From Pelagomonas calceolata (Eukaryota; Sar; Pelagophyceae; Pelagomonadales; Pelagomonadaceae), in contig CAKKNE010000004.1 in the NCBI GenBank assembly GCA_918797485.1, positions 1,116,001-1,180,000 on the forward strand: DNA of 64,000 nucleotides. The letters run 5' to 3'. The position numbers were made by a program, and so were the translations under genes. The first letter of the stretch is position 1. Each line of letters begins with the position of its first letter. Below are positions 1-64,000 of the stretch, in pieces. A model generated the notes under the pieces. That model searched no databases. It saw only the letters and a list, made by a program, of their open reading frames with translations, and was not told the origin of the DNA.

Positions 1-26
1 TGCCGCGCGCCGCGCCGGCCCGCGCC

Positions 27-290
27 ATGGGCGGCGGCGGTGCCCACCCGCCCTCTCCAAATCATGTGTGGACCCCGGCCGGCGGCTGGTTCGCCGACCC
101 TCCTCAGTGGAAGCGCAACACGGTCTACGCCTTCCTGGCGCTCGGGGCCGGTTTCTTGTACGTCGGAAGTCATTCGGTGCAGCTCGAGGAGCGGCCCGTG
201 GCGCCGAAGCACGCGATTCCGTCGGCGATGTGGAGCCGCGGTGTCAAGCCCGTCGACGACAAGTACAAGAGCGACGAGTACGTCGAGTAA
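27..290 (+). CDS. Small single-pass membrane protein, complex I accessory-subunit-like
   Basis: An 87-residue protein starting at an ATG in good context. It has a Gly-rich N-terminus (MGGGG), a Trp-rich hydrophilic stretch (TPAGGWFADPPQWKRNT), one hydrophobic segment at about residues 33-50 (VYAFLALGAGFLYVG) and a charged tail. Small one-helix proteins with a basic WKRN stretch before the helix are typical of accessory subunits of mitochondrial complex I in plants and protists. That resemblance is my inference; I do not recognise a specific subunit. The promoter lies mostly outside the window. It could equally be another small organelle membrane protein. Confidence 0.5.
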   Translation: MGGGGAHPPSPNHVWTPAGGWFADPPQWKRNTVYAFLALGAGFLYVGSHSVQLEERPVAPKHAIPSAMWSRGVKPVDDKYKSDEYVE

Positions 291-514
291 GGGCGTTTGT
301 ACGTAGTGATAGGTCCCTTCCCTTCGCGTCGTCTGGCGCTCGTTTGTCGATGCGCGACGCACGACTTAAACGAGGCCGTCCGACTCGCACGCCGAACGCC
401 GAGTCGCAGTGATTGATCGCACGAAGGAGGTGTCGCATCGCTGCGGCACGCCGTGTAGCCCGAGCAGCTGTGCATTCGCGTAGTCATCACTCCAAAATAA
501 GACAGGGCTGCACG

Positions 515-1141
515 ATGCGCGTCGTCTGCGCGCTCCTCGCCAGCTCGCACGCCATCCTATTACGACGGCGGCCGGCAGCCGTCCCCGCACGCGCAGCAGC
601 GGCACCCGACGCCGCGCCGGAGCCGTTGGTGCATCAGCGCTCGAACTGCTTCGACGCGCGCTTCGAAAGGACGGACTCTCTACCGAGGATGCACATCGAG
701 CTCCTCCCCTCGAAGATCGACGAGGCCGACGGCCGCGCCATGGCCGAGTTTATGAGCAATGTCCTCGACCGGAACGAAGATTTCACGGCGTTCTTCGACC
801 TGCGGCAGATGAAGGTCGGCCTGCGGTCCAAAGCTTGTTTTTCCTATGGCGTGGACTTCATGGCCCAGGAACGGCATGCATCTAGATTAGATGCACGCGT
901 GAAGGGCGTTTGTTTGTTGGTCAAGTCGCCCGTTTTGAGAACTACCGCAAGGTGGTTGGTCGCTCTTTGTGATCCTCCCGCACCCGTGCATTTAGTCAGG
1001 GACGAGAGTGCTGCGGCGGAGATCGCGCGCTTGTTCGCTGCCGGTGAAGGGTCCATCGATGACTGTTCATTGATCGACGCCGACGAATGTTTGTTAGACG
1101 ACGTCGACGTCGAGGCCGTCGCGCGCGACAGTCCCATTTAA
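515..1141 (+). CDS. Secreted or plastid-targeted STAS/CRAL-TRIO-like protein
   Basis: A 208-residue protein. The ATG at 515 is chosen because it opens a signal-like stretch (MRVVCALLASSHAILL) followed by an Ala/Arg-rich transit-like region; the frame is open upstream only through non-ATG codons. Residues about 60-170 (starting HIELLPSKIDEADGRAM, with FTAFFDLRQMKVG) have the strand-helix pattern of SpoIIAA-like STAS or divergent CRAL-TRIO domains common in diatoms and other ochrophytes. The C-terminus is acidic (DADECLLDDVDVEAV). It is tail-to-tail with the SAP-domain gene, stop codons only 14 bp apart. Function unknown; a lipid- or ligand-binding role is only a family-level guess. Confidence 0.55.
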   Translation: MRVVCALLASSHAILLRRRPAAVPARAAAAPDAAPEPLVHQRSNCFDARFERTDSLPRMHIELLPSKIDEADGRAMAEFMSNVLDRNEDFTAFFDLRQMKVGLRSKACFSYGVDFMAQERHASRLDARVKGVCLLVKSPVLRTTARWLVALCDPPAPVHLVRDESAAAEIARLFAAGEGSIDDCSLIDADECLLDDVDVEAVARDSPI

Positions 1142-1155
1142 CGTACAATGTTGTC

Positions 1156-2463
1156 TTATGATCCTTTGAATTCGAGCGACGCCCCGTCCGGCACGCCCAG
1201 AGCATCGAGCAGCCGCTTCTGCAGCACCTTCTTCAGGCCCTTCGTCTCGAGGCCTCGCTGGGCTAGCGCCGCCCGCAAATCCTTGACCGGCATCTTCATG
1301 ATGTCGATCGGCTGCGTCGGCTCCGGGTTCCGTTCGCTCTCGGGCACTATATCCGGTTTCGGCGCTCTCGTCCCATCTTTGAGCGTGATGGAGCCGCGCA
1401 CGGGCGTCGCGGTCTCGACGGCCATTTTCCTAGGGTTCGCGGAGAAGCGCGGCTTCGCTCTCCGTCCTCGTCGCAGCGACACGCCGAAGCTGCCGCCGGC
1501 CACCGAGGGCGTCGCGGGCGTCGCGGGCGCGGGCGGCGGCGTGTCGCAGGCCTTCCCGTACCTTCGCGCGCCTTTACTATCGACGGAAACGGGATCGGCC
1601 CGCTCCGCGACATCGTTGCCCTCGTCGTCCAGATGTCTACAAAGAGGCTTCAGGGGCGTCAGAGGACTCACAGAGGAACTTTTCCTCACGGAAACGCGGC
1701 CGCACAGCCGCAGCGCCGCGTCCAGCACGGGCAAAGGACATCTATCTAGTCTCCCAGGTTGCACGTAGCACGGAGCATGGCCCCACCGGAAATGATCGAT
1801 ATTATCCGAACCGATCCACTGGAGACAACAAGCCACGAAGTCCGCCGGTTCCACGTCCTCCAAACCCAAGCGACTGAGCAATTCGTCCCACTCATTCTCC
1901 TCAAGTTCCTGCGCCCAGCCGTACTCGCCCATGCCTCGGTCAAAAAGGACTTGCGGCGCCCGGCGCGACAAATTACGGATACTGCCAAAACCTTCTTCCC
2001 CTACTAACTCGCCGCAGATGAGGTAGATGCAGCCTCTGTCCACAGTCGTGAGGAAACTCACGCCGGCGTCGAACGCAAACTTGTGGCCGCGGCACTCCCA
2101 GTCCACGAAGAAGTTGTGCGCCTCCCGCGTCTCGCCGAACTTCGCGTCGGGCTTGTGGGAGGAGCCGCCGAAGCGTTTCACATCAGTAACTTCGTCGAAG
2201 AATTTTTTCAGTGCTTTCGGTGTGTTCGGCGGCGCCGCCCAGCTCTTTGGTGTGGCACGCTCTTGTAGAGCGCAAGACGACACGAACTCGCCGGGGCCCC
2301 AGGGGTCTCTCGGTAAGAGCTTGCCCTGCTTGAGGCGGAGGCGGCGGCGCTCCTCGTCCCTATCGTCGTGCGTCGCCTCGAGGTCGTGGTAGTAGGCCGT
2401 GGGCTCCTTCTCTTCCTCTTCTTTCGTTGAAAGGAAGACGGTGGAGCGGCGGTTCTTGCCCAT
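1156..2463 (-). CDS. SAP-domain protein
   Basis: A 435-residue protein on the minus strand. The ATG at 2463 (MGKNRRSTVFLSTKEEEE) is preferred over an in-frame upstream non-ATG extension. The C-terminus, about residues 395-430, is a SAP motif (KMPVKDLRAALAQRGLETKG, then a Lys/Arg-rich second helix), a short helix-turn-helix that binds AT-rich DNA or RNA in chromatin and RNA-processing proteins. The middle, with conserved-looking aromatic and Cys residues (DWECRGHKFAFDAGVSFL, CLQWIGSDNIDHFRWGHAPC), I do not recognise. A Pro/Ala-rich linker precedes the SAP motif. A nuclear role is inferred from SAP only. Confidence 0.65.
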   Translation of the reverse strand: MGKNRRSTVFLSTKEEEEKEPTAYYHDLEATHDDRDEERRRLRLKQGKLLPRDPWGPGEFVSSCALQERATPKSWAAPPNTPKALKKFFDEVTDVKRFGGSSHKPDAKFGETREAHNFFVDWECRGHKFAFDAGVSFLTTVDRGCIYLICGELVGEEGFGSIRNLSRRAPQVLFDRGMGEYGWAQELEENEWDELLSRLGLEDVEPADFVACCLQWIGSDNIDHFRWGHAPCYVQPGRLDRCPLPVLDAALRLCGRVSVRKSSSVSPLTPLKPLCRHLDDEGNDVAERADPVSVDSKGARRYGKACDTPPPAPATPATPSVAGGSFGVSLRRGRRAKPRFSANPRKMAVETATPVRGSITLKDGTRAPKPDIVPESERNPEPTQPIDIMKMPVKDLRAALAQRGLETKGLKKVLQKRLLDALGVPDGASLEFKGS

Positions 2464-2927
2464 CCCTCCTTGCGCTGGCTCCCGCGGAGCTGCTGCTGCC
2501 TGCTCTGCCTTGTCGTGCTGCTGGGCTGCTGGGCGATGGCGTGCGCAGCGGCAGGACTGCAATTGCGGGCTTGTTTCTGCGAAATGACGTTGCTGCACGA
2601 CTTTGGACGCGCAGCGGGCCCCAAAATCGATGCGCGCGCGCGCGAGGCGGGCAAAACCCGATTTAACACGAGCCTGAGCCTGACGATCGTTCACTGGAGA
2701 GCAATGTTTGTAACGGAGCTTCGAAAGATCCATAGTGCACAGGCGACATTTGTTGCATTTTTGTGAGATCCCCGTCTGAGAGTCTCACGTGCTGCAGGCG
2801 CTGAAACAGCGCCGCAGTAAGCAGAGCAGACACACCGATGCGAAGCGAAGGGCCGCCGTGCGCGCGCGCGTAGTGGAACGTCGGGCTGCCTCGCATCGCT
2901 TGCGCGGTTGGGCAGCAGTCCTGGACA
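2464..2927. other. Shared upstream region of two divergent genes
   Basis: Between the SAP gene (minus) and the LRR-kinase gene (plus). The frame upstream of the SAP start is open but lacks ATG support. I see no repeat or RNA gene here. It probably holds both promoters. Confidence 0.4.
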
Positions 2928-5900
2928 ATGCAGGGCTCATTGGAGGAGGACCTGGCGGCGCTGCGGAAGCTGCGCGACGACGACTCGAGCGGTGCGCTCA
3001 AAGAGTACTTTGGGGACAGCGAGGACCCGCGCGAGTGGAGCGGTGTCACGGTGAAGGACGGCCGCGTGACGAAGCTCATCTTCTACGAGTGCACAAACCT
3101 CGCCGCGCTGCCGGCCGCGATCGGCGAGCTCGGCGCGCTGACGTATTTGAGCTTGTACAAATGCACAAGCCTCGCCGCGCTGCCGGACGCGATCGGCAAG
3201 CTCGGCGCGCTGACGGAGCTCAACTTGGGCGGGTGCTCAAGCCTCACGTACCCTCCGGAGGAGATGCGCGGCAACGTGCACAAAACCGTCGGCTTCTGTT
3301 GTCTCAACCTATTGGAAGGTGGCGACGTGTCTGCTGCAGACGTACAGAAGAGTATCTTAAATCACGTGATCGCCGATCCTGCCCACGACGAGCGCGTCGA
3401 CGCGCTCGTACGCAAGGACCCGGTGTTGGCCGACATCGTCAAGGTCAAGGAACAGCTAGAAAATGACCTCGCCGCTCTGCGGAAGCTGCGCGACGACGAC
3501 GCGAGCGGTGCGCTCAAGGAGTTCTTTGGGGACGGCGAGGACCCGCGCAAGTGGAAAGACGAAGATGGAGATGAAGTCGTCACGGTGGCGGACGGTCGGG
3601 TGACGAAGCTCAACGTGTACAAATGCTCGAAACTCGCCGAGCTGCCGGCCGCGATCGGCGAGCTCAAAGCGCTGAGAGGGCTCAACTTGTCCTACTGCTC
3701 GAGCCTCGCCGCGCTGCCGGCCACGATCGGCGAGCTCAAAGCGCTGACGACGCTCAACTTGCGCGAGTGCTCGAGCCTCGCCGCGCTGCCGGCCACGATT
3801 GGCGAGCTCGGCGCGCTGGAGGCGCTTATTTTGGAAGGGTGCTCGAGCATCGCCGCGCTGCCGGCCGCGATCGGTGGGCTCGGCGCGCTGACGGGGCTCG
3901 ATTTGTACGGCTGCTCGAGCCTCGCCACGCTACCGGAGTCGATCGGCGGCCTCGATGCGCTGGCCAGCCTCGACTTGGCAAATTGCCCCAATTTGGTGTT
4001 CCCCCCTGGACACACGCACGGCGACACCAAGCGAGTCAAGCGCCTCCTCGCGAACACGACCCGCTTCCTCGCCGGCAAGCTCAAGGCGGCCGACGCGGAC
4101 GACGACGCGAAGGCGGACTTTACGGAGGGCGCAATCCACCACGCGCCCTTCGCTGACCGCCTCGAAGAAGCAGTAAGAAAGGACCCGGCGCTCGCCGACC
4201 TCACGAACGAGAAAGGCGAACGCGCCATCGACCTCGCCTGTTTAGAATGCCGGCGCGCCATGCAAAAAGCCCTCTTCTTCCTTGGGCGCTACGACGTCGA
4301 CAAAGGCCCGCCGGAGCACCGGTCCGCGACGTCACTCGTCGTGCGCGCCGTCGACCACGAGGCGGCCGACGATTACGGGAAACTATTTGTCGAGTTCGAC
4401 AAGGATAGTAACGGAACATTGGACGCGAGCGAACTCGAAGCTCTCGCGGCGAAGTTGGGCACAAATGTCGAGATCTTCGAAATAGAAGACGATGGTGTCG
4501 CAAAGGACGCCTTCGTCGCAAAATGCCAGCGGCTCTTCGGCAAGGAGCGCAAGGTGGTCATCAAGGTCTTCCAGGTCGAAGAGCAGTGGCGCAACGAGAA
4601 GCGGGGCCGCGACGATCAACAGCTCGACGCGCGCTACGTCGTGCAGACGATCCCGGCGCCCACGGACGACGAATTTGCTGATGGGCTGAAAAGCAGCACA
4701 CGCTTCGGCGAAGGCGTCGGTTCTCGCGCCATCGTCATGGACGCCGCCGATCGCAATCTCTTCCAGATCTACCAGTCGGAGCGGCCGGATCTGAACGCGG
4801 TCCGGACTCTGATGCAGCAGGTCATGGAGTGCGTCCAGCATCTACACGGGAAGGGGCTCGTCCATGGCGACATCAAGATGCTCAACGTCGTGCGACTGTC
4901 TCTCGACAATCGCCTACGTTTGATTGATTTGGACGCTGCTGCAAAATTTAGCCGTCATGGCGGAGACTACGTATGCTCGAAGTTCTCTTCAGCGATTTTG
5001 CCGCCGGAGTGCTTCGCCAAGCTCGATGCCGGTCAAGTGACGAAATTCGAAGCTTACTTTGAAGGCGTCGGCGCGGAGCTCCGGGAGAAGGTCGCGCCGA
5101 AGGTCGACAAGCGCGGCGCGTCGTACGTCGTCAAGACGTTCTCTTTAACCGAGGATGGTGCTCCGAAACGAATTGATAGTCTGCCGTACGAGCCCGTGGA
5201 AGCGTCAGTAGCTGTCGACTACTGGTCGCTCGGCGCGCTCCTGTTCCAGCTGGTGGCCGGCGAACCGCTCGTGCCCTCGAATCGCGACGACGACTGTGTT
5301 AACGCCAAAAGTATGGCCATCTTGGCCTCTTGGAACGACGACGCTGCAAAAAGGAATTTAGCTGTAATCAAGGACGCCGCGGCCTGGGATCTCGCATCGA
5401 AGTTGCTCGTCCGCGACCCTGAACAGCGAGCAAAATTTAGCATCGCCGACGCGCTCGCACGGCACCCGTTTTTTCATCCCGAGAGCGGCGACGCGGAGAT
5501 TAAAAAGCAACTGGACGCGATGCAGACGACGCTGGACTCCGTCAAGGCCGACACGTCCTCTATTCTGAGGTTGAGCGAGGAGCACCGCGACGAGCTACGG
5601 AAGACGCGCAGCACGATCATACGGGCTATATATGAAGCCACGGAGGTCTCGACGCCGACGGCGTTCGTCGTTCTGAAGGAGAAACTCCCGACGGGGGAGG
5701 CCAGGGTCGAGTTGACGTTGAACGATGACGGCACTGGGTTTTCGGTGGAGGGCGAGGCCGTCGACGACGCAAAGGACCGCTACGAAGAGAGCAAGACCTG
5801 GCTGAATCTTTGTGCGCAATTCGGGCGCGGCGTCGCGAAGTGCAGCCCATCGGCCATCGCCGACGCCGTCACTGGCGCCTGCGCGGAGCTCGTCGTCGGC

Positions 5901-6881
5901 GAGGAGATGTGGTTATACCTCGTCGACGAGCTGACGGGGAAACCAGTGGTCCCAGAGGTCGATCCGGATGATGATGAGGAGCCACTATATCCCATTCGCA
6001 TCACCAAGCCGGCCGAGGTCGTTGCGAAGCTCTTACCGGTCATGCAGGTCGGCCTGCACGCGGCGTCGCTCGTCAACGGCGTTTCGGGGGTTGTGCGGCT
6101 CTTCGGCTACCCGTGCCCCAAAGTTCCCGAGGCGTGGCGCGAGGGCGCGCAAAATTCGGTCGACGTGTTGAAGCAGGAGAGCTCGGTCGAGGCCTTCGGC
6201 GCGGTCCACGAGAAGGTGCAGGACGGCGGCGAAGAGACGGAGACGGTTCGAGGCGCGGGCCTGCGGGAGCTGGCGGCCTTCTTCGCAGAAAAAGATCGGG
6301 ACGGGGAGTACGCGGGACTGCGACGAATAGGCGACGACGATGGCACAGCTGTGTGGACCGCGTTGACGGACCCGGAAGAAGTAAAGGCGGCGCTCGAGGC
6401 GCGGGCCAAGGAACGGCGCGCGGAGACAAAGCGAGGGGAGGCCGACTACGCGGCGTATTTGAGGGAGAAGGCCGCGGGCGGCGGCGCCAGCGAAGACGCG
6501 GGCAGCGACGCCGGCGACGCCGACGCCGACGCCGTGGACGACGCCAGCCCCGACGCGAGCGGCGACGCCACCGCGGCCATGACCGCGACCACTCCGGCAG
6601 CCGGTGGCGGCCCCGCGGCCGCGCGCGCCCTCTCGACCCTGAGCATCGGGGAGCCCGCGGCGTTGGCTCTCCGCGACCCGCCCGGCGCGGCGGACGGGCA
6701 GCGGACCTGGTGGGCCGCGGACGTCGAGGAGCGCCTCGCGCGCCTCGAGCGGCGCAGCGTCGAAACGCGCCTCGACCGGCTCGAGGCGTCGGTGCGCGCC
6801 GACCCCAGTGCCCGGGCCGGCGTCGAGGAGCGGCTCGCCGGCCTCGAGGAGCGGCTGGCAGGAATCAATTGGGCGTATTAA
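2928..6881 (+). CDS. LRR - EF-hand - protein kinase multidomain protein
   Basis: A 1317-residue protein from ATG 2928. Two related LRR modules (about residues 1-105 and 178-350) each open with EDLAALRKLRDDD...GALKE(Y/F)FGD and continue with 24-residue plant-type repeats of the form LAALPAAIGELGALTxLNL. An EF-hand loop (DKDSNGTLDASE) lies near residues 490-501. A kinase domain follows: VIKVF near 544, HGDIKMLNVV near 645 (HGD in place of HRD), DLD in place of DFG near 666, and a YWSLGALLFQL helix. Catalytic Lys, Asp, Asn and metal-binding Asp are all present, so it may be active. After the kinase come a helical region, an unrecognised domain and an acidic Ala-rich tail ending in EERL coiled-coil repeats. 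Likely a Ca2+-responsive signalling or immune-type receptor kinase; no signal peptide or membrane helix seen. Confidence 0.8.
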   Translation: MQGSLEEDLAALRKLRDDDSSGALKEYFGDSEDPREWSGVTVKDGRVTKLIFYECTNLAALPAAIGELGALTYLSLYKCTSLAALPDAIGKLGALTELNLGGCSSLTYPPEEMRGNVHKTVGFCCLNLLEGGDVSAADVQKSILNHVIADPAHDERVDALVRKDPVLADIVKVKEQLENDLAALRKLRDDDASGALKEFFGDGEDPRKWKDEDGDEVVTVADGRVTKLNVYKCSKLAELPAAIGELKALRGLNLSYCSSLAALPATIGELKALTTLNLRECSSLAALPATIGELGALEALILEGCSSIAALPAAIGGLGALTGLDLYGCSSLATLPESIGGLDALASLDLANCPNLVFPPGHTHGDTKRVKRLLANTTRFLAGKLKAADADDDAKADFTEGAIHHAPFADRLEEAVRKDPALADLTNEKGERAIDLACLECRRAMQKALFFLGRYDVDKGPPEHRSATSLVVRAVDHEAADDYGKLFVEFDKDSNGTLDASELEALAAKLGTNVEIFEIEDDGVAKDAFVAKCQRLFGKERKVVIKVFQVEEQWRNEKRGRDDQQLDARYVVQTIPAPTDDEFADGLKSSTRFGEGVGSRAIVMDAADRNLFQIYQSERPDLNAVRTLMQQVMECVQHLHGKGLVHGDIKMLNVVRLSLDNRLRLIDLDAAAKFSRHGGDYVCSKFSSAILPPECFAKLDAGQVTKFEAYFEGVGAELREKVAPKVDKRGASYVVKTFSLTEDGAPKRIDSLPYEPVEASVAVDYWSLGALLFQLVAGEPLVPSNRDDDCVNAKSMAILASWNDDAAKRNLAVIKDAAAWDLASKLLVRDPEQRAKFSIADALARHPFFHPESGDAEIKKQLDAMQTTLDSVKADTSSILRLSEEHRDELRKTRSTIIRAIYEATEVSTPTAFVVLKEKLPTGEARVELTLNDDGTGFSVEGEAVDDAKDRYEESKTWLNLCAQFGRGVAKCSPSAIADAVTGACAELVVGEEMWLYLVDELTGKPVVPEVDPDDDEEPLYPIRITKPAEVVAKLLPVMQVGLHAASLVNGVSGVVRLFGYPCPKVPEAWREGAQNSVDVLKQESSVEAFGAVHEKVQDGGEETETVRGAGLRELAAFFAEKDRDGEYAGLRRIGDDDGTAVWTALTDPEEVKAALEARAKERRAETKRGEADYAAYLREKAAGGGASEDAGSDAGDADADAVDDASPDASGDATAAMTATTPAAGGGPAAARALSTLSIGEPAALALRDPPGAADGQRTWWAADVEERLARLERRSVETRLDRLEASVRADPSARAGVEERLAGLEERLAGINWAY

Positions 6882-7114
6882 GTTGTTTTCCCAGACTCGA
6901 CAGCGCAACGCATCGCCCCCCGTACGCCGTCGCCGCCACCACGGCAACGACGACCGCCGCGGCGGGCAGCGGGCCTTCCGCCGCGCGCGCGCTCACGGCC
7001 GCGCCGCGCGAGGCCGGGGACCCGGAGGCGCTGCGCCGCGTCGAGGACCGGCTCGACGGCATCGAGGAGCAGCTGGGCACCATGAATGGGGTCCTCTTAA
7101 GACTATCACAATGA
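6882..7114 (+). pseudogene. Partial duplicate of the 3' end of the LRR-kinase gene
   Basis: Just after the LRR-kinase stop, a plus-strand frame (ending at a TGA at 7114) reads ATTATTTAAAGSGPSAARAL and then RRVEDRLDGIEEQLG. This parallels the end of the kinase protein (TATTPAAGGGPAAARALSTL and VEERLAGLEERLAGIN). It looks like a diverged tandem copy of the last exon portion, or an alternative 3' exon. No start codon of its own is evident. Confidence 0.45.
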
Positions 7115-7115
7115 C

Positions 7116-10100
7116 TTAGACTAGGAACACGGCTCCCGCCGGCCGCTCGCGCCCGCACGCCACCAGGTCTAGAAAACTTTCGCCGGACGGCCCCGGGTCC
7201 GCCGTCGATGAGAACGTGAGCGTCCCCTGCGTCGGCAGCTTCGTCTCGCTCATGTCCGCCGGGTCCATCTCCGCCCACTCTTTTTCGTCAGGAGGTGCCC
7301 AGCCGCCCAACACCAGGGGGTCCTCGGCGGCACGGAACTGACCGTTCGCGAAGGCCGGCGCCGAGCTGCCGCCAGCCAATGCTAGGATGGTTTTCGCCAC
7401 TAGCCGGTCGTCCTTCCGCGACAGGCGCAAGACGCCACTCTTCAAAGAAATGCGGGGATCCCACACTGTCAAAATGCCCAGCCGGTGGCGCAGGCGCAAC
7501 GCATCTGATAAAGGAAGGTCGTTGCATCGCGCGCAGAAATTTGATACATCCACGACTCTAGAGAACAGGATGACCAGTAACTTGATCCTGATTTCCGCCC
7601 AGGCATCTCCCGAAGGCATATGCTCGTACAGGTCGAAGGCTTGCGCTGACGTAAAGTACGTCGTGCACGCAATTACCTCCAGATGCGCCAGCCTCACGAG
7701 CAACCAGGCCAACCCATAATCCCCTGGTAAAGGATCTGTTCCCTCCAGGAAGCAGCCCGTGCCTGGCCGACCGACGTAGAGTCTGCAAGGGTGTTTGACA
7801 CGAGTGTCACACACAGTAGCCCTCCTCTCATTGCCATCGGTCAACTGGATGGACGCGCCGTCGAACTCTTCTTCTTCCTCATCTATTGAACCTCCCGTCG
7901 CGTCCAGTCGGACCGTGTCTAGGCCGTGCGGCGAGGAGGCGATGAGTTCGGACGCATGGGCCCTCGAAGCCACTAAACCTTGCAGGACGACCGCCTCCGG
8001 AGCACCCAGCGCGCGACTCACCTTCTCCGCCAATACTCCAAGGTGCTCCGGCGCGTCCGGGACGTCGTCCACCTCCAGCAGGTCCTCTCCAGATAAAACG
8101 GCGAGGCCAATCGATTCTGTTGTATCGTCCGGCATGGACGCGTCCTCACCCTTCGCAATAGCGGCAGCATAAGCTAGGGAGGCCTGCTTCCGCCTCACGG
8201 ACGCCACCTCTCTCTTATGTTCGGCGTCCGATTCCGGTTTCGCATTTGAGGAATGGCGCCACTCGACACAACGCAGTCGCGCCTTGACGGCGGCGAAGGC
8301 CTCGTTGGATAACGGTTTCGCGTCCTTCGCGACCGGCGCGGCGCAACTGACGTCGAAGGCGACGACGCGGCCCTTGGGCGCGTCCTCGTCTTCGGCCTCC
8401 TCTTCCCCCTCCGCGGCCGGTGCCTTGAGCGCCGTTTCTAGGGTAATATCGCCATTGACGGAGACCCAGAGGGGCGAGCCGGGCTGCCACGTCAGGGGCA
8501 CGGTCACGGAAACCGTCTCGCCGTTCGCTTGCACGTCCACGACGTCCCCGGGCTGTGCGTCGACGGCGACCGGGACGCGTACGCAACCGTTGCGCCAGGG
8601 GTTCCGGTCTTGATGCTTTGACGTGTCCGGGCCGTCGAGCTTACACTTACTGGCCAGTAAGGTCAAAGCTTCGACGTCTTTCGTAGTGTCAAAGGCATAG
8701 TGCCCATCGACCAACCCGACATACACGTTCCAGAGCGGTCCTAATTCACATCGTAGTGCAAGATGCTGCCGCTCCGTCAAGTTCTGCGACAGAAATGACG
8801 CGCAGCCCGTACTGATGGACGGTGCGAGTGCCTTACATAATAAATAAGTAGTAGGGGCGTCGAGGTGGCCGCTCGACGGCGCACAGGCGTCGAGGATGTC
8901 CTGCGCCTCCCGTCGCGAGAAGCCTTGTCCCGCCGTCTGGATCAGTTGTAATCTCTCATCATCTGTCAGGCAACATCTGACCATCGCCGCGAGTCCTCGG
9001 GAACCCCTGTCGGTCGGAGGTCGGAAGCTCGGTTCTATTTCAACATCGACATACAGCACCTCGTCCCTCGGTACTTTCCACACTTCTGAACCATCCAGCA
9101 ACGGAGACGGTTTTAGCAGAGGCGTCTGCTGGGCGAAGGTCTTTGCCGCGTAGGCCGCGAATTCCTCGAACGAACAACTACAACCACCGGAGGAGGCCTC
9201 CCTGATGAGTTTGGGCGCGTCGCACAGCTCCACTCCTAACAAGTCGAGGCAAATCATTGACGCTTCGCTCGCATCGACACTGTGAGATCCGTCGGCATCA
9301 GCGAGAGCACAGGCCGCGCGGAAGACGCCGTCCCAGACTAAAGCTGGTGAAGCGGGCTGCGGGACCTCCTTGCCGCTCTTCGTGGTCGTCGAGGGTTGGG
9401 ACGCGATATGCTCCAACACCCCCTCGAACAGAGCGCGCACGGCGCTATGAGGCGGGTCCAGGCCGTACGCGACCAATACATCTGTCAGGTCCGGCACTTG
9501 ACGCTTATCGATCGCCGCGAGCACGGCCTTCCACAGCTTTTGAGAGGATGGTGCGGCCTCGTCGCGCGTTAGCCGGACTAGGGAACCGCTCACCTTCACG
9601 GTCGCCAGTCGACAGGCGTCCGACGCGTTCGCCAGCCTTAGCAATGAGCGCATGACGCAGAACTCGTAGGGGTCGTCCGTTTCCAAATCCCACTCGCCGC
9701 CCGGGTCGCTCTCGTCAAACACGTCATATATGCGGCCGCAGTCGCATCCAATCAACGACAGTGATGTCGCCCCTCGTAGCGAGCGCACGGCTCGCAGCAG
9801 AGCCGCGGCGCCGACTTTCCCAGGAACGTTCCCCGCGAAATCGACCACTGTTAATGGTGTATTTCTTTCAGTCAGAGCTTGGCTCAGGACTATACTACCC
9901 TTCGCTCCCACAAAACAGTGGGCCATCCGAACTTCCGTCAGCGAGGTGTTCGCCTCCAACGCATCCGCGACGGCGACGCCGCCGTCCTCATCTAACCTGT
10001 TATGTGAGAGATCCAGTAAAGTTAATGTCGCATTCTTTTTAACTGCGGAAGCTAGAGCTTTCGCAGACGTGCCCCGGATCGAATTCCAGCTGAGGTCGAG

Positions 10101-11150
10101 CACCGTCAACGTAGAGGTAGCCGAAAGCATGGCGCCCAGAGCTTCGCCGCCCGTGACGTAGCCCTCGCGCATCTCGCTGACCTCTTCTTTCTGGCCGATG
10201 AGGTTGTCCGCCAGGTCCAGCACTTGCAATTTCGACGCCGTGTTGAGCTCCAGGGCTTCGCAGAGCGCGCGGCACTCGTCGTCGTCGACATCAGAACGTC
10301 GCAGATGGACCTCCGTCAGCAGACAAGACCGTTGCGCGAGTAATTGCTGCAGGGCCTTGGCACCCTTCGCATCCAAGTCGTTCTCCGAGAGGTCGATGGA
10401 CCTCAGATCTTGTAGAGTTAATAAGCCATCTAAGAGTGGTGCTAGCGTCTTATCTGATAATCGATTCCCAGCGAGAGACAACCTCTCTAGACCGGGCAAG
10501 CGCGGCAAAGATGAAGCGACGGCCTCACCTAAAGGATCGCCGAGCGCCATGCCCGTCAGGTCCAATGAACGAGCATCAGCGTCGACGCGCGACAGGAAGG
10601 GATCAACTACGAGACCTTTGTCCGACGCGAATTTCACGAAGTTCCGGAAGCAGGCGCCCTCGTACAAGTCCGGGTTATCATTATCCATCTGCAGACACGT
10701 CTCCTCGGACAGGGCCGGGCGCGCATGAGCCGCCTTTTGTATTCTGAAGAACTCCCTCCTTCCTTTCGAGCCGGAGTGGTACGCTAGCACATCATACGGT
10801 CCATAGGCGGGTACAGAAGGGTCCCGTTCCTCCCTTTCCTCGACCTTCGCAATTTTCGGGGCCGGCGTGCGCCGTCGGATTTCCTGGGCCCTCCATCTTG
10901 ATTCTTCATCTCGTGTTTTAGCACCGAGCACATCCACTTTATGTCTCGTTTCTTTCGGGCAGGTCCACCTCGTGATGCGTTCTACTCGTTCGATCCACGC
11001 ATCCACGTGTTCCTTGAGCTTCGGCATGCCCGTCAAGTCGGGCGTCGGCGGCTTCGGCGGCGGTCTCTTTTTTTGTTGAAATGTTTCCGCTAGCACGGCG
11101 GCGTCGCGCCAGTAGGTCGAGGCTGTTGTTATAGTGTCGTCGTCGGCCAT
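7116..11150 (-). CDS. Large LRR and EF-hand-like protein
   Basis: A 1344-residue protein, ATG at 11150, no intron visible. The N-terminus is hydrophilic and Pro-rich. About residues 185-470 form RNase-inhibitor-type LRRs (LRSIDLSENDLDAKGAKALQ, LTVLDLSWNSIRGTSAKAL, LTLLDLSHNRLDEDGGVAVA). About 600-670 is an EF-hand-like pair with DADGSHSVDASE and then a Cys-rich degenerate site. About 740-880 is a helical domain (GFSRREAQDILDACAPS). The C-terminal third contains EEEE-rich linkers and unrecognised folds. LRR proteins of this plan are often structural or regulatory parts of flagella or cytoskeleton, which is inference. Its stop codon is immediately downstream of the LRR-kinase duplicate (convergent). 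Confidence 0.7.
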   Translation of the reverse strand: MADDDTITTASTYWRDAAVLAETFQQKKRPPPKPPTPDLTGMPKLKEHVDAWIERVERITRWTCPKETRHKVDVLGAKTRDEESRWRAQEIRRRTPAPKIAKVEEREERDPSVPAYGPYDVLAYHSGSKGRREFFRIQKAAHARPALSEETCLQMDNDNPDLYEGACFRNFVKFASDKGLVVDPFLSRVDADARSLDLTGMALGDPLGEAVASSLPRLPGLERLSLAGNRLSDKTLAPLLDGLLTLQDLRSIDLSENDLDAKGAKALQQLLAQRSCLLTEVHLRRSDVDDDECRALCEALELNTASKLQVLDLADNLIGQKEEVSEMREGYVTGGEALGAMLSATSTLTVLDLSWNSIRGTSAKALASAVKKNATLTLLDLSHNRLDEDGGVAVADALEANTSLTEVRMAHCFVGAKGSIVLSQALTERNTPLTVVDFAGNVPGKVGAAALLRAVRSLRGATSLSLIGCDCGRIYDVFDESDPGGEWDLETDDPYEFCVMRSLLRLANASDACRLATVKVSGSLVRLTRDEAAPSSQKLWKAVLAAIDKRQVPDLTDVLVAYGLDPPHSAVRALFEGVLEHIASQPSTTTKSGKEVPQPASPALVWDGVFRAACALADADGSHSVDASEASMICLDLLGVELCDAPKLIREASSGGCSCSFEEFAAYAAKTFAQQTPLLKPSPLLDGSEVWKVPRDEVLYVDVEIEPSFRPPTDRGSRGLAAMVRCCLTDDERLQLIQTAGQGFSRREAQDILDACAPSSGHLDAPTTYLLCKALAPSISTGCASFLSQNLTERQHLALRCELGPLWNVYVGLVDGHYAFDTTKDVEALTLLASKCKLDGPDTSKHQDRNPWRNGCVRVPVAVDAQPGDVVDVQANGETVSVTVPLTWQPGSPLWVSVNGDITLETALKAPAAEGEEEAEDEDAPKGRVVAFDVSCAAPVAKDAKPLSNEAFAAVKARLRCVEWRHSSNAKPESDAEHKREVASVRRKQASLAYAAAIAKGEDASMPDDTTESIGLAVLSGEDLLEVDDVPDAPEHLGVLAEKVSRALGAPEAVVLQGLVASRAHASELIASSPHGLDTVRLDATGGSIDEEEEEFDGASIQLTDGNERRATVCDTRVKHPCRLYVGRPGTGCFLEGTDPLPGDYGLAWLLVRLAHLEVIACTTYFTSAQAFDLYEHMPSGDAWAEIRIKLLVILFSRVVDVSNFCARCNDLPLSDALRLRHRLGILTVWDPRISLKSGVLRLSRKDDRLVAKTILALAGGSSAPAFANGQFRAAEDPLVLGGWAPPDEKEWAEMDPADMSETKLPTQGTLTFSSTADPGPSGESFLDLVACGRERPAGAVFLV

Positions 11151-11626
11151 GGTTCGTGACGACGCGTCGACGGCGTCGGGCGCGGCGTTTGTCGGTGCAA
11201 GGAGTGTGGGGCTCCCGAGGCGCAGTGGTGACGACCGCGGGCCGGGCAGCCTCGTCGATGCAGGTCAAACCGTTTCGATGCGTGTGCGTCTGCTTGGTCT
11301 GCGGCTGGAGGGCGCCGGAGACGCAACAGGCCTCTGCTGCGTTAAAAAATGATGAGAGGCAGCAGAGCGCTGGAGGCCGCGCCGCGGGCCAATTTGGCCT
11401 CCGATGACTCTGAGGGCGTCCTCGGGAGCGCGGGAGCGGTGCGTCTACCCTCACAGCTAGCGGCGTGTAAGACACTAGCCAGCACAAAGCAAGCAGGGCA
11501 AACCAAAGCCTTTGTTGCGCACGCGCGCACGCCTCAAGCACAGAGGCGACATACGCATTTTCTTCTGCGCAGCGCGCCGCCTGTACTCACCAAATTTCAA
11601 GCGCGCGGACGCCGCCGCCGCATAGA
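11151..11626. promoter_or_regulatory. Bidirectional promoter region with GCTAG palindrome motif
   Basis: Spacer between the divergent LRR gene (minus) and SWC4 (plus). It carries one copy of the recurrent motif at 11456-11479, flanked by GCTAG and CTAGC, about 150 bp from the SWC4 ATG and 300 bp from the LRR ATG. No coding region is supported. Confidence 0.5.
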
Positions 11627-12793
11627 ATGGCCTCTAAATTAGCGGGAGGCGAAGTAGTACTAGATCACGGCACCTTCAAGGCTAATCAACCACCATTAGC
11701 CCCAAAACGCAAGCTCAAAATAGACCGGAAGAAGTCGGACGTGGAGTGGCAGTGGGCTCCCTTTACCAATCAAGCCCGAGAAGATGGGTTAGTCCTCCAT
11801 CACTGGCAAAAAAAAGGCGTCGAGTTCGCCGAGTACCCCTACGCGCGCTTCAACACGAAGCTGGAACGAGTGACGTACACGGATGATGAATACGAGCGGT
11901 TACTCGCGGACCGGCACTGGACGCGGAGTGATACGGACTACCTCATTAATTTGTGCCATAGACTGGACCTGAGGTGGCCCGTCATCCTCGATCGGTACGC
12001 GCCGGTGCCGCCGCGACCGTTGGAGCAATTACAGAGGCGCTACTACCATTGCGCGCACGCTTTGGCGCGGGATCGCTATCGGAGGTCGCGGGGTGGTCGA
12101 TTAGAAAGCGAGGGCGGCGTGCCGGCCTACGTGGACCAGTCGCAGGCGCTGGGGATTTCGTCGCGGACGCGAGACTTTGATGTGGCCTACGAGGAGAAAC
12201 GGCGTCGCCAAGCCCACGTCGCGTACTGCCGCACGCGGGCCGAGGAGGCCGAAGAAAGACGTTTAAGGGACGAGCTGAAGGCCGTCGAGCTCGAATCGAG
12301 AAGACTGAAGCGACGCGCGCGCGGCCAGCCCGCCGACGAGCCCCCCCGTAGAAGTGGATTGGAGGCCGCGCGCCTGGCGGCGAACGCGATTGCGCCGCCG
12401 AAAAGACCGCAGCCCGGCCAGCCCTACTTGCAATCTTCGAGACTGAAGCCTCCGGAGGGCGCGCAGGGCCTCTCGAAAGGCATGCTCACCAAGTTAGCGT
12501 TGGTGCTGGAAGAGTTAGGTGTACCAGCTAGACCGATTCCCACCAAGTTATCGTGTGACGCGTATGATGCTCTACGTAGAGATATCGTGACACTCCTGTC
12601 GCTGCAGAAGCTGGCCACGTCCAAGGACTTGGAGCTGCGGCAGATGCGCCGTGCTGCGGACGACCAGCACGCGCGGGCGCAGCACGCGGCGCGGGCGGCG
12701 CAGCAACATACGAGAGCTCAAGCGTATGCCGCGCCCAAACGGACGGCGCCGCAAGTTACAAGGGGGCAGGTCCAGAAGCGGGCGCGGCGCTAG
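11627..12793 (+). CDS. DMAP1: SWC4/DMAP1 homologue (SWR1 and NuA4 complex subunit)
   Basis: A 388-residue protein. The order KPPxxPKRKLKIDRKKSDVEW, WQWAPFTNQAR, FAEYPYARFNTKLERVTYTDDEY is diagnostic for DMAP1/SWC4. The SANT/Myb-like domain covers about residues 86-150 (HWTRSDTDYLINLCHRLDLR, WPVILDRY, LEQLQRRYY). A Glu/Arg-rich coiled coil follows at about 195-235, then a conserved C-terminal helical part (LSKGMLTKLALVLEELGVPA) and a basic tail. In other eukaryotes it is shared by the SWR1 (H2A.Z exchange) and NuA4 (histone acetylation) complexes. Length is usual for the family. Nucleus is the expected site. Confidence 0.92.
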   Translation: MASKLAGGEVVLDHGTFKANQPPLAPKRKLKIDRKKSDVEWQWAPFTNQAREDGLVLHHWQKKGVEFAEYPYARFNTKLERVTYTDDEYERLLADRHWTRSDTDYLINLCHRLDLRWPVILDRYAPVPPRPLEQLQRRYYHCAHALARDRYRRSRGGRLESEGGVPAYVDQSQALGISSRTRDFDVAYEEKRRRQAHVAYCRTRAEEAEERRLRDELKAVELESRRLKRRARGQPADEPPRRSGLEAARLAANAIAPPKRPQPGQPYLQSSRLKPPEGAQGLSKGMLTKLALVLEELGVPARPIPTKLSCDAYDALRRDIVTLLSLQKLATSKDLELRQMRRAADDQHARAQHAARAAQQHTRAQAYAAPKRTAPQVTRGQVQKRARR

Positions 12794-12917
12794 GGTAAGG
12801 GCTTTCTTTCCATTTGTCGCGTCGACGGCGTTTTGGGAAGACTCGTCCGTATGCCGTAGAAACCCGCCCACCAGCTAAACTCGAGGAGTGCGGCCTCCAG
12901 GGCTCCGCTGGTCGATG

Positions 12918-12989
12918 TTACGGTGCTAGGACTAGTGGGCGGAGCCCCTGTCCGCGCGGACGCGTGGGCTAGCTGTGTAAGACACTAGC
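12918..12989. repeat. Composite intergenic repeat: GGTGCTAGGACT repeat plus GCTAG palindrome motif
   Basis: Between SWC4 and the MYND gene. 12918-12949 is one copy of the repeat beginning TTACGGTGCTAGGACTAGTG and continuing to GGAGCCCCT. 12968-12989 is the palindrome-flanked motif (GCTAG...TGTAAGACACTAGC), about 107 bp before the MYND start. The same order of the two repeats recurs near 26.7-26.9 kb and at 61.3 kb. Confidence 0.6.
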
Positions 12990-13095
12990 AAGCCAAAAAG
13001 TGCCTGATGTGCGGTGCACACGACAACTACCGCGCCGACTTCAGTGCCACATCCGGTCATACTCTCTGCCAACCGATCGCTCGCAACAATAACCG

Positions 13096-13620
13096 ATGGG
13101 CAAGAAGAGCCGGCGACAAAAACAGCAAGAACCAAAAGAATTGGGGGAGCGCTGGGACGCGATGGCGTTTTTGATATACGAAGACGGAACGCCAATTAGC
13201 GATGATGACTTTAAACAGTTGAGGGAAGCGAAACGCCAAGCGATGGTTGTGGTGGACACGAGGTGTCGGTACCCGATCGGCAAAGATAATATTACTCACG
13301 ACTGGCTGGATGAATATCAATGGGCGGTCGCGTTCCCTCGCATCCAAACCAAGGGTTTGGACAGTGCGATAAGGGCCTTGAAACGCTGGCCACGCTTGCA
13401 GCCGTATTGGCCGCGCCTCCGGCGCCGCGTCTGCGACCACTGCCACGCGCAGGTCGCCTTGTCTGAGCCGCGGTATCTGGTCTGTGGCGGGTGCGGTGTG
13501 GCGCGCTACTGTTGTGAGGCGTGCCAGCGCGCTGATTGGGAGTGGCACCAGATGTACTGCCCGGACATGGCCCGGCGGCGAAGAATTTATGAGGCGACAA
13601 AATGGGAGCGGGGGTTGTAA
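13096..13620 (+). CDS. MYND zinc-finger protein
   Basis: A 174-residue protein, ATG at 13096. The C-terminal half holds a MYND finger: CDHCHAQV, CGGCGVARYCCEACQ, then DWEWHQMYC, giving the C-x2-C, C-x2-C, C-x3-C, H-x3-C ligand set. The N-terminus is basic (MGKKSRRQKQQ). MYND fingers bind Pro-rich partner peptides in regulatory and methyltransferase proteins; there is no SET domain here. The partner is unknown. The gene faces the FKBP-cyclophilin gene tail-to-tail. Confidence 0.8.
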   Translation: MGKKSRRQKQQEPKELGERWDAMAFLIYEDGTPISDDDFKQLREAKRQAMVVVDTRCRYPIGKDNITHDWLDEYQWAVAFPRIQTKGLDSAIRALKRWPRLQPYWPRLRRRVCDHCHAQVALSEPRYLVCGGCGVARYCCEACQRADWEWHQMYCPDMARRRRIYEATKWERGL

Positions 13621-13644
13621 GAATTCTGGATAGGAGTAGTAGAA

Positions 13645-13740
13645 AACCCCCAGCACGCCGTTGCCGCGAGATAAATACATAAGAAATACCTAAGCCCAAG
13701 CACGCCGTCACGGTCGCCGCGAGATAAACTAAAACCCCAT
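13645..13740. repeat. Direct repeat in the convergent 3' region
   Basis: Two near copies of a unit beginning AGCACGCCGT and ending GCCGCGAGATAAA lie between the stop codons of the convergent MYND and FKBP-cyclophilin genes. They may belong to both 3' ends (termination or polyadenylation), but I cannot show this from sequence. Confidence 0.4.
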
Positions 13741-13746
13741 TACTCG

Positions 13747-15523
13747 CTAGGGCGCGTCGCTCGCGTCCTCGTCCCCCGTCAGCGCGGGCAGCTCCCCCGA
13801 CGCCGTGATCGTGCAAGCCTTGAGGGGCTTATCTGAATCATCCACGTCAACACTCTCGATGGCCTGCACTATATCGACACCACTCACGACGCGCCCGAAG
13901 ACCACATGCTTCCCGTCGAGATGAGGACATTTGACAGTGGTAATGAAGAACTGCGAGCCGTTCGTATGTCTCCCAGCATTGGCCATGGACAATAGGTAAG
14001 GCTCATTATGCGTATCGATGAACGCCTCGTCATCAAATTTACCGCCGTAGATAGAAGCACCTCCCGTCCCATCACCCTTGGTCACATCTCCCCCTTGGAT
14101 CATGAAATCCTTGATGACCCGATGGAACGAACAGCCCTGGTAATGCAACGACTCGTACCCGTTGCAGATGGCCAGAAAATTGTTCACCGTTTTCGGGACC
14201 GTATCATCGTACAACTCCATGAGAATTCTACCCTTACTGATGCCATCGATGGAAATGTCGAAGAAGGCCCGCTTCAGGCCCTTCTGGTGGTCTACCGGTG
14301 CCAGAGGGTTCGCACCGGGCTTCGCGAGGTCGTAATCCTCATCACTGAGATCGTCGTAGTCATCTATCTTGCGGGGTTCCTTGGGCCTATTACTGGACGC
14401 GAAGCCCTCGAGCTTCGAGAACATGCCGCCATAGGTGTTCTTCAGTTGTTTCTGCTGCGTCTTTTTCGCGGCGACGACGTCTCTCAATGCTCTTTTGGAC
14501 GCTACATTCGTAGCGTCCAGCGCCACCGCTTTCTTCAAGCACGAAATCGCCTCGTCGAAGTCCTTGGTCTTGCCGAGCGCGACGCCTTTGCGGTAGAGGG
14601 CCTTGACGTTGTCCGCATCCTTCTTAAGTACTTTGTCGCACTGCTCGACGCACGACGGCCAGTCCTTCATGGAGGACGCTACTGCTGCCAAATTGCCGTA
14701 GAGTGGTGTCAGCGATGCCTTGACCTGTGTCGAACGACAGCGTACTCGCGCTGCCCGTGGACGCTCTGATGATCACGAAGACGCCATCGACGCGACTTGA
14801 AGTTCAGAAAACCTCAGAAACAGACACTGAGCCACGGACCTCGTCCGACTCGTACTCGCCGAAGTAAACGGCACTTTCATATCTCCTTTTAGCCCGCTGG
14901 AAGTCGCCCTTCTTGAACCAATTATTTCCATTGTCCTTCAGTGATTGGATGTGGGCCAGTCTCTCAGTGTCATCTGCCATCTCGTGCGACACGGGAGCTT
15001 TGTCGAAATCCAACAAAGTTAATCGTACGGTAGAATCCTCATCAGTCGGCAGACCCTCCTCGGCACCCTTCTTCACGACCACATCACAAACTTCCTTTTT
15101 ACGCATGGTCTTCAACACGTCATCAAAAAAACCAATCGGGCTTTGACCCTCATCAATACATAAAGTACAGGTTGTTTCTTCGGTATGAGTCTTCATGTTC
15201 ACACCCGTGCCGGACCAGACCTTGTACGAGACCTCGCACTTGCACAGCTCCTTCGGCGTCTCCCAGCCCTCGCCCGGCGTGACTCGCTGCTTTATCACTG
15301 ATTGATCTTCATATAAATCTCGGGGCTGGTCCCCGTCGGAAGAGTAGCCGCTCGAATCGGTGGACGCGTCGTCGCCGAAGTCCTGGTTGTAGCGCTCGAG
15401 GGCCGCTCGCGCGTCGCCTTCCGCATTATACACGGCTCGCGGTTGCTGGTTCCGCGACGGCGGCAGGGGCTCGGGCTCGGGCTGGTCCTCGAGCTCGGGC
15501 ATCTGGGGGTTCTCGAGGCCCAT
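13747..15523 (-). CDS. FKBP - TPR - cyclophilin fusion (dual-family immunophilin)
   Basis: Two exons, 15523-14840 and 14724-13747, coding 553 residues. The ATG at 15523 ([19 protein letters not shown]) is used. Residues about 75-190 are a degenerate FKBP-like domain, like the second domain of FKBP4/5. The TPR region spans the splice ([18 protein letters not shown], then [19 protein letters not shown] and [18 protein letters not shown]). Residues about 380-540 are a cyclophilin peptidyl-prolyl isomerase with [30 protein letters not shown] and [10 protein letters not shown], all catalytic positions present. The splice is set by TPR continuity (SDE to VKASLTP). FKBP and cyclophilin are normally separate families; fusions (FCBP) are known from apicomplexans. 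Probably a cytosolic chaperone co-factor. Confidence 0.88.
14725..14839 (-). mobile_element. Introner-like intron in the FKBP-cyclophilin gene
   Basis: A 115-bp intron, GTCCGTGG...GACACAG, with an internal CGCGTCGATGGCGT module. The 8 bp at the donor (GTCCGTGG) and the 8 bp after the acceptor (GTCAAGGC) agree at 5 of 8 positions, so any target duplication has decayed. Phase 0. Confidence 0.6.
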
Positions 15524-15637
15524 GGCTGCTTTGTTCTTGCGCGGCGGGCTGCAGGCTCTCTGTGCAGATCTCTTGTTGGGCGGCACTAGACGCGCTGTCG
15601 TTGCAGCGATGGTCTTGCGCAGCGCAGCGATGCTCAA

Positions 15638-16000
15638 GGCTGAGCTTAAATATAGCCTATTCGATCGATGCGAGAGTATGGCCCGCTCTGCGATCGAAAT
15701 CTTGTGGGCGGCCGAAATCTAGTGGGTTATAACTAGCTCCGTGCGCTTTAGATAGCGCTTTTTCTACCATCGGACGGTTCGCTCCGCCTGAGACAACCTT
15801 CTGGTGGGTGGCGCGCGAATATTTGAAATCGTTCGGGCAGCCCCCTGCATGAGATGCCCCAAGAGCTAAATTTGCCGGCTGATTCCGGACCGCGAGGCAC
15901 CCAAGCCATCACAGCGACGACCAAATAAAACGGCGCACCACCGTCGGCAAACTGTCCGCACTGCTGAGCTGCCCAAAGGGCTGCCCACACACGCGCAAGC
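15638..16000. other. Upstream region of divergent genes, no feature recognised
   Basis: Spacer between the FKBP-cyclophilin gene (minus) and the small EF-hand-like gene (plus). I see no repeat, RNA gene or convincing coding frame. Confidence 0.4.
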
Positions 16001-16426
16001 ATGAGGTTCCGCGAGGGCGCGGCCTACCCCTTCCTCTTTGCGGAAGACGACCCCACAGAACCAACGACGAAGGCGCGCATCGACCTGCCGCGCGTGTCCT
16101 CCGACGCCGACCTCGCGCTCAAAAAGCTCGCGGCGGGCCTCGGCGCCTGCGCCGACGCGCAGTCCGAGCTCGTCAAGGGCGGGCGGCGGCGGACCGAGGA
16201 ATCACTCACTGGTGATGAACGAGCGAGACGGCTCTTCCGCGTCGCGGACCCCGATAGCACCGGAAGGTGCGACGCGCACCGCTTCGCGACGCTGGCCGAG
16301 AGCTGCGGCCTTAATCAAGAGGACGCGGCGGCGGCGCTGGAGGCGTGCGGCGGCAGGCCTTTTGTGGAGGAGGACGCATTCATCAAAGCGGTCGGGCCGC
16401 ACGCGGAGAGTAGGCACCATAAGTAA
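16001..16426 (+). CDS. Small EF-hand-like protein
   Basis: A 141-residue protein from ATG 16001. About residues 74-105 resemble one degenerate EF-hand: helix RARRLFRVA, loop DPDSTGRCDAHRF, helix ATLAESCG. A second, weaker helix-loop-helix follows (EEDAFIKAV). The loop keeps acidic residues at positions 1 and 3 but the last ligand is lost, so calcium binding is doubtful. No targeting signal seen. Function unknown. Confidence 0.5.
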   Translation: MRFREGAAYPFLFAEDDPTEPTTKARIDLPRVSSDADLALKKLAAGLGACADAQSELVKGGRRRTEESLTGDERARRLFRVADPDSTGRCDAHRFATLAESCGLNQEDAAAALEACGGRPFVEEDAFIKAVGPHAESRHHK

Positions 16427-16462
16427 TGGGTGGTTCAAGTTATCCAGAGGAGGGGAAGGGGA

Positions 16463-17284
16463 TCAGCCGAGGTAGGACTTCCTCGACGACGTGGCCGAGC
16501 GGCTCGAGCCCGAGCCGACGGACGCGGCGGCTAGGGACCGCGTCGACCGGAAGGACATGGCGGACAGGAGCCTTGAGGAGCGCCCGTGCCTCGTCGGCGG
16601 CGTCTTGGGGAGCGTGCGCCGGCGCGCGTTCGTCCCGGGTGCGAAGTCCGGCGGCTCGCCGGCGTCGCCCTCCTTGCGGTCGGCGTACCACTTCACCGCG
16701 TCGATCAGGTCGCCGAAGAGGGGTGCTTGTTCGGTGATGGTCGCGCCGTCCGCGGCCTGGCGGCTCCACTCGAAGGTGCGCGGATACAAGCGCTCGAGCA
16801 GCGGCTCGACGGTGGCGTAGCTCGGCCGCCCCCGCGCCGCCGTGGCGAGGGGCTCGAGGCCCGCGAAGGACCGGCGCTCGCGCAACACCCGAGAAGGCTC
16901 CGGTGGTGTGACGACGTCAGCGGCGCCGTCGCGCGCGCTCTCGAGGCTGCTCAGCGACACGACCTTGCCGTCTCTGTGTCTATTCTCGTACAGTTCGACG
17001 AAGAGACCTGTGTGCGATACAGTCGCGTCGATGGCGTGGGGTGCCTTGATAATACACCCACGTTCGCGTTTGTTCCGGTGGCTGGTACGATCGTCACTGT
17101 CTGTGCAAATGCGTCCGGCGCGACGTACCGGACATCCTTCGGGAGAAGGACTTCCTCCAAGGCGCGGAGCCCCGTGAGCGCTTTTGACGGGATCACGCCT
17201 AGTTTTGAATTCTCGCGGATTGCGCGCCGGCGACAGGCCGCGCGGCGGCGAGGGCCGCCACCAGGATTTGCCAGGCGCGCGCCA
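16463..17284 (-). CDS. Probable secreted protein, exon structure unresolved
   Basis: The ATG at 17284 opens a clear signal peptide (MARAWQILVAALAAARPVAG) but that frame stops 28 residues on. A second frame just downstream reads ALTGLRALEEVLLPKDVRYV, reminiscent of BspA-type LRR repeats. After an intron ending in CGCACACAG near 17011, the frame LFVELYENRHRDGKVVSLSS continues to the stop at 16463. The intron near 17011-17060 contains the module ACGCCATCGACGCGAC and is probably a short introner. Joining the signal peptide to the rest needs at least one more intron that I could not place. Coordinates are the outer limits. No family recognised. Confidence 0.35.
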   Translation of the reverse strand, partial: WRAPGKSWWRPSPPRGLSPARNPREFKTRRDPVKSAHGAPRLGGSPSPEGCPVRRAGRICTDSDDRTSHRNKRERGCIIKAPHAIDATVSHTGLFVELYENRHRDGKVVSLSSLESARDGAADVVTPPEPSRVLRERRSFAGLEPLATAARGRPSYATVEPLLERLYPRTFEWSRQAADGATITEQAPLFGDLIDAVKWYADRKEGDAGEPPDFAPGTNARRRTLPKTPPTRHGRSSRLLSAMSFRSTRSLAAASVGSGSSRSATSSRKSYLG

Positions 17285-17392
17285 TGGACGTCCGCTTCCT
17301 TCCGCAATTCCTTTGCCCCGTACTTGCGAGGACGCGACGCCGGGGCGAGGCCTGAGGCCGGGGGTTTCCTTTAGCTTGCAATTTCCAGCCAA

Positions 17393-17922
17393 CGCGTAGG
17401 AATGGCGCCGCGAGAAGCAGATCGCCGAGGAGAACAGCTTTCGAGTCGTCGAGTCGCCCTACGTCGCGGTAGGCGCCGCGGGCAGATAATGGCAGATATA
17501 GGTTTGATGCCTCGGTGTCTTGGCTCGCCCGCGGATTGATCCAGAGGCGTCTATCCGCGAGGAACTACGCTTCTCCTGCCCGCTTGGTACCAATCGCGAC
17601 GTTTCTGGGATTTGGTTTGCTTGCTAGTGTGTTACAGGCCGCTAGCCCGATTATACTCCGGCAAAAAAAACGCGCTGTGGCTCCACGCGCTGGCCGACGC
17701 ATCGCTTGGAAGCTGTAAGCGACGCGTCATAACTCGCTGGAGGCGTGGACAAACGCCCAGTTGCTCGCGCGCCCGCAACCGCTGCATCCCACCCAGCCAG
17801 CGCGTCCGTTTCGGCAGCCGTCGCGCCGCACGCGCCGCCGACGAGCCAGCAGCCGCCGCGACGATAGACGCAAACCAAGGCGTACGAAACGATAGACGAA
17901 AACCAAGGCGTACGAAACGACG
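17393..17922 (+). promoter_or_regulatory. Promoter region of the SnRK-like kinase gene
   Basis: Contains the palindrome-flanked motif at 17623-17646 (GCTAGTGTGTTACAGG...CTAGC) and, directly before the start codon, a 28-bp tandem duplication (17861-17888 and 17889-17916, one mismatch). No coding region is supported. Confidence 0.5.
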
Positions 17923-19167
17923 ATGGCAGCAAAAAAGCAAGTCGGCAAGTATGAGATCGGCCGCACGTTAGGTGAAGGAACTTTTGGGAAAGTGAAACAT
18001 GCCGTCCACGTGAGCTCAAGGGTCGAAGTCGCCATAAAGGTACTAGACAAGGAACGCATCCAGAAGCAGTCCATGGGCTCGCAGATAAAAAAGGAGATTA
18101 GTATTATGAAACAATTAAGTCACGAAAACGTCGTCAAGCTTAAGGAGGTCCTCGCGTCGCGCACAAAAATATTTATTGTATTGGAGTTAGTTACTGGAGG
18201 GGAATTATTTGATCTCATAGTGCAGCGAGGTAGACTAGATGAAGCGGCATCGAGGATCTACTTCCGACAACTCGTGAGCGGCGTCGCCTACTGCCACTCG
18301 CAGGGCGTCGCGCACCGCGACCTCAAGCCCGAGAACCTGCTGCTGGACTCAGAGGGCACCCTGAAAATCTCGGACTTTGGATTGTCAGCCCTGTACGACG
18401 GCGAAGAGGGTAGTACGCGGTCGCAGATGCTGCACACGACGTGCGGCACGCCGAACTACGTGGCTCCCGAGGTCCTGCAGAATGAAGGATATGTAGGAAG
18501 AATAGCCGACTGCTGGTCCATTGGAGTTATCTTATATGTACTTTTGGCCGGTTTCTTACCTTTTGACGAAGCCACGATGTCCGCTTTATTTGACAAAATA
18601 AAACGGGCAGAATTTGCCTATCCAGCTCATTTCTCCGACGGCGTCAAGGTCTTGATCGATTCGTTGTTGGTCGCGGATCCCCAGAAGCGGGCGACACTCA
18701 CGGACGTCCAAAAGGACCGGTGGTTTTTGGACCAGTCGCTGTCGACTGTGGCTACTGATCAAGTAGTACAGCCGCTGATGCGGAAGAAGTCTTCCTTAAA
18801 AACGTCGAAGTCTACCAGAGTGCAGTCGCTGACGTCGTCGTCGTCCCCGACGCAAGTGGTCGAGGCTTTGCGGAAAGCGCTCGTCGCGTCGGGCGCGACT
18901 TTAGCTGAAGATGCGCCGCCGAAGCCGGAGGAGACGGAGGACGAGACCGATGACGAAGGGCCGGGAACACGGTCCGTCGAGGCGTCGCTGCAGTCGCCGT
19001 CCGGGCTGTTGGCTTTGGTAGCGACGGCGCGGCCCGCCGATAACGGGGCGGCGCTGGATCTGCTGCGAGGCAAGGGCGACATCCTCGCCTTCCAGGCGTG
19101 GCTCCAGGGCGTCCTGGAGGCCGTCCGCGCGGCGGGCGTGACTTTAACGGGGCCGCCGGAGCCCTAG
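17923..19167 (+). CDS. CAMK/SnRK-type serine/threonine kinase
   Basis: A 414-residue protein. The kinase domain covers about residues 10-265: glycine loop GRTLGEGTFGKVK, VAIKVLDKE, HRDLKPENLLL near 131, DFG near 150, CGTPNYVAPEV near 178 and DCWSIGVILYVLLAG. All catalytic residues are present. The pattern matches SNF1/AMPK- and CIPK-like kinases. The C-terminus has a Ser/Thr-rich linker, an acidic patch (EETEDETDDEGPG) and a final helical segment that might be a diverged KA1 or regulatory domain; no clear NAF motif is seen. Likely cytosolic energy, nutrient or calcium signalling. Confidence 0.85.
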   Translation: MAAKKQVGKYEIGRTLGEGTFGKVKHAVHVSSRVEVAIKVLDKERIQKQSMGSQIKKEISIMKQLSHENVVKLKEVLASRTKIFIVLELVTGGELFDLIVQRGRLDEAASRIYFRQLVSGVAYCHSQGVAHRDLKPENLLLDSEGTLKISDFGLSALYDGEEGSTRSQMLHTTCGTPNYVAPEVLQNEGYVGRIADCWSIGVILYVLLAGFLPFDEATMSALFDKIKRAEFAYPAHFSDGVKVLIDSLLVADPQKRATLTDVQKDRWFLDQSLSTVATDQVVQPLMRKKSSLKTSKSTRVQSLTSSSSPTQVVEALRKALVASGATLAEDAPPKPEETEDETDDEGPGTRSVEASLQSPSGLLALVATARPADNGAALDLLRGKGDILAFQAWLQGVLEAVRAAGVTLTGPPEP

Positions 19168-19713
19168 GTTTTGCTTTTTTATCGTCGACGTTCGCTCGGT
19201 AAAGTGTTTATTTTAACAAGCGGCGACGGCGTGTTGGTGGCTGTACATTGCACGGTGCTAGGACTCCACTGGGGCGAACCCTCCCGAACGATGGGCAACG
19301 TTCGCCCGGACGGCGTGTTGGCGGGGTCCACACGCCGTCGCCGCGACGTCTCCAGGTCCAATCCCACTCGGAAGTCGCGCCGGCGGCCGATCTCGGGAGC
19401 GGTCCAGACGCGGCGTGCGGGCGCGGGGAAAACGCGGGAGCCGAATCCGAAGCTCGGCGGCGGCGACCGCCCCGCGGGCGCTCCGAGGACTACTAAACGC
19501 CCCGGCCGACGCGTCTTCGGGCACCGCGGCGATACCCCCCCCTGGCTGCCCGGCTGCCCGGCTGCAGAGAGGATGCAGCCAGGGTGAGATTTCTCGCACC
19601 CACGCGCTCGCGCCCGGCGCCACATACACTTCGGCGCGCACGTTGGCAGCGTCGCCCACGCCTCGGAGGCTGCGAGGGCAGCCGGCCCGGCCGCCCGAGG
19701 GGCTGCGCGCAAA
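19168..19713. other. Spacer with GGTGCTAGGACT repeat copy and inverted repeat
   Basis: A diverged copy of the intergenic repeat lies at 19252-19284 (CACGGTGCTAGGACTCCACT). Around 19308-19345 ACGGCGTGTTGGCGG is followed by CCACACGCCGT, an inverted repeat able to form a hairpin. A long minus-strand frame here is compositional and rejected. Confidence 0.4.
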
Positions 19714-21690
19714 ATGAGCTCTAATGCGTCAGATTCCGCTAAAAGACCACAAAGGCGGGCCAAAGCCGCGGCCCTCGAGGCGCTCGAGGCCGAGAAGGCC
19801 GCAGCGTCTCCGGAGGTCAAGCAGGAACGCGCCGAGGGCACGCGCCGGGCGCCCGCGCGGAGGGCGAAGGCCGCGGCGATCGAGGCGCTGGAAGCCAGTG
19901 AGGCGCCCGTGCCGGACCGCGCCGAGGGAACGCGCCGGGCGCCCGCGAGGCGGGCGAAGGCCGCGGCGCTCGAGGCCATCGAGGCCGGCGAGGCGGCCGC
20001 GCCGCCGGCGCCGGCACCCGCGCCGGCCGCGCCGGAACCGGCCGCGCCGGAACCGGCCGCACCGGAGCCGCCCGCGCCGGAACAGACCGTGACCACGCCC
20101 ACGACGGAGCCGCCCGCGCCGATGGACCCCGCGCCGACGGACACCGCGCCGCCGGCGCCCGCGCCGGCCCCCGAGGCGCCGCCGGCCGAAGCAACAGCGC
20201 CGCCGCCGCCCGCTATACCCGACGCGGCGACGGAAGAAGCAAGGCGCCTCGCGGCGGCGCCGACGGCGGCGGCGCTCCGCGAGGCCTACGCGCGCGAGCA
20301 GGCCGCGGCGCGCGGCGAGGCGCCACCAGCGCCCGCCCCGTCGCCGGCCGCCGCGGCGCTGCAGGCGCTGGACGCCCTGGACACGGCGCCGCCGCCGCCG
20401 CCCGCCTCACCAGCAATAGCCGCCATACCCGCAGCCGCCCTACCGGCCCTGGAGCAGCTCAAGACCGACGCACCACCACCGCAAATACGCGTCGGCGGCC
20501 CGCTACGGTTAGATGTGCGCTTAGATGAGGAAGGCCGGCCGCGCTTCGTGCCCCAGTTCGACAACACCGACAAACCGCCCCCAGATCTCTTCGCGCCGCG
20601 GCCGCCGTCGGCCATAGCGCATGCGGCAAAATGCGAGGACGACGATCAATCGATGAGGACGGCCCACGACTGTCTGCGCACGAAGACGGACACGAAGTGG
20701 CGGGCCATGCAGGACGCCTGGCGGACGAGTGTTGTTGCAAAGGTGTTGGCGGCCGGTGGCGCTTATGAAAAAGCTTCGGAGATCCGCGACTCCTGGACCT
20801 TCTCCGTGCAACCTAGCCTGAAGAACTTGCACGGCACGCAGGCGACCTTCGAAGCCTCGGATGGCACTACTGTGTTCAAGAGCGATGATGAAATTTTGAG
20901 ATTTCTGAATTTATATACGCCGCGATACAAATGCCGTCAGCGGGTCCGAGCGAGATATAGAAGAGGACCGACCTACTATGCGGCCACCGTGCAAGCCGTG
21001 CGGGACAACGGCACATATGACGTGGTCTACGAGGACGGGTCGCAGGACGAGTGCCTCGAGGAGGTCTACCTGACGCCGGCGATGCACGGCGTCTCTGAGG
21101 CCCAAACTTTGGCTCCTGGACTATTGTTGAGCGCCCTGTCTCGCGTTACAAGTGATACGAAGCCGGTCAAGCGGTCCCACCACAAGATGGTCACGCGCAT
21201 GGACTACGATGACGACGAGTACCACGAGGACGATGTGAGTGATGATGAGGAACCCATCAAACGGTCTCGAACATCGAAGAGCGTCGACGTCAAGGTCCCG
21301 TCGTCGTGGGCGCCGTCGCCCTGGCTCGCTCGAGCGGACCCCGTGGACATCGCGGCTGCCTTGAGCCAGGTGGCATCCGCAGCTAGACGTAGAAATGCGG
21401 TCCGGCCGCGGCCGCAACCCCCACAGGTGTGTCTGCCGTTTTCTCGGACGAGCGGGTATCCCCGCGCGCCAGAAACCCAAGCTGGGGCGCAAAGACGTGA
21501 CAGAGCGCGTCCTCGGGCGCAGCCCGGCTGCCTCGGTCCGCGCGACGAGCGGGGCCGCTTTCCCTGCCCCGCCGGGTGTGATCGCACTTTCGCGCACGCG
21601 CCCGCGGCCGTCCAGCACGGCAAGCGGTGCCCGCTGCCGCCGGCGTCGCGGCACTTTTCAAGAGGTGACGAGGCGCCGCCGCCCTTCTGA
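19714..21690 (+). CDS. Tudor-like and zinc-finger protein with Ala/Pro-rich N-terminus
   Basis: A 658-residue protein from ATG 19714. The N-terminus has three imperfect repeats (GTRRAPARRAKAAALEALEA) and then a long low-complexity Ala/Pro tract to about residue 260. About 300-405 is a folded region (CEDDDQSMRTAHDCLRTKTD). About 406-452 is a Tudor/agenet-like barrel (VRARYRRGPTYYAATVQAV, GTYDVVYEDGSQDECL). An acidic stretch (DYDDDEYHEDDVSDDEE) and a basic nuclear-signal-like stretch follow. Near the end there is a C2HC finger (FPCPAGCDRTFAHAPAAVQH then GKRC). The plan suggests a nuclear reader of histone or methylated protein marks; the exact family is not recognised. Confidence 0.7.
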   Translation: MSSNASDSAKRPQRRAKAAALEALEAEKAAASPEVKQERAEGTRRAPARRAKAAAIEALEASEAPVPDRAEGTRRAPARRAKAAALEAIEAGEAAAPPAPAPAPAAPEPAAPEPAAPEPPAPEQTVTTPTTEPPAPMDPAPTDTAPPAPAPAPEAPPAEATAPPPPAIPDAATEEARRLAAAPTAAALREAYAREQAAARGEAPPAPAPSPAAAALQALDALDTAPPPPPASPAIAAIPAAALPALEQLKTDAPPPQIRVGGPLRLDVRLDEEGRPRFVPQFDNTDKPPPDLFAPRPPSAIAHAAKCEDDDQSMRTAHDCLRTKTDTKWRAMQDAWRTSVVAKVLAAGGAYEKASEIRDSWTFSVQPSLKNLHGTQATFEASDGTTVFKSDDEILRFLNLYTPRYKCRQRVRARYRRGPTYYAATVQAVRDNGTYDVVYEDGSQDECLEEVYLTPAMHGVSEAQTLAPGLLLSALSRVTSDTKPVKRSHHKMVTRMDYDDDEYHEDDVSDDEEPIKRSRTSKSVDVKVPSSWAPSPWLARADPVDIAAALSQVASAARRRNAVRPRPQPPQVCLPFSRTSGYPRAPETQAGAQRRDRARPRAQPGCLGPRDERGRFPCPAGCDRTFAHAPAAVQHGKRCPLPPASRHFSRGDEAPPPF

Positions 21691-21935
21691 GGCGTAATTG
21701 ATTGATCGTTAATACTAGTGCGGCGCGGCGGCCGCGTCGGAATTCGCGTCCGAGTCGGCGGCGTGCGTATCTCCACGTCATCGCCGCGACGGCGTGCGTC
21801 GTGCGCCACCCTGCGAGCGAGGCCTTCTGCCAGTGGGGGCCATTTCTGACGCGCGGTCGCCGTGTAAGACTAGGTAAAGATGGGTCAACATTACGCGCCC
21901 CCAACCGGCGCGGTCGCCTTTTCCCAAAAAATTCC

Positions 21936-22912
21936 CTAAGGAGCGAGCGCGTTGCCCGGCGTCGAGAACTGGGACAGCGCCGTGACGATGGAGAGGTCGT
22001 CGGACGGCGTGTAGGACGGGAACGAGTTGAGGAACGCCCAGCCGCCCACCGTGCCGATGACCGGGAGGTCGATCGACGGGAAATTGAGCTCCGTGAGGCC
22101 CGACGCGTCGACGATGTAGTTGATGAGCGTAAGCGGCGGGACAGCGCCCGGGACCGCCGACTCCGAGAGCATCATGAAGATGCCGAGCATGGCCGCACGG
22201 CCGTTGTTGATCTCGACCTGGCGCCCGCGGGCCTGCGAGGAAACCAATCGGTGAGGAGATTGCTCGCTGTCACGGAAACGACGTCGCGTCGATGGCGTAT
22301 TTGCACACGGCTCTGTACCTTGTCCTTGCCCGGGTAGGCGGAGTCGAACCAGTTGAAGGGGTCGTAGAGGTTGAAGCCAACCTGGCCGAAACCGGCGCGG
22401 CCGGCGATGGGGGGGAAGTAGCCCGGGAGGCCGCCGTTGCAGTAGTGCACGTAGCCCTCCGGGTTGCCGGCGCCCTCGCCGTACGACTCGAGCATGCCGA
22501 TGGCCACGAGGATCTGGAGCTTGCCGATGGCCGGGACGTTGTCCCATTGTTCCTGGGGGCTCACGCCGGCGACGTAGCCGCGGTACGGCGCGAACCAGTG
22601 CTCGCCCGACACGACCGGGAGCGACTGGACGATGAAGCCGAGGAACGCGGCCATGGCGACGCGGCCGTGCTTGATCTCGGCGTGGCGCAGGTAGCCGATG
22701 GTCGCCTCGTTGCCGAGGCCCCAGAAGTCGCCCTCGGCGATGAGGTTGAACGGATCCCAAAAGCCGATGGTCCGGCCGAGGAGGTCGGGGTTCGACTCGG
22801 CGAGGGCGACCATCTCTTCCTTGCCGTTCAAGGCCGTGCCCGCGGCCGGCGCCACCGGGGCGACGAACGCCGCGGCGCCCGTGAGCGCGAGGGCAGCGAC
22901 GATCTTCTGCAT
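21936..22912 (-). CDS. Fucoxanthin-chlorophyll a/c binding protein (light-harvesting antenna)
   Basis: Two exons, 22912-22319 and 22232-21936, coding 296 residues. The ATG at 22912 starts MQKIVAALALTGAAAFVAPV, a bipartite plastid presequence with the ASAFAP-like cleavage motif of ochrophytes (AAAFVAP). Helix 1 has the LHC signature EIKHGRVAMAAFLGFIVQ; helix 3, after the splice, has EINNGRAAMLGIFMMLSE. Both hold the Glu and Asn/Arg ligands for chlorophyll. Trp/Pro-rich segments between (GFWDPFNL, YDPFNWFDSAYPG) fit FCP/Lhcf-Lhcr proteins. The protein binds chlorophyll and fucoxanthin-type carotenoids in the thylakoid. The splice DK|ARGRQVEINNGR is fixed by the helix 3 motif. Confidence 0.93.
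22233..22318 (-). mobile_element. Introner-like intron in the FCP gene
   Basis: An 86-bp intron. After the donor 8-mer GTACAGAG comes CCGTGTGCAAATACGCCATC, a diverged family 1 start exactly 8 bp in, then the ATCGACGCGACG module, ending TTTCCTCGCAG. Target copies no longer match. Phase 0. Confidence 0.65.
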
Positions 22913-23623
22913 CGTTCCGTTTCTGCGAGGGGGCGGGCGGGTAACTCTCGGTCGGTTGTCCTCGCGGTCGGCTTCGTCTCTCTGCGTCGTGGGTGCACTC
23001 TCTGGGCCTCTCGGCGACCGCCGCGGCCGGCGCCCGCCCGCGGAGCCAAGATGCGGCCGACGCAGCACCCGCTCGCGCAGGGCGAGGCATGGGCTTGTAC
23101 AGCGTCGCCAGCGGCGATTTTTGATCGCTCCTAGGCTAGCGCGCGCATTTGCAGGCCGGCTCACAGGCTTGCGTGTAGAGGCTGTATCTCGCCCGCCCGC
23201 GGGCCTCGCAGCACTAAACTCGCTCCGTGGCTCCAAATTGTAGTATTAGAAGTCTCGACAGTATCTCACGTCGAAATTTTGCCGTATATCCGCGCAGACA
23301 GCGACCGTAACTTGTTGCCAACCTGGGCTTGCAATCCAAGCGGCCCTCGCCTCTCGCGCTTAGCGTGCCTTCGAACCGCCTGGAGCCGTCAACGGAAGCC
23401 TGACAAACCCGCAGGAGGGATCTAGACACCCACCACAATTTTTCGTGCGGTGTTCGCGGCCAAAATCGTCTTGGGAGCCGCTCGATGCGCAGCGATGCAT
23501 AGTTAGAGGTGGCATCGCTCGCGAGAGACGCTCTTGTGGTATACCGCTGCGACGGCAAGTGAACCGCTGATTACACTGAACACCAGCCTTGTCTGAGAGG
23601 CTGCTCTCCCAGCCACTGCAGCC
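22913..23623. other. 711-bp spacer between divergent FCP and GH26-like genes
   Basis: The plus and minus strands carry several open frames, but all are antisense to, or 5' of, the FCP gene and have no recognisable motif. No shared repeat seen. Probably the promoters of both genes. Confidence 0.4.
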
Positions 23624-24619
23624 ATGCGCCGCCTGCTCCCGCTCCTCGCAGCCACCCAAGCCTACGAGCTCTGCGTCGGCCAGGACTACTGGAGCATCAT
23701 GAACTACACCGCAGTGATGGGCAAGCCGGCCTGCGTCATGTCCTATGCGTCGCTCTACAACCTCACCGCAGCACTGTGGAACGGTACCGAGTACGGCTCC
23801 GGCGTCGAGCACGCGTCACGCCTCCTCGAATCGCTGCCCGACGCCGACCTGCAGCTCGGGTTGTGGTTGGTGGGCGGCCTTGATGATATAAACAATGGCT
23901 TTTGGGATGACGCCATCTCCGAGCTCGTCAATTTTGTGAGATGGGCGGCGCCCCGCAAAATCTATATAAGGATAGGCTACGAGTTCGACAACCCCCAGAA
24001 CGAGTACGACCCCGTCAGCTACAAGGTAGCTTACTCACGGATAGCCGACGCGCTGCGACACGAGCCGAACGCCGTCCGAGTGTGGCACTCGTGGTCGTTT
24101 CCAGAAACTTACGAAGGGCACTCCTACGAGGAGTGGTGGCCCGGGGAGAACAAGGTGGACTTCTGCGGCGTTTCGATCTTCCAGCAGGCCTACGGCGACA
24201 GTCCGATGGGTGACCTCGCGACTGCTAAAGATATCGCTCGCTTCTGCCGCGACCACAAAAAGCCGCTGATGGTCGCCGAGTCGACGCCCTTCGGCGTCGG
24301 TGATGCGGAATCGAGGGACACGATCTGGGAGCGCTGGTACGAGCCCGTGCTCGCGTTCGTTCGGGAGGAGCGCGTTGCGGTCTGGTGCTACATCAATGAC
24401 AATTGGGACGCGCAGCGGATGTGGACCGAGGGCGGCACCTTCTGGGGCGACTCGCGCGTCGAGGCGTACGCTGATTTGGCTTTGCATTGGCGGCGCGCGG
24501 TCCTGGCTTCACCGACGAGGCTTGTCGCCTCCGGGGCCGGCGGCGGCCACTACGTCGGCGCGGCTTTTGTAGGGTTGTGCTTGTGCGCGCTGCCGTGGCT
24601 CGTGCGGCGGAAGGCGTGA
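23624..24619 (+). CDS. GH26-like glycoside hydrolase, membrane-anchored
   Basis: A 331-residue protein. MRRLLPLLAATQA is a signal peptide. The body is a TIM-barrel hydrolase: YIRIGYEFDNPQNEYD at about residues 113-128 places the acid/base Glu (GYEFD), and PLMVAESTPFGVGD at about 213-226 places the nucleophile Glu. The pattern matches GH26-type mannan or glucan hydrolases and distantly related clan GH-A enzymes. A hydrophobic helix (GAAFVGLCLCALPWLV) followed by RRKA at the C-terminus suggests a membrane anchor with a luminal or extracellular catalytic domain. Several NxT/S sites are present. The substrate cannot be read from sequence. Confidence 0.75.
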   Translation: MRRLLPLLAATQAYELCVGQDYWSIMNYTAVMGKPACVMSYASLYNLTAALWNGTEYGSGVEHASRLLESLPDADLQLGLWLVGGLDDINNGFWDDAISELVNFVRWAAPRKIYIRIGYEFDNPQNEYDPVSYKVAYSRIADALRHEPNAVRVWHSWSFPETYEGHSYEEWWPGENKVDFCGVSIFQQAYGDSPMGDLATAKDIARFCRDHKKPLMVAESTPFGVGDAESRDTIWERWYEPVLAFVREERVAVWCYINDNWDAQRMWTEGGTFWGDSRVEAYADLALHWRRAVLASPTRLVASGAGGGHYVGAAFVGLCLCALPWLVRRKA

Positions 24620-24971
24620 TTGTTGTGTATATATCTCTTAGTGTAAATATGGTAATTTCGAGACTTTTCTCAAGGCGTCCCACTAGCCGCTCTTGCGAAC
24701 AACCGCCATCCTTCTGGTGCAGTCAAAGGAGTCCAGGTCGCCATGGTGGGATCGTCAATCGGCGCGACGCGAATCAAGAAATTACTATTTTTGGCCCCCG
24801 GTAAGTGTCCCATTGATCCCTTTGGACCAGTAGCGAACCGAACGGTACTCGGACGGCTGCTTGTCATATCCTAGTGTGTCTACGCAGAGCGCCTCACGGG
24901 GCGCTGGGCTGCACTGTTCGGGGGCCAGGCTGCCCGCACTTCTGCAGAGGACTGCCCGAGACACCGCCCCA

Positions 24972-26645
24972 ATGGCCGACGACGACGACGACGCCGCGAC
25001 GACGCCCCTGCCACCGGTGCGGAGCCTCTCCCCACCAACAGAAGCAGAGGCTCCCGCTCCCGCCGCCGCGACGACGCCGCCGCTGCCCCCCGTCGTCCGC
25101 AAGAAGTCCTTACTGCCGGCCTGGCTTCTCGAATCCCAGCGGTCGCTCGACGCCGTCGCGGCCTCGCAAGGAGAAGCGCGAGCTGGTATTGAGAGACTGC
25201 GGACCTCGCTCAAGTGTTTTGATGCGCTCGTCAAGGAACGAGACGCGCCTCCACCAGAACCCGTCGACGAGGCGCCCGAGGTCGTGCCCGAGCGCGGTCC
25301 ACACACCGTCGATGATGATTGTGGGACGTACGTGTGTCAATTTCTGGAGGGTGATTCTCTACTGATATATGCGCGCTGTTCTTCGTCCACAAAACGGTGG
25401 ATGGACGAAAGTGTCGGCGACGCGGTCTGGCGGTCTCTCTTTCGTAGAGACCAGCTCGAGCGGTGCCCTTGGTTGGCATCAGATGAAAATGATGATGAGA
25501 AGAGCTGCGTTTTGAGAAGCGCAGCTGTGGCCGGTCTCGCTCTGAAATTTGTGCAGGAGTTCGGCGGGGAGATATCTTCACGTAGAAGATCGGACATCGA
25601 GCCCCGGACACTTTCAAGTAGAAGACGCGGCGAGGTGTCGCATCCCCTGCCGGGTGCTGGCGCGTTTGCGGGCGACGTCGTTGCTAGGGTGCATTCGCTG
25701 GGCGCGGAAGGTAGAAAACGCGCATTACCAGCACTGGAAGCTTGTTGCCTCGCGGCGTGCGCGCACTGGTCGGTGGGTGCTTCTCGTTTAGTTGATGCGG
25801 GCGGCGTCGCGCTCTTTGTGGCCTTCTTATCCAACGAACTCGGTGCCTTGCGCGGGCTCGCGGCGGCTACTTTAGCTAATCTGATCTGTTGTGCCCAACG
25901 GCAGGACGCGGTGTTGGACCAGCTGCGAGCGTGCGATGCGCGGCGACCCTTAGCGGCGTTATTGTCCTCGCCGACAGCTAGAGTGGCCCTCCACATCCCG
26001 TCGCGGCCCTTCGCTCACTTAAATGCCTCATCTCCCCAGCAGCGCATGCGCCAGGCCGCCCAGGCTCAGGCCGACTTGAGAAGGAGGGAGCGCGACTCGT
26101 ACTGCCAGGCTCCTGGGTGTCGAGCCGCCGCTCGCGCATTGAACAACTTGATGCTGCCCCATCACAGTATTGCTTTACCACCGGACACCTTCTCGACAAC
26201 AGATGAGTCTGCTTTCCTCTCCACGAATGAATTTGAGTTCATATGCCACCACTCGAGTGGCAGTCTCAGAGATTGTGCCCCAATAACGCTGACGATCGAC
26301 GACGACGAGATCAGTGGCCGCGGCATGGATTCACTCGGCGATTTTAGTGTCAGAGGCACGGCGAAGCGCGATAGCTTGGGTGCCAAAGTGTTGCATTTTT
26401 CGAAGACGTACGGGACGGAGTTCGAGGCGCGAGCTGGAAGATCCGGCCACGTCGCGCACGTGTTGTGGAGTGGCGCGGAGGACGAGGGCTACTTCGGGGT
26501 CTGGGAAGTTACCAGTAGTGATGCGCACTTCGAGTTACGAAGAGGCGGCCCTTGTCGGCTGGTGCCTTTGACGGGCGACGTGCCGCAGTGGCCTTCCATT
26601 AGGCAATTGCCGCCGATCGCGCGCGACGGGCGCTTCGTGCCGTAA
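24972..26645 (+). CDS. F-box-like and armadillo-like repeat protein
   Basis: A 557-residue protein; ATG at 24972 (MADDDDDAATTPLPP) is the first ATG of the frame. The N-terminus is Pro-rich. About residues 105-160 resemble an F-box (YVCQFLEGDSLLIYARCSSS, then WRSLFRRDQLERCPW). About 235-330 are armadillo-like helices (SRLVDAGGVALFVAFLSNEL, LRGLAAATLANLICCAQRQD). The last 120 residues contain ISGRGMDSLGDFSVRGTAKR and a following F-K-Y motif, the G-x-G-x-D-x-x-G barrel often found at the C-terminus of algal F-box and RING proteins. Likely the substrate adaptor of an SCF ubiquitin ligase; the target is unknown. Confidence 0.65.
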   Translation: MADDDDDAATTPLPPVRSLSPPTEAEAPAPAAATTPPLPPVVRKKSLLPAWLLESQRSLDAVAASQGEARAGIERLRTSLKCFDALVKERDAPPPEPVDEAPEVVPERGPHTVDDDCGTYVCQFLEGDSLLIYARCSSSTKRWMDESVGDAVWRSLFRRDQLERCPWLASDENDDEKSCVLRSAAVAGLALKFVQEFGGEISSRRRSDIEPRTLSSRRRGEVSHPLPGAGAFAGDVVARVHSLGAEGRKRALPALEACCLAACAHWSVGASRLVDAGGVALFVAFLSNELGALRGLAAATLANLICCAQRQDAVLDQLRACDARRPLAALLSSPTARVALHIPSRPFAHLNASSPQQRMRQAAQAQADLRRRERDSYCQAPGCRAAARALNNLMLPHHSIALPPDTFSTTDESAFLSTNEFEFICHHSSGSLRDCAPITLTIDDDEISGRGMDSLGDFSVRGTAKRDSLGAKVLHFSKTYGTEFEARAGRSGHVAHVLWSGAEDEGYFGVWEVTSSDAHFELRRGGPCRLVPLTGDVPQWPSIRQLPPIARDGRFVP

Positions 26646-27191
26646 GTATCTCGTGTGTTTTTTGCGAGCCGCCCCCCCACACGCGCCGCCAAGATTATTT
26701 TTACGGTGCTAGGACTAGTGGGCGGAGCCCCTGGCGTCGGCTCGATATTGTTACGGTGCTAGGACTAGCCTGGCGCGGCTCAGGCGCTCAGGCTCAGGCT
26801 AGTTACGTCGCGGGGTCCCCCGTACCCTTTCGCTCCCCGGGCCCACCCATCCGGTTGCTAGTGGTCTTACATGCCGCTAGCACACCAGGCACTCGACCAC
26901 CAGTTTCACGCCGCCTTCGCGTTTCGCGATAGCCTCCGTGGATCTCACCGACTCACTCTCATCTCTGCGTCGCATCCGCGACCACACAACGCTCACAAGC
27001 AGAGTTAAAGTACACATCCTGTGTGTGCATGGAAAAAAAAACACTAGTCCGCGGCGGACGAGAGACTCGCTCGCCACCCCCAAGCCACGAGGGGAATGAA
27101 AGCGCGGGACTGCGCGGCGGCTGGCGCGGTCGATCGTCCGCGCGCGCGCTTCGCGTGAACGCGCCGGCCTTCCGCGCAGGTAGCTAGAACG
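26646..27191. promoter_or_regulatory. Repeat-rich spacer upstream of a small acidic protein gene
   Basis: Holds two copies of the GGTGCTAGGACT repeat (26701-26732 complete, 26751-26770 partial) and the palindrome-flanked motif at 26857-26881 (GCTAGTGGTCTTACATG...CTAGC). No coding region is supported. Confidence 0.55.
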
Positions 27192-27434
27192 ATGGCCGAC
27201 GCCGAAAAGACTAAGACAGACGCCGCCGCCGCCGCGCCCGCGCCCGCCAAGGGCGGCGTGATGGACAAGGTCAACGAGTTCCTCGACCGCCCCGTGGCCA
27301 CGATCGGCGACGCCATCGAGAAGATCACGCATACGGGTGCGCACGCCGCCGACGCCAAGGTCGACCCCGCCGCGCCGGCGAGCGGCTCGCCGAAGGTCGT
27401 CGAGGGCGAGGTCGTCAAGCCGCCGCCGTCCTGA
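27192..27434 (+). CDS. Small Ala-rich acidic protein
   Basis: An 80-residue protein, ATG in the context ACGATGG. The composition is Ala/Lys/Asp rich, with a central helix VMDKVNEFLDRPVATIGDAI and flexible tails. No targeting signal, membrane helix or family was recognised. Translation is supported by the start context, the high-GC codon use like its neighbours, and its place between two larger genes with a recurrent promoter motif about 310 bp upstream. It is convergent with the kinesin gene. Confidence 0.5.
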   Translation: MADAEKTKTDAAAAAPAPAKGGVMDKVNEFLDRPVATIGDAIEKITHTGAHAADAKVDPAAPASGSPKVVEGEVVKPPPS

Positions 27435-27466
27435 GCCTCCCCCCCCCTAAGACTCCAGAAAACACA

Positions 27467-29306
27467 TTACCCGATCCGCCAGCGGCACGCCTCGCGCCGC
27501 AGCGCCGCGACCATCTCCTTCGCGAGGCCCCGGCCGCCCATGGCCTCTATCGTCCAGACACTACCTTCGTTCGAAGCCCTCCCTTCCCGTCCAGTGCCCG
27601 CAAATAGCGCCCCCAACGCCGCGCCGTTCATACCCAACAACTCCTTGCCCGTCGTGCCCTCGGGCACGACGACGTGCGAGAAGCGCCCGTTTTCGGCCGT
27701 GAGGAGCCAGCGATGGAACCTGTGTGGAAATCAACCAGTGAGCTAGGTTAGACTTTCGCGAACCTCCACGCCATCGAGCAGGCCCACTCACGGAGATAGC
27801 ATCGCATCGATTTGATTTCCACACGGGGTGGAACTGCTCCGCGCCCCACTCCATGGGATCGCCGCCGACCACCGAGCCCGTCTCGGCGAACAGTCGCGAC
27901 GTCTCCACCACGGACTTGGTCATCAGGTCAGGAGCCATGAGGCAGACCGTCTCCAGCGAGTAGAGGGAATGAATGAGATCCTCGGGCGCCGCTGATAATG
28001 TGGAGACGATGGCCACGGAGCACTCGTCGAAGCATTTCCGCAAGACCCGCGTCAAGTTATGAGCTCGATACGGGATCCGCCGCCCCTCGTAGCGCGCCCT
28101 AAAACAATCCTTGAGCGCCATCAGGCTCAAGTTAATGTCCGCGGACTCGCGCTGGTGCTGCCGGCCCCTCATTTGCATCGTCTCCCACTTCCGTTCCGAC
28201 CCGGCGAGGTCCACGAAGGTCATGGTCACGTCATTGATGGAGATTTCGACGACGGCGTGCGACCTTGAGGATGCCGCGTTCCGTTCCGTCTGTACTGAAC
28301 TTCGTAATGCAAGGCCCTCGTCCAGAGTGTTTCGCAACGCCTTGCTATCAGGACAGACGCGCGGCGGCGCGCCCTTGAAATGAACTACATCATTGCTATC
28401 ACTCAGCAGCTTTACTGATGACGCGTCGTTCAGCAGATCCCGACAAGCTTTCCCTGCCAGCTCCACGAAGCGCACTGTACATTCAGTGTCTATCCTGGAT
28501 ACGAAGCGCGTCAACGCCTCTCTCAGAGTATGCGTCTTCCCGGTCCCCGTCTGCCCAAAAAGTAACAGCGTCGCCGCGCTGCCTCGCAGGACGTCGTCGA
28601 TCAATGGGTCGACGACCTTCTCCAGGACTTCTGTCGATGAGCGCTCGAAGACGCCGTCGACCGCCACGCGATGGTGCCGGCACGCGAACGTCCGATGTGA
28701 GCGGCTCAGCTTCGCCTCGTGTAGCATGACGGCGTCGCCGCTCGACCGCTCGACTACGCGGACCGATCCCTCGCCAGCGGTAGGTCGTATCCGCGCGTAG
28801 ATCTTCACACCGCCGTCGCGCCGCTCCTTGCACGCGTTTTCCTCCGGCGGCGACGGCCTGGACGCGGCGTGCGGACCGGCCACACGGGCCGACGGCGGCG
28901 CCAACCTCGACACGGGCTTCGCCGCGCCGCCCTCGCGCCGGCGGATCGCCTCATTAACCACAAGGTCCGCGGTGGGCTCGGCGAACTCCCCTATCAAAGC
29001 CACGGTCTCCTTCGGTAGCGGTAAAGCGCCTTGCTCGTGGCCCTGGGCCAAGACTTCGGCGCGCCAGAAGGCGTTGATCGATGCTGCTAGTAATTTTGAG
29101 TGTCTCTCAGCTACTTCCCGCTCGTAGAGCAGGCGTCGCGCGTCTTCTTTGCCCTGGAGGTCCCACGCCGCCTCCTGGCGCGCGCGCGCTTCGGCGTTCC
29201 TCGGGGCGTCTCGTAGCAATTCGTCGAGGGTCTCTTCCGCCGTTGGCGTCGTCGACGCCGCTTCCGGGTGTGCTGTCGACGCTTCCGGTCTTGCTGTCGA
29301 CGCCAT
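27467..29306 (-). CDS. Kinesin motor protein, kinesin-13-like
   Basis: Two exons, 29306-27835 and 27719-27467, coding 574 residues. The motor domain spans about residues 170-470: VKIYARIRPTAG, P-loop FGQTGTGKTHTL, switch I NAASSRSHAVVEI, switch [14 protein letters not shown], and DINLSLMALKDCF. A 165-residue N-terminal region and a short C-terminal domain flank it, a central-motor plan as in kinesin-13 microtubule depolymerases. The splice rule (donor at the 8-mer GTTCCACC) gives GAEQFHRWLLTAENGRF and the conserved-looking end VVVPEGTTGKELLGMNG. Retaining the intron keeps an open frame but gives unrelated sequence. Acts on microtubules in spindle or flagellum. Confidence 0.85.
27720..27834 (-). 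mobile_element. Introner (family 1) in the kinesin-13-like gene
   Basis: A 115-bp intron. Donor 8-mer GTTCCACC and first exon bases after the acceptor GTTCCATC match at 7 of 8, a target-site duplication. The element runs CCGTGTGGAAATCAA to TTGATTTCCACACAG, near-perfect terminal inverted repeats. An internal TGCTCGATGGCGTGG piece is the hairpin module. Phase 2. Confidence 0.9.
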
Positions 29307-29917
29307 CTTGCGAGCCCAAGGCAGCCCTTGTGGTACTGTCTAGATGTACTGTCTTGGCAGGGCAGCCCTTGCGGCCGCGAGCGCGGTGCGTGTGTATACG
29401 CTACGCTGCGCGTTGTGTTGGGCAGCAGCGGTCGCGGTTTCACCCTCTGGCGCCGGGACGACCTGCTTTTTTGCCAGTGTGGGCTCGTCGAGCAAAACGG
29501 CGGCTTCGCCACCGGCCGCCGCCTGCCAGGCGTACCATTAGGCCTCGTCCGGCGCGATAGGCGTCTGGTTGAGTCATAGGCCGGGCGCTCTGCACGCGGA
29601 GGCGGCATTTTGCCTTTGCCCTCCGCGTGGCAACATAGGCGTCCGGAGTGCGTCCAGAGGGATGCGTTCGGACCCCTCCCGCGGGTGGGCCGGCCGATAG
29701 GGGTGGGACGGAGGCCTTGACAAAGCCGCCTCCGCACAGCCAAACTATAGTCGCTCCGAGTACGCGCGATTGGCGCGCCCCAACGCGACGCAAGATCTGT
29801 GATAGCTTTTTGGCGCTGCGAACGAAGCCCGCCTGTGAAAATTAGCGCGCGCCGCGCCGGACAGACTGAGCGCGGCCGGGCACTGAACAGCAAAAAGCGT
29901 GTAACGCGGCCGAAATA
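29307..29917. other. Spacer between divergent kinesin and heat-shock-factor genes
   Basis: About 610 bp, GC-rich. Open frames on both strands have no recognisable domains and no good start context. No shared repeat seen. Probably holds two promoters. Confidence 0.4.
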
Positions 29918-31430
29918 ATGGCCGAGCAGAAGAGCGCGCGCGGCTCGTGCGTCGGACAGCGTCCCGGCACCGCTTCGCGGCGTGAACCGCCGCCCCGCGG
30001 GCTTCAACTTTTTCGGGCCGAGTCGGCGTTTTACGTCGAACGGCCTCGCGCCAACGATGGAGCCGCCGCCGCGACGGCGTGCCGGAGGCGTAGAGCCACG
30101 TCCGCCGCGACGCCATCGCCGCGAAAACGCCGTCGACCACGCAGGTTCCCCGCGAAACTCTACGACTTGGTGGACGGCCACTCGCAAGTGCCCGAGGACG
30201 AGGCGATCGTCACGTGGTGCGAGAACGGCCTAGCTTTTATAGTAAGGGACCTGAACCGCTTCTGCGAGGAGGTCCTGCCGGCCCACTTCTGCCACAACAA
30301 GTGGGCGTCCTTCATCCGACAGCTGAATTTGTACGGGTTTCGGCGCATTACGCAAGGACAGAGTTCAGGTGCTTATTGGCACAAATTTTTCCAAAAGGGC
30401 GAACCGCATCTGCTGCGCGGGATTAAGAGATCGCGAAGGCAGGGCTCGGGTGCGAAGAAAAAACAACAACAACAGGAGCAGGAGCGGGAGAACCATTCTA
30501 CTGGTAGATATGCGACCCGGCAGCAAGACGACTTAAATGCGGGCTGGGGCTCGTCGCAGCCGCCCATGCACGCGTCCGTTCCCTTGCCGCCCATGAGCGC
30601 GGTGTTGCCGCAGCTGCCGCCGCCGCCCATCATCTCGGATGAAGCGCTACTGTCCGAGTTGGATGGTCTGGTGCAGGCGCAGAAGGTTTTGAGCGGCGTC
30701 CCTTGTCTTGTCGGTGGCGTCGCGTTGTCGCTGTGGCGCCGTCGACGACGCCGGCGACGCCCCGAGAGGCCGACGACGCGCCGACACACAACGAACGCGC
30801 GCGCAGGCCCAGCACGGCGGCCAGGCCGCCGCCGCCGCCGACGCGGCCGCGGGCCACATGCGGCCGCCTCCTGCCAGAGCCGATTCGGGGGGGCAGCTGT
30901 CCGGCGTGACGTCTGGTGCGTCCCTGTCGCGGTTCCTCGACTCGGCACCGCTGAATGATGGGTTGCGGAAACGCATGGCGTCGCACCAGTCGATCCACTC
31001 CGTCGGTTCTGCCGGCCAGATGGCCGACATCGGCCACCAGCAACGGAAGCAGACGGCCTTCCAGGCCGGGCGGCGGACGACGTCCAAAAGCTCATTAGCG
31101 TCCGATGACTGGGATTTGAATATTGCCGACGTCGACTCGCTGAATTTGGACGACTGGCGGTGGTCCGAGTCGCAGAACGGCGCGAATTTGGGCGCCTTCG
31201 GCTCCCGGGACTTCCTGCGCGCGCGCGGCGACCAGGGCTTGAGCGTGGGCGGTCTCTCCGCGGGCCTGCCTGCCTCGGACCTGCCGCGGTCGCGGTCCAA
31301 GGAGGCCATTACCGCGATTAGACCGCCGGCGGACCTGTCCGCTGCGGTCGCGGCGGCAGCAGTAGGCTCGCCTCCACCAGCAGCCTCGGTGCCGTCGATC
31401 CCGCCGGCGGACTCATTCCCCGCCTCGTAG
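29918..31430 (+). CDS. HSF: Heat-shock transcription factor
   Basis: Two exons, 29918-30685 and 30807-31430, coding 463 residues. The DNA-binding domain at about residues 76-175 is a complete HSF winged helix: FPAKLYDLVDG, IVTWCENGLAFIV, FCEEVLPAHFCHNKWASFIR with QLNLYGFRR, and YWHKFFQKGEPHLLRGIKR. A basic and Gln-rich stretch follows (KKKQQQQEQERE). The C-terminus is Ser/Ala-rich with an acidic patch (SLASDDWDLNIADVDSLNLD) that could be an activation domain. The first 75 residues are Arg/Ala-rich; an alternative start at 30057 with an intron ending CCACGCAG at 30144 would give MEPPPRRFPAKLYDLV. It binds nGAAn arrays in heat-shock promoters. Confidence 0.88.
30686..30806 (+). mobile_element. 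Introner (family 2) in the HSF gene
   Basis: A 121-bp intron. Donor 8-mer GTTTTGAG is followed by CGGCGTCCCTTGTCTTGTCG, the family 2 start, and it ends GCGCGCGCAG. Contains GGCGTCGCG and CGACGACGCC hairpin parts. Splicing joins LVQAQK to AQHGGQ, phase 0. The exon 8-mer after the acceptor (GCCCAGCA) no longer matches. Confidence 0.7.
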
Positions 31431-32020
31431 CCGAGGCTTCCCCTTCATGATGAAAATCGGTCCCCGCTCCCCCACGCGCACGTAATGTGGCGAAGGGGCC
31501 GAATTCGGTATTTGTCTTCTAGGTCGGGGCGCTCCATTGATCACTGGCCCGCGCGGTTGCCCGTGGCGACGTTTTTGGCGGGGTTTCGGCATCGATGGCG
31601 TGTTTCGGACACCGCCCGATGCTAGGCGTGCGTCCCCCCGTGGGCGCTTTGGTCCGAGACGTGTCTTTGGCGTCGCGCGGCCCGCGGGCGGGTGCTTAGA
31701 CGAAGCTGGGCCGCCGACGCGTCTTCGGCGGTTCTAGGTGTCCGAGACGCGTGCCTGGAGCCGTGGACTGGGTACTTTCGTGGGGGTGCGTGCACCCATC
31801 AGCCTCGGAGCCCCGGAATCACAGAGACACGCATCGATGCAGCGCGTCTTCGACTGAAGCCTAGACTGCACCCATTGTGACTACAAGCAGCGACGCAGCT
31901 TCTACATATACTAGACTGGTCGCCGCGCGAGTTCGAGCAACTTCTGCGCGCCGGGCGCCGCGCGCGAACACGCAGAGTTTGAACCTCGCAACACATCAAC
32001 TACAACCGCGCGCGCGCGGC
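31431..32020. other. Spacer with a solo introner module
   Basis: No gene seen. ATCGATGGCGT at 31591-31601 resembles one arm of the introner hairpin module outside any gene. The frame upstream of 32021 is open but without ATG. Confidence 0.35.
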
Positions 32021-32722
32021 ATGGCCGCGCTCGCGCAGCGCTGCCAGGCCATCGCCGCCGCCCCGGAAGCGCAGCCCGCGCGCATCGTGAGCCTCAACAG
32101 CCTCGACAAGCTCGACGACGCTGACGCTCTGTGCAGAACGTCTCCGGTGACCGTCGCGACCGGCGCCGCCGCCCTCGAGCGCGCGTCGACGCCGCCGCCG
32201 TCGCCACCAAAAACAACGACGACCTACGTCGAGGGCGCCGTCTCCGTCTTGGCGCGCTGCCGCAGCGGCCCGAAGCTCCAGTGGCGGCCCGCGGCGTTCT
32301 CGGTCGACCGAGTTCACGGAAACTTGCGCATCTTCCGCAGTGATGAAGAAAGACGCGCGTGGCACGCGCACCGCCACGACAACATCGCGAAGTTTCACCT
32401 CTCCCTGTCCGGCGAACATGCCGTCTCGCCCGTCATCAACGCCGACGCGCCGCCGTCGCCGCCGCGCGGCCGCGTGCGCTTCCGCCGCGTGCTCGCCGAC
32501 GTGCGCGAGGAGACGTCGTCCGACGAGGGCGACGAGAGCGTCTCGTCGCTGCCGCCGACGCCGCTCTCGACGCGGACGGAGCGCTACTGCACCTTCTCCG
32601 TGACGAAGGGCGGCGCGCCGCTCCTCAAATTCGCGGCGCCGCCCTGGCGCCGCCGCGACCTCGACGCGCTGCACGGCGCGCTCGCGGCCGTCGCGGGCGC
32701 CGTCGCGGTCGTGCCGCCGTGA
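32021..32722 (+). CDS. PH-like domain protein
   Basis: A 233-residue protein; the first ATG in frame is at 32021 (MAALAQRCQAIAAAPEAQPA). About residues 70-130 (VSVLARCRSGPKLQWRPAAF, VHGNLRIFRSDEERRAWHAH) and a second part near 190-225 (ERYCTFSVTKGGAPLLKFAA, DLDALHGALAAV) together have the strand order and C-terminal helix of a split PH-like barrel. An acidic loop (EETSSDEGDESVSS) lies between them. Phosphoinositide or protein binding is possible. No clear lipid-binding signature and no targeting signal. Composition is extremely GC-rich, giving long antisense frames that I rejected. Confidence 0.5.
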   Translation: MAALAQRCQAIAAAPEAQPARIVSLNSLDKLDDADALCRTSPVTVATGAAALERASTPPPSPPKTTTTYVEGAVSVLARCRSGPKLQWRPAAFSVDRVHGNLRIFRSDEERRAWHAHRHDNIAKFHLSLSGEHAVSPVINADAPPSPPRGRVRFRRVLADVREETSSDEGDESVSSLPPTPLSTRTERYCTFSVTKGGAPLLKFAAPPWRRRDLDALHGALAAVAGAVAVVPP

Positions 32723-33375
32723 GAGGACCTGTCTGATTACCCCCTTCTTCCCCCCCTATCCGCTCGTGGTGTTGTAAGGCGGCGGTGTTTTTTATTCCTT
32801 GGCTCTATCGGCGACGGCGTCCGGACCGCACGTGAACACATGGATTCGCCTTACGCGCCCCCAGCGCGGGCGGTCGGCTCCGGTTCCGTCGATTGTGTAT
32901 GAAAACTGGGCTGGAGTTGATATAATGTACCAATTAGATAGTAGAAGGCGGCGTCAATCGCTGGTCTACTTTCGCAAGCCGTAAGTTTCATCCGCGAATG
33001 TCGCCGCGGGGCAGTGTCTTCCGGGAGCCTCGAGAATATCTTCCTGGGCCGCTACTCTGAAATAGTTGGTCGCGGCCGACTATGGTGAATCGTGAATTTG
33101 GGAGGTCGTTTGCTTGCGCTATCGAGGCGGATCTGTGAATTGGCCGGGGGCGCCGCGGAACTTCCGGGAGCACGCCTCCCAGCACGCCGCAGGTCGTGAG
33201 CTGGAACAAAGATCCAAGTCCAAAGATGCTCGAAGTTACGCCCCCCCGAACACCTCCTCACAGGGGGTAACAGGTGCCCGCGGCCGGCGATCAACACGCG
33301 TCCTAGCGACGCGCGGTACGCCAAGCCCCGGTGCCCGCCGCCGCCGACGCGCCCGGCGCGCCGGCAGCGCCGGGC
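32723..33375. other. 650-bp convergent 3' spacer
   Basis: Lies between two genes ending towards each other. No motif shared with the other spacers is obvious apart from CGGCGACGGCGTCC near 32810. No coding evidence. Confidence 0.35.
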
Positions 33376-33981
33376 TCAAGCGCCCTCGGCCATGTCGTCG
33401 GCCTTCTTCTCCTCGTCCTCCTCGCCCTCCGGCTTGGCCTCCTCGGGCATCTCGAAGCCGCCGAGGTCGCGGTAGACCTCGACCTCCCGGAGCGGCTGGT
33501 GCTGGAAGTCCATGAGGTCCGCGGGGAGGCCCCTACAAATCACGGGCTGCGGCTCAGGCACGATAGGCATCGGCGGCGTAACTGTGTCGGGCCAGATGTC
33601 ATTCTCTAGGGCCTTGTACTGCATCTTCTGCAGGTCGTTGCCTTCCAATCCAACCTTGTGTTTCAGCCATTTCCCGACCCAACCGTGCTTTCTGTTTTCT
33701 ACATTAGCGAAGGTCTTGAGGCCGTCGAGGCCCGAGTCGAGGATTTCATCAATAGTCGTGTTGAGCGAGGCGAGCCACATGTCCTCGACGACGACGGCGC
33801 CCGAGGGCAGCTGGAAGGCGGGCCCGCGGAACGGCGTGTTCGTGTAGACCGTCGTGATCTGCTCCCGGAGCTGTTGAGCTTCCGGCGAATTGCGCGCGTC
33901 GTTCGAGTCATCAAAGAAGGAGGCGCGGATCGGTTGCGTTGCGGCGGTGCGGCGGAGCGCGGGGCGTTGGAGAGTAGCCAT
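33376..33981 (-). CDS. Organelle-targeted protein of unknown function
   Basis: A 201-residue protein from ATG 33981. The N-terminus MATLQRPALRRTAATQPIRA is Arg/Ala/Thr-rich and free of acids, as in mitochondrial or plastid transit peptides. The mature part contains TPFRGPAFQLPSGAVVVEDM, WLASLNTTIDEILDSGLDGL and MPIVPEPQPVICRGLPADLM, well-conserved-looking but not assignable to a family I know. The C-terminus is highly acidic (KPEGEEDEEKKADDMAEGA). A single uninterrupted exon. Function unknown. Confidence 0.6.
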   Translation of the reverse strand: MATLQRPALRRTAATQPIRASFFDDSNDARNSPEAQQLREQITTVYTNTPFRGPAFQLPSGAVVVEDMWLASLNTTIDEILDSGLDGLKTFANVENRKHGWVGKWLKHKVGLEGNDLQKMQYKALENDIWPDTVTPPMPIVPEPQPVICRGLPADLMDFQHQPLREVEVYRDLGGFEMPEEAKPEGEEDEEKKADDMAEGA

Positions 33982-34684
33982 GGTGTGAACGGAGGGGGCG
34001 TCGAGTCTCGAGCGCACCAAATTTGTAGCCGACCTTGCAATTTACAAGGAGCGGGCCATCGCGCTAAAATAAGCCGCCGCGCGGTCTTCGTAGCTTAGTG
34101 TAGGTGGGAGTGAAGACGTTGCGCAGCAGCGGAGGGCTGGGGGCGCACTAGGGGTCTGGGATAGGCGTTTTTTGTCGCGCCTCCAGAGGAACGCGCTTCA
34201 GGTAGAGATACGCGGCGGCGTCGCTTGAAGGCGTCGCCACAGGTCAAAGGGGTTGCCAGGGGCCCGCCGAGCCCTTCTTGGTACCTATGGCGAAAACTCC
34301 GGCTGGTAAAACCCGCACACAAAGAAAATTGATCAACCTTAGTTTCCCTTTGGGAATCATGACTATTTGACGCAGCCCCGTGGGAGAGAAACACCGCGCG
34401 CCGCCCATTCATCGGCGGCGGGCGCTTCCCTCGCCTCTCATAACAGCATACCTCCCACGCCCGCCGTCGACGCGTCACCATCGCGACACGGCGTCGGGCG
34501 CCACGATACGGCGGCACGCGGCCCGTACATAGTACCGACATAAGACCCCCAGAAATGAACACTAGGATTTAAGGTCATCAACACAATATCTTACGTTCTT
34601 GGGGGGATATCGCGGACGGGGCGGGAAGGAATGATGAGGTGCGCAGACGAAGCGCGTTCGACGAGCGAGCGGCACCAGGCATCG
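33982..34684. other. Spacer, no convincing gene
   Basis: A minus-strand frame at 34095-34562 is Arg-rich and lacks motifs; rejected as coding. No repeats or RNA genes recognised. Confidence 0.35.
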
Positions 34685-34960
34685 TCACCGTGCCGCGGCC
34701 GCGGCCGCCGCCCAGGCGTTCGCCTCGGCCGACGCGCACCGCGCCCACGCCGGGCGCCGCCAAGTCTCCGTCATTGCGGTCGCGCCGCGGGGACGCGCGG
34801 TAGCTTCGCGCCACGCGTTCGCCTCCACCGAGGCTGCCCGGACCCAGGATCGCTGCCAGGTCTCGTCGCTTGCCGCAGAGGCACTGGCTGCCATCCATGC
34901 CAAGGATTCGGCCGACGCTGCCCGTGTCCAGGTGGGCTTCTGCCACGTTTCGTTGTTCAT
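34685..34960 (-). CDS. Small Trp-repeat protein
   Basis: A 91-residue protein, ATG at 34960. It consists of three imperfect repeats of about 30 residues: ETWQKPTWTRAASAESLAWM, ETWQRSWVRAASVEANAWRE and ETWRRPAWARCASAEANAWA. Each has the frame E-T-W-(Q/R)-...-W-x-R-(A/C)-A-S-x-E-x-x-A-W. Repetition at the protein level with synonymous-looking drift supports real coding. Function unknown; repeats of this length could form a small helical solenoid. It could also be the end of a longer gene whose first exon I missed. Confidence 0.5.
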   Translation of the reverse strand: MNNETWQKPTWTRAASAESLAWMAASASAASDETWQRSWVRAASVEANAWREATARPRGATAMTETWRRPAWARCASAEANAWAAAAAAAR

Positions 34961-35411
34961 CTTTGATTCTATTAGTGTCGAAATTGGTGCACTCTGCTGC
35001 GAGATGCGGATCTGACTTGATATGTTTGTGCTTTTATGCTGCCCTCTCAGGAAGCTTCCTGAAAGCCCAGGCAACTTCTCACTTCTCGGGGCTCATCCGT
35101 CCTCAGAATCGGCCAGGCCGCCCAGGCGAGGCCTCCGGACGCCTCGCCGCGACGGATGCACGCAGCATGTCCGGTCTTGTACACACTCCGCGTCCTGGTC
35201 ACAGCGTAGGTCCTACGTCAGGCTACGTAGGTACCTACGCAGATCGTGGAGGCCGTAGGTACCTACGTAGGTACATTTGGAGAAGCTACCTACGTCAGGC
35301 TCCACCTACGCAGAGACCAGGCTCCGCGTCGCGTCGACGGCGCGCGGAGGCGTGTGAAGCGGCCCAGGGACCAGGAGCGGGTCCAGACGAGGGAAAAGAA
35401 GCCCCACATAA
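34961..35411. repeat. Palindromic GTAGGTACCTAC repeat cluster in a spacer
   Basis: 35207-35325 holds repeated, self-complementary pieces such as CTACGTAGGTACCTACG and CCGTAGGTACCTACGTAGG, plus ACCTACGTCAGGCT twice. They can form nested hairpins. No gene seen. The cluster lies between the Trp-repeat gene and the 3' end of the trehalose phosphatase gene. Confidence 0.5.
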
Positions 35412-37019
35412 TTACCTCCCCCGCACCGACGGCCGCGCCGCGCACGCCGACGCCAGCTCGTCGACGAACGCCCGGACGTCGTCCACATCTTTCAGCGTGT
35501 GCGTCGCGTGCGTCGCCCGCGGCCGCTCGACCTTATCGCCCGACGGACACACGAGCACGGAAACGGCGCCGAAGGGCGCGATCGCTTTGAAAGCATCTTC
35601 ATCGGTGACGTCGTCGCCCACATACACGGGCAGGACACCCCCGTACCACTCGTCCTCCGTAAAACCCGCTATTCGCTCCTCTGGCACGCCGTCGTCGTCG
35701 CCATATTCATCAAAGTCCGTTTCTCTGCGTCGCAGTAGCTCCAGTAAATAGAGAACCGCTTCGCCCTTGTCCCATTTTACGTCAGGTCTCAGTTCGTAGA
35801 CGCACTTGCCGGAATTCTTTCTTAAAACACCGGCGAAGGGCGCTTCGCGTAGTGTCGAGTCGACGATGGCCTCGACGGCGGGCCTGTCTGTCGGTGCGAC
35901 GTTGCGCCAGTGCACGCTCACGGAGAAGCGGTTGTCCTCGACGCTCGAGCCCTCGATGACTTGTAGTCTCTCTATAAGTAAATCTCTCGCTGCTCTCAAT
36001 ACAGGAACCATCTCGCTGCTCACGGAGTGGCGGAGGCCTGCGGGCGGTCGGTCGCGGCGGGCTCTCGCGGCGACGGCGTACCGGTGGGGACTCTCTCGCG
36101 GCCGCGGCGGCGGCGTCGCGGTTGACGCACGCCGTCGACGTGACTCTGCGGCGCCGGCGTAGCGGTGGCGCGCCGACGAGGTGAACGCACGCCATCGACG
36201 CGACGCCGCGACGCCATCGCCGCGACGCCCTCGACGCCAGCGCCGGAATAAAATCGGACGCTTCGTCGATGGCGCACGACGGCATAAAAAAGAGGACGCC
36301 GCATGAAGACCGCCCGGCCCGTCGATGTCAAAGCCGTGCGACCCCGCGTAGTACAGCTCGGGCAGCTGCACGAAGTTCCGGAGTTTTTCCCTAGCGCGTC
36401 CGGACACGATCGCGACCGTCGCTCTATCACTTAATTTCCCGACCGCGTCTCGCATATGATCAGACAAAGTAGCGGCGTCGGGATCCGACACGATCGGTGT
36501 TAAAGTTCCATCATAATCTAAAAAGACGACGAGCTGCCTCCTACCCGCTCGTAGAGCTTGAGCGATGCCGCGCGCGGACTGCAACTCGCGCCAGTCCGAA
36601 CAAGGAGCCGTTCTGGGGGGAGGCGGCGGCATCCTAGGTTTGGGAGGCGGCTTCGGCACGCTTTTTCTCCGACGTTGCCAGCGCGGCGACTGACTGAGCG
36701 ACTGCTTCAGTTCCGAAAGAGCGTGTTCACTGTCGTCCCTCGAGATCTTGCCCGGGAGCGAGTTCGCTCGCCTAGGCGGCTTCGACGTCGAAAGCCCGAA
36801 CCAGCCCGAGAGACGTCTCCTTAAAGCCGACATCGGCGTTTCGCGGATGGAATTCTCGCTCCGCTGCTTCTGGGGCTTCGGGACGGGATGGTGGCCGTTC
36901 GGGCGGTAGCCGGGGATGTTGTTCTGCCGCGCGAACTTCGCGACCTCGGACATCTTTTTGATGCTATCGTCGTCCTCGAGACTTAGGTCGGCGATGCCGT
37001 TGCGCGGCGTCGAGGCCAT
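35412..37019 (-). CDS. Trehalose-6-phosphate phosphatase
   Basis: Two exons, 37019-36311 and 36037-35412, coding 444 residues. It removes phosphate from trehalose 6-phosphate to give trehalose. HAD motif I is LVVFLDYDGTLTPIVSDP (catalytic Asp pair), motif II is VAIVSGRAREKL, then YYAGSHGFDI. After the splice come VEDNRFSVSVHWRNV, ELRPDVKWDKGEAV (Lys of motif III) and PVYVGDDVTDEDAF (motif IV). The N-terminal 130 residues are basic and Ser/Pro-rich. The splice IDGPGG|LRHSVSSEMVPVL restores the family frame. It is stand-alone, without a synthase domain. Trehalose may serve as signal or osmolyte. Confidence 0.9.
   Translation of the reverse strand: MASTPRNGIADLSLEDDDSIKKMSEVAKFARQNNIPGYRPNGHHPVPKPQKQRSENSIRETPMSALRRRLSGWFGLSTSKPPRRANSLPGKISRDDSEHALSELKQSLSQSPRWQRRRKSVPKPPPKPRMPPPPPRTAPCSDWRELQSARGIAQALRAGRRQLVVFLDYDGTLTPIVSDPDAATLSDHMRDAVGKLSDRATVAIVSGRAREKLRNFVQLPELYYAGSHGFDIDGPGGLHAASSFLCRRAPSTKRPILFRRWRRGRRGDGVAASRRWRAFTSSARHRYAGAAESRRRRASTATPPPRPRESPHRYAVAARARRDRPPAGLRHSVSSEMVPVLRAARDLLIERLQVIEGSSVEDNRFSVSVHWRNVAPTDRPAVEAIVDSTLREAPFAGVLRKNSGKCVYELRPDVKWDKGEAVLYLLELLRRRETDFDEYGDDDGVPEERIAGFTEDEWYGGVLPVYVGDDVTDEDAFKAIAPFGAVSVLVCPSGDKVERPRATHATHTLKDVDDVRAFVDELASACAARPSVRGR
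36038..36310 (-). mobile_element. Introner (family 2) in the trehalose phosphatase gene
   Basis: A 273-bp intron, the longest here. Donor 8-mer GTCTTCAT is followed by GCGGCGTCCTC, the family 2 start, and it ends GACCGCCCGCAG. The exon 8-mer GCCTCCGC differs from the donor copy only by transitions (4 of 8 identical). Inside are several GATGGCGTC and GACGGCGTGCG module copies. Phase 1. Confidence 0.75.
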
Positions 37020-37524
37020 GGTTTCTTGGCGTCTGGCGCAGCGCGGTGCTGCGGTTCGTATGAGTCGAGCGTTATCGGTGCGGGCCCATCTTCCTGCCGC
37101 TTTTATGCTGCGTGCTCCGGCACAGTGCTCTGGGTTACAAATTTGAGGCGGGCGTACACCCCAGCTTCGTGCGCTTGCGAATACTGCCTCTGCGCAATGA
37201 GGACCTCAGAGTTGTCACACACACAATATCAATGCTTCAAACGCACGGAGCACTGGGCACTTGCCCAAAAAACCGAGCGTGGCCTGCAGGCTAGTGCCTC
37301 TGTCATGCTACGGCGCGCGCACCGATGACGGGCGGAACGCCTCGCTGGGGGCGGTCCGCGACGGCCTCGGGGGCGACGCGAGCCGTCCTAGGCGCCTAGG
37401 GCGGAACCGCGGCCCGCGCGGTGCACGCCATCGACGCGACCCGAAAGGATCGGGGGAACGGCTTCTTACGCCGGCGGCGGGTACCTCTTTCTACGTCCGC
37501 CGGGCGGGCACCGCGATATCCACA
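37020..37524. other. Spacer with a solo introner module
   Basis: ACGCCATCGACGCGAC at 37425-37440 matches the introner module but lies outside a recognised intron, 3' of the EF-hand-like gene. Either a solo insertion or part of an unrecognised last intron. Nothing else seen. Confidence 0.35.
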
Positions 37525-38554
37525 CTACTGGACGGGTGCGCGGCGGAACGCCCTAGCGGACGCTCGTAAACCCGGGCGGAGCACGCCGCCGTCGGCGAAG
37601 CGCCGCGCGAAGGCCGCGAAGGCCAGGGGCCGGCGTCTCAACGCAGCGGGCGCGCCCACATACAACGCGTAGATCGCCTCGGCGTCCGCGCCCGTCGCGG
37701 CGGCGCCGTACAGCTCCAGTCCCGCCACGAACGCGTCGTACGACAGGTCGCGGCGGTCGTCGGCCTGCAGCCGGCGCAGCGCGAGCCAGGACCGGGCGAT
37801 CGTCTCGTGGGCCGCTAGCAGGCCCTCGCGGAACGCCGCATCAGCAGCGGCCGCGGAGAAGCCCTGTTCCGGTTCTGGAATTTCAGGCTCGGGGTTGACG
37901 GGGTTCCGCTCCCTTTCCGGCGCGGCGTCGCCGTACGGCACGCGCCTCCCGTCGAGCGCCGCGGCGAAGGCCGCGTAGGAGACCTCCTCTTCACCATTGC
38001 CCAGCGAGCGCGCGAGCGCCCGCGCCTCGCTTCCGTCGAGGTCGACGGCGAAGAGGTCCCGGAAGGCCTTCCTCAAACACTGCGGCGTGACGCTTTGTGC
38101 GTCGGGCCCGCCTGCGTCGTATCGCGTGACGCGCGTCGCGAAGGACACCAGACGCGGACGCGGGACGCAGACGCAGCGCGAGGAACGCGGCGCGCGCCGA
38201 CCGCCAGCGCGTCGCGCGGCCGCCCCGCAGCAGCTCGAGGCAGGCCCGCGTCACGTCGTCGTCATCTTCGTCATCCGAAGCGGCCTCATCGCTCCAGGCC
38301 ACATCAGCCTCAGTCTCGCTCTCGACGTCGGCCGCGCCCGGCGACCAGCTGACGCGGCGGTTGGAGCCCGGGTGCTCGGCGAGGGGCTCGAGGGCCTCGC
38401 GGCGCGGGGCCGCCGCCGCGGGCACCCAGGGCGGCGCGCGCGGCGAGTCGGCTTCCGGACACGCGGCGGTGGCCGCGGGTGCCCACGGGTCGTCGCCGCC
38501 GAGGAGCTCGGCGGGGAAGTTCGCGCTCGGCTTGCGCGCGGGGTCGAGGACCAT
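37525..38554 (-). CDS. EF-hand-like protein with a very short intron
   Basis: Two exons, 38554-38149 and 38111-37525, coding 330 residues. The N-terminus is Pro/Ala-rich, then very acidic (WSDEAASDDEDDDD). About residues 100-200 give helical pairs (LRKAFRDLFAVDLDGSEARA, NGEEEVSYAAFAAALDG) like degenerate EF-hands; the last 110 residues repeat the pattern (DRRDLSYDAFVAGLELYGAA). Frames on either side of 38.13 kb overlap. A 37-bp intron with GT...GACGCAG joins RPASASG to GPDAQSVTPQ. That intron is inferred from frame change only. Calcium binding is doubtful; function unknown. Confidence 0.5.
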
Positions 38555-39247
38555 GCTTTTTTCTTGGCGCGCGCGGTGCCACGCGGAGGTGCAGATGTCC
38601 CGCGTCGCTTGCGATGGACGCGGCGGCGCGCGGCGGCGGGCGCTGGTCAGTGGTCACCCTGGAGTGTTCAAACCTCGAACTGAGTCAACTGACGCGCGTC
38701 GCGGACCGAACCAGCCGGCGGCGCGCGGTAGAGATTGACGAGAGAGTGGTGCGCCACGCAGGTGGCCCGACGGGTGGCCGCGGTCAAAGTTGTGCGCAAA
38801 TCGACTTGAAAAACCCGTTTTGATCACGGGTACGAGTGCGAGCGCGTGCTGCCCGGCGGCAGACGAATAAAAAAGCCTCCCCAACACGGGGTCGGCGGCG
38901 GGTCCGAGAAGCAGGGCGCGGCGCGCTCCGCTGGCGCGCACGAGCAAGGGAGAGGGCCCGCGACGCGCCCGGAGGACGTACCGCCGGCGCAGGAACGACG
39001 TCCCGCCGACACGCCGTCGCCCCCCGGGGGGTGAGTGCTCCGCCTCCGACCCCGCACGAAATTTATACTGCGGCCTGCCGGTCGAGCGCCGCGCGGACCG
39101 GATCGCCTTTGGGCGGCTGCCGCGAGCACGTGGGAGCCGTGCGCACGCAGCAACGTCCGGGCAGAGAAGCCCAGACAAAGCAGCCCGGACCAAGCAGCCC
39201 GGACAAAGCAGCCAGACACGGGCAGCCGAGGCGAGGCGGCAGCCACC
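38555..39247. other. Upstream region of kinesin-2 and the EF-hand-like gene
   Basis: About 690 bp between divergent starts. Open frames on both strands are Arg- and Ser-rich without motifs. Near 39136-39220 the pieces CAGCCCGGACAAAG and CAAGCAGCCCGGAC repeat imperfectly. No RNA gene recognised. Confidence 0.35.
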
Positions 39248-42108
39248 ATGCCTCCGAAGGGCGACGAGGACTTCGTGCCCAAGAAGAAGGAGGGCGAATG
39301 TGTGAAAGTCGTCGTGCGCGTAAGACCGCTCTCCAGGAAGGAGATCCAGGACGGCCACGACGAAGCTACAAAAGCTGATGAGGATAGCGGTAGAATAACC
39401 TGCCAGAACCCGAAGGCCGATGCGGACGAGCCGCCCAAGACCTTTACGTTCGATGCGGTGTTTGCCCCAACAATAACCCAGAGGAAGCTGTACGACGTCT
39501 GTTCCGCGCCGGTTGTTGCTTCCGTCTTGGAAGGATTCAATGGGACGATCTTCGCCTACGGCCAGACGGGTGCCGGGAAAACGTTTACCATGGAGGGCGT
39601 GCAAGATCCCCCTGAATTGAGGGGCATCATCCCGAACGCGTTTCAACAAATATTCGACCGCGTCGCGTTAGCGGCAGAAGGCGTGCAATTTTTAGTCAGA
39701 GCCTCCTACCTCGAGATCTACAACGAGGAGGTGCGCGACCTGCTGGCCAAGGACCCGAAGAACCGGCTCGACCTCAAGGAGAACGTCGACTCAGGCGTCT
39801 ACGTCAAGGACCTGACGTCGTTCATCGTCCGATCGCGGCGTCCCGTGCGGTGCCTTCGACTCGTCTGCAGGAATGATGGCCGTGGGTGGTTTTATTTTCG
39901 AGTTCCGCGCAGGTGAAGTCCTCGCACGAAATTGATCAAGTGATGCAGGCGGGCAAGAAGAACCGGAGCGTGGGCGCGACGGCGATGAATGCTGGCTCTT
40001 CCAGATCACATGCCATTTTTACGATCATCGTCGAGTGCTGCGATTCGACGGGTACGGTCCGAACTGGCGAGCACATTACCGTCGGGAAGCTGAATCTGGT
40101 CGATCTCGCCGGTAGTGAACGACAGTCGAAGACGCAGGCTACCGGTGATCGGCTCAAGGAGGCCACGAAGATCAATTTGTCGCTGTCTGCGCTGGGGAAC
40201 GTCATCAGTGCTCTAGTCGACGGCAAGTCGCAGCACATTCCCTACCGCGACTCGAAACTCACAAGATTGCTCCAGGACTCGCTGGGCGGGAACACGAAGA
40301 CCGTCATGTGCGCGAACTGCGGCCCCGCGGGCTACAACTACGACGAGACCGTGTCGACGCTGCGCTACGCTAATAGAGCCAAGAACATCAAGAACAAGCC
40401 CAAGATCAACGAGGACCCGAAGGACGCCATGCTCCGCGAGTTCCAGGACGAGATCGCCCGCCTCAAGGCGCAGCTCCAAGGGAAGGGGACGTACGACGAG
40501 AACGGCGAGTGGCAGGGTGCGGACTCGGCGTCCCGTCACGCCATCGACGCGACTCGCCTCTAGGGTTTCTTTGTCGATCTTGGGCCGCTTCGGACCACGC
40601 GAGCGTCTTCCGCGCCCCGCAGGCGAGCAGAAGGAGTACAAGGAGGTGGAAAAGATCGTCCACAAGGAGGTCATCAAGGAGGTGACCGTGGGCGTGTCCG
40701 AGGAGGAGCTGTCGAAGGTCCGCGGCCGTGTGGAAATCGACCGGTGAGCGTCGCGGAAGCTCACTCGCGCCGATGGCGTGGAAGCGCAACGCCATCGAGC
40801 AGACGCAGTCACGGGGACAACGTCGCGTCGATGGCGTGGAATCTACACGCCATCGAGCAGACGCAGGAATGGGGGCAATCTCGCGTCGATGGCGTGGAAT
40901 CTACACGCCATCGAGCACATGCAGTCACGGGGACAACATCGCCGCGCAGGTCCACGCCGAGGCGGAGCGGAAGAAGGAGGAGATCCGTGAGCGGGCCGAG
41001 CGCCAGCTCGCCGCCGAGTTGGAGCGCCAGGCCGCGACGGAAGAGGAGCGCGAGCGCCTCCGGGCCGACCTCGTCCGCCAAGAGACGGAGCGCAAGAACG
41101 CGTCGCAGCGGAAACGCCAACTAGCGGCCAAACTGAAAGGCATGGAGAACAAGTTGTTGAAAGGAGGGCAATTGTTGGACAAAGCCGCCACCCAGGAAGC
41201 CGAGCTGCGGAAGGCCAAGCAGGAGCTCACGCGCAAGCAAGAAGCCGAGAGGAGGATGGCGAACGAGATGCGCGCGCCCGTGTCCTTCGCGAGCCTCCAC
41301 GCCATCGAGCCGGCGACAACGTCGATGGCGTGGAACCTGTGAGCCTCCACGCCATCGAGCAGATGCAGTTGCGGGGACGACGTCGCGTCGGTGGCGGAGA
41401 ACCTCCACTCCATCGAGCAGACACAACCACGGTCATCGACGCGTCGACGCCATCGAGCAGATGCACATGTGATTCCCACGCAGGCGGGACCAGGAGTCCA
41501 AGAAGGCCGAGGCCGAAGAAAAATTCGGGTCCATCGAGGAGGAAGTGGAAAAGAAGACGCGGAAGCTCGAGAAACTCATAAGAAAAGTCTCCGAGGCGGA
41601 GCGGGAAGTGTCCGATCTCAGTTCCGAATTTCAAAGAGAGCGCGAGGAGATGTTGGACACTATTAGACAGTTAGCGAGACAAATAAAACTGAAGGATTGT
41701 ATCTTGGAGGGCTTTGCTCCATCGCACAAAGTGAAACAGCTCGAAGCACGAGCCGAGTGGAATGATGACACTTGGCGGCTGAAGCCCCTCGAAAACACAT
41801 TGATAAGGAGGCCGCACTCCACCAAAGGCTTGCGGCGGCCCGAGACGGAGTATGCACGCCATAGAGCGCAGTACGACCCCGATACTCGTTATAAAGCCGA
41901 GAACATCGTGTTGCTGGATCTCGAGAACGTGGAACGGACGACGCAGGACTACGCGGGGCCGGACATGCGGAGCCACTGTCAGGTTATTCTGGAGACGTCT
42001 CTCGATCAAGAGGATGTGTATGTCGAGGGCGCGGGGCCGCGCGTCGACGTCGTCGACGAGGAGCCCGTCGTGCGGCCGCGGACGGGCCGAAGGCGGGCGC
42101 GGCGCTAG
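39248..42108 (+). CDS. Kinesin-2 motor (KIF3/FLA10 type, intraflagellar transport)
   Basis: Five exons: 39248-39826, 39913-40516, 40623-40717, 40950-41269 and 41484-42108, coding 740 residues. The motor has [43 protein letters not shown] and [14 protein letters not shown]. Then come a KIF3-type neck and coiled coil ([20 protein letters not shown]) and a tail matching KIF3 ([33 protein letters not shown], ending [11 protein letters not shown]). KIF3 continuity fixes the splices: [42 protein letters not shown]. It drives anterograde intraflagellar transport, so the cell probably builds a flagellum. All four introns look like introners. Confidence 0.9.
39827..39912 (+). mobile_element. Introner (family 2), kinesin-2 intron 1
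   Basis: An 86-bp intron: donor 8-mer GTCCGATC, then GCGGCGTCCCGTGCGGTGCC, the core CTGCAGGAATGATGG and GTGGGTGGTTT, ending TTCCGCGCAG. The exon 8-mer GTGAAGTC matches at 4 of 8. Core shared with the PSMB2 intron. Phase 0. Confidence 0.8.
40517..40622 (+). mobile_element. Introner (family 2), kinesin-2 intron 2
   Basis: A 106-bp intron: donor 8-mer GTGCGGAC, then TCGGCGTCCCGTCACGCCAT, the CGACGCGACTCGCCTC module and TTTCTTTGTCGATCTTGGGC, ending CGCCCCGCAG. Target copies are not preserved. Phase 1. Confidence 0.75.
40718..40949 (+). mobile_element. Introner (family 1) with a triple hairpin array, kinesin-2 intron 3
   Basis: A 232-bp intron. Donor 8-mer GTCCGCGG and exon 8-mer GTCCACGC agree at 6 of 8. 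The element starts CCGTGTGGAAATCGACC. Inside, three tandem units of about 58 bp each contain GATGGCGTGGAA, a short loop, ACGCCATCGAGCA and a GGGGACAACGTCGCG-like tail. It ends ATCGCCGCGCAG. Phase 0. Confidence 0.85.
41270..41483 (+). mobile_element. Introner (family 1), kinesin-2 intron 4, probable GC donor
   Basis: A 214-bp intron ending TGTGATTCCCACGCAG, the family 1 3' end. Under the target rule it begins with GCGCGCGC, then CCGTGTCCTTC, giving a GC-AG intron in the right phase (2). A GT donor at 41280 would also keep the frame, adding four residues. Several diverged hairpin modules are inside. Confidence 0.7.
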
Positions 42109-42560
42109 GGCGGTTCGGGGTGGGCGTAAACCTGATGGGGTCCCGGAGGAGCGGGTACTATGCGCGTCCGACGCCTGAGGGGTCTAAGTAGTCAGTCGGT
42201 TCGTAGTCGGTGTAGTCTGAGACCGGAAATCGACGTATCTCTCCGAGCTGGATCAATCCCCAGAGTTCCTAGGAAGTATCCATACCCGCAAACTTTCGGT
42301 ACTTTCGGCGATACCACGCCCGGAAAAGTATCCGAGGCTCCACTTACTGGTCTTTTGACCTAGTCATGGCCTGGGAACGGCCCCAGGATGTACTGGGCAG
42401 CGTGGGAAGGCCCCAAAACCACGTATAGTACCCCCGGGCTGCCCCGGCCCCCTGGCTGATTCAGAAGTAGTCGGACCCCGGATTTCGACCACTATCTCAG
42501 GCCACCCGAAGCTCTTGAACTCGCCGAATCGTGAGACCTCACTGATTGATCTGCGCACAG
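42109..42560. other. Region before the Pro/Thr-repeat array
   Basis: 42519-42560 is homologous to the last 42 bp of the array introns (CTCGCCGAATCGTGAGAC, ending CGCACAG), so it is probably the end of another intron of the same gene. Upstream of 42519 I recognise no gene; a 5' exon of the repeat gene may lie here. Confidence 0.35.
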
Positions 42561-43030
42561 GCCGATGCCGACGCCGCAGCCGACGCCGGCTCCGACGCCT
42601 GCTCCGACGCCCGCTCCGACGCCGGCTCCGACGCCGGCTCCGACGCCCGCTCCGACGCCGCAGCCGACGCCGATGCCGACGCCGGCTCCGACGCCTGCTC
42701 CGACGCCGGCTCCGACGCCGGCCCCGACGCCCGCGCCGACGCAAGTACCAGCGCATAAAATCACACCGCCGCCGACTCGCCGAATCGTGAGACTTCACTG
42801 ATTGATCTGCGCACAGGCCGATGCCGACGCCGCAGCCGACGCCGTACCCGACGCCGGCTCCGACGCCGGCCCCGACGCCCGCGCCGACGCAAGTACCAGT
42901 GCATAAAAATCACACCGCCGCCACCTCGCCGAATCGTGAGACCTCACTGATTGATCTGCTCACAGGCCGATGCCGACGCCGCAGCCGACGCCGATGCCGA
43001 CGCCGGCTCCGACGCCCGCTCGTCGCGCGT
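42561..43030 (+). repeat. Array of Pro/Thr-repeat exons separated by near-identical introns
   Basis: Three blocks of the 12-bp-like repeat coding PTPAPTPxPTP: 42561-42744, 42817-42892 and 42966 to about 43021. Between them lie 72- and 73-bp introns (42745-42816, 42893-42965) that are almost identical (GTACCAGYGCATAAAA... to ...GATCTGCKCACAG). The exon-plus-intron unit has therefore been duplicated. PTPxPTP spacers are common in secreted stramenopile proteins. Block lengths 184 and 76 are both 1 modulo 3, so the reading frame rotates from block to block; all frames are open (Pro-Thr, Ala-Asp-rich, Arg-rich). No start or stop of a whole gene could be fixed. It may be a gene fragment. Confidence 0.55.
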
Positions 43031-43449
43031 GGTCTCCTTCATTTTTTTGGGATCCGGCGCGTAGGCCGGGCCGGGGAACAGGGGGACCACAGGTAGGCCC
43101 GTTCAATCAGCGGCCGTGTTTATGGTCGTGCGAGAGGCCGAGCACAGCAGTTTCGATTTATATCAATCTTAGGTCGCTGGGGTCGGCTCGTCGGCGGTGG
43201 TCAAGACGCGTCGCGAAGGGCTAGACCCTGAGCCGTGTTTCGTCCACGAGAAGGGTGAAAAACAGCTGGATAGGCCCGACAAAGCTGAGCTTGCAGCAGG
43301 GCGTGCTAGTGTCTTACAGTACGCTAGCTCGCGGATTTCCCGGCGTAGCTGTACAAGGGCGTTGCACGTCGCCTCGGCCGCCTGGGAACACCCGGACAAC
43401 TCATATACCACATGCGGTCATTATGAAACTCATCCTTACGCCTAATAAA
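43031..43449. other. Spacer with a GCTAG palindrome motif
   Basis: 43305-43328 is a copy of the motif (GCTAGTGTCTTACAGTA...TAGC). Unlike other copies it lies 3' of the SET gene with no clear start codon nearby, so an unrecognised transcript may start here. Plus-strand frames through 43255-43956 are antisense to the SET gene. Confidence 0.4.
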
Positions 43450-46400
43450 CTACTTCGCCGGCCGCCGCCGCGTCCCCTGCGTGACGGAGGGCGCCGCCTT
43501 TCTAGTAGCACCACCAGACGACCTTTTCCGCTTCTTCTGCTTCGACGGCACGGCGGCCTGGCCTCTCGCTATTCTTTTCGCCGTCGGGTTGTGCGAGGAA
43601 AAAGTGCGATGCGGAGCAAGTTTCTCGGAATCGCGAGGCAATTCATACACTTCATCGAACTTCTTGTGCCAGCCCACGAAGTGCAAGCCGACCTTCACGG
43701 CTTTCCCCTCATCATTACGCTCGACGCTAATGACGCGCGCGTCGAACCAGCAGCCCGTCTGCCCACAGCGCGCGTCGACCTTGGCCCCTTCGACGATCGC
43801 CGCATCGGGCAACGACGAGCAGTCGAAGACGACGTCGTCCTCGCCGAAGGACGGTTCCGGGATGTCGCAGGACGCTTCGTCCGGTACCACTCCCCACTGG
43901 ACCTGGTCCGCGCACTTGAAGGACCTGCGTTGATAGACGCCGTCGATGCGACGTGAATGCCTCTGACGCGTCGCGTCGATGGCGTGTGAGCCCTACGCCG
44001 TCGCCGCGACCCGTGAAGATTGCCCTCTCTCTCTCGGGAGTGCTCGCGTCGAGGCGACCGCGTCATCCGAAACGGCTCGAAATCGAAAACGAGACCACCC
44101 AGGGCCTCGTCTGATGCATGCGAGTCGCATCGATGGCGTAAGGCCTCCGAAAAGTCACGGGACGCCGGTAAGGACGTGTTCTCGTCGATCTCGATCGACG
44201 CGTGCCAGGGCACGCGCCGCCACTTCTCGCAGAGGTCGCAGGCCACCCACCTGCTGGGCGGCTTGTCCGGTAACGCATCCGCTAAAGCGCCGTCCCCGGG
44301 GTCCTCGGACTGAGTCGTTGGACTTGATGCTGCGGACTCGATCTCGCTCTCGAGGGATCCCGTCACATTTCTCAGAGTCTTGACCACGTCCAACACGGCC
44401 GCGGCGCACGATTCTAACGCCGCGTCCAAGGACGGCGCGCCCCACCACTCGTCGACAATTGTAGCAGGGAAGAAGCACCTTGAAACATCATCAGGCCAGG
44501 GCCGATTCCTCCGGACGGGGTCCTCCAGCGCATCGGCCAGTTGTCTCTGTAGTGTGGCGTCGTAGCCCCCTCGACACGCTTCCAGGATGTCAGCCGCGTC
44601 CGGTAACAACGCGCAGCCGCGTAAATCTTTCACCGCGAGTAACCCAGCACCCAGATCCGGATCGGCCAGGGCGTCGGCGTCGTGCCATCTTATGAGAGCC
44701 TCGACCTCGGCCAGCGGGCCGTAGGTCCGCTCTTGGACCCTTAGAACGTCTTGCGGTTGCGTGCGGACGGCGTCGCTATAGAGAGGTGCCTTCGTGTCGC
44801 AGGACTTGCAGGGGAACTTGCCCACGTCGTCCCGGATGACTTCGACACCTGGAGCCGTGGCTGTCCCTCGTCGCGAGACCTTGACGAAGGTGTGGGTATG
44901 AGCTGCAAGTAACAGAGCGTCGGCGGCACATAACGCGGACTGCCTCAGTCGTAATCCAGGGTCGTCTTCTGTTTTAAGGCGCTTCGTCTTCTTCTCCTCC
45001 GCCACGGGTGGAGGCGCATCTGCCGCATAAGCGAGGAGTGCCGTTCGACACGCGAGCATCGCATCTCTACAAGTTCTACGAGTGGCATTCTCCGGTACAT
45101 GGGCGCTCCTGAGCGCTTCCCGCAACTTCAGATCAGAACAGCGTTGCGCAAAGACGGCCAGTTTCAGCAAACGTTGCCTCAAAACAGCAGCGGCTTCCTC
45201 CGACGACGCCATGCGCAGGGGCTCGCCCGTTTCTCTCGTTAACCTTTGCACGCGCCTAGCTACCGACACGGCACAAGCTAAGGATTGCACGCGCTGCTCG
45301 AGCACTAAACGAGCGCGCACGGCGGCTGCCGACCCGTTCTCGCCCTCCTTGTCTCTCCCGTAGTACCGCAGCAAGGCATAGGGCAGTTGCCCGCGCTCAA
45401 ACTCCAAAAAAGAAATCAGTTCGGCCACGTACCGTTCGAGCCAGACCGGTGGCGTGTGATCGTCGATGCAGTCGAAGAAGGCGCGCTTGAAGCCGTGTTG
45501 CTCTAACGTCTTCGTATAATCTGTGGACTGAGAAGGCAGACAAGCCCTCAACAGTAGCGCGACGGCATCCAATGGGTTATGAGCTCTCTTCAAACACTGC
45601 TGCAACTCGTCGGCCGCCACTAACTCGACGAAGCTCCCTCTGCAGGAAGGCGCGCCGCAGAGACAGATCGCCTCGCGCCTGCGCGGAGCATTTCTGTCAA
45701 AATCAAAAAAGAAACCGCCCACGTTCTCGTCTGATACACACGAGTCCCAGCAACAAAGTGAAACCACCCCAACACGCCGGGACGCCGAGCTGCGCCACTC
45801 CCTCTCGCTACTCGTACAGGCCGCGTAGTCGAACGCGAGCTCCTCGCCGGCTTTTATCGGCCGCGTCGTGTGCAGGGCCACGCCGAGATTGCCCTCCGCA
45901 TCGACTCGCACGGACGTCGCGACGTTGCCGTCGCAGTCATGGCTGAGCGAGGACGCGAAGGACGCGTTCCGGCCGCCCGCGTCGACCCATAATAAAGCGT
46001 ATCCTAAAGGATCCTGCTGGGGCCGTTCCAGGGCGATGTTGTGGAAGGCTTCGGGCGGTGGCACGGCGTCGGCGTACTGCTGGCCCAAGGCGAGTCGTCG
46101 CACTGCCTGGGTAGAGGCTAGTTTTTCTAGCCATCTATAAGGCGGGTAGACGTCCCCCAGGTAGTCGCACACATATAAATTGGCCTCCAGGGCTTTCGAC
46201 GCGACGACGGCCGTCCCTTTCGGTCTCGCCTTGAACCACGCGTCGGAACCGAGGAAGCTCGATGCGGCTAGCACCGCACCAGAAACAGCATCCTCCTTCT
46301 CGTGCCACAGTCTCCTAGCCGCATGCGTCAGGAAGGACGGCGTCCGTTCTTTCTCCGACAAATCTCGTAGATAAGGAGCTAGAGATTTACGAGCGGCATC

Positions 46401-48581
46401 CTTACCACCCTCGACGCCACACCACTCGCACGACAGCTGTACTGTGCGTCTACAATAACAATCTAGACCTAAACCAGGGACCTCCTGCACATCTACACCA
46501 AGTACGAGCGGATCATACTGCTCATTCACTTCGCCACACACGCGCGCAACGACGGCCGTGCACAACCGATCCGACACTCCATTAATAACCACGCGCGCAT
46601 GACTTTCGTCCTGCTGCACGGCCCGCTCCAAGCGCCACTTCTCGCCGATCGCGTCGTCGTCGACGGCGTAGGCGGCCGCCACTAAACCTGGTTCGGTAGA
46701 GACTTTCAGCAACCGCTGCGCTGTGGCTATTTCCCTTTCATCAGCCCCGGGGAAGGGTATATAGGTAGATAAAGTCTCGTAGGACCTCAACGGCTCGTGG
46801 AGGATGTGGGGCTTGTGCGCCGTGCGGGCCACGGGCTGGTGCAAGGCGTCTCCCAAAGCTTTGGTCGCGAAGGTCTTCATCGCCTCGTGACCCGCTTCAT
46901 AATGCGCTAGATCTCTACGTTTTTCGAAGTCTTCACTCACTGTAGTTTCTAGTATTGTCTCCAGATCTTGTGAAGCTCGGGCCCAGTCACACAATGCCAC
47001 CGTGACGCCGATGCCGTGCCGCTCGTTCCGGTCGACCCTACCGCCTTTGCGCGCGGCGTTCTGGGCGGCAACGCGCGCCGCTTCAATTCTCAGTTTCTCG
47101 GGGCGGTCGTAATATTTTCGTCGCGCTTTCTCGGCCAACTTTTCGATCTGCGGGGCCTTGTCTCCCGCGAGCAACGCGGCCTCGTCCAACGCTCGCGCCA
47201 GAGCTTCGGCCGTGTCTTGCCCCTGGCACGTGGACAGCTTCTCTTCCGATGCTTTGGTCGGGTCGCGCTTCGACCTTCGTAAAGGTGCGGCGGGGTCCCT
47301 CGTCGGTCGTTTCCGCTTCGGGGCCTTCTTCTTCGGCGGTTGTACCTCGACGGCCGGCGCGCTCGCCGCGGGCGCTCCCGCGGGCGTCGCGAGGCCGACG
47401 GACGCTGCGACCGGCGGCGGCTTGGGCGGCTTGGGCTTGGGCGCGGTCCAACCGGGCACACCGCCCACAATAAGATCGGGGTAGTAGGCGCGCGCGACGG
47501 CCGGCAGGCCCGCGTAGGCAACGTCGTCGCCCGGCTTGTAATATCTGGGCGTGCCCGTGATCGGACCCATCGGAGTCACCTTGCGCTTCATCGTCCAGCC
47601 GTCGCGCGCCATGCGTCTTTCTAGTTCCGCCTTGTCGGTGACGGCGCTCCGCGGGCTTCGCGGCTTCGCGGCCGGCGCCGGGCCCGGCGCCGGGGCGCGC
47701 TCGGGCCGCGTCTGCGCGGGCGCCGCCGCCGGCGCGGGCGCCGCGGCCGCCGCGGCCGGCGGCGGGCTCGGGCGCCGCGGCTTAGGTTTCGACGCCTTCG
47801 CCGCGGGCTTGCGCGCGGCCCGCGCCGCCTGGACCGCCCGCGCGACCTGCTGTTCGTCGAAGACGGCTTTCAGGGATGCCTCGACCTCGTATTCTTCGAG
47901 GTCCTCCTCGTCGCCCGCGAGTTCGCCGTTTCTGTACGCGACGTGGAAGAGCGCCGCGGGTCGGTTGGCGGCGTCGAGGAAGTCGGACTCCGCGGCCGAG
48001 AGCCAGCCCACTACTCTGCCCTCGCTGTAGGCCGGGCCGCCCTCGACCAGTCTCACAATCTCGCGGCCGACGAGCGGGTGGCCCGCCGTGCGCCACGCCG
48101 GTGCCGGCGCGTCGACGTCCATCGCCGCCGGCGCCGGGGGCGCGGGCGGTGCCGCGGCTGCCACGTAGTCGGCAATAGACGCGGGCGGCACCGCCGCCGC
48201 TACGACGACGGTGGGCGGTGCCGCGGCCGGGGCCCGGGCGGCCGGCGCGGCGGGCGCCGCGGGGGGCGCGGTCATCGTGGCCGCGGGCGGCGGCGTGCTC
48301 GCGGGCGGCGGCGCCTTTGGCACTTCGGGCGCCTCGGCCGGCGCCGCAGCCGCGGGCGGCGCGGGCGGCTCGTTCGCGGCCGGCGGCGACGCGGCGAGGG
48401 CGGGCGCCGCGGGCGGCGACGGCTTCCTGAAGAAGCTGTCGAGCGTCGCCTGCCTCGCGGCGCCGCCCGGCGCCGGCGCCGCGTCGGCTGGCGGTTGCGT
48501 CACGGGTGCGGCGCATGCATTGGAAGCTGCGGGTGGTTCGGCAGCCGGCGTTGTCGCGGGCACAGGAGGCGTCGCTTCCAT
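43450..48581 (-). CDS. ATXR3/SDG2-like SET-domain histone methyltransferase with CW finger
   Basis: Three exons, 48581-45796, 45678-44176 and 43924-43450, coding 1587 residues. The N-terminal 400 residues are Pro/Ala-rich and carry a PCNA-binding PIP box (QATLDSFF, 44-51). The SET domain is near residues 800-930 (SFASSLSHDCDGN, TTRPIKAGEELAFDYAA), with post-SET AICLCGAPSCRGSF across the splice. The following helices (PPVWLERYVAELISFLEFER) match ATXR3/SDG2, the main plant H3K4 trimethylase. A CW zinc finger (RWVACDLCEKWRRVPW, then FKCADQVQWG and SCDIPEP) lies near 1405-1455. A barrel-like domain near 1460-1530 (GLHFVGWHKKFDEVYELPRD) resembles chromo-barrel/Tudor folds. Nuclear; CW fingers read H3K4 methylation. 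Confidence 0.87.
43925..44175 (-). mobile_element. Introner (family 2) in the CW finger of the SET gene
   Basis: A 251-bp intron. Donor 8-mer GTCCTTAC and exon 8-mer GTCCTTCA agree at 6 of 8. The element starts CGGCGTCCCGTGACTTTTCG and contains a CAGACGAGGCCCTGGGTGG core and two hairpin-module regions, ending CTATCAACGCAG. Splicing restores the CW finger (DENT|SFKCADQ). Phase 2. Confidence 0.85.
45679..45795 (-). mobile_element. Introner (family 2), GC-AG and stop-free, in the post-SET motif
   Basis: A 117-bp intron. It starts GCGCAGCT, then CGGCGTCCCGGCGTGTTGGG, with core AACGTGGGCGGTTTCTTTTT, ending GCTCCGCGCAG. The exon 8-mer is GCGCGAGG (first four match). Removal gives SEREWREAICLCG, as the ATXR3 family requires. 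The length is a multiple of three with no stop, so retention would insert 39 residues. Confidence 0.85.
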
Positions 48582-49101
48582 CTGTTCGCTGCTGCGGTTT
48601 CGCGCGGCTGCTTAGTTTTGGCGCCTAGAGCAGCTTATGAATGCGCCGCGGCGGCGTTTTCACAGCCAGTCGTGGAAATGTGGCTCGTGGCAAAGCGTGG
48701 ACGTCTACTGGACGTCTCTGCTTCGTCTAATGAACCAAAAAACGGGGCGTCTCTCACAAGTCAAATTGCCTGGGTTCGGGTTCTCTTGAGTCGTTTTTGA
48801 GTTGGAGCTTGTCCACTGCCCAATTTGTAGACGTGTGCGGACGCTTGCTTTGCACCATGGACGTGTCCGCAGTAACAAAAACCCGTTTTCTCGACGCAAA
48901 AACGCGGACCTGAAACGCGGCGCAAAAAAACACGGCGCGCGACACTTAGAACTGCCTACCGGCACGCGCGGACAAGCTCCGTGACCCATATTTCACCGCT
49001 GCGAATTGCGGTAGCGGCCGGCACCGGCGGCAAGCGGCGCGCCCCGCCAAGACGTGATCGACGCAGCGCGACGCAAAACGACTTAAAAAGCAGCGCGCGC
49101 C
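48582..49101. other. Spacer between divergent SET and PSMB2 genes
   Basis: About 520 bp, less GC-rich than its surroundings. No repeat, RNA gene or coding frame recognised. Probably two promoters. Confidence 0.4.
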
Positions 49102-49799
49102 ATGGAGTGCACCCTCGCGCTCGTGGGCGACGGCTACACCCTCGTCGCCGCCGACCGCAACGCCGCGCGGTCCATCATCTGCTTCAAGAAAGACGAGGAC
49201 AAGGTTACGGTACTGGACAGCCACAAGATCATGGGCAGTTCCGGCGCGCGCTCCGCGTCTTGAAGTGTCGCGGTGCCTTCGACGCGACTCGTCTCCAGGA
49301 ATGATGGAAGTGGGTGGTTTCTTGGTCGATGTCGAGGCCATTCTTCGGACACGCAGGCGCGCAAGCGGACACGGTTTGTTTTACGGAGTACGTCCAGAAG
49401 AACATGGCCTTGTACGAGATCAGCAATGGCTTGAAATTAAGTACGCCGGCTGCGGCCTCCTTCGTGCGCAACGAGCTCGCCGTCGCTCTACGAAAAGGAC
49501 CGTACCAAACCAATTTGCTGCTAGGAGGCTACGACGAGGAACACGGCGCCACATTGTACTACCTGGACTACTTAGCTTCGTCGAACAAGGTGAACTACGG
49601 CTGCCACGGCTACGTTTCTTCGTTCGTCCTTTCGATCTTCGACCGGGAGTGGACGCCGGGCATGACCGAAGCGCAAGGGTTGGAGCTCCTCAAGAAGTGC
49701 ATCGACGAGATCCAGGTCCGCTTCTTAGTACACATGCCGGAGTTCACGGTGAAGATCGTCGACAAGGACGGCGTGCGGGTCCTGCCGCAGCCGAAGTAG
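49102..49799 (+). CDS. PSMB2: 20S proteasome subunit beta type-2
   Basis: Two exons, 49102-49243 and 49357-49799, coding 194 residues (human PSMB2 has 201). MECTLALVGDGYTLVAADRN aligns with the non-catalytic beta-4/PSMB2 start, which lacks a propeptide and active-site Thr. Exon 2 continues ADTVCFTEYVQKNMALYEIS, VRNELAVALRKGPYQTNLLL and LLKKCIDEIQVRF, all diagnostic. It is a structural beta-ring subunit of the 20S core in cytosol and nucleus. The splice MGSSG|AQADTVCF follows the family and needs a GC donor. Confidence 0.92.
49244..49356 (+). mobile_element. Introner (family 2) in PSMB2, GC-AG
   Basis: A 113-bp intron starting GCGCGCGC, then TCCGCGTCTTGAAGTG, the core GCGGTGCCTTCGACGCGACT, CAGGAATGATGG and GTGGGTGGTTT, ending CGGACACGCAG. 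The exon 8-mer GCGCGCAA matches the donor 8-mer at 6 of 8. Phase 1. Confidence 0.85.
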
Positions 49800-50012
49800 A
49801 TAGTAGAGATAACTTAGTTCGTTTAGTAGCCTCTCTGTCGTCGTCACGGTTGCGCAAGTTGCACCACTACACTTACCACTACGCCGCCCTCCGGTCGACG
49901 TATCGGAACTTGAAACTTGCGAGCCAAGGAAATCTCGAGAGCGCGAGGAAGTTCACGACGCCCCCGCCCCCCACGCCGCCGCCGCGACGTCGGTATATAT
50001 ATAACACTATAC

Positions 50013-50350
50013 TTAGGAGGACACCACGTTCTGGCATATCCCGGGCGGCGCCGACTTGCCGCTGCCCTCGCCCTCGTAGATGGGACAGAGCAAGGGGTGC
50101 CACTGGTGCATCCACGTGCAGAGCCACAACAACCAGCAGCAGAAGCCCGCGAGAGGGTAGAGGACGAGCGCGATGGACGTGTCGTCTTTGCTGCAGACCT
50201 GCGTGATGTGTGTTGATGGAGCGCGCGGCGGCCGCGAGACGCCGGCGGACGCGCCCCGAGGCAGCGCAGGAAGAGCTGCATGACGCAGAAGGCCGCGACG
50301 ATGGCCATGAAGATTAGGGTCGTGTGGACGATGGGCTCGGGGATCCCCAT
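50013..50350 (-). CDS. V-type ATPase V0 subunit e
   Basis: Two exons, 50350-50255 and 50198-50013, coding 93 residues. It has two hydrophobic helices: PIVHTTLIFMAIVAAFCVMQ and, after the splice, ALVLYPLAGFCCWLLWLCTW, ending MHQWHPLLCPI. The second helix and the following NPLFGP-like motif match subunit e (ATP6V0E/Vma9), a small membrane protein of the proton-pumping V0 sector in vacuolar and Golgi membranes. Family length is about 80. The exon joint (FLRCLG|VCSKDDTS) requires a GC donor and is the less certain part. Its 3' end is convergent with PSMB2. Confidence 0.75.
50199..50254 (-). mobile_element. Short introner-like intron in V-ATPase subunit e
   Basis: A 56-bp intron, GCGCGTCC then GCCGGCGTCTCGCGG (family 2-like start), ending ACACATCACGCAG. 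Probably truncated. The donor choice rests on frame alone. Confidence 0.5.
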
Positions 50351-50528
50351 CGTCGTGCGCCGATCGGGTGGTCACAGAGGCAGGCGCCTGCTACAGCGCG
50401 GCGACGCAGCGGCGGGCGTCGGGCGGGCGCAGCGCACGCGCAGCGATGCGAAACGAACACCTTGCTGCAACCGCGCGAGGACGTCCGCCGACAGCCAAAA
50501 AGCGTTTTTGTCGAGGCTGTCGAGCCGG

Positions 50529-50552
50529 GCTAGTGTCTTACATGGCGCTAGC
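50529..50552. promoter_or_regulatory. GCTAG palindrome motif before the NmrA gene
   Basis: GCTAGTGTCTTACATGG...CTAGC, 132 bp upstream of the start codon at 50684. Confidence 0.55.
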
Positions 50553-50683
50553 TCGGATTTCCTAATTCGTAATTCGGGCCTGCCAGACAGCTTAGTGGCA
50601 ACGCTTTTTGGCTGGAGGACTGGAGACGCGGCATCCGACGCCACAGCAGCCGCTGCGAACAAGTGCTCTGCCCAGGACCGCTC

Positions 50684-51955
50684 ATGCGGACACTACTGGT
50701 AGCCGGGCTGCTCTGGCCCGCCATCAAAGCGGCGCGTCAGCCGACCGTGGTGGTGGCAGGCGCGACGGGCACCGTCGGAAGGGAGCTAGTGCGCATTCTG
50801 CGAAGGCAGGACGTGCCGACGATCGCACTGGGGAGAGACGTCTTGCGGGCGAAGCGCATTCTGGGCATCAATGCGTGTTGTAGGGAGGTCGACCTCGGTG
50901 ATGCCGAATCCATAAAAGCGGCGCTGCCTGTTGATGAGCCCTTCCGTTTATTTGTCGCGACGCCGAACGGGCCCGACCAGTTCCAGCTCGAAAAAACATT
51001 ATTTGATGTCTGTGCCGCCACGAACCGCTGCGAGCACGCCGTCAAGGTGTCTACCGCCACGCCAGTCCTCGAGGCGCGCGTCGGGCCCTTCGACGCGCAT
51101 ACGAGAGCCGAGGCTTTGCTGGCTGATTCATTGTCGCACACGATCCTGAGGCCGTCGCTCTACGCCCAGACCGTCTTTAGTGAGCACGGGCCGCTGGGGT
51201 TGCCGAGTGGTGCCGGCGACGGGCAGCACGTGCTCGCGGACGCCCCTGTGGCTTATGTGAGTGCGGTCGACGTCGCGGCCGTCGCAGCTAGAGCGCTGGT
51301 GTCCGACGACGTCTCGAGAAATGCGAAAATGCTGGACCTCACGGGGCCCGCGGCGACGACGATTTCCGAAGTGGTACAACAGGCGGGCGGCAATGTTGTG
51401 TCGTGTACCTCGACGCTGCCGGCGGACTTTTTGAGGGTCCTCGCCACACAACTATCGAAAGTTTCGCATGACACGGAACGGGCGCTCGGTTTCGAACCCA
51501 CGGCCGCCTCCGATTTCTTCGAGAGGGAGCTCCGGCGCCGCGCTCTAGACTGCGGCAAGAACGGCGCGATCGCGTACAACGGCCGCGCGGTCTACACGGC
51601 CAACTACCGCTCCTCCCTGCCCTTCGACGAAGTCCGACGGAAGTCCCGGGGCCTCGGATTGAGGTGCCGCGAGGACTACGAGGAGCTCGGGGTGCCGAAA
51701 TACGCACCATCAAGACCGGAGGACATGTTCCCCGACCGGTGGCTGGGCTGGGACGACTACCTCGGGGTGCGGCGGCCTTATGATGAGGGACGGCGCGTCG
51801 CACAAACACTAGGCATCTCGTCCGAATTGCGCTGGTACACGTACGCGCTGGATCGGCCCGCGGTGCTCGAGGACCTGCGGCTGCCCTTCCGGCCGCCCCA
51901 GGCCTACGGTGATGAGTGGCGCGGCTGGGGGGACTGGCTCGGGACGAGTGTGTAA
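50684..51955 (+). CDS. NmrA-like NAD(P)-binding protein with algal GWxDYLG repeats
   Basis: A 423-residue protein; ATG 50684 is the first ATG in frame. MRTLLVAGLLWPAIKAA is signal-like. A Rossmann fold follows with TVVVAGATGTVGRELVRILR (GxTGxxG nucleotide motif) and NmrA/atypical-SDR layout (HTILRPSLYAQTVF, VAYVSAVDVAAVAARAL). The C-terminal 110 residues are a different module: repeats ending RWLGWDDYLGV and EWRGWGDWLGT with PFRPPQAYGDEWRGW between, the repeat seen in many algal and viral proteins and called phage-integrase repeat. The fusion to an NmrA domain is unusual. Probably an organelle or ER redox-linked regulator; substrate unknown. Confidence 0.7.
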   Translation: MRTLLVAGLLWPAIKAARQPTVVVAGATGTVGRELVRILRRQDVPTIALGRDVLRAKRILGINACCREVDLGDAESIKAALPVDEPFRLFVATPNGPDQFQLEKTLFDVCAATNRCEHAVKVSTATPVLEARVGPFDAHTRAEALLADSLSHTILRPSLYAQTVFSEHGPLGLPSGAGDGQHVLADAPVAYVSAVDVAAVAARALVSDDVSRNAKMLDLTGPAATTISEVVQQAGGNVVSCTSTLPADFLRVLATQLSKVSHDTERALGFEPTAASDFFERELRRRALDCGKNGAIAYNGRAVYTANYRSSLPFDEVRRKSRGLGLRCREDYEELGVPKYAPSRPEDMFPDRWLGWDDYLGVRRPYDEGRRVAQTLGISSELRWYTYALDRPAVLEDLRLPFRPPQAYGDEWRGWGDWLGTSV

Positions 51956-51980
51956 TCATATCGCGTTGTGTTTATGTCTG

Positions 51981-52012
51981 TTCCGGCGCTAGGGCGAGTG
52001 GGCGGAGTCCGC
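51981..52012. repeat. Diverged GGTGCTAGGACT intergenic repeat
   Basis: TTCCGGCGCTAGGGCGAGTG followed by GGCGGAGTCC, a diverged copy in the convergent spacer between the NmrA and TMEM260 genes. Confidence 0.5.
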
Positions 52013-52213
52013 CCTGGTGCTCTCCGTCGCAGCATTGAGGTCGCCGTTGGGTAACGCGTGGACATCTGCGTGGACGCTAGCGTCCGAGACTCCGAGTCGC
52101 GCGAGCGGCCCGACAGGTCCAGCGCGGCCGCGTCGGCGCGCGCGTCCTGGTGCCACGGACATCTTCACGGTATAAATGACGCCCCCGCCGAAGCCTAGCA
52201 ACTACTCACACTC

Positions 52214-54766
52214 TTAGGACCGCGTCGTGCCCATGGTCCGCGACGCCGTCGTGACCTTGGCGTACAAGTCCCGGATCGTCTCGTACTGGGGATCTTTGAT
52301 AGCTTCGGGCCGCCCCAAGAAGTCGCCCCAGCCGACCTGGAAGCGCGATGACGACCACGTCTTCCAGTCCGCAGTTGTTGCTTGGGGATGTAACTTCTCA
52401 AACGGTTGTTGTTCATCGTGCAGCAACCCAGACGCACCCAAAATATCAGGCACTGTCGGGGGAGGCGCCTTGCCCTTCGTCGACCGTACCAGGTGGACAT
52501 GAGCTAAGCCCATGTTTTTTACGTTGGCCGTCGTCATGTTCCTGTCATACCTGTACAGCGTCTCGAACCACATGGCCGCCTCGTAGAGATAGGTCGCATC
52601 ATGCACATCGTCCCTCAGAACGCTCTCCAACACATACGCGGCTCTGTCGGCAATATGGGTAAAGAATTCTCGTTGAATAGTCCACTCCCACGTCTCCTCC
52701 GAGTTATGATTCTCATCAAGGGGTAGTCTCCTCATCTCGTTCAACGCCGTCGCCCAGGCCTGTCTCGATTCGAGGACGTACGCCTCGAGCGATGGGGGGC
52801 GCTCCTTCCTGGACAAGACTGATACAAGTCCATAAGGCACGAACTCGTACCTCTGTTTATACTCTGTATCTGGGAAGCTCAAAGTACCTCCCAAGAAAAT
52901 CCCGCCCGTTCGTCGCTCGTAGTTCGCGTCGAAGAACTGCCCTATGGAGTAGCCCGAAGACTTTTGTGGATCGCGGCTGTAGTGCGTTCCCGGAAAAACC
53001 ACATTGTCATATAGTTCACGTTTAGAGTGCCACCAGCCGTACGTCGTCATCGCCAGGTTGATCGTCGTAATGTCCGTCCTAAAATGTTCGCACTGCTGCA
53101 CATATCTGATGGACGTCCATTGCTGGTCGTAATTGATGAGCAAAAGTGCATTTTGCGGCAGGGGTTTCAATAAAGCGCGCGCGTAGTCGCCGAAAAAGTG
53201 GGCCGGGTGGGCCGTATGCAACCCGAGGCTTCTTGAGTAAAGACCGCCGGGCGCTCCCGGTGATAATCCGGAAGGTTCGAGGCCGACGCGTATTTGTAGC
53301 GCTATGAGGACAACGACCAATGGAACGCTCTTTCGGCCACATATTCTCACGAGGCCCTCCAAACCAAGACCCGCGAAGCAACATAGCGCGAGGTGAGGCT
53401 GCATCCAAAACCGCGCGTGAATGCCGTACAGCAGCGGATCTGACAGAGGTAAATTCGATAAAGCATGAAAAGCCAAGAGGTAGAAGGATAAAGCACCCAA
53501 AAGTAGTGCGAGACTCTCGCGGCAGCCCCGCGCCGCGACCCTTATCGATTTTTTTGTCCCTTTCTCGGCGCGCCTTTGTTGGTTGTACTCCTGGACGCGC
53601 GCTCGTCGTCTAGCCTTGGCGGACCTTTTGCCGCCGCCCTGCGACGACGCGTCGTCGCAATATTCGGGAAGGGGTGGTGGTACGTACAGGAGTAGACAGG
53701 CACCGATCACAGCCAGGACCGGTAAGGCATACGGTAGAGGGCCCTGTACTGTAGCAATAGATGTATACCACGCCTGAATACGTTCCATTAGGGATTCGCC
53801 GGACCCGACCCGCCCCGAATACAAGCGCAACGTCCCGTAGTCTCGCCTCAAGAAGTGATGCACGAAGCCTCGGACCGAGCGGATCTGGCCCCAGCCGCCC
53901 TGTTTAGGTTTTGATAAAGGGAGGTAGGCGTAGGGGCTCAATCCTGTGAGGCCATACAAACCGAGAACGATGACTTCCCGCGGTCTCTTTTTTAGTGTTG
54001 ATGATGCTATTGACAAAGCGCGCGCTCCTAATGGTACAACAAAGAGCACCGCGGTGTGCTGGTTCGATAAAGCGAGTCCTGTTAATAACGATGCGATGCG
54101 TAGATCTTTGATCTTCCGCAGTCTAGCGTAGAGTAGAGCGCGATGTACTAGTAGTGCAACTAATAAATTGTTCAAAGCAAAGACCTCGGAAGTGCAATGG
54201 TACTGCCAGACTAATGGACTAAAAGCGAAGAGGTAGCCCGCTGATGCGCCAGTGATCGAGCGGCCGCACTGGCCGCCGCACCGTAACGCTTCCCTCGTGA
54301 TCGCGCATACGACTGATGATGCTCCCGCACCTAGCATGGCCGTGAATAGGTTCGCCCACATGGCCGGACTGAGGTACGCCGGCATGTACGTTAACGGAAT
54401 GTGATACAGTAAGGTGAACAGGGGGTATCCTGGTGGATGAGCTGTCCCGAGCGAACAGGATTCTGCGAGTAATTCGCCGGAATCGCCGCCCGCTACTGAC
54501 GGTGCCGTCGTCAAAGCGTAGAGCGCAAAAACACTAACAAACACGTACCACTCCACCTCCCAGGCGTCGTCCGCGCGCTCCTCCGCTTCTATACGTTTTT
54601 TTTCCTCGGCCTCGTGCCGCTGCTGCATTTTAGCGACTTCGCGCGCGGACTGGAAACCGGTTAAACCAGCGAAGCGCTTCACCTCGAACTCCTCGGCCCG
54701 GCGCTCGAATTTTAGCGCCGCGGCCGTGGCGGAGCCGGCCTCGGAGGGGGCGGACATGGCGTCCAT
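52214..54766 (-). CDS. TMEM260-like protein O-mannosyltransferase (DUF2723)
   Basis: An 850-residue multi-pass membrane protein, ATG at 54766. A cytosolic charged N-terminus (about 65 residues) precedes the first helix. The family signature GGDSGELLAESCSLGTAHPP followed by GYPLFTLL sits near residue 95. About ten hydrophobic helices follow (AGYLFAFSPLVWQYHCTSEV, LFVVPLGARALSIAS and others). The C-terminal 300 residues are luminal-type. In animals TMEM260 transfers mannose to Ser/Thr of IPT domains in the ER. The Asp of GGDSGE is the likely catalytic residue. Sequence matches the family over its whole length. Confidence 0.85.
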   Translation of the reverse strand: MDAMSAPSEAGSATAAALKFERRAEEFEVKRFAGLTGFQSAREVAKMQQRHEAEEKKRIEAEERADDAWEVEWYVFVSVFALYALTTAPSVAGGDSGELLAESCSLGTAHPPGYPLFTLLYHIPLTYMPAYLSPAMWANLFTAMLGAGASSVVCAITREALRCGGQCGRSITGASAGYLFAFSPLVWQYHCTSEVFALNNLLVALLVHRALLYARLRKIKDLRIASLLTGLALSNQHTAVLFVVPLGARALSIASSTLKKRPREVIVLGLYGLTGLSPYAYLPLSKPKQGGWGQIRSVRGFVHHFLRRDYGTLRLYSGRVGSGESLMERIQAWYTSIATVQGPLPYALPVLAVIGACLLLYVPPPLPEYCDDASSQGGGKRSAKARRRARVQEYNQQRRAEKGTKKSIRVAARGCRESLALLLGALSFYLLAFHALSNLPLSDPLLYGIHARFWMQPHLALCCFAGLGLEGLVRICGRKSVPLVVVLIALQIRVGLEPSGLSPGAPGGLYSRSLGLHTAHPAHFFGDYARALLKPLPQNALLLINYDQQWTSIRYVQQCEHFRTDITTINLAMTTYGWWHSKRELYDNVVFPGTHYSRDPQKSSGYSIGQFFDANYERRTGGIFLGGTLSFPDTEYKQRYEFVPYGLVSVLSRKERPPSLEAYVLESRQAWATALNEMRRLPLDENHNSEETWEWTIQREFFTHIADRAAYVLESVLRDDVHDATYLYEAAMWFETLYRYDRNMTTANVKNMGLAHVHLVRSTKGKAPPPTVPDILGASGLLHDEQQPFEKLHPQATTADWKTWSSSRFQVGWGDFLGRPEAIKDPQYETIRDLYAKVTTASRTMGTTRS

Positions 54767-55115
54767 GGTGTTGGGCTGCCCGACCGCGCGCGCGGGGCGG
54801 CGCTGGCCTTTTGGCGATCGATGCGTGCGCGTACGTGCCTTCGCGCGCCGCCGAGGCTGCCTCGATGGGCGTCGGCTTTTACGGTGCTAGTGTGTAACAC
54901 GACGCTAGCTGTCTCACGCTCGCGCACACGCCTGAGCGCCGCGCAACGCACCGCGCTACGGCTGGACGCGCGCAGCAGTCCTTAGGACAAATACAAAAGC
55001 CAGCGCGTGCAATTCCGGGCGTCGCCGGGCGCCGCAAGAAAGCTTTGCGCATAGCTGCTCTCGGCAGCCCCCCGCGCGCGGGCGTCAACGCCGCCGCGGC
55101 ACCAGCAACGCAAGC
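54767..55115. promoter_or_regulatory. Bidirectional promoter between TMEM260 and U1-70K genes
   Basis: Contains TTTTACGGTGCTAGTGTG at 54877-54894, where the two intergenic motifs appear merged; the palindrome-flanked copy is 54886-54909. It is 120 bp from the TMEM260 start and 207 bp from the U1-70K start. Confidence 0.55.
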
Positions 55116-55940
55116 ATGGCCGGCCGCAAGATGACGCCCAAGGGCCAGATGGCCTTCGGCGGCGGCCCGCCGATCACGCACCTGCCGCCGGCCATGAAGG
55201 CCATGTTTCAACCGGGCCCTCCGTTAATCTTCCGGGAGCGGCCGGTCAAAAGGAAGCCGCCGCCCTACTCTGGCGTGGCCAAGTATCTCGGGTTGTTCGA
55301 GACGACGGAGCCGCCGGCACGTGTGGTACATGAGACGCCGCGCGACAAACGAGAAAAACGGAAGAAAGCGAAGGCTGAACAGCACCAGCGCGAACTCGAG
55401 GAGGAAATAAAGAAGTGGGACCCGCACAAGCCCTCGTCTGCCGTTGCCAGTGTGACTACAAAGGACGCGTACAAGACGTTATTCGTCGCTCGCCTGTCAT
55501 ATGACACCACAGAAGACACGTTGCGGAGGGAGTTCGAGGCCTACGGTCCTGTTAGTCGTATCAGAGTCGTGCACAAGCGCGATGCGAATGACGTCCTGAC
55601 CGGTAGTGATGAGGGAGACGCTCCGCGAGGTTACGCGTTCGTCGAGTTCGAGAAGGAGGAGGACATGCGCCAGGCCTATAAAAGGGCTGACGGTAGGAAA
55701 GTAGACGGGCGGCGCCTCCTGGTGGACGTCGAGCGGGGGCGCACGGTCGCGAAGTGGCGTCCCCGCAGATTGGGGGGTGGTTTAGGAGCGACGCGGCGCG
55801 CGGGTGGGCCGCCGCGAGCCGCCGCGCGGCCCGTTTCTCGTCCGCAGCAGTCGTACGGCGCGCGGCCGTCATATCAGAGCGGGCCGCCGCGGCGGTACCG
55901 GTCGCGGTCGCGCGACAGGGGCTACGATAGGAGGCGCTGA
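55116..55940 (+). CDS. SNRNP70: U1 small nuclear ribonucleoprotein 70 kDa
   Basis: A 274-residue protein. The N-terminus (FQPGPPLIFRERPVKRKPPP, YSGVAKYLGLFE) is the U1-70K region that wraps the U1 core particle. About residues 120-200 are the RRM: RNP2 KTLFVARLSYDTTEDTLRREFE and RNP1 RGYAFVEFEKEEDM; it binds stem-loop 1 of U1 snRNA. The C-terminus is Arg/Gly-rich and ends in an RS-like tail (RYRSRSRDRGYDRRR). It recognises 5' splice sites as part of U1 snRNP, a relevant neighbour for a genome whose 5' splice sites come from insertions. Shorter than the human protein, as in other algae. Confidence 0.95.
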   Translation: MAGRKMTPKGQMAFGGGPPITHLPPAMKAMFQPGPPLIFRERPVKRKPPPYSGVAKYLGLFETTEPPARVVHETPRDKREKRKKAKAEQHQRELEEEIKKWDPHKPSSAVASVTTKDAYKTLFVARLSYDTTEDTLRREFEAYGPVSRIRVVHKRDANDVLTGSDEGDAPRGYAFVEFEKEEDMRQAYKRADGRKVDGRRLLVDVERGRTVAKWRPRRLGGGLGATRRAGGPPRAAARPVSRPQQSYGARPSYQSGPPRRYRSRSRDRGYDRRR

Positions 55941-55976
55941 GTGATCACAGGACCTAATCGTACTTAGGAAACATTC

Positions 55977-56483
55977 TCACTTGTGGCCGTGCGCGTGGTC
56001 GCCGTCCTTCTTGCCACCGTGGTCGTGGTGACCGTGGTCGCCGTCGCACTTGGAGTGGTCGTGGCTCGAGCCGTGGTCGTGACCGCTCTCCTTGTGGCCG
56101 TGGGACTCGTGGCCGTGGTCGCCGGAGCACTCGCTGTGGTCGTGCTCTTTATGGTCGTGGCCCTTGTGATCGTGCGACGCATGGTCGTGCTCCTTGTGGC
56201 CGTGCGACTCGTGAGAGTGCTCCTTGTGGCCGTGCTCCGCGTGATCGTGCTCCTTGTGGCTCGCTTTGTCGTGCGTGTGCTCGCTCGAGTGATCCGCCGT
56301 GCAGGCGTGGCCGTCGTGGAAGTGCGCTTCCGGCTCCTTCTCGGCCTCCAGCTTCGCCTTGGCCGCCTGCGCGTCCTCGAGCGACGACATGGGCTGCTGC
56401 TCGGGCACGGCCTGGCCGTACTGTTTCAACATATCCGCGGCGTTGCCGGAGAACATGAGGGGGTTACCTTTCCCGTCGGACAT
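55977..56483 (-). CDS. Histidine-rich metal-binding-type protein
   Basis: A 168-residue protein, ATG at 56483. The first 60 residues are an ordinary hydrophilic helix region (MFSGNAADMLKQYGQAVPEQ, SSLEDAQAAKAKLEAE). The remaining 105 are His/Asp/Lys repeats of the form HKEHDH and SHGHKEHDHASHDHKGHD, with three Cys (HACTAD, SECSGD, SKCDGD). About a third of that part is His. Such tracts chelate Zn2+, Ni2+ or Cu2+ and are found in metal chaperones and storage proteins. No signal peptide or membrane helix, so probably cytosolic. The physiological metal is not known. The repeats keep codon variety, supporting selection on protein. Confidence 0.75.
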   Translation of the reverse strand: MSDGKGNPLMFSGNAADMLKQYGQAVPEQQPMSSLEDAQAAKAKLEAEKEPEAHFHDGHACTADHSSEHTHDKASHKEHDHAEHGHKEHSHESHGHKEHDHASHDHKGHDHKEHDHSECSGDHGHESHGHKESGHDHGSSHDHSKCDGDHGHHDHGGKKDGDHAHGHK

Positions 56484-56664
56484 GGTTATGCGAGCCGTCC
56501 GGCGCGGACGCGTGCTTGGGCTGTGCTAGTCCGCGTGGGTTGCGACACTGCAGCGAGGTTTGCGACTTGTCGGAGCAGCGCGGGGGGCAGCGACAAAGAT
56601 AAATGTAGCTACTGGACGTCGGGATGCCTTGTGCAGTATTCAGCCAGTAAACATGGCCGGCGCA

Positions 56665-56691
56665 GCTAGCAGCGGCATGTAAGACACTAGC
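56665..56691. promoter_or_regulatory. GCTAG palindrome motif before the His-rich gene
   Basis: GCTAGCAGCGGC...TGTAAGACACTAGC, about 182 bp upstream of the His-rich protein start at 56483 (minus strand). Confidence 0.55.
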
Positions 56692-56771
56692 GATACTGGG
56701 CACGGGGAGCCCTGCGACGTAACTAGCCTTAGCCTTACTATTTTGACGCTTACGCCGGCGGAAGGACCACT

Positions 56772-57914
56772 CTAGATGGCCTTCCCCATCTCCTTGAACG
56801 CCTTGACCATCGTCGCCCCGAGCTGCGCCGGGCTTCTAGAAATGTAGACGCCCGCGTCCTCGAACGCCTCGAACTTCGCCTGCGCCGTGCCCTTGCCGCC
56901 GCTCACCAAAGCGCCGGCGTGGCCCATTCTACGCCCGGGAGGAGCGGTCGTGCCCGCGACGAAGCCGACGACGGGCTTGGACGGATCTCCATTCTGTTTA
57001 AGCCACTCGGCGGCCTCTTCCTCGGCCGAGCCGCCAATTTCTCCGATCATGATGATGCCCTCCGTCTCCGGGTCGTTCGTGAACCGCTCCAGACAATCAA
57101 TAAAGTTCGTGCCGTTGAAGGGGTCGCCGCCGATGCCCACACAGGTGGATTGTCCTAATCCAGCAACGGTCGTCTGATGGACAGCTTCATAAGTCAACGT
57201 GCCAGAACGAGAAACAACCCCAATCTTGCCCTTGGCGTGGATGTAGCCCGGCATGATGCCGATCTTGCACTCGCCGGGCTTGATGATACCAGGACAGTTC
57301 GGTCCTATTAATCTCGTGGCGGACTGCCTTTCTAAGTGATACTTGACCTCGACCTGCGTGGGAATCAACCAGTGAGTTAGGTTTCAACCTGAACGCCATC
57401 GAGCAGAGGCAGGAATGGAGGCAACCTCGCGTCGATGGCGTTAGCTCTACACGCCATCGAGCAGATGCAGTTACGGGGACGACGTCGCGTCGATGGCGTG
57501 GGGCGCCCAAAATTCGATTTCCACACGGATCTCGACCATGTCGTGCTGCGGCACGCCCTCCGTGATGGCCACGACGAGCCCGATCTCGTTCTCGATGGCG
57601 TCGAGGATCGCCGCCTTGCAGAAAGGAGGGGGGACGTAGATGACGGACGCGTCGGGTTTTACTTCCTGGACCGCTTCCTTGACGGAGTCGAAGACCGGCA
57701 AGCCGAGATGGGTCTGGCCGCCCTTCTTCGGCGTGACGCCGCCGACCATGTTCGTGCCGTACGCGATGGCCTGCTCGGAGTGGAAGGAGCCGGTCTTGCC
57801 CGTGAAGCCCTGGCAAATCACCCTCGTGTTCGCGTCGACCCAGACCTTGGCCGTGGCCGAGAGCCGGCGCGCGCCGCGCACCGGCGCCGCGCGCGCGAGC
57901 GCTGCGAGCCGCAT
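56772..57914 (-). CDS. SUCLG1: Succinyl-CoA ligase alpha subunit, mitochondrial
   Basis: Two exons, 57914-57537 and 57353-56772, coding 319 residues. It forms succinate, CoA and ATP or GTP from succinyl-CoA in the TCA cycle, with a beta subunit. [20 protein letters not shown] is a mitochondrial presequence. [20 protein letters not shown] is the CoA-binding Rossmann loop; [20 protein letters not shown] and [17 protein letters not shown] follow; [19 protein letters not shown] holds the catalytic phospho-His (GHAG). The exon joint [13 protein letters not shown] matches the family without insertion or loss, which fixes both splice sites. Confidence 0.95.
57354..57536 (-). mobile_element. Introner (family 1) in SUCLG1
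   Basis: A 183-bp intron. Donor 8-mer GTCGAGAT and exon 8-mer GTCGAGGT match at 7 of 8. The element runs CCGTGTGGAAATCGAA to TTGATTCCCACGCAG. Inside are two hairpin modules (ACGCCATCGACGCGA... to ...TGCTCGATGGCGT), opposite in orientation to those in the kinesin-2 gene. Phase 0. Confidence 0.92.
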
Positions 57915-58325
57915 CTTGGATTTTATCGGGCTATGTTCTTGGGGTTTTTGCAACGCGCGGCGGCTCCAGGTGGAGCGCTGCGGTATATATTGCTACGAAA
58001 CCAGCCAGGGAATGTACGAGCACCTCTCGCCGCCAAGAAGCAATGAATGGCCGCGAAGTAGGCGAGCTAGCGGCCGTAAGGCACTAGCGAGAGGCGGCAG
58101 CCGGACTTGGAACGGTTTTAGACACAGTTTCGTGGTCCTTATCACAGGACAGAGGCGCTGATTACGACTAGCCATAGCCAGCTTCACACACAGCGCTCGG
58201 AGCGCCTGCGCCGGCGCCCAAATTAGTGATTAGCTCGTCACCACCGTCTCGGCCGCACGCTGCCGCCGACGCGATAAAGTCATCAGAGGACGCGCCGCGC
58301 GCACGAATAAAGAGCCAAGCGGACC
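57915..58325. promoter_or_regulatory. Bidirectional promoter with a GCTAG palindrome motif
   Basis: Spacer between SUCLG1 (minus) and the FAIM-PX-PDZ gene (plus). The motif copy at 58066-58088 (GCTAGCGGCCGTAAGGC...) is 152 bp from the SUCLG1 start and 238 bp from the FAIM-PX-PDZ start. Confidence 0.5.
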
Positions 58326-59375
58326 ATGGTCTCCGTCTTCTCCGGCGAGGTCACGCGGACGTGGCGCTTCCCCGATTCGGAAGGAAAGGGCCACGAAGTT
58401 GTCCTATACCACCACCCGTTAACGGGCGCGAGAGCGGCGATGGTCGACCACAAGGAGCTCCACAAGTCGCTGGGCACGTCGAGCATCTTCCACAGCGCGG
58501 AAACGAGACTACCCTTCGAGGCCGGTTCTATGAAGGGAGAAATTATTATTTTGCGAGATTCCATGACAACCTTCGCCTACCGCTGCCTTGTCGATAACAA
58601 GGACGTCCCCGAAGCGACAGCAATTGCTTCTCGCCCTGCTTACGACCGCAGCGCGCGAGAAACGAGGCCCGGGCCTCAGCTCCAGGTCTTCAGCGTCCGC
58701 GTCGTGGAGTACTGCACGTCGATGTGCCACGTGGACAACAAGCCTATTACGTGGTACGCGGTGGACGCCTCCGCGCGCCTCGCGAACGGTCAAACGGCGT
58801 CGACGCGCGTCCACCGGCGCTTCCGCGACTTTGTCGAATTTGACGAGACGCTGCGGGCGTCGCTGACGGGCTACGCCACGAAGGGAAGTTTACCGAAGCC
58901 GCCGCAGCGCAAAGCCAAGTTCATGGCGGATCACCAGGACGACGCCTTCCTGCGGGATCGCTTGCGAGAGCTTGATACCTATGTGAAGAAGCTCGTCGAA
59001 GTGCCGCACGCGTGGCTGTCGACGGGCGCGCCCGCGTTCGTCGGGCTGAGTGATGCCGTGCGCGAGTACTCCGTGCTGTTTCGGGAGAAGACGTTGGGCT
59101 TCACGCTTGGGAGGGCACCTCCGAAAGCGGACGGCGCTCTCCCCGACTTCCCGGCGTTCGTCTCGGAAGTCCACGAGGACCTGGTTCTTCGACCGGGCGA
59201 CCTGCTGTCCAAGGTGTCGGGCCGGACGACCAGCAATTTGGCGTTCCAGCAGTGCGTCGCCGCGCTCAAGTACTCGTCGAGGCCGGCGATGCTGCACTTG
59301 CTGGCGCCTTTGAAAGGGCGCGACGTCGTGCCGCCGCCGCCTCCAGCTGACGAGGAGAAGAACCCGTTCATGTGA
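58326..59375 (+). CDS. FAIM-like - PX - PDZ-like multidomain protein
   Basis: A 349-residue protein from ATG 58326. Residues about 5-100 resemble half of FAIM (Fas apoptosis inhibitory molecule), an all-beta domain (WRFPDSEGKGHEVVLYHHPL, TGARAAMVDHKELHK, TTFAYRCLVDNKDVPE). About 118-245 are a PX domain: FSVRVVEYC, the basic RRFRDFVEFDE site for PI3P, a LPKPP loop and LRELDTYVKKLVEVPHAW. About 255-330 are PDZ-like (LGFTLGRAPPKADG, LRPGDLLSKVSGRT, AVAALKYSSRPAMLHLL-type end). The combination suggests an endosomal membrane adaptor. I know of no standard family with this order; the PDZ call is the least sure. Confidence 0.65.
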   Translation: MVSVFSGEVTRTWRFPDSEGKGHEVVLYHHPLTGARAAMVDHKELHKSLGTSSIFHSAETRLPFEAGSMKGEIIILRDSMTTFAYRCLVDNKDVPEATAIASRPAYDRSARETRPGPQLQVFSVRVVEYCTSMCHVDNKPITWYAVDASARLANGQTASTRVHRRFRDFVEFDETLRASLTGYATKGSLPKPPQRKAKFMADHQDDAFLRDRLRELDTYVKKLVEVPHAWLSTGAPAFVGLSDAVREYSVLFREKTLGFTLGRAPPKADGALPDFPAFVSEVHEDLVLRPGDLLSKVSGRTTSNLAFQQCVAALKYSSRPAMLHLLAPLKGRDVVPPPPPADEEKNPFM

Positions 59376-59861
59376 TAAGATATCCGCTGTATTTCGTGCG
59401 TTTCTTGTGGGGGAGACCGCCCCGGCCACCACCACATCGCGCGATCGGGGCGTGAAGACGCCGTCGCCGCGAGACGCGGAACGCCGTCCGTTGCCTTTAG
59501 AACGCGTCGACGACGTGCCCGAGAGGCGGTGTCGCGGCGATGGCGTCGACGCGATGCCACGCCGCCTCGACGCCGTCGACGCGGCAGCTAGAGCCCCGGC
59601 GACGAACCCCGAACGGTGATGTACGAGTCGCCTGGAGCTTGCCGCCGCCGAGGCCACGACGGACGTGTCCTCCAACGACGGGTCCGCGCGTCGGCCGATG
59701 GCGAGCCACTAATCATCTCTAAAGCAAATCAGCGGCGCGGGTCAAATCGCTTTGCCGTCAGATATCGCCCCGGGCAGGACGCACAGATCGATTCGCCGTC
59801 GGATACATCGCTACGGCGCGGCGCAGTACGCAGTCGTTCAGGGCTGCCCCCCCAAATACCA
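59376..59861. other. Upstream region of the phosphoglycerate mutase-like gene with inverted repeats
   Basis: 59450-59590 is full of GACGCCGTCG, GATGGCGTCGACGCG and CCGTCGACGCGGC pieces, like decayed introner modules. An in-frame upstream ATG at 59619 would lengthen the protein by 81 residues. A 5' UTR intron is possible but not shown. Confidence 0.35.
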
Positions 59862-61125
59862 ATGGTGCTGCCCCTGCGGGTGCCACGCCCCGGCAGCCAG
59901 CCAAGGCCCGGCACGCCGCGCGGCGCGCCGGCCCTGCCCGGCGTCGGCAGCGCCTTCCGGCGGCCCTCGCCCAAGGGGGCGCGCCGCATCGTCGCGGAGG
60001 TCGCGGCCGCGCGGGCGGCGTCGCCGACTCCGTTCAAGCCGCAAAAACTGCGCGTCGTGTCGCCGACGGCGCGCGTGGCCTCGCCGCCGCCCATCCGCGT
60101 CACGCCCGTCCGCGATATAGGAGCAAAGGTGCGGCCGGTTGGAAGGGTCGTGTCGCCGGAGCCGATCAATGGCCGAGTGGCGCCTTGTAAAACGGTGGAG
60201 GTCTGGTTCGTGCGCCACGGCGAGACCGTGGCCAACGCGTCGCGCATCACCCAGGGCCAGCAGCCTGGTAGATTAACTAGAACGGGAGCGCTCCAGGCGG
60301 CGGCTTTGGGCGAGCGCCTCCAGAGGGACCACGACGTTTCTCCATTCGACGTCGTCCTGTGCTCCGACTTATTACGGTGCCGCCAGACGTGTCATTTAGC
60401 CACCAAAGGGTTCTGTCACGAACCGAAGGTAGCGCGGACGGACCCGTTGTTGAGAGAAAGAGCCGTCGGTGTGTATGAAGGTTTGGCCCACGACGCGCCC
60501 CGGAAGCCGCGGCCGCCGCACGTGCCTCCTAGAAAACACCGCGTGGAAGGCGGCGAGTCGTGGGACGACGTGAATCGACGCGCGCGCAAATTACTTTCAA
60601 GGCTCGGCAGCACCTTCGTCGCCACCAAAGATGATTCTAGAGACAGATTACGAGTCCTGTGCGTGACGCACGGCGGCTTCATCATGGAGGTCATATACCC
60701 GCGTCTCGCTATCTCGGCACCGCGGTCATCTGAGAGGCCCAAACTCGGACACGACCGCCGAGAGATACCCTCGACCGAGTATAGTCAGAAACACCTCGCT
60801 CCGACCCCAACAAACCCAAAATTGAAGCACAACTTGAACTTTGCTGGCCACGCAGGCGATGAACGCCGCGACTGGAGCCGACGGTTGTACCGTGCCCTTC
60901 TGCAGCAACGGCGCCTGGAACACGAGTGTCTGGAAGGTCGAGCTGACGCGGAATGACAAGGGGAAGCTCTGCTGTAGGGTGGTCGGGGCGAACGACGCGT
61001 CCCACTTGGATTCTGGATCTCCGCGAGCGGAGTTGGATCTGAGGGACGACGCGGTCCTGGCCTGTGCGGGCGTTTCCGCTGACAAGTGGTGGGCGGCGGA
61101 CGATCCTGTCTCAGCGACGGGCTAG
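59862..61125 (+). CDS. Histidine-phosphatase superfamily enzyme (phosphoglycerate mutase/TIGAR-like)
   Basis: Two exons, 59862-60689 and 60856-61125, coding 365 residues. Start at 59862 (MVLPLRVPRPGSQP, context CCAATGG); an upstream in-frame ATG at 59619 is an alternative. The first 110 residues are Arg/Pro-rich and probably disordered. The catalytic domain has VEVWFVRHGETVANASRITQ (RHG with phospho-His), LCSDLLRCRQT, LRERAVGVYEGL (Glu), and VLCVTHGGFIMEV (second His). After the splice, NAATGADGCTVPFCSNGAWN with TSVWKVEL is the usual C-terminal strand. This set fits fructose-2,6-bisphosphatase/TIGAR-type or general phosphatases. The substrate is not determined. Confidence 0.78.
60690..60855 (+). 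mobile_element. Introner-like intron in the phosphoglycerate mutase-like gene
   Basis: A 166-bp intron. Donor 8-mer GTCATATA then CCCGCGTCTCGC (weak family 2 start), ending TGGCCACGCAG. Lower GC than its flanks and no clear hairpin module. The exon joint (FIMEV to EAMNAATG region) follows family layout. Phase 0. Confidence 0.55.
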
Positions 61126-61425
61126 GCCTGTTCTGTTTCTTCGGCGCCGCCGGCGCCCTCCCCGTACCGTTACCGGCACGGGGCACGTTTAACCTTAGGT
61201 GATCATTGAATTCCGTTTCGCTTCGAGCTTGGCCGCCTATGGTAATAGGACTAGTGCGCGGCGCTCGGGACGCGCCGGTCCCCTGGAAATTATATTGTTA
61301 CGGTGCTAGGACTCGTGGGCGGAGCCCCTAGACACCGCGCGTCGCCGATGCTTATCTTCGGCTTGCTAGTATCTTACAGGCCGCTAGCAGGCTGTCACAC
61401 AGGTCGGAGTTTTGCAAGACCGCCG
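61126..61425. repeat. Composite intergenic repeat before the fucosyltransferase-like fragment
   Basis: 61298-61330 is the GGTGCTAGGACT repeat, with a partial copy near 61230; 61365-61388 is the palindrome-flanked motif (GCTAGTATCTTACAGG...CTAGC), 38 bp before the start codon at 61426. Confidence 0.6.
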
Positions 61426-61704
61426 ATGGCCAAGGACCGCGTGCCTCGCGAGTGGCCCATCCTCATTTTGCATGATGGCCAGCCGCTCTCCGTGGCCCGC
61501 GTGCCTCAACTGATTAAACGGTTTGGCGCCGTGGACGTGAACGCCACCGAGCCCCTCGTCGCCATGCTGCTCCTGGCGAAGAGCTCCTACTTCGTCGGCA
61601 ACCCCGCGTCGAGCTTCTCCTGGAACATGGCCGACATCCGCCGCGCGTCCGGCGCTTCCGAGGCGAGCACAACTCTTAGATCGTGTTCCTCATGTGACGC
61701 GTGA
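61426..61704 (+). CDS. Short protein resembling a fucosyltransferase C-terminus
   Basis: A 92-residue protein from ATG 61426, with its own composite promoter repeat. ATEPLVAMLLLAKSSYFVGN followed by PASSFSWNMADIRRASG resembles the end of the GDP-fucose O-fucosyltransferase fold, where a Ser-rich nucleotide-binding loop follows a buried helix. The N-terminal GDP-binding half and the rest of the enzyme are absent, so it is unlikely to be active alone. It may be a truncated gene copy that is still transcribed, or an exon whose partner is elsewhere. Confidence 0.45.
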   Translation: MAKDRVPREWPILILHDGQPLSVARVPQLIKRFGAVDVNATEPLVAMLLLAKSSYFVGNPASSFSWNMADIRRASGASEASTTLRSCSSCDA

Positions 61705-61855
61705 ACCTTAGGTTGGGTACTGTACAGATATACAACGTTGTCTCATTTTGCGGTCTATGTGCCCCGTGCCGTACGGTACGGGGCCGGACTGCTTTGGAAC
61801 GCAAGTTAACTAAGAGGAGAGCCTCGGGGGAGACGCCGCGTCTCGCCCCGCTTTC

Positions 61856-61905
61856 GACGGTGCTAGGACTCGTGGGCGGAGACTAGCGGCCTGTAAGTCT
61901 CTAGG
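61856..61905. repeat. Fused copy of both intergenic repeats
   Basis: ACGGTGCTAGGACTCGTGGG (61856 on) runs directly into ACTAGCGGCCTGTAAGTCTC (61882 on), joining the two repeat types with no spacer, 67 bp before the next start codon. Confidence 0.6.
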
Positions 61906-61971
61906 CTTTTGACAAGGGCAGCCTCGCGCAGGCTAGGAATACGACGCAGCGATGCGGCAACGGTAGCAGCG

Positions 61972-63213
61972 ATGCGGCAAGGTCTCGTCCTGTGCAGCAT
62001 GGCTGCGCTCGCGGCAGCCCAACGCCAATGCGGCCCGCCACCCGACGGTAAAGGCACCGACGGAGAGGACCGGTGCGCCAACGCCGGCGCGGCGGCGGCG
62101 ACGCAGCGCTTCAAGATTGATATAAACGTGGACGGCGAGCCGCGGCCGCTGGGTTTTTTGAGAGGCGACGATGTCAATGAAGTCGCGCGGCGCTGGGTCG
62201 CGGCGCATTCCATCGTCGGAGAGGACGCCGTACGGACGTTGGTGAAGCGGATGCGTACAAAAGTGGAGGAGGCGCCCGCTTTAGATGGAGAGGCGCTGGG
62301 CTGCCCGGCGCTCGCGTATGAGCACGAAATGGACACGCCAGCGTCGCTCGCCGCCTTCACGCGACGCGCTTCGAGCATAGCGGGCCCCGGCGGGCGCATC
62401 GTCCTCACAATGGCGACGGGCGGCTACGCGGCCTTCGCGCGGTCCTGGGCGCGCGGCCTCGACGCCGTCAACGCGTCCCACTATTTGATCGCCGCGCTCG
62501 ACGATGTTGCATTAACTGAACTGAAGCCGCTCGGCGGTCATGTAGTGCCGGTCTACGACGAGGCCATGGCTGACGACGCCCCGGGCCGCGACCGACCGGC
62601 GGCCTACGGCTCGGGCGCGTTCCGAGCGCTGACCCAGATAAAACCGGCGCTCGTGCTCGCTTTGCTGGAGGCGGAGCTCGCGGTGCTCTACGCGGACGCC
62701 GACGTCGCGTTTTTACAAGATCCCTGGCCCCACCTCACATCTTATGAGAACTGTGCCGTGGCGCTGCAGCCGAACCGTCACGACGAAGAGGACGTGCTGG
62801 GGGCTATTGTAGAGCTCGACCGTCGGCCGGGCAACCCTAGGCCACGTCAGAGGTACTACGGCGACGTGGGCTGCTCCGGCCTGGCGTACTTCCCCTCTGG
62901 TCGGGCCGCGCGGCGCCTCGCCGCGTTCTGGGCGGCGGCCGCTTCAGATGATTCGTGCGGCGGCGACCAGGCCGCGCTCGAAGCCGCCCTCGCTTTCCTA
63001 GCGTACGCGGCCGAGCACGTCGACGTCCGCGCGCTGCCGCTGGCGCTTTGGCCGAACGGCATGGCGCTGCGGACTTTGTATGATGCGCCGGCGCCGGAGG
63101 CCCTGATTTCATTCGAGGTCCCGCCGGGCGTCGTCGCCTTCCACGCGAATTATGTCGTCGGCGCTTCACAAAAACGCGCGTGGCTGGAGTCGCTGGGGCT
63201 GTGGTTTGACTAA
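61972..63213 (+). CDS. Secretory-pathway nucleotide-sugar glycosyltransferase (GT77/PF03407-like)
   Basis: A 413-residue protein. MRQGLVLCSMAALAAAQ is a signal peptide; ATG 61972 is the first in frame giving it. The first 130 residues are a separate region with Cys. About residues 165-400 are a GT-A fold of the nucleotide-diphospho-sugar transferase type: SHYLIAALDDVALTELKPLG, the metal-binding VLYADADVAFLQDPWP (DxD motif), GDVGCSGLAYFPSG and CGGDQAALEAAL. In plants such enzymes (RGXT, RRA) add xylose or arabinose to wall polymers and proteins. The donor sugar here cannot be told. Site: ER/Golgi lumen. Confidence 0.78.
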   Translation: MRQGLVLCSMAALAAAQRQCGPPPDGKGTDGEDRCANAGAAAATQRFKIDINVDGEPRPLGFLRGDDVNEVARRWVAAHSIVGEDAVRTLVKRMRTKVEEAPALDGEALGCPALAYEHEMDTPASLAAFTRRASSIAGPGGRIVLTMATGGYAAFARSWARGLDAVNASHYLIAALDDVALTELKPLGGHVVPVYDEAMADDAPGRDRPAAYGSGAFRALTQIKPALVLALLEAELAVLYADADVAFLQDPWPHLTSYENCAVALQPNRHDEEDVLGAIVELDRRPGNPRPRQRYYGDVGCSGLAYFPSGRAARRLAAFWAAAASDDSCGGDQAALEAALAFLAYAAEHVDVRALPLALWPNGMALRTLYDAPAPEALISFEVPPGVVAFHANYVVGASQKRAWLESLGLWFD

Positions 63214-63231
63214 GTGTGTGTTCGGATACGA

Positions 63232-64000
63232 TTAAGAAGAACTAGGCCGCAGCGCGAGGTGGACCGTCTGACCGTCTGCCAGGCCGCTCGCCGCCAGGGA
63301 GCCGTCCTCCAGGGGCTTGCCCCCGAAGATGAGGCGCTGCCGCTCCGCGGGCGCGTCGGCCAGGGCTGTTGCGATGGCGGCCTTGAGGTCGGCGACCGTG
63401 GACCCGCGGGCCACAGGCACAAACAACGCGTCGCCGGTCGAGCGCAGGACCCGCACCGCGAGCGCGCCGTCCGTGCCGTCGTCGCGCCCGCCGTCGGCGG
63501 CCCGCGCCCGCGCGGCCCGCCGCGCCATGAGCGCGAAGAGCGCCGACGGCGAGAGCGTGCGCAGCAGCCGCGCGAGCGTCGCCGCGGCGCCGGGCGCGAC
63601 GAGGCGCTCCGGCTGCCGGCGGTCCGCGGCGTCGATGAGCGCGCGCGCGACGGCCGCCGGGTCCGCGCCCGATGCCGTCGCGGCGTCGTTTTTGTCGTAG
63701 GCGCGGCCGTCGCCCGTCAGCGCGTGCAGGCTGTGGCCGGTCCGGATGTAGCCCGGCGCCACGACCGTGACCTGTGTGGAAATCAAAACTTCACGGCTTC
63801 ATCGCCGAAGCACCCGACACACTGGTTGATTCCCGCACAGACGGTGACCGACACGCGGGCCGCGGACTCGGCCGCGAGCTCGGCCCGCAGGGCGTCGAAG
63901 TAGCCGTGGAGCGCGTGCTTCGACGCCGCGTAGGCGGCGCGCTGGGGTAAACCGAAGTAGCCCTGCACCGAACTCACCACGACCACCCGCCCATCCCTCC
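63232..64000 (-). CDS. Short-chain dehydrogenase fused to a ubiquitin-like domain (5' end beyond window)
   Basis: Exon 63849 to beyond 64000, and last exon 63771-63232. The visible SDR part has VVVSSVQGYFGLPQRAAYAA with SKHAL (catalytic Ser, and Tyr-x3-Lys) and, across the splice, VSVTVVAPGYIRTGHS. The Rossmann start lies outside the window. After a helical linker, the last 80 residues are ubiquitin-like: LAVRVLRSTGDALFVPVARG, STVADLKAAIATAL, RQRLIFGGKPLEDG and GLADGQTVHLALRP. It lacks a terminal Gly-Gly (ends RPSSS), so it is a fixed domain, not a conjugated modifier. SDRs of this type (DHRS7-like) are often ER membrane enzymes. The fusion may tie it to proteasome or p97 partners. Confidence 0.8.
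63772..63848 (-). mobile_element. Introner (family 1) in the SDR-ubiquitin-like gene
   Basis: A 77-bp intron. Donor 8-mer GTCACCGT and exon 8-mer GTCACGGT match at 7 of 8. The element runs CTGTGCGGGAATCAACC to TTTTGATTTCCACACAG with terminal inverted repeats and almost no interior, so it may be close to the minimal unit. Phase 0. Confidence 0.9.

Follow-up and report, generated by a model that had tools for sequence, protein, structure and literature searches.

A family of introners in Pelagomonas calceolata with the predicted splice donor in a duplicated 8-bp target and the acceptor in the element

Introduction

Introner elements in Aureococcus anophagefferens were reportedly described by Huff, Zilberman and Roy in 2016. 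The part of PMC7789003 available to us gives Aureococcus introners direct and inverted repeats of constant length together with canonical splice motifs, and the accessible text of PMC10228655 states that co-opted splice sites serve the introners of Huff et al., which insert in either orientation. For Symbiodinium microadriaticum, the portion of PMC9860276 at hand places the donor in the target duplication and lets the element carry the acceptor (Fig. 2B legend), and the same portion reports gene-biased insertion for introners. The mechanism, introners that are DNA transposons, is already known from Aureococcus and others. A related question concerns GC-AG introns: the excerpt of PMC3033335 that we could consult puts them at 39.6% in Aureococcus and 22.2% in Micromonas pusilla, calls their origin an enigma and itself points to high G+C content.

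For P. calceolata RCC100, the consulted portion of PMC9481584 describes a genome of 32.4 Mb, with six nuclear contigs, one contig for each organelle (plastid and mitochondrion) and duplicated ends shared by contigs 1 and 5, and attributes a peak of intron lengths at ~210 bp to introner elements. This was the only paper that we found on pelagophyte introners, and a search for P. calceolata introns together with transposable elements found no report; Supplementary Note 3 of PMC9481584 may already describe some of the anatomy given here.

The elements analysed below compare closely with these systems. With the introners of Aureococcus anophagefferens, an alga of the same class, they share inverted repeats, direct repeats of constant length, both orientations and co-opted splice sites; Aureococcus splice motifs, however, are canonical in the accessible part of PMC7789003, whereas 20-28% of donors here are GC, a comparison made by description and not by sequence. 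With those of Symbiodinium microadriaticum, as far as the available text of PMC9860276 goes, they share a donor in the target copy, an acceptor in the element and terminal inverted repeats, but the duplication is 4 bp there and 8 bp here. The elements behind the RCC100 peak, for which the portion of PMC9481584 at hand gives the length peak alone, are very probably the same as ours: the published ~210 bp matches our commonest element, because 203 + 8 = 211. What we add are the GC donors and the observation that, in the sets examined, there are almost no copies whose target lacks GY (GT or GC) and no non-coding copies.

Results

Introns of the window

The window, the whole stretch of DNA that was analysed, spans 64,000 nucleotides of contig C4 of the P. 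calceolata assembly (C4:1116001-1180000). An earlier note had described three introns here, in SUCLG1, in a kinesin gene and in a short-chain dehydrogenase (SDR) gene, as starting with an 8-mer that recurs at the start of the next exon, the remainder being an element with terminal inverted repeats. The minus-strand sequence bears this anatomy out at all three sites: each reads 8-mer, element, 8-mer, each pair of 8-mers is 7/8 identical, and the inverted repeats are present at the element ends (Table 1). The acceptor-side repeat of SUCLG1 has one mismatch against CYGTGYGGRAATC read inward but fits the GATTYCCRCRCAG given earlier. That exact removal of the intron restores the SUCLG1 frame, as had also been claimed, proved correct, and the homologues that were aligned run without a gap over the junction; the spliced product aligns to 1euc_A, a solved succinyl-CoA synthetase alpha chain, at 471 bits with no gap at the junction, and the unspliced frame meets a stop soon past it. 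Pfam domains confirmed all three gene assignments (succinyl-CoA ligase for SUCLG1, kinesin motor, short-chain dehydrogenase). In the kinesin gene the PF00225 match lies upstream of the junction, and in the SDR gene the PF00106 match covers residues 2-63, with the junction at residue 50.

Table 1. Predicted introner-derived introns of the window and their parts (positions in the window; identities are between the two target copies).
Feature	Position	Strand	Sequence or identity	Basis
SUCLG1 intron, 183 nt, phase 0	57354-57536	-		removal gives a 319-aa open frame; retention gives a stop
SUCLG1 5' target copy with donor	57529-57536	-	GTCGAGAT	sequence
SUCLG1 element, 175 bp	57354-57528	-	CCGTGTGGAAATC ... 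GATTCCCACGCAG	sequence
SUCLG1 exon target copy	57346-57353	-	GTCGAGGT, 7/8	sequence
Kinesin-gene intron, 115 nt	27720-27834	-		585-aa open frame across the junction after exact removal
Kinesin-gene element, 107 bp	27720-27826	-		
Kinesin-gene donor copy	27827-27834	-	GTTCCACC	
Kinesin-gene exon target copy	27712-27719	-	GTTCCATC, 7/8	sequence
SDR-gene intron, 77 nt	63772-63848	-		229-aa open frame after exact removal, truncated at the edge of the window; junction inside the PF00106 match
SDR-gene element, 69 bp	63772-63840	-		
SDR-gene donor copy	63841-63848	-	GTCACCGT	
SDR-gene exon target copy	63764-63771	-	GTCACGGT, 7/8	sequence
Additional intron, 232 nt, GT donor copy	40718-40949	+	GTCCGCGG	frame restored
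Exon copy of the 40718-40949 intron	40950-40957	+	GTCCACGC, 6/8	
Additional intron, GC donor copy (donor end inferred)	41270-41483	+	GCGCGCGC	frame restored
Exon copy of the 41270-41483 intron	41484-41491	+	GCGGGACC, 5/8 by eye	

All nine aligned relatives of SUCLG1, chosen from 120 among the matches listed (the nearest 95% identical) and mostly carrying no statement of genomic-DNA or RNA origin, are continuous at the intron site. Relative P0003 has 47 extra residues after GLGQ, and P0005 has extra residues before FTGK; in both, introns that related algae have at other positions were probably left unspliced. Because the extra residues resemble unspliced introns, the two sequences appear to derive from genomic DNA, and neither is interrupted at the SUCLG1 site. 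RNA-folding z-scores of the three introns are -0.86 for kinesin, -1.12 for SDR and -2.86 for SUCLG1; pairing of the inverted repeats is to be expected and does not count as evidence here.

Two further introns of the same family, absent from the earlier finding, lie in the window in a plus-strand gene whose kinesin type was judged by eye from its translation, and taking out both of them gives this gene a continuous frame. The acceptor-side repeat of the first (40718-40949) carries four mismatches. The frame of the same gene is also broken by an element-like core sequence at ~40520-40620 (plus strand) with no recognisable repeats or ends; this stretch is probably an older introner.

Element family and target duplication

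Across the assembly (32,445,274 bases in 8 contigs; 32.4 Mb), CYGTGYGGRAATC has 1,004 + 987 = 1,991 exact matches, vs. 1 + 2 for a reversed control pattern. We assembled a set of 76 elements bounded by their repeats alone (at most one mismatch at one end, at most three at the other, 35-450 bp); seven left ends that had no partner were dropped. Fifty-eight of these elements came from 60 stretches at the first exact left ends on contig C1, among the matches listed (100 of 1,991). Another 11 lay in 21 regions picked irrespective of elements, namely the window and 20 C1 tiles at even spacing, and the last seven in loci chosen by pattern. The duplication falls below 6/8 in 17 of the 76, which are kept in the counts unless stated otherwise.

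The earlier note had proposed, as a check set in advance, that 8-bp duplications should be in excess around the repeat ends, and such an excess is what we found: the flanking 8-mers are identical at 7 or 8 positions in 54 of the 76 elements, vs. a mean of 1.35 and a maximum of 7 in 1,000 shuffles, and in 51/73 when the three elements of the original finding are left out. Over all 76 elements, flank identity runs at 0.76-0.88 at positions 0-7 vs. 0.28-0.53 in shuffled flanks, and it is at the shuffled level directly outside; the target duplication is exactly 8 bp. The terminal inverted repeats measure ~13 bp (CYGTGYGGRAATC...GATTYCCRCRCAG), the outermost triplet being CTG at one end and CAG at the other, and the elements are 48-224 bp long in the copies studied, most commonly 203 bp. 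The family shows the traits of DNA-transposon introners: many like copies in unrelated genes, inverted repeats, a target duplication of fixed length and, at the level of sequence, a splice site co-opted from the target with the length of the mRNA unchanged. The observation made in the window is confirmed as real and general in the P. calceolata genome. A scan of viral contigs with the pattern gave seven matches, which we judged to be chance for a 16-mer; a phage search gave none.

Donor and acceptor on the coding strand

Coding strand and phase of the flanks were scored with a codon model, whose training set was 118 long open frames from the same 21 regions in which 11 of the 76 elements lie; left and right flanks were scored separately, with the target copies left out. 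For 61 of the 76 elements, exact removal is consistent with the strand and codon phase called at each flank (p = 7e-34, with a chance of 1/6 each). On the coding strand, these 61 frame-coherent elements have the donor GT in 49 cases and GC in 12, and the acceptor is CAG in all 61. The earlier claim that the donor lies in the duplicated target and the AG acceptor in the element is supported, and applies to 61/61; it needs refining in that the donor is GY and not only GT. The 15 elements that are not frame-coherent comprise seven with a duplication of 6-8/8 and eight with less than 6/8; one of them with a weak duplication (L034) becomes understandable once the donor-side repeat is shifted by one base.

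We also considered whether these sequences might not be introns at all, and be instead repeats retained in coding sequence or pseudogenes. Retention breaks the frame in 58 of the 61 frame-coherent elements; in SUCLG1, a conserved enzyme, the homologues that were aligned run continuously across the site; and the published annotation, in the part of PMC9481584 that we have, contains an intron-length peak at ~210 bp. Against these observations we regard retained repeats as extremely unlikely.

Among the 59 elements with a duplication of at least 6/8, GY is present on at least one strand of the 5' copy in 59/59, vs. a background of 31.5%. In a ~200-bp class drawn from the whole genome (181-211 bp, exact 8-base cores, far copy ending in a base other than C), a design that excludes far-end GY and misses changed ends and other lengths, the 146 strand-hits divide into GT 100, GC 39, GR 1 and non-G 6, vs. 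GT 8, GC 17, GR 22 and non-G 99 for random targets. The six non-G strand-hits are three elements read on both strands, whose 8-mer pairs match by eye at 4, 4 and 2 positions. In a class of short elements (first base not T, last base not A), a count by eye among the matches listed found the 5' copy to have GY on one strand or both at 25 of 26 places, two of the 26 being C5 duplicates; at the exception, C4:3375434, the two 8-mers are alike at only 3 positions.

GC donors make up 12/61 of the frame-coherent sample and 39/139 of the GY strand-hits in the ~200-bp class (20-28%). In coding sequence the dinucleotide GC is ~2.4 times commoner than GT (0.125 vs. 0.051), and the yield of GC relative to GT per available site is 0.2 in the ~200-bp class and 0.1 in the 61-element sample. 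By codon phase 0/1/2, GT donors number 29, 3 and 17 (p = 0.056 vs. coding availability, not significant) and GC donors 1, 5 and 6 (p = 0.106, not significant). There was no evidence of selection on a branch point, CTAAC near the A end being present in 5/26 cases when that end is the acceptor vs. 4/27 when it is not, nor on mean pyrimidine content at the two element ends (0.568 vs. 0.569).

The GY of the 5' copy could have been gained by mutation after insertion instead of being present in the target. This would suit the two elements of 61 whose exon copy is not GY (GG and GA), as well as two elements with a duplication of at least 6/8 that have GC in the exon and GT in the intron; the exon copy, however, also begins with GY in 59/61, and the intron copy does not clearly resemble the U1 consensus more closely than its exon counterpart does, so that we find such an origin very improbable. 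By a U1-like score, the intron copy is better than the exon copy in 7 cases, worse in 4 and equal in 16 where the duplication is 6-7/8, and better in 5, worse in 2 and equal in 2 where it is below 6/8; on these counts we do not claim that donors improved after insertion.

Orientation and constraint on the repeats

The end that lies at the acceptor is B in 30 of the 61 frame-coherent elements and A in 26 (5/61 unassigned), so orientation relative to the gene is balanced. As both element ends carry a CAG that can be read on one strand, the element works in either orientation. These results bear on a spread through RNA, in which introns would reverse splice into new transcripts and then be copied back to DNA. 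Reverse splicing keeps one orientation and is not known to make a target duplication. The sampled copies are indeed genic, coding-strand copies with proper splice sites, as such a route would have it, but it is contradicted by the balanced orientations, the inverted repeats and the exact 8-bp duplication, and we consider it hardly credible.

The two sides of the element differ at position 2 of the repeat, whose complement is the A of AG: it is intact in 27/27 right ends on the acceptor side and changed in 9/34 on the donor side (p = 0.003, uncorrected, 13 positions tested), and the other 12 positions of donor-side repeats together have changes in 14 of 408. Position 10 goes the opposite way (4/27 on the acceptor side vs. 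0/34 on the donor side, nominal p = 0.034). The simplest reading is that changes at position 2 are tolerated by the transposase and not by the spliceosome. Donor-side repeats often have CCG or CGG in place of CTG, as at 57516-57528 of the window, and the base affected is the one expected to pair with the acceptor A; this may reflect relaxed constraint or an acceptor released from the stem.

Transposase, empty sites and repeated targets

An 8-bp target duplication is typical of hAT transposons, and the introner family has this trait in common with them. Searches of the genome with Pfam profiles for hAT, KDZ, MULE and P-element transposases found none that carries the introner repeats. The KDZ, MULE and P-element profiles (PF18758, PF10551 and PF21787) had no match, the first and third of these searches being matchless in control genomes too. 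The sole hAT-type match (PF05699) is an open frame of 721 codons on the minus strand at C4:4499549-4503199 (loci L085, L093 and L094), with repeats of its own (CAGGGCAGCAGAAGGGCAA) and an 8-bp duplication of its own (TTGCTCGC); a profile search of this kind could miss a diverged or intron-split hAT transposase. We do not propose this gene as the mobiliser of the introners: the CAGGGCAGCAGAAGGGCAA repeats of the one hAT-type transposase found are unlike the introner ends.

Intronless paralogues, which would provide empty sites, were sought among the sampled loci, viral contigs left out, and only self-matches were found. Identical elements stand at C1:319762 and C5:319718 and at C1:362059 and C5:362009, within large duplicated chromosome ends; because the introners are shared there, these ends give no empty sites at the two places.

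Two cases of repeated targets came up among the loci. Two different elements of the family, 400 bp apart (L003:1499-1558 and L003:1959-2034), have the same 5' copy GTCTCGGG; their exon copies are GTCTCGGG and GTGTCGGG, they differ in codon phase, and their flanks are unrelated by eye. A further pair, at L004:1499-1546 and L004:1891-1938, is oppositely oriented and has the exon copy GCGAGTAC in common, which is perhaps a repeated protein motif.

Discussion

We propose that these introns are made by a symmetric DNA transposon filtered through splicing, an account that we hold to be highly probable. The repeats and the 8-bp duplication are observed, and the element would be a non-autonomous DNA transposon (MITE) that inserts by cut-and-paste, its presumed transposase duplicating 8 bp of the target. 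The GY donor, the CAG acceptor and the neutrality of orientation are likewise observed: the element ends in what would be a ready-made CAG acceptor on either strand, and the donor would come from the preceding copy wherever the coding strand of the duplicated 8-mer opens with GT or, in fewer cases, GC. The spliceosome would then take out one target copy together with the whole element, the remaining copy restoring the exon exactly; restoration of the frame is seen directly in the genes, and from reading frames and homology we infer splicing in RNA. Copies that cannot be spliced would not persist and would be purged. Some filter based on splicing is needed because a symmetric transposase is blind to the strand of the gene.

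One alternative is that insertion itself is restricted, with the transposase or chromatin favouring transcribed DNA and, within it, targets that have GY at one of their ends. We think this unlikely, though a serious possibility, and the evidence divides. The far (mirrored) end of the same 8-mers has GY in only 15/61 vs. a background of 17%, while the donor end has it in 61/61; the target need not have been chosen for GY. Positions 3-8 of the 41 GT targets with a duplication of at least 6/8 mostly resemble the coding background, with one nominal deviation (p = 0.048, position 7), and both element ends serve about equally as the donor side, so that a filter on the coding strand is still needed even if insertion is steered. 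On the other hand, GY was seen by eye at both ends in 24 of the first 76 elements among the matches listed, vs. 24% expected, and a mild far-end excess, hence some preference for the target, is possible. The near absence of unsuitable targets is also what steering would give, the ~200-bp class containing three non-G elements and one GR hit vs. GT 100 and GC 39.

Elements with both flanks non-coding number 0/59 among those with a duplication of at least 6/8, where 7.7 would be expected at random (13.1%), a deficit whose weight is limited by the cut-offs of the codon model and by sampling mostly on contig C1. Under simple purging, non-coding copies should be the majority, because insertions would be neutral outside coding sequence and only GY insertions would survive inside it; about two thirds of copies would then lie outside coding sequence. 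Purging alone does not explain the absence, among these 59 elements, of copies with both flanks non-coding: either non-coding insertions are also purged in a compact genome, or insertion is biased to genes. A further step would be an intron-making transposon, steered both to transcribed DNA and to GY targets, whose introns are made directly and not salvaged by purging; this idea we offer tentatively and regard as rather improbable. We keep to the transposon filtered through splicing as the preferred account. The lack of non-coding copies in the sample nevertheless stands as a quantitative puzzle, and if insertion does prove to be steered, integration itself would account for the dearth, in the sets examined, of copies that are non-coding or lack GY.

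In this family the birth of introns can be followed cleanly and counted: since the ancestral target is preserved in the exon copy, it becomes possible to measure how donors are chosen, how far GC is tolerated and how strongly copies are purged. GC donors appear to be tolerated at roughly 0.1-0.2 of the GT rate, which offers a simple account of GC-AG introns, and it is possible that the high proportions of GC-AG introns in Aureococcus and in Micromonas pusilla stem from GC donors of introners.
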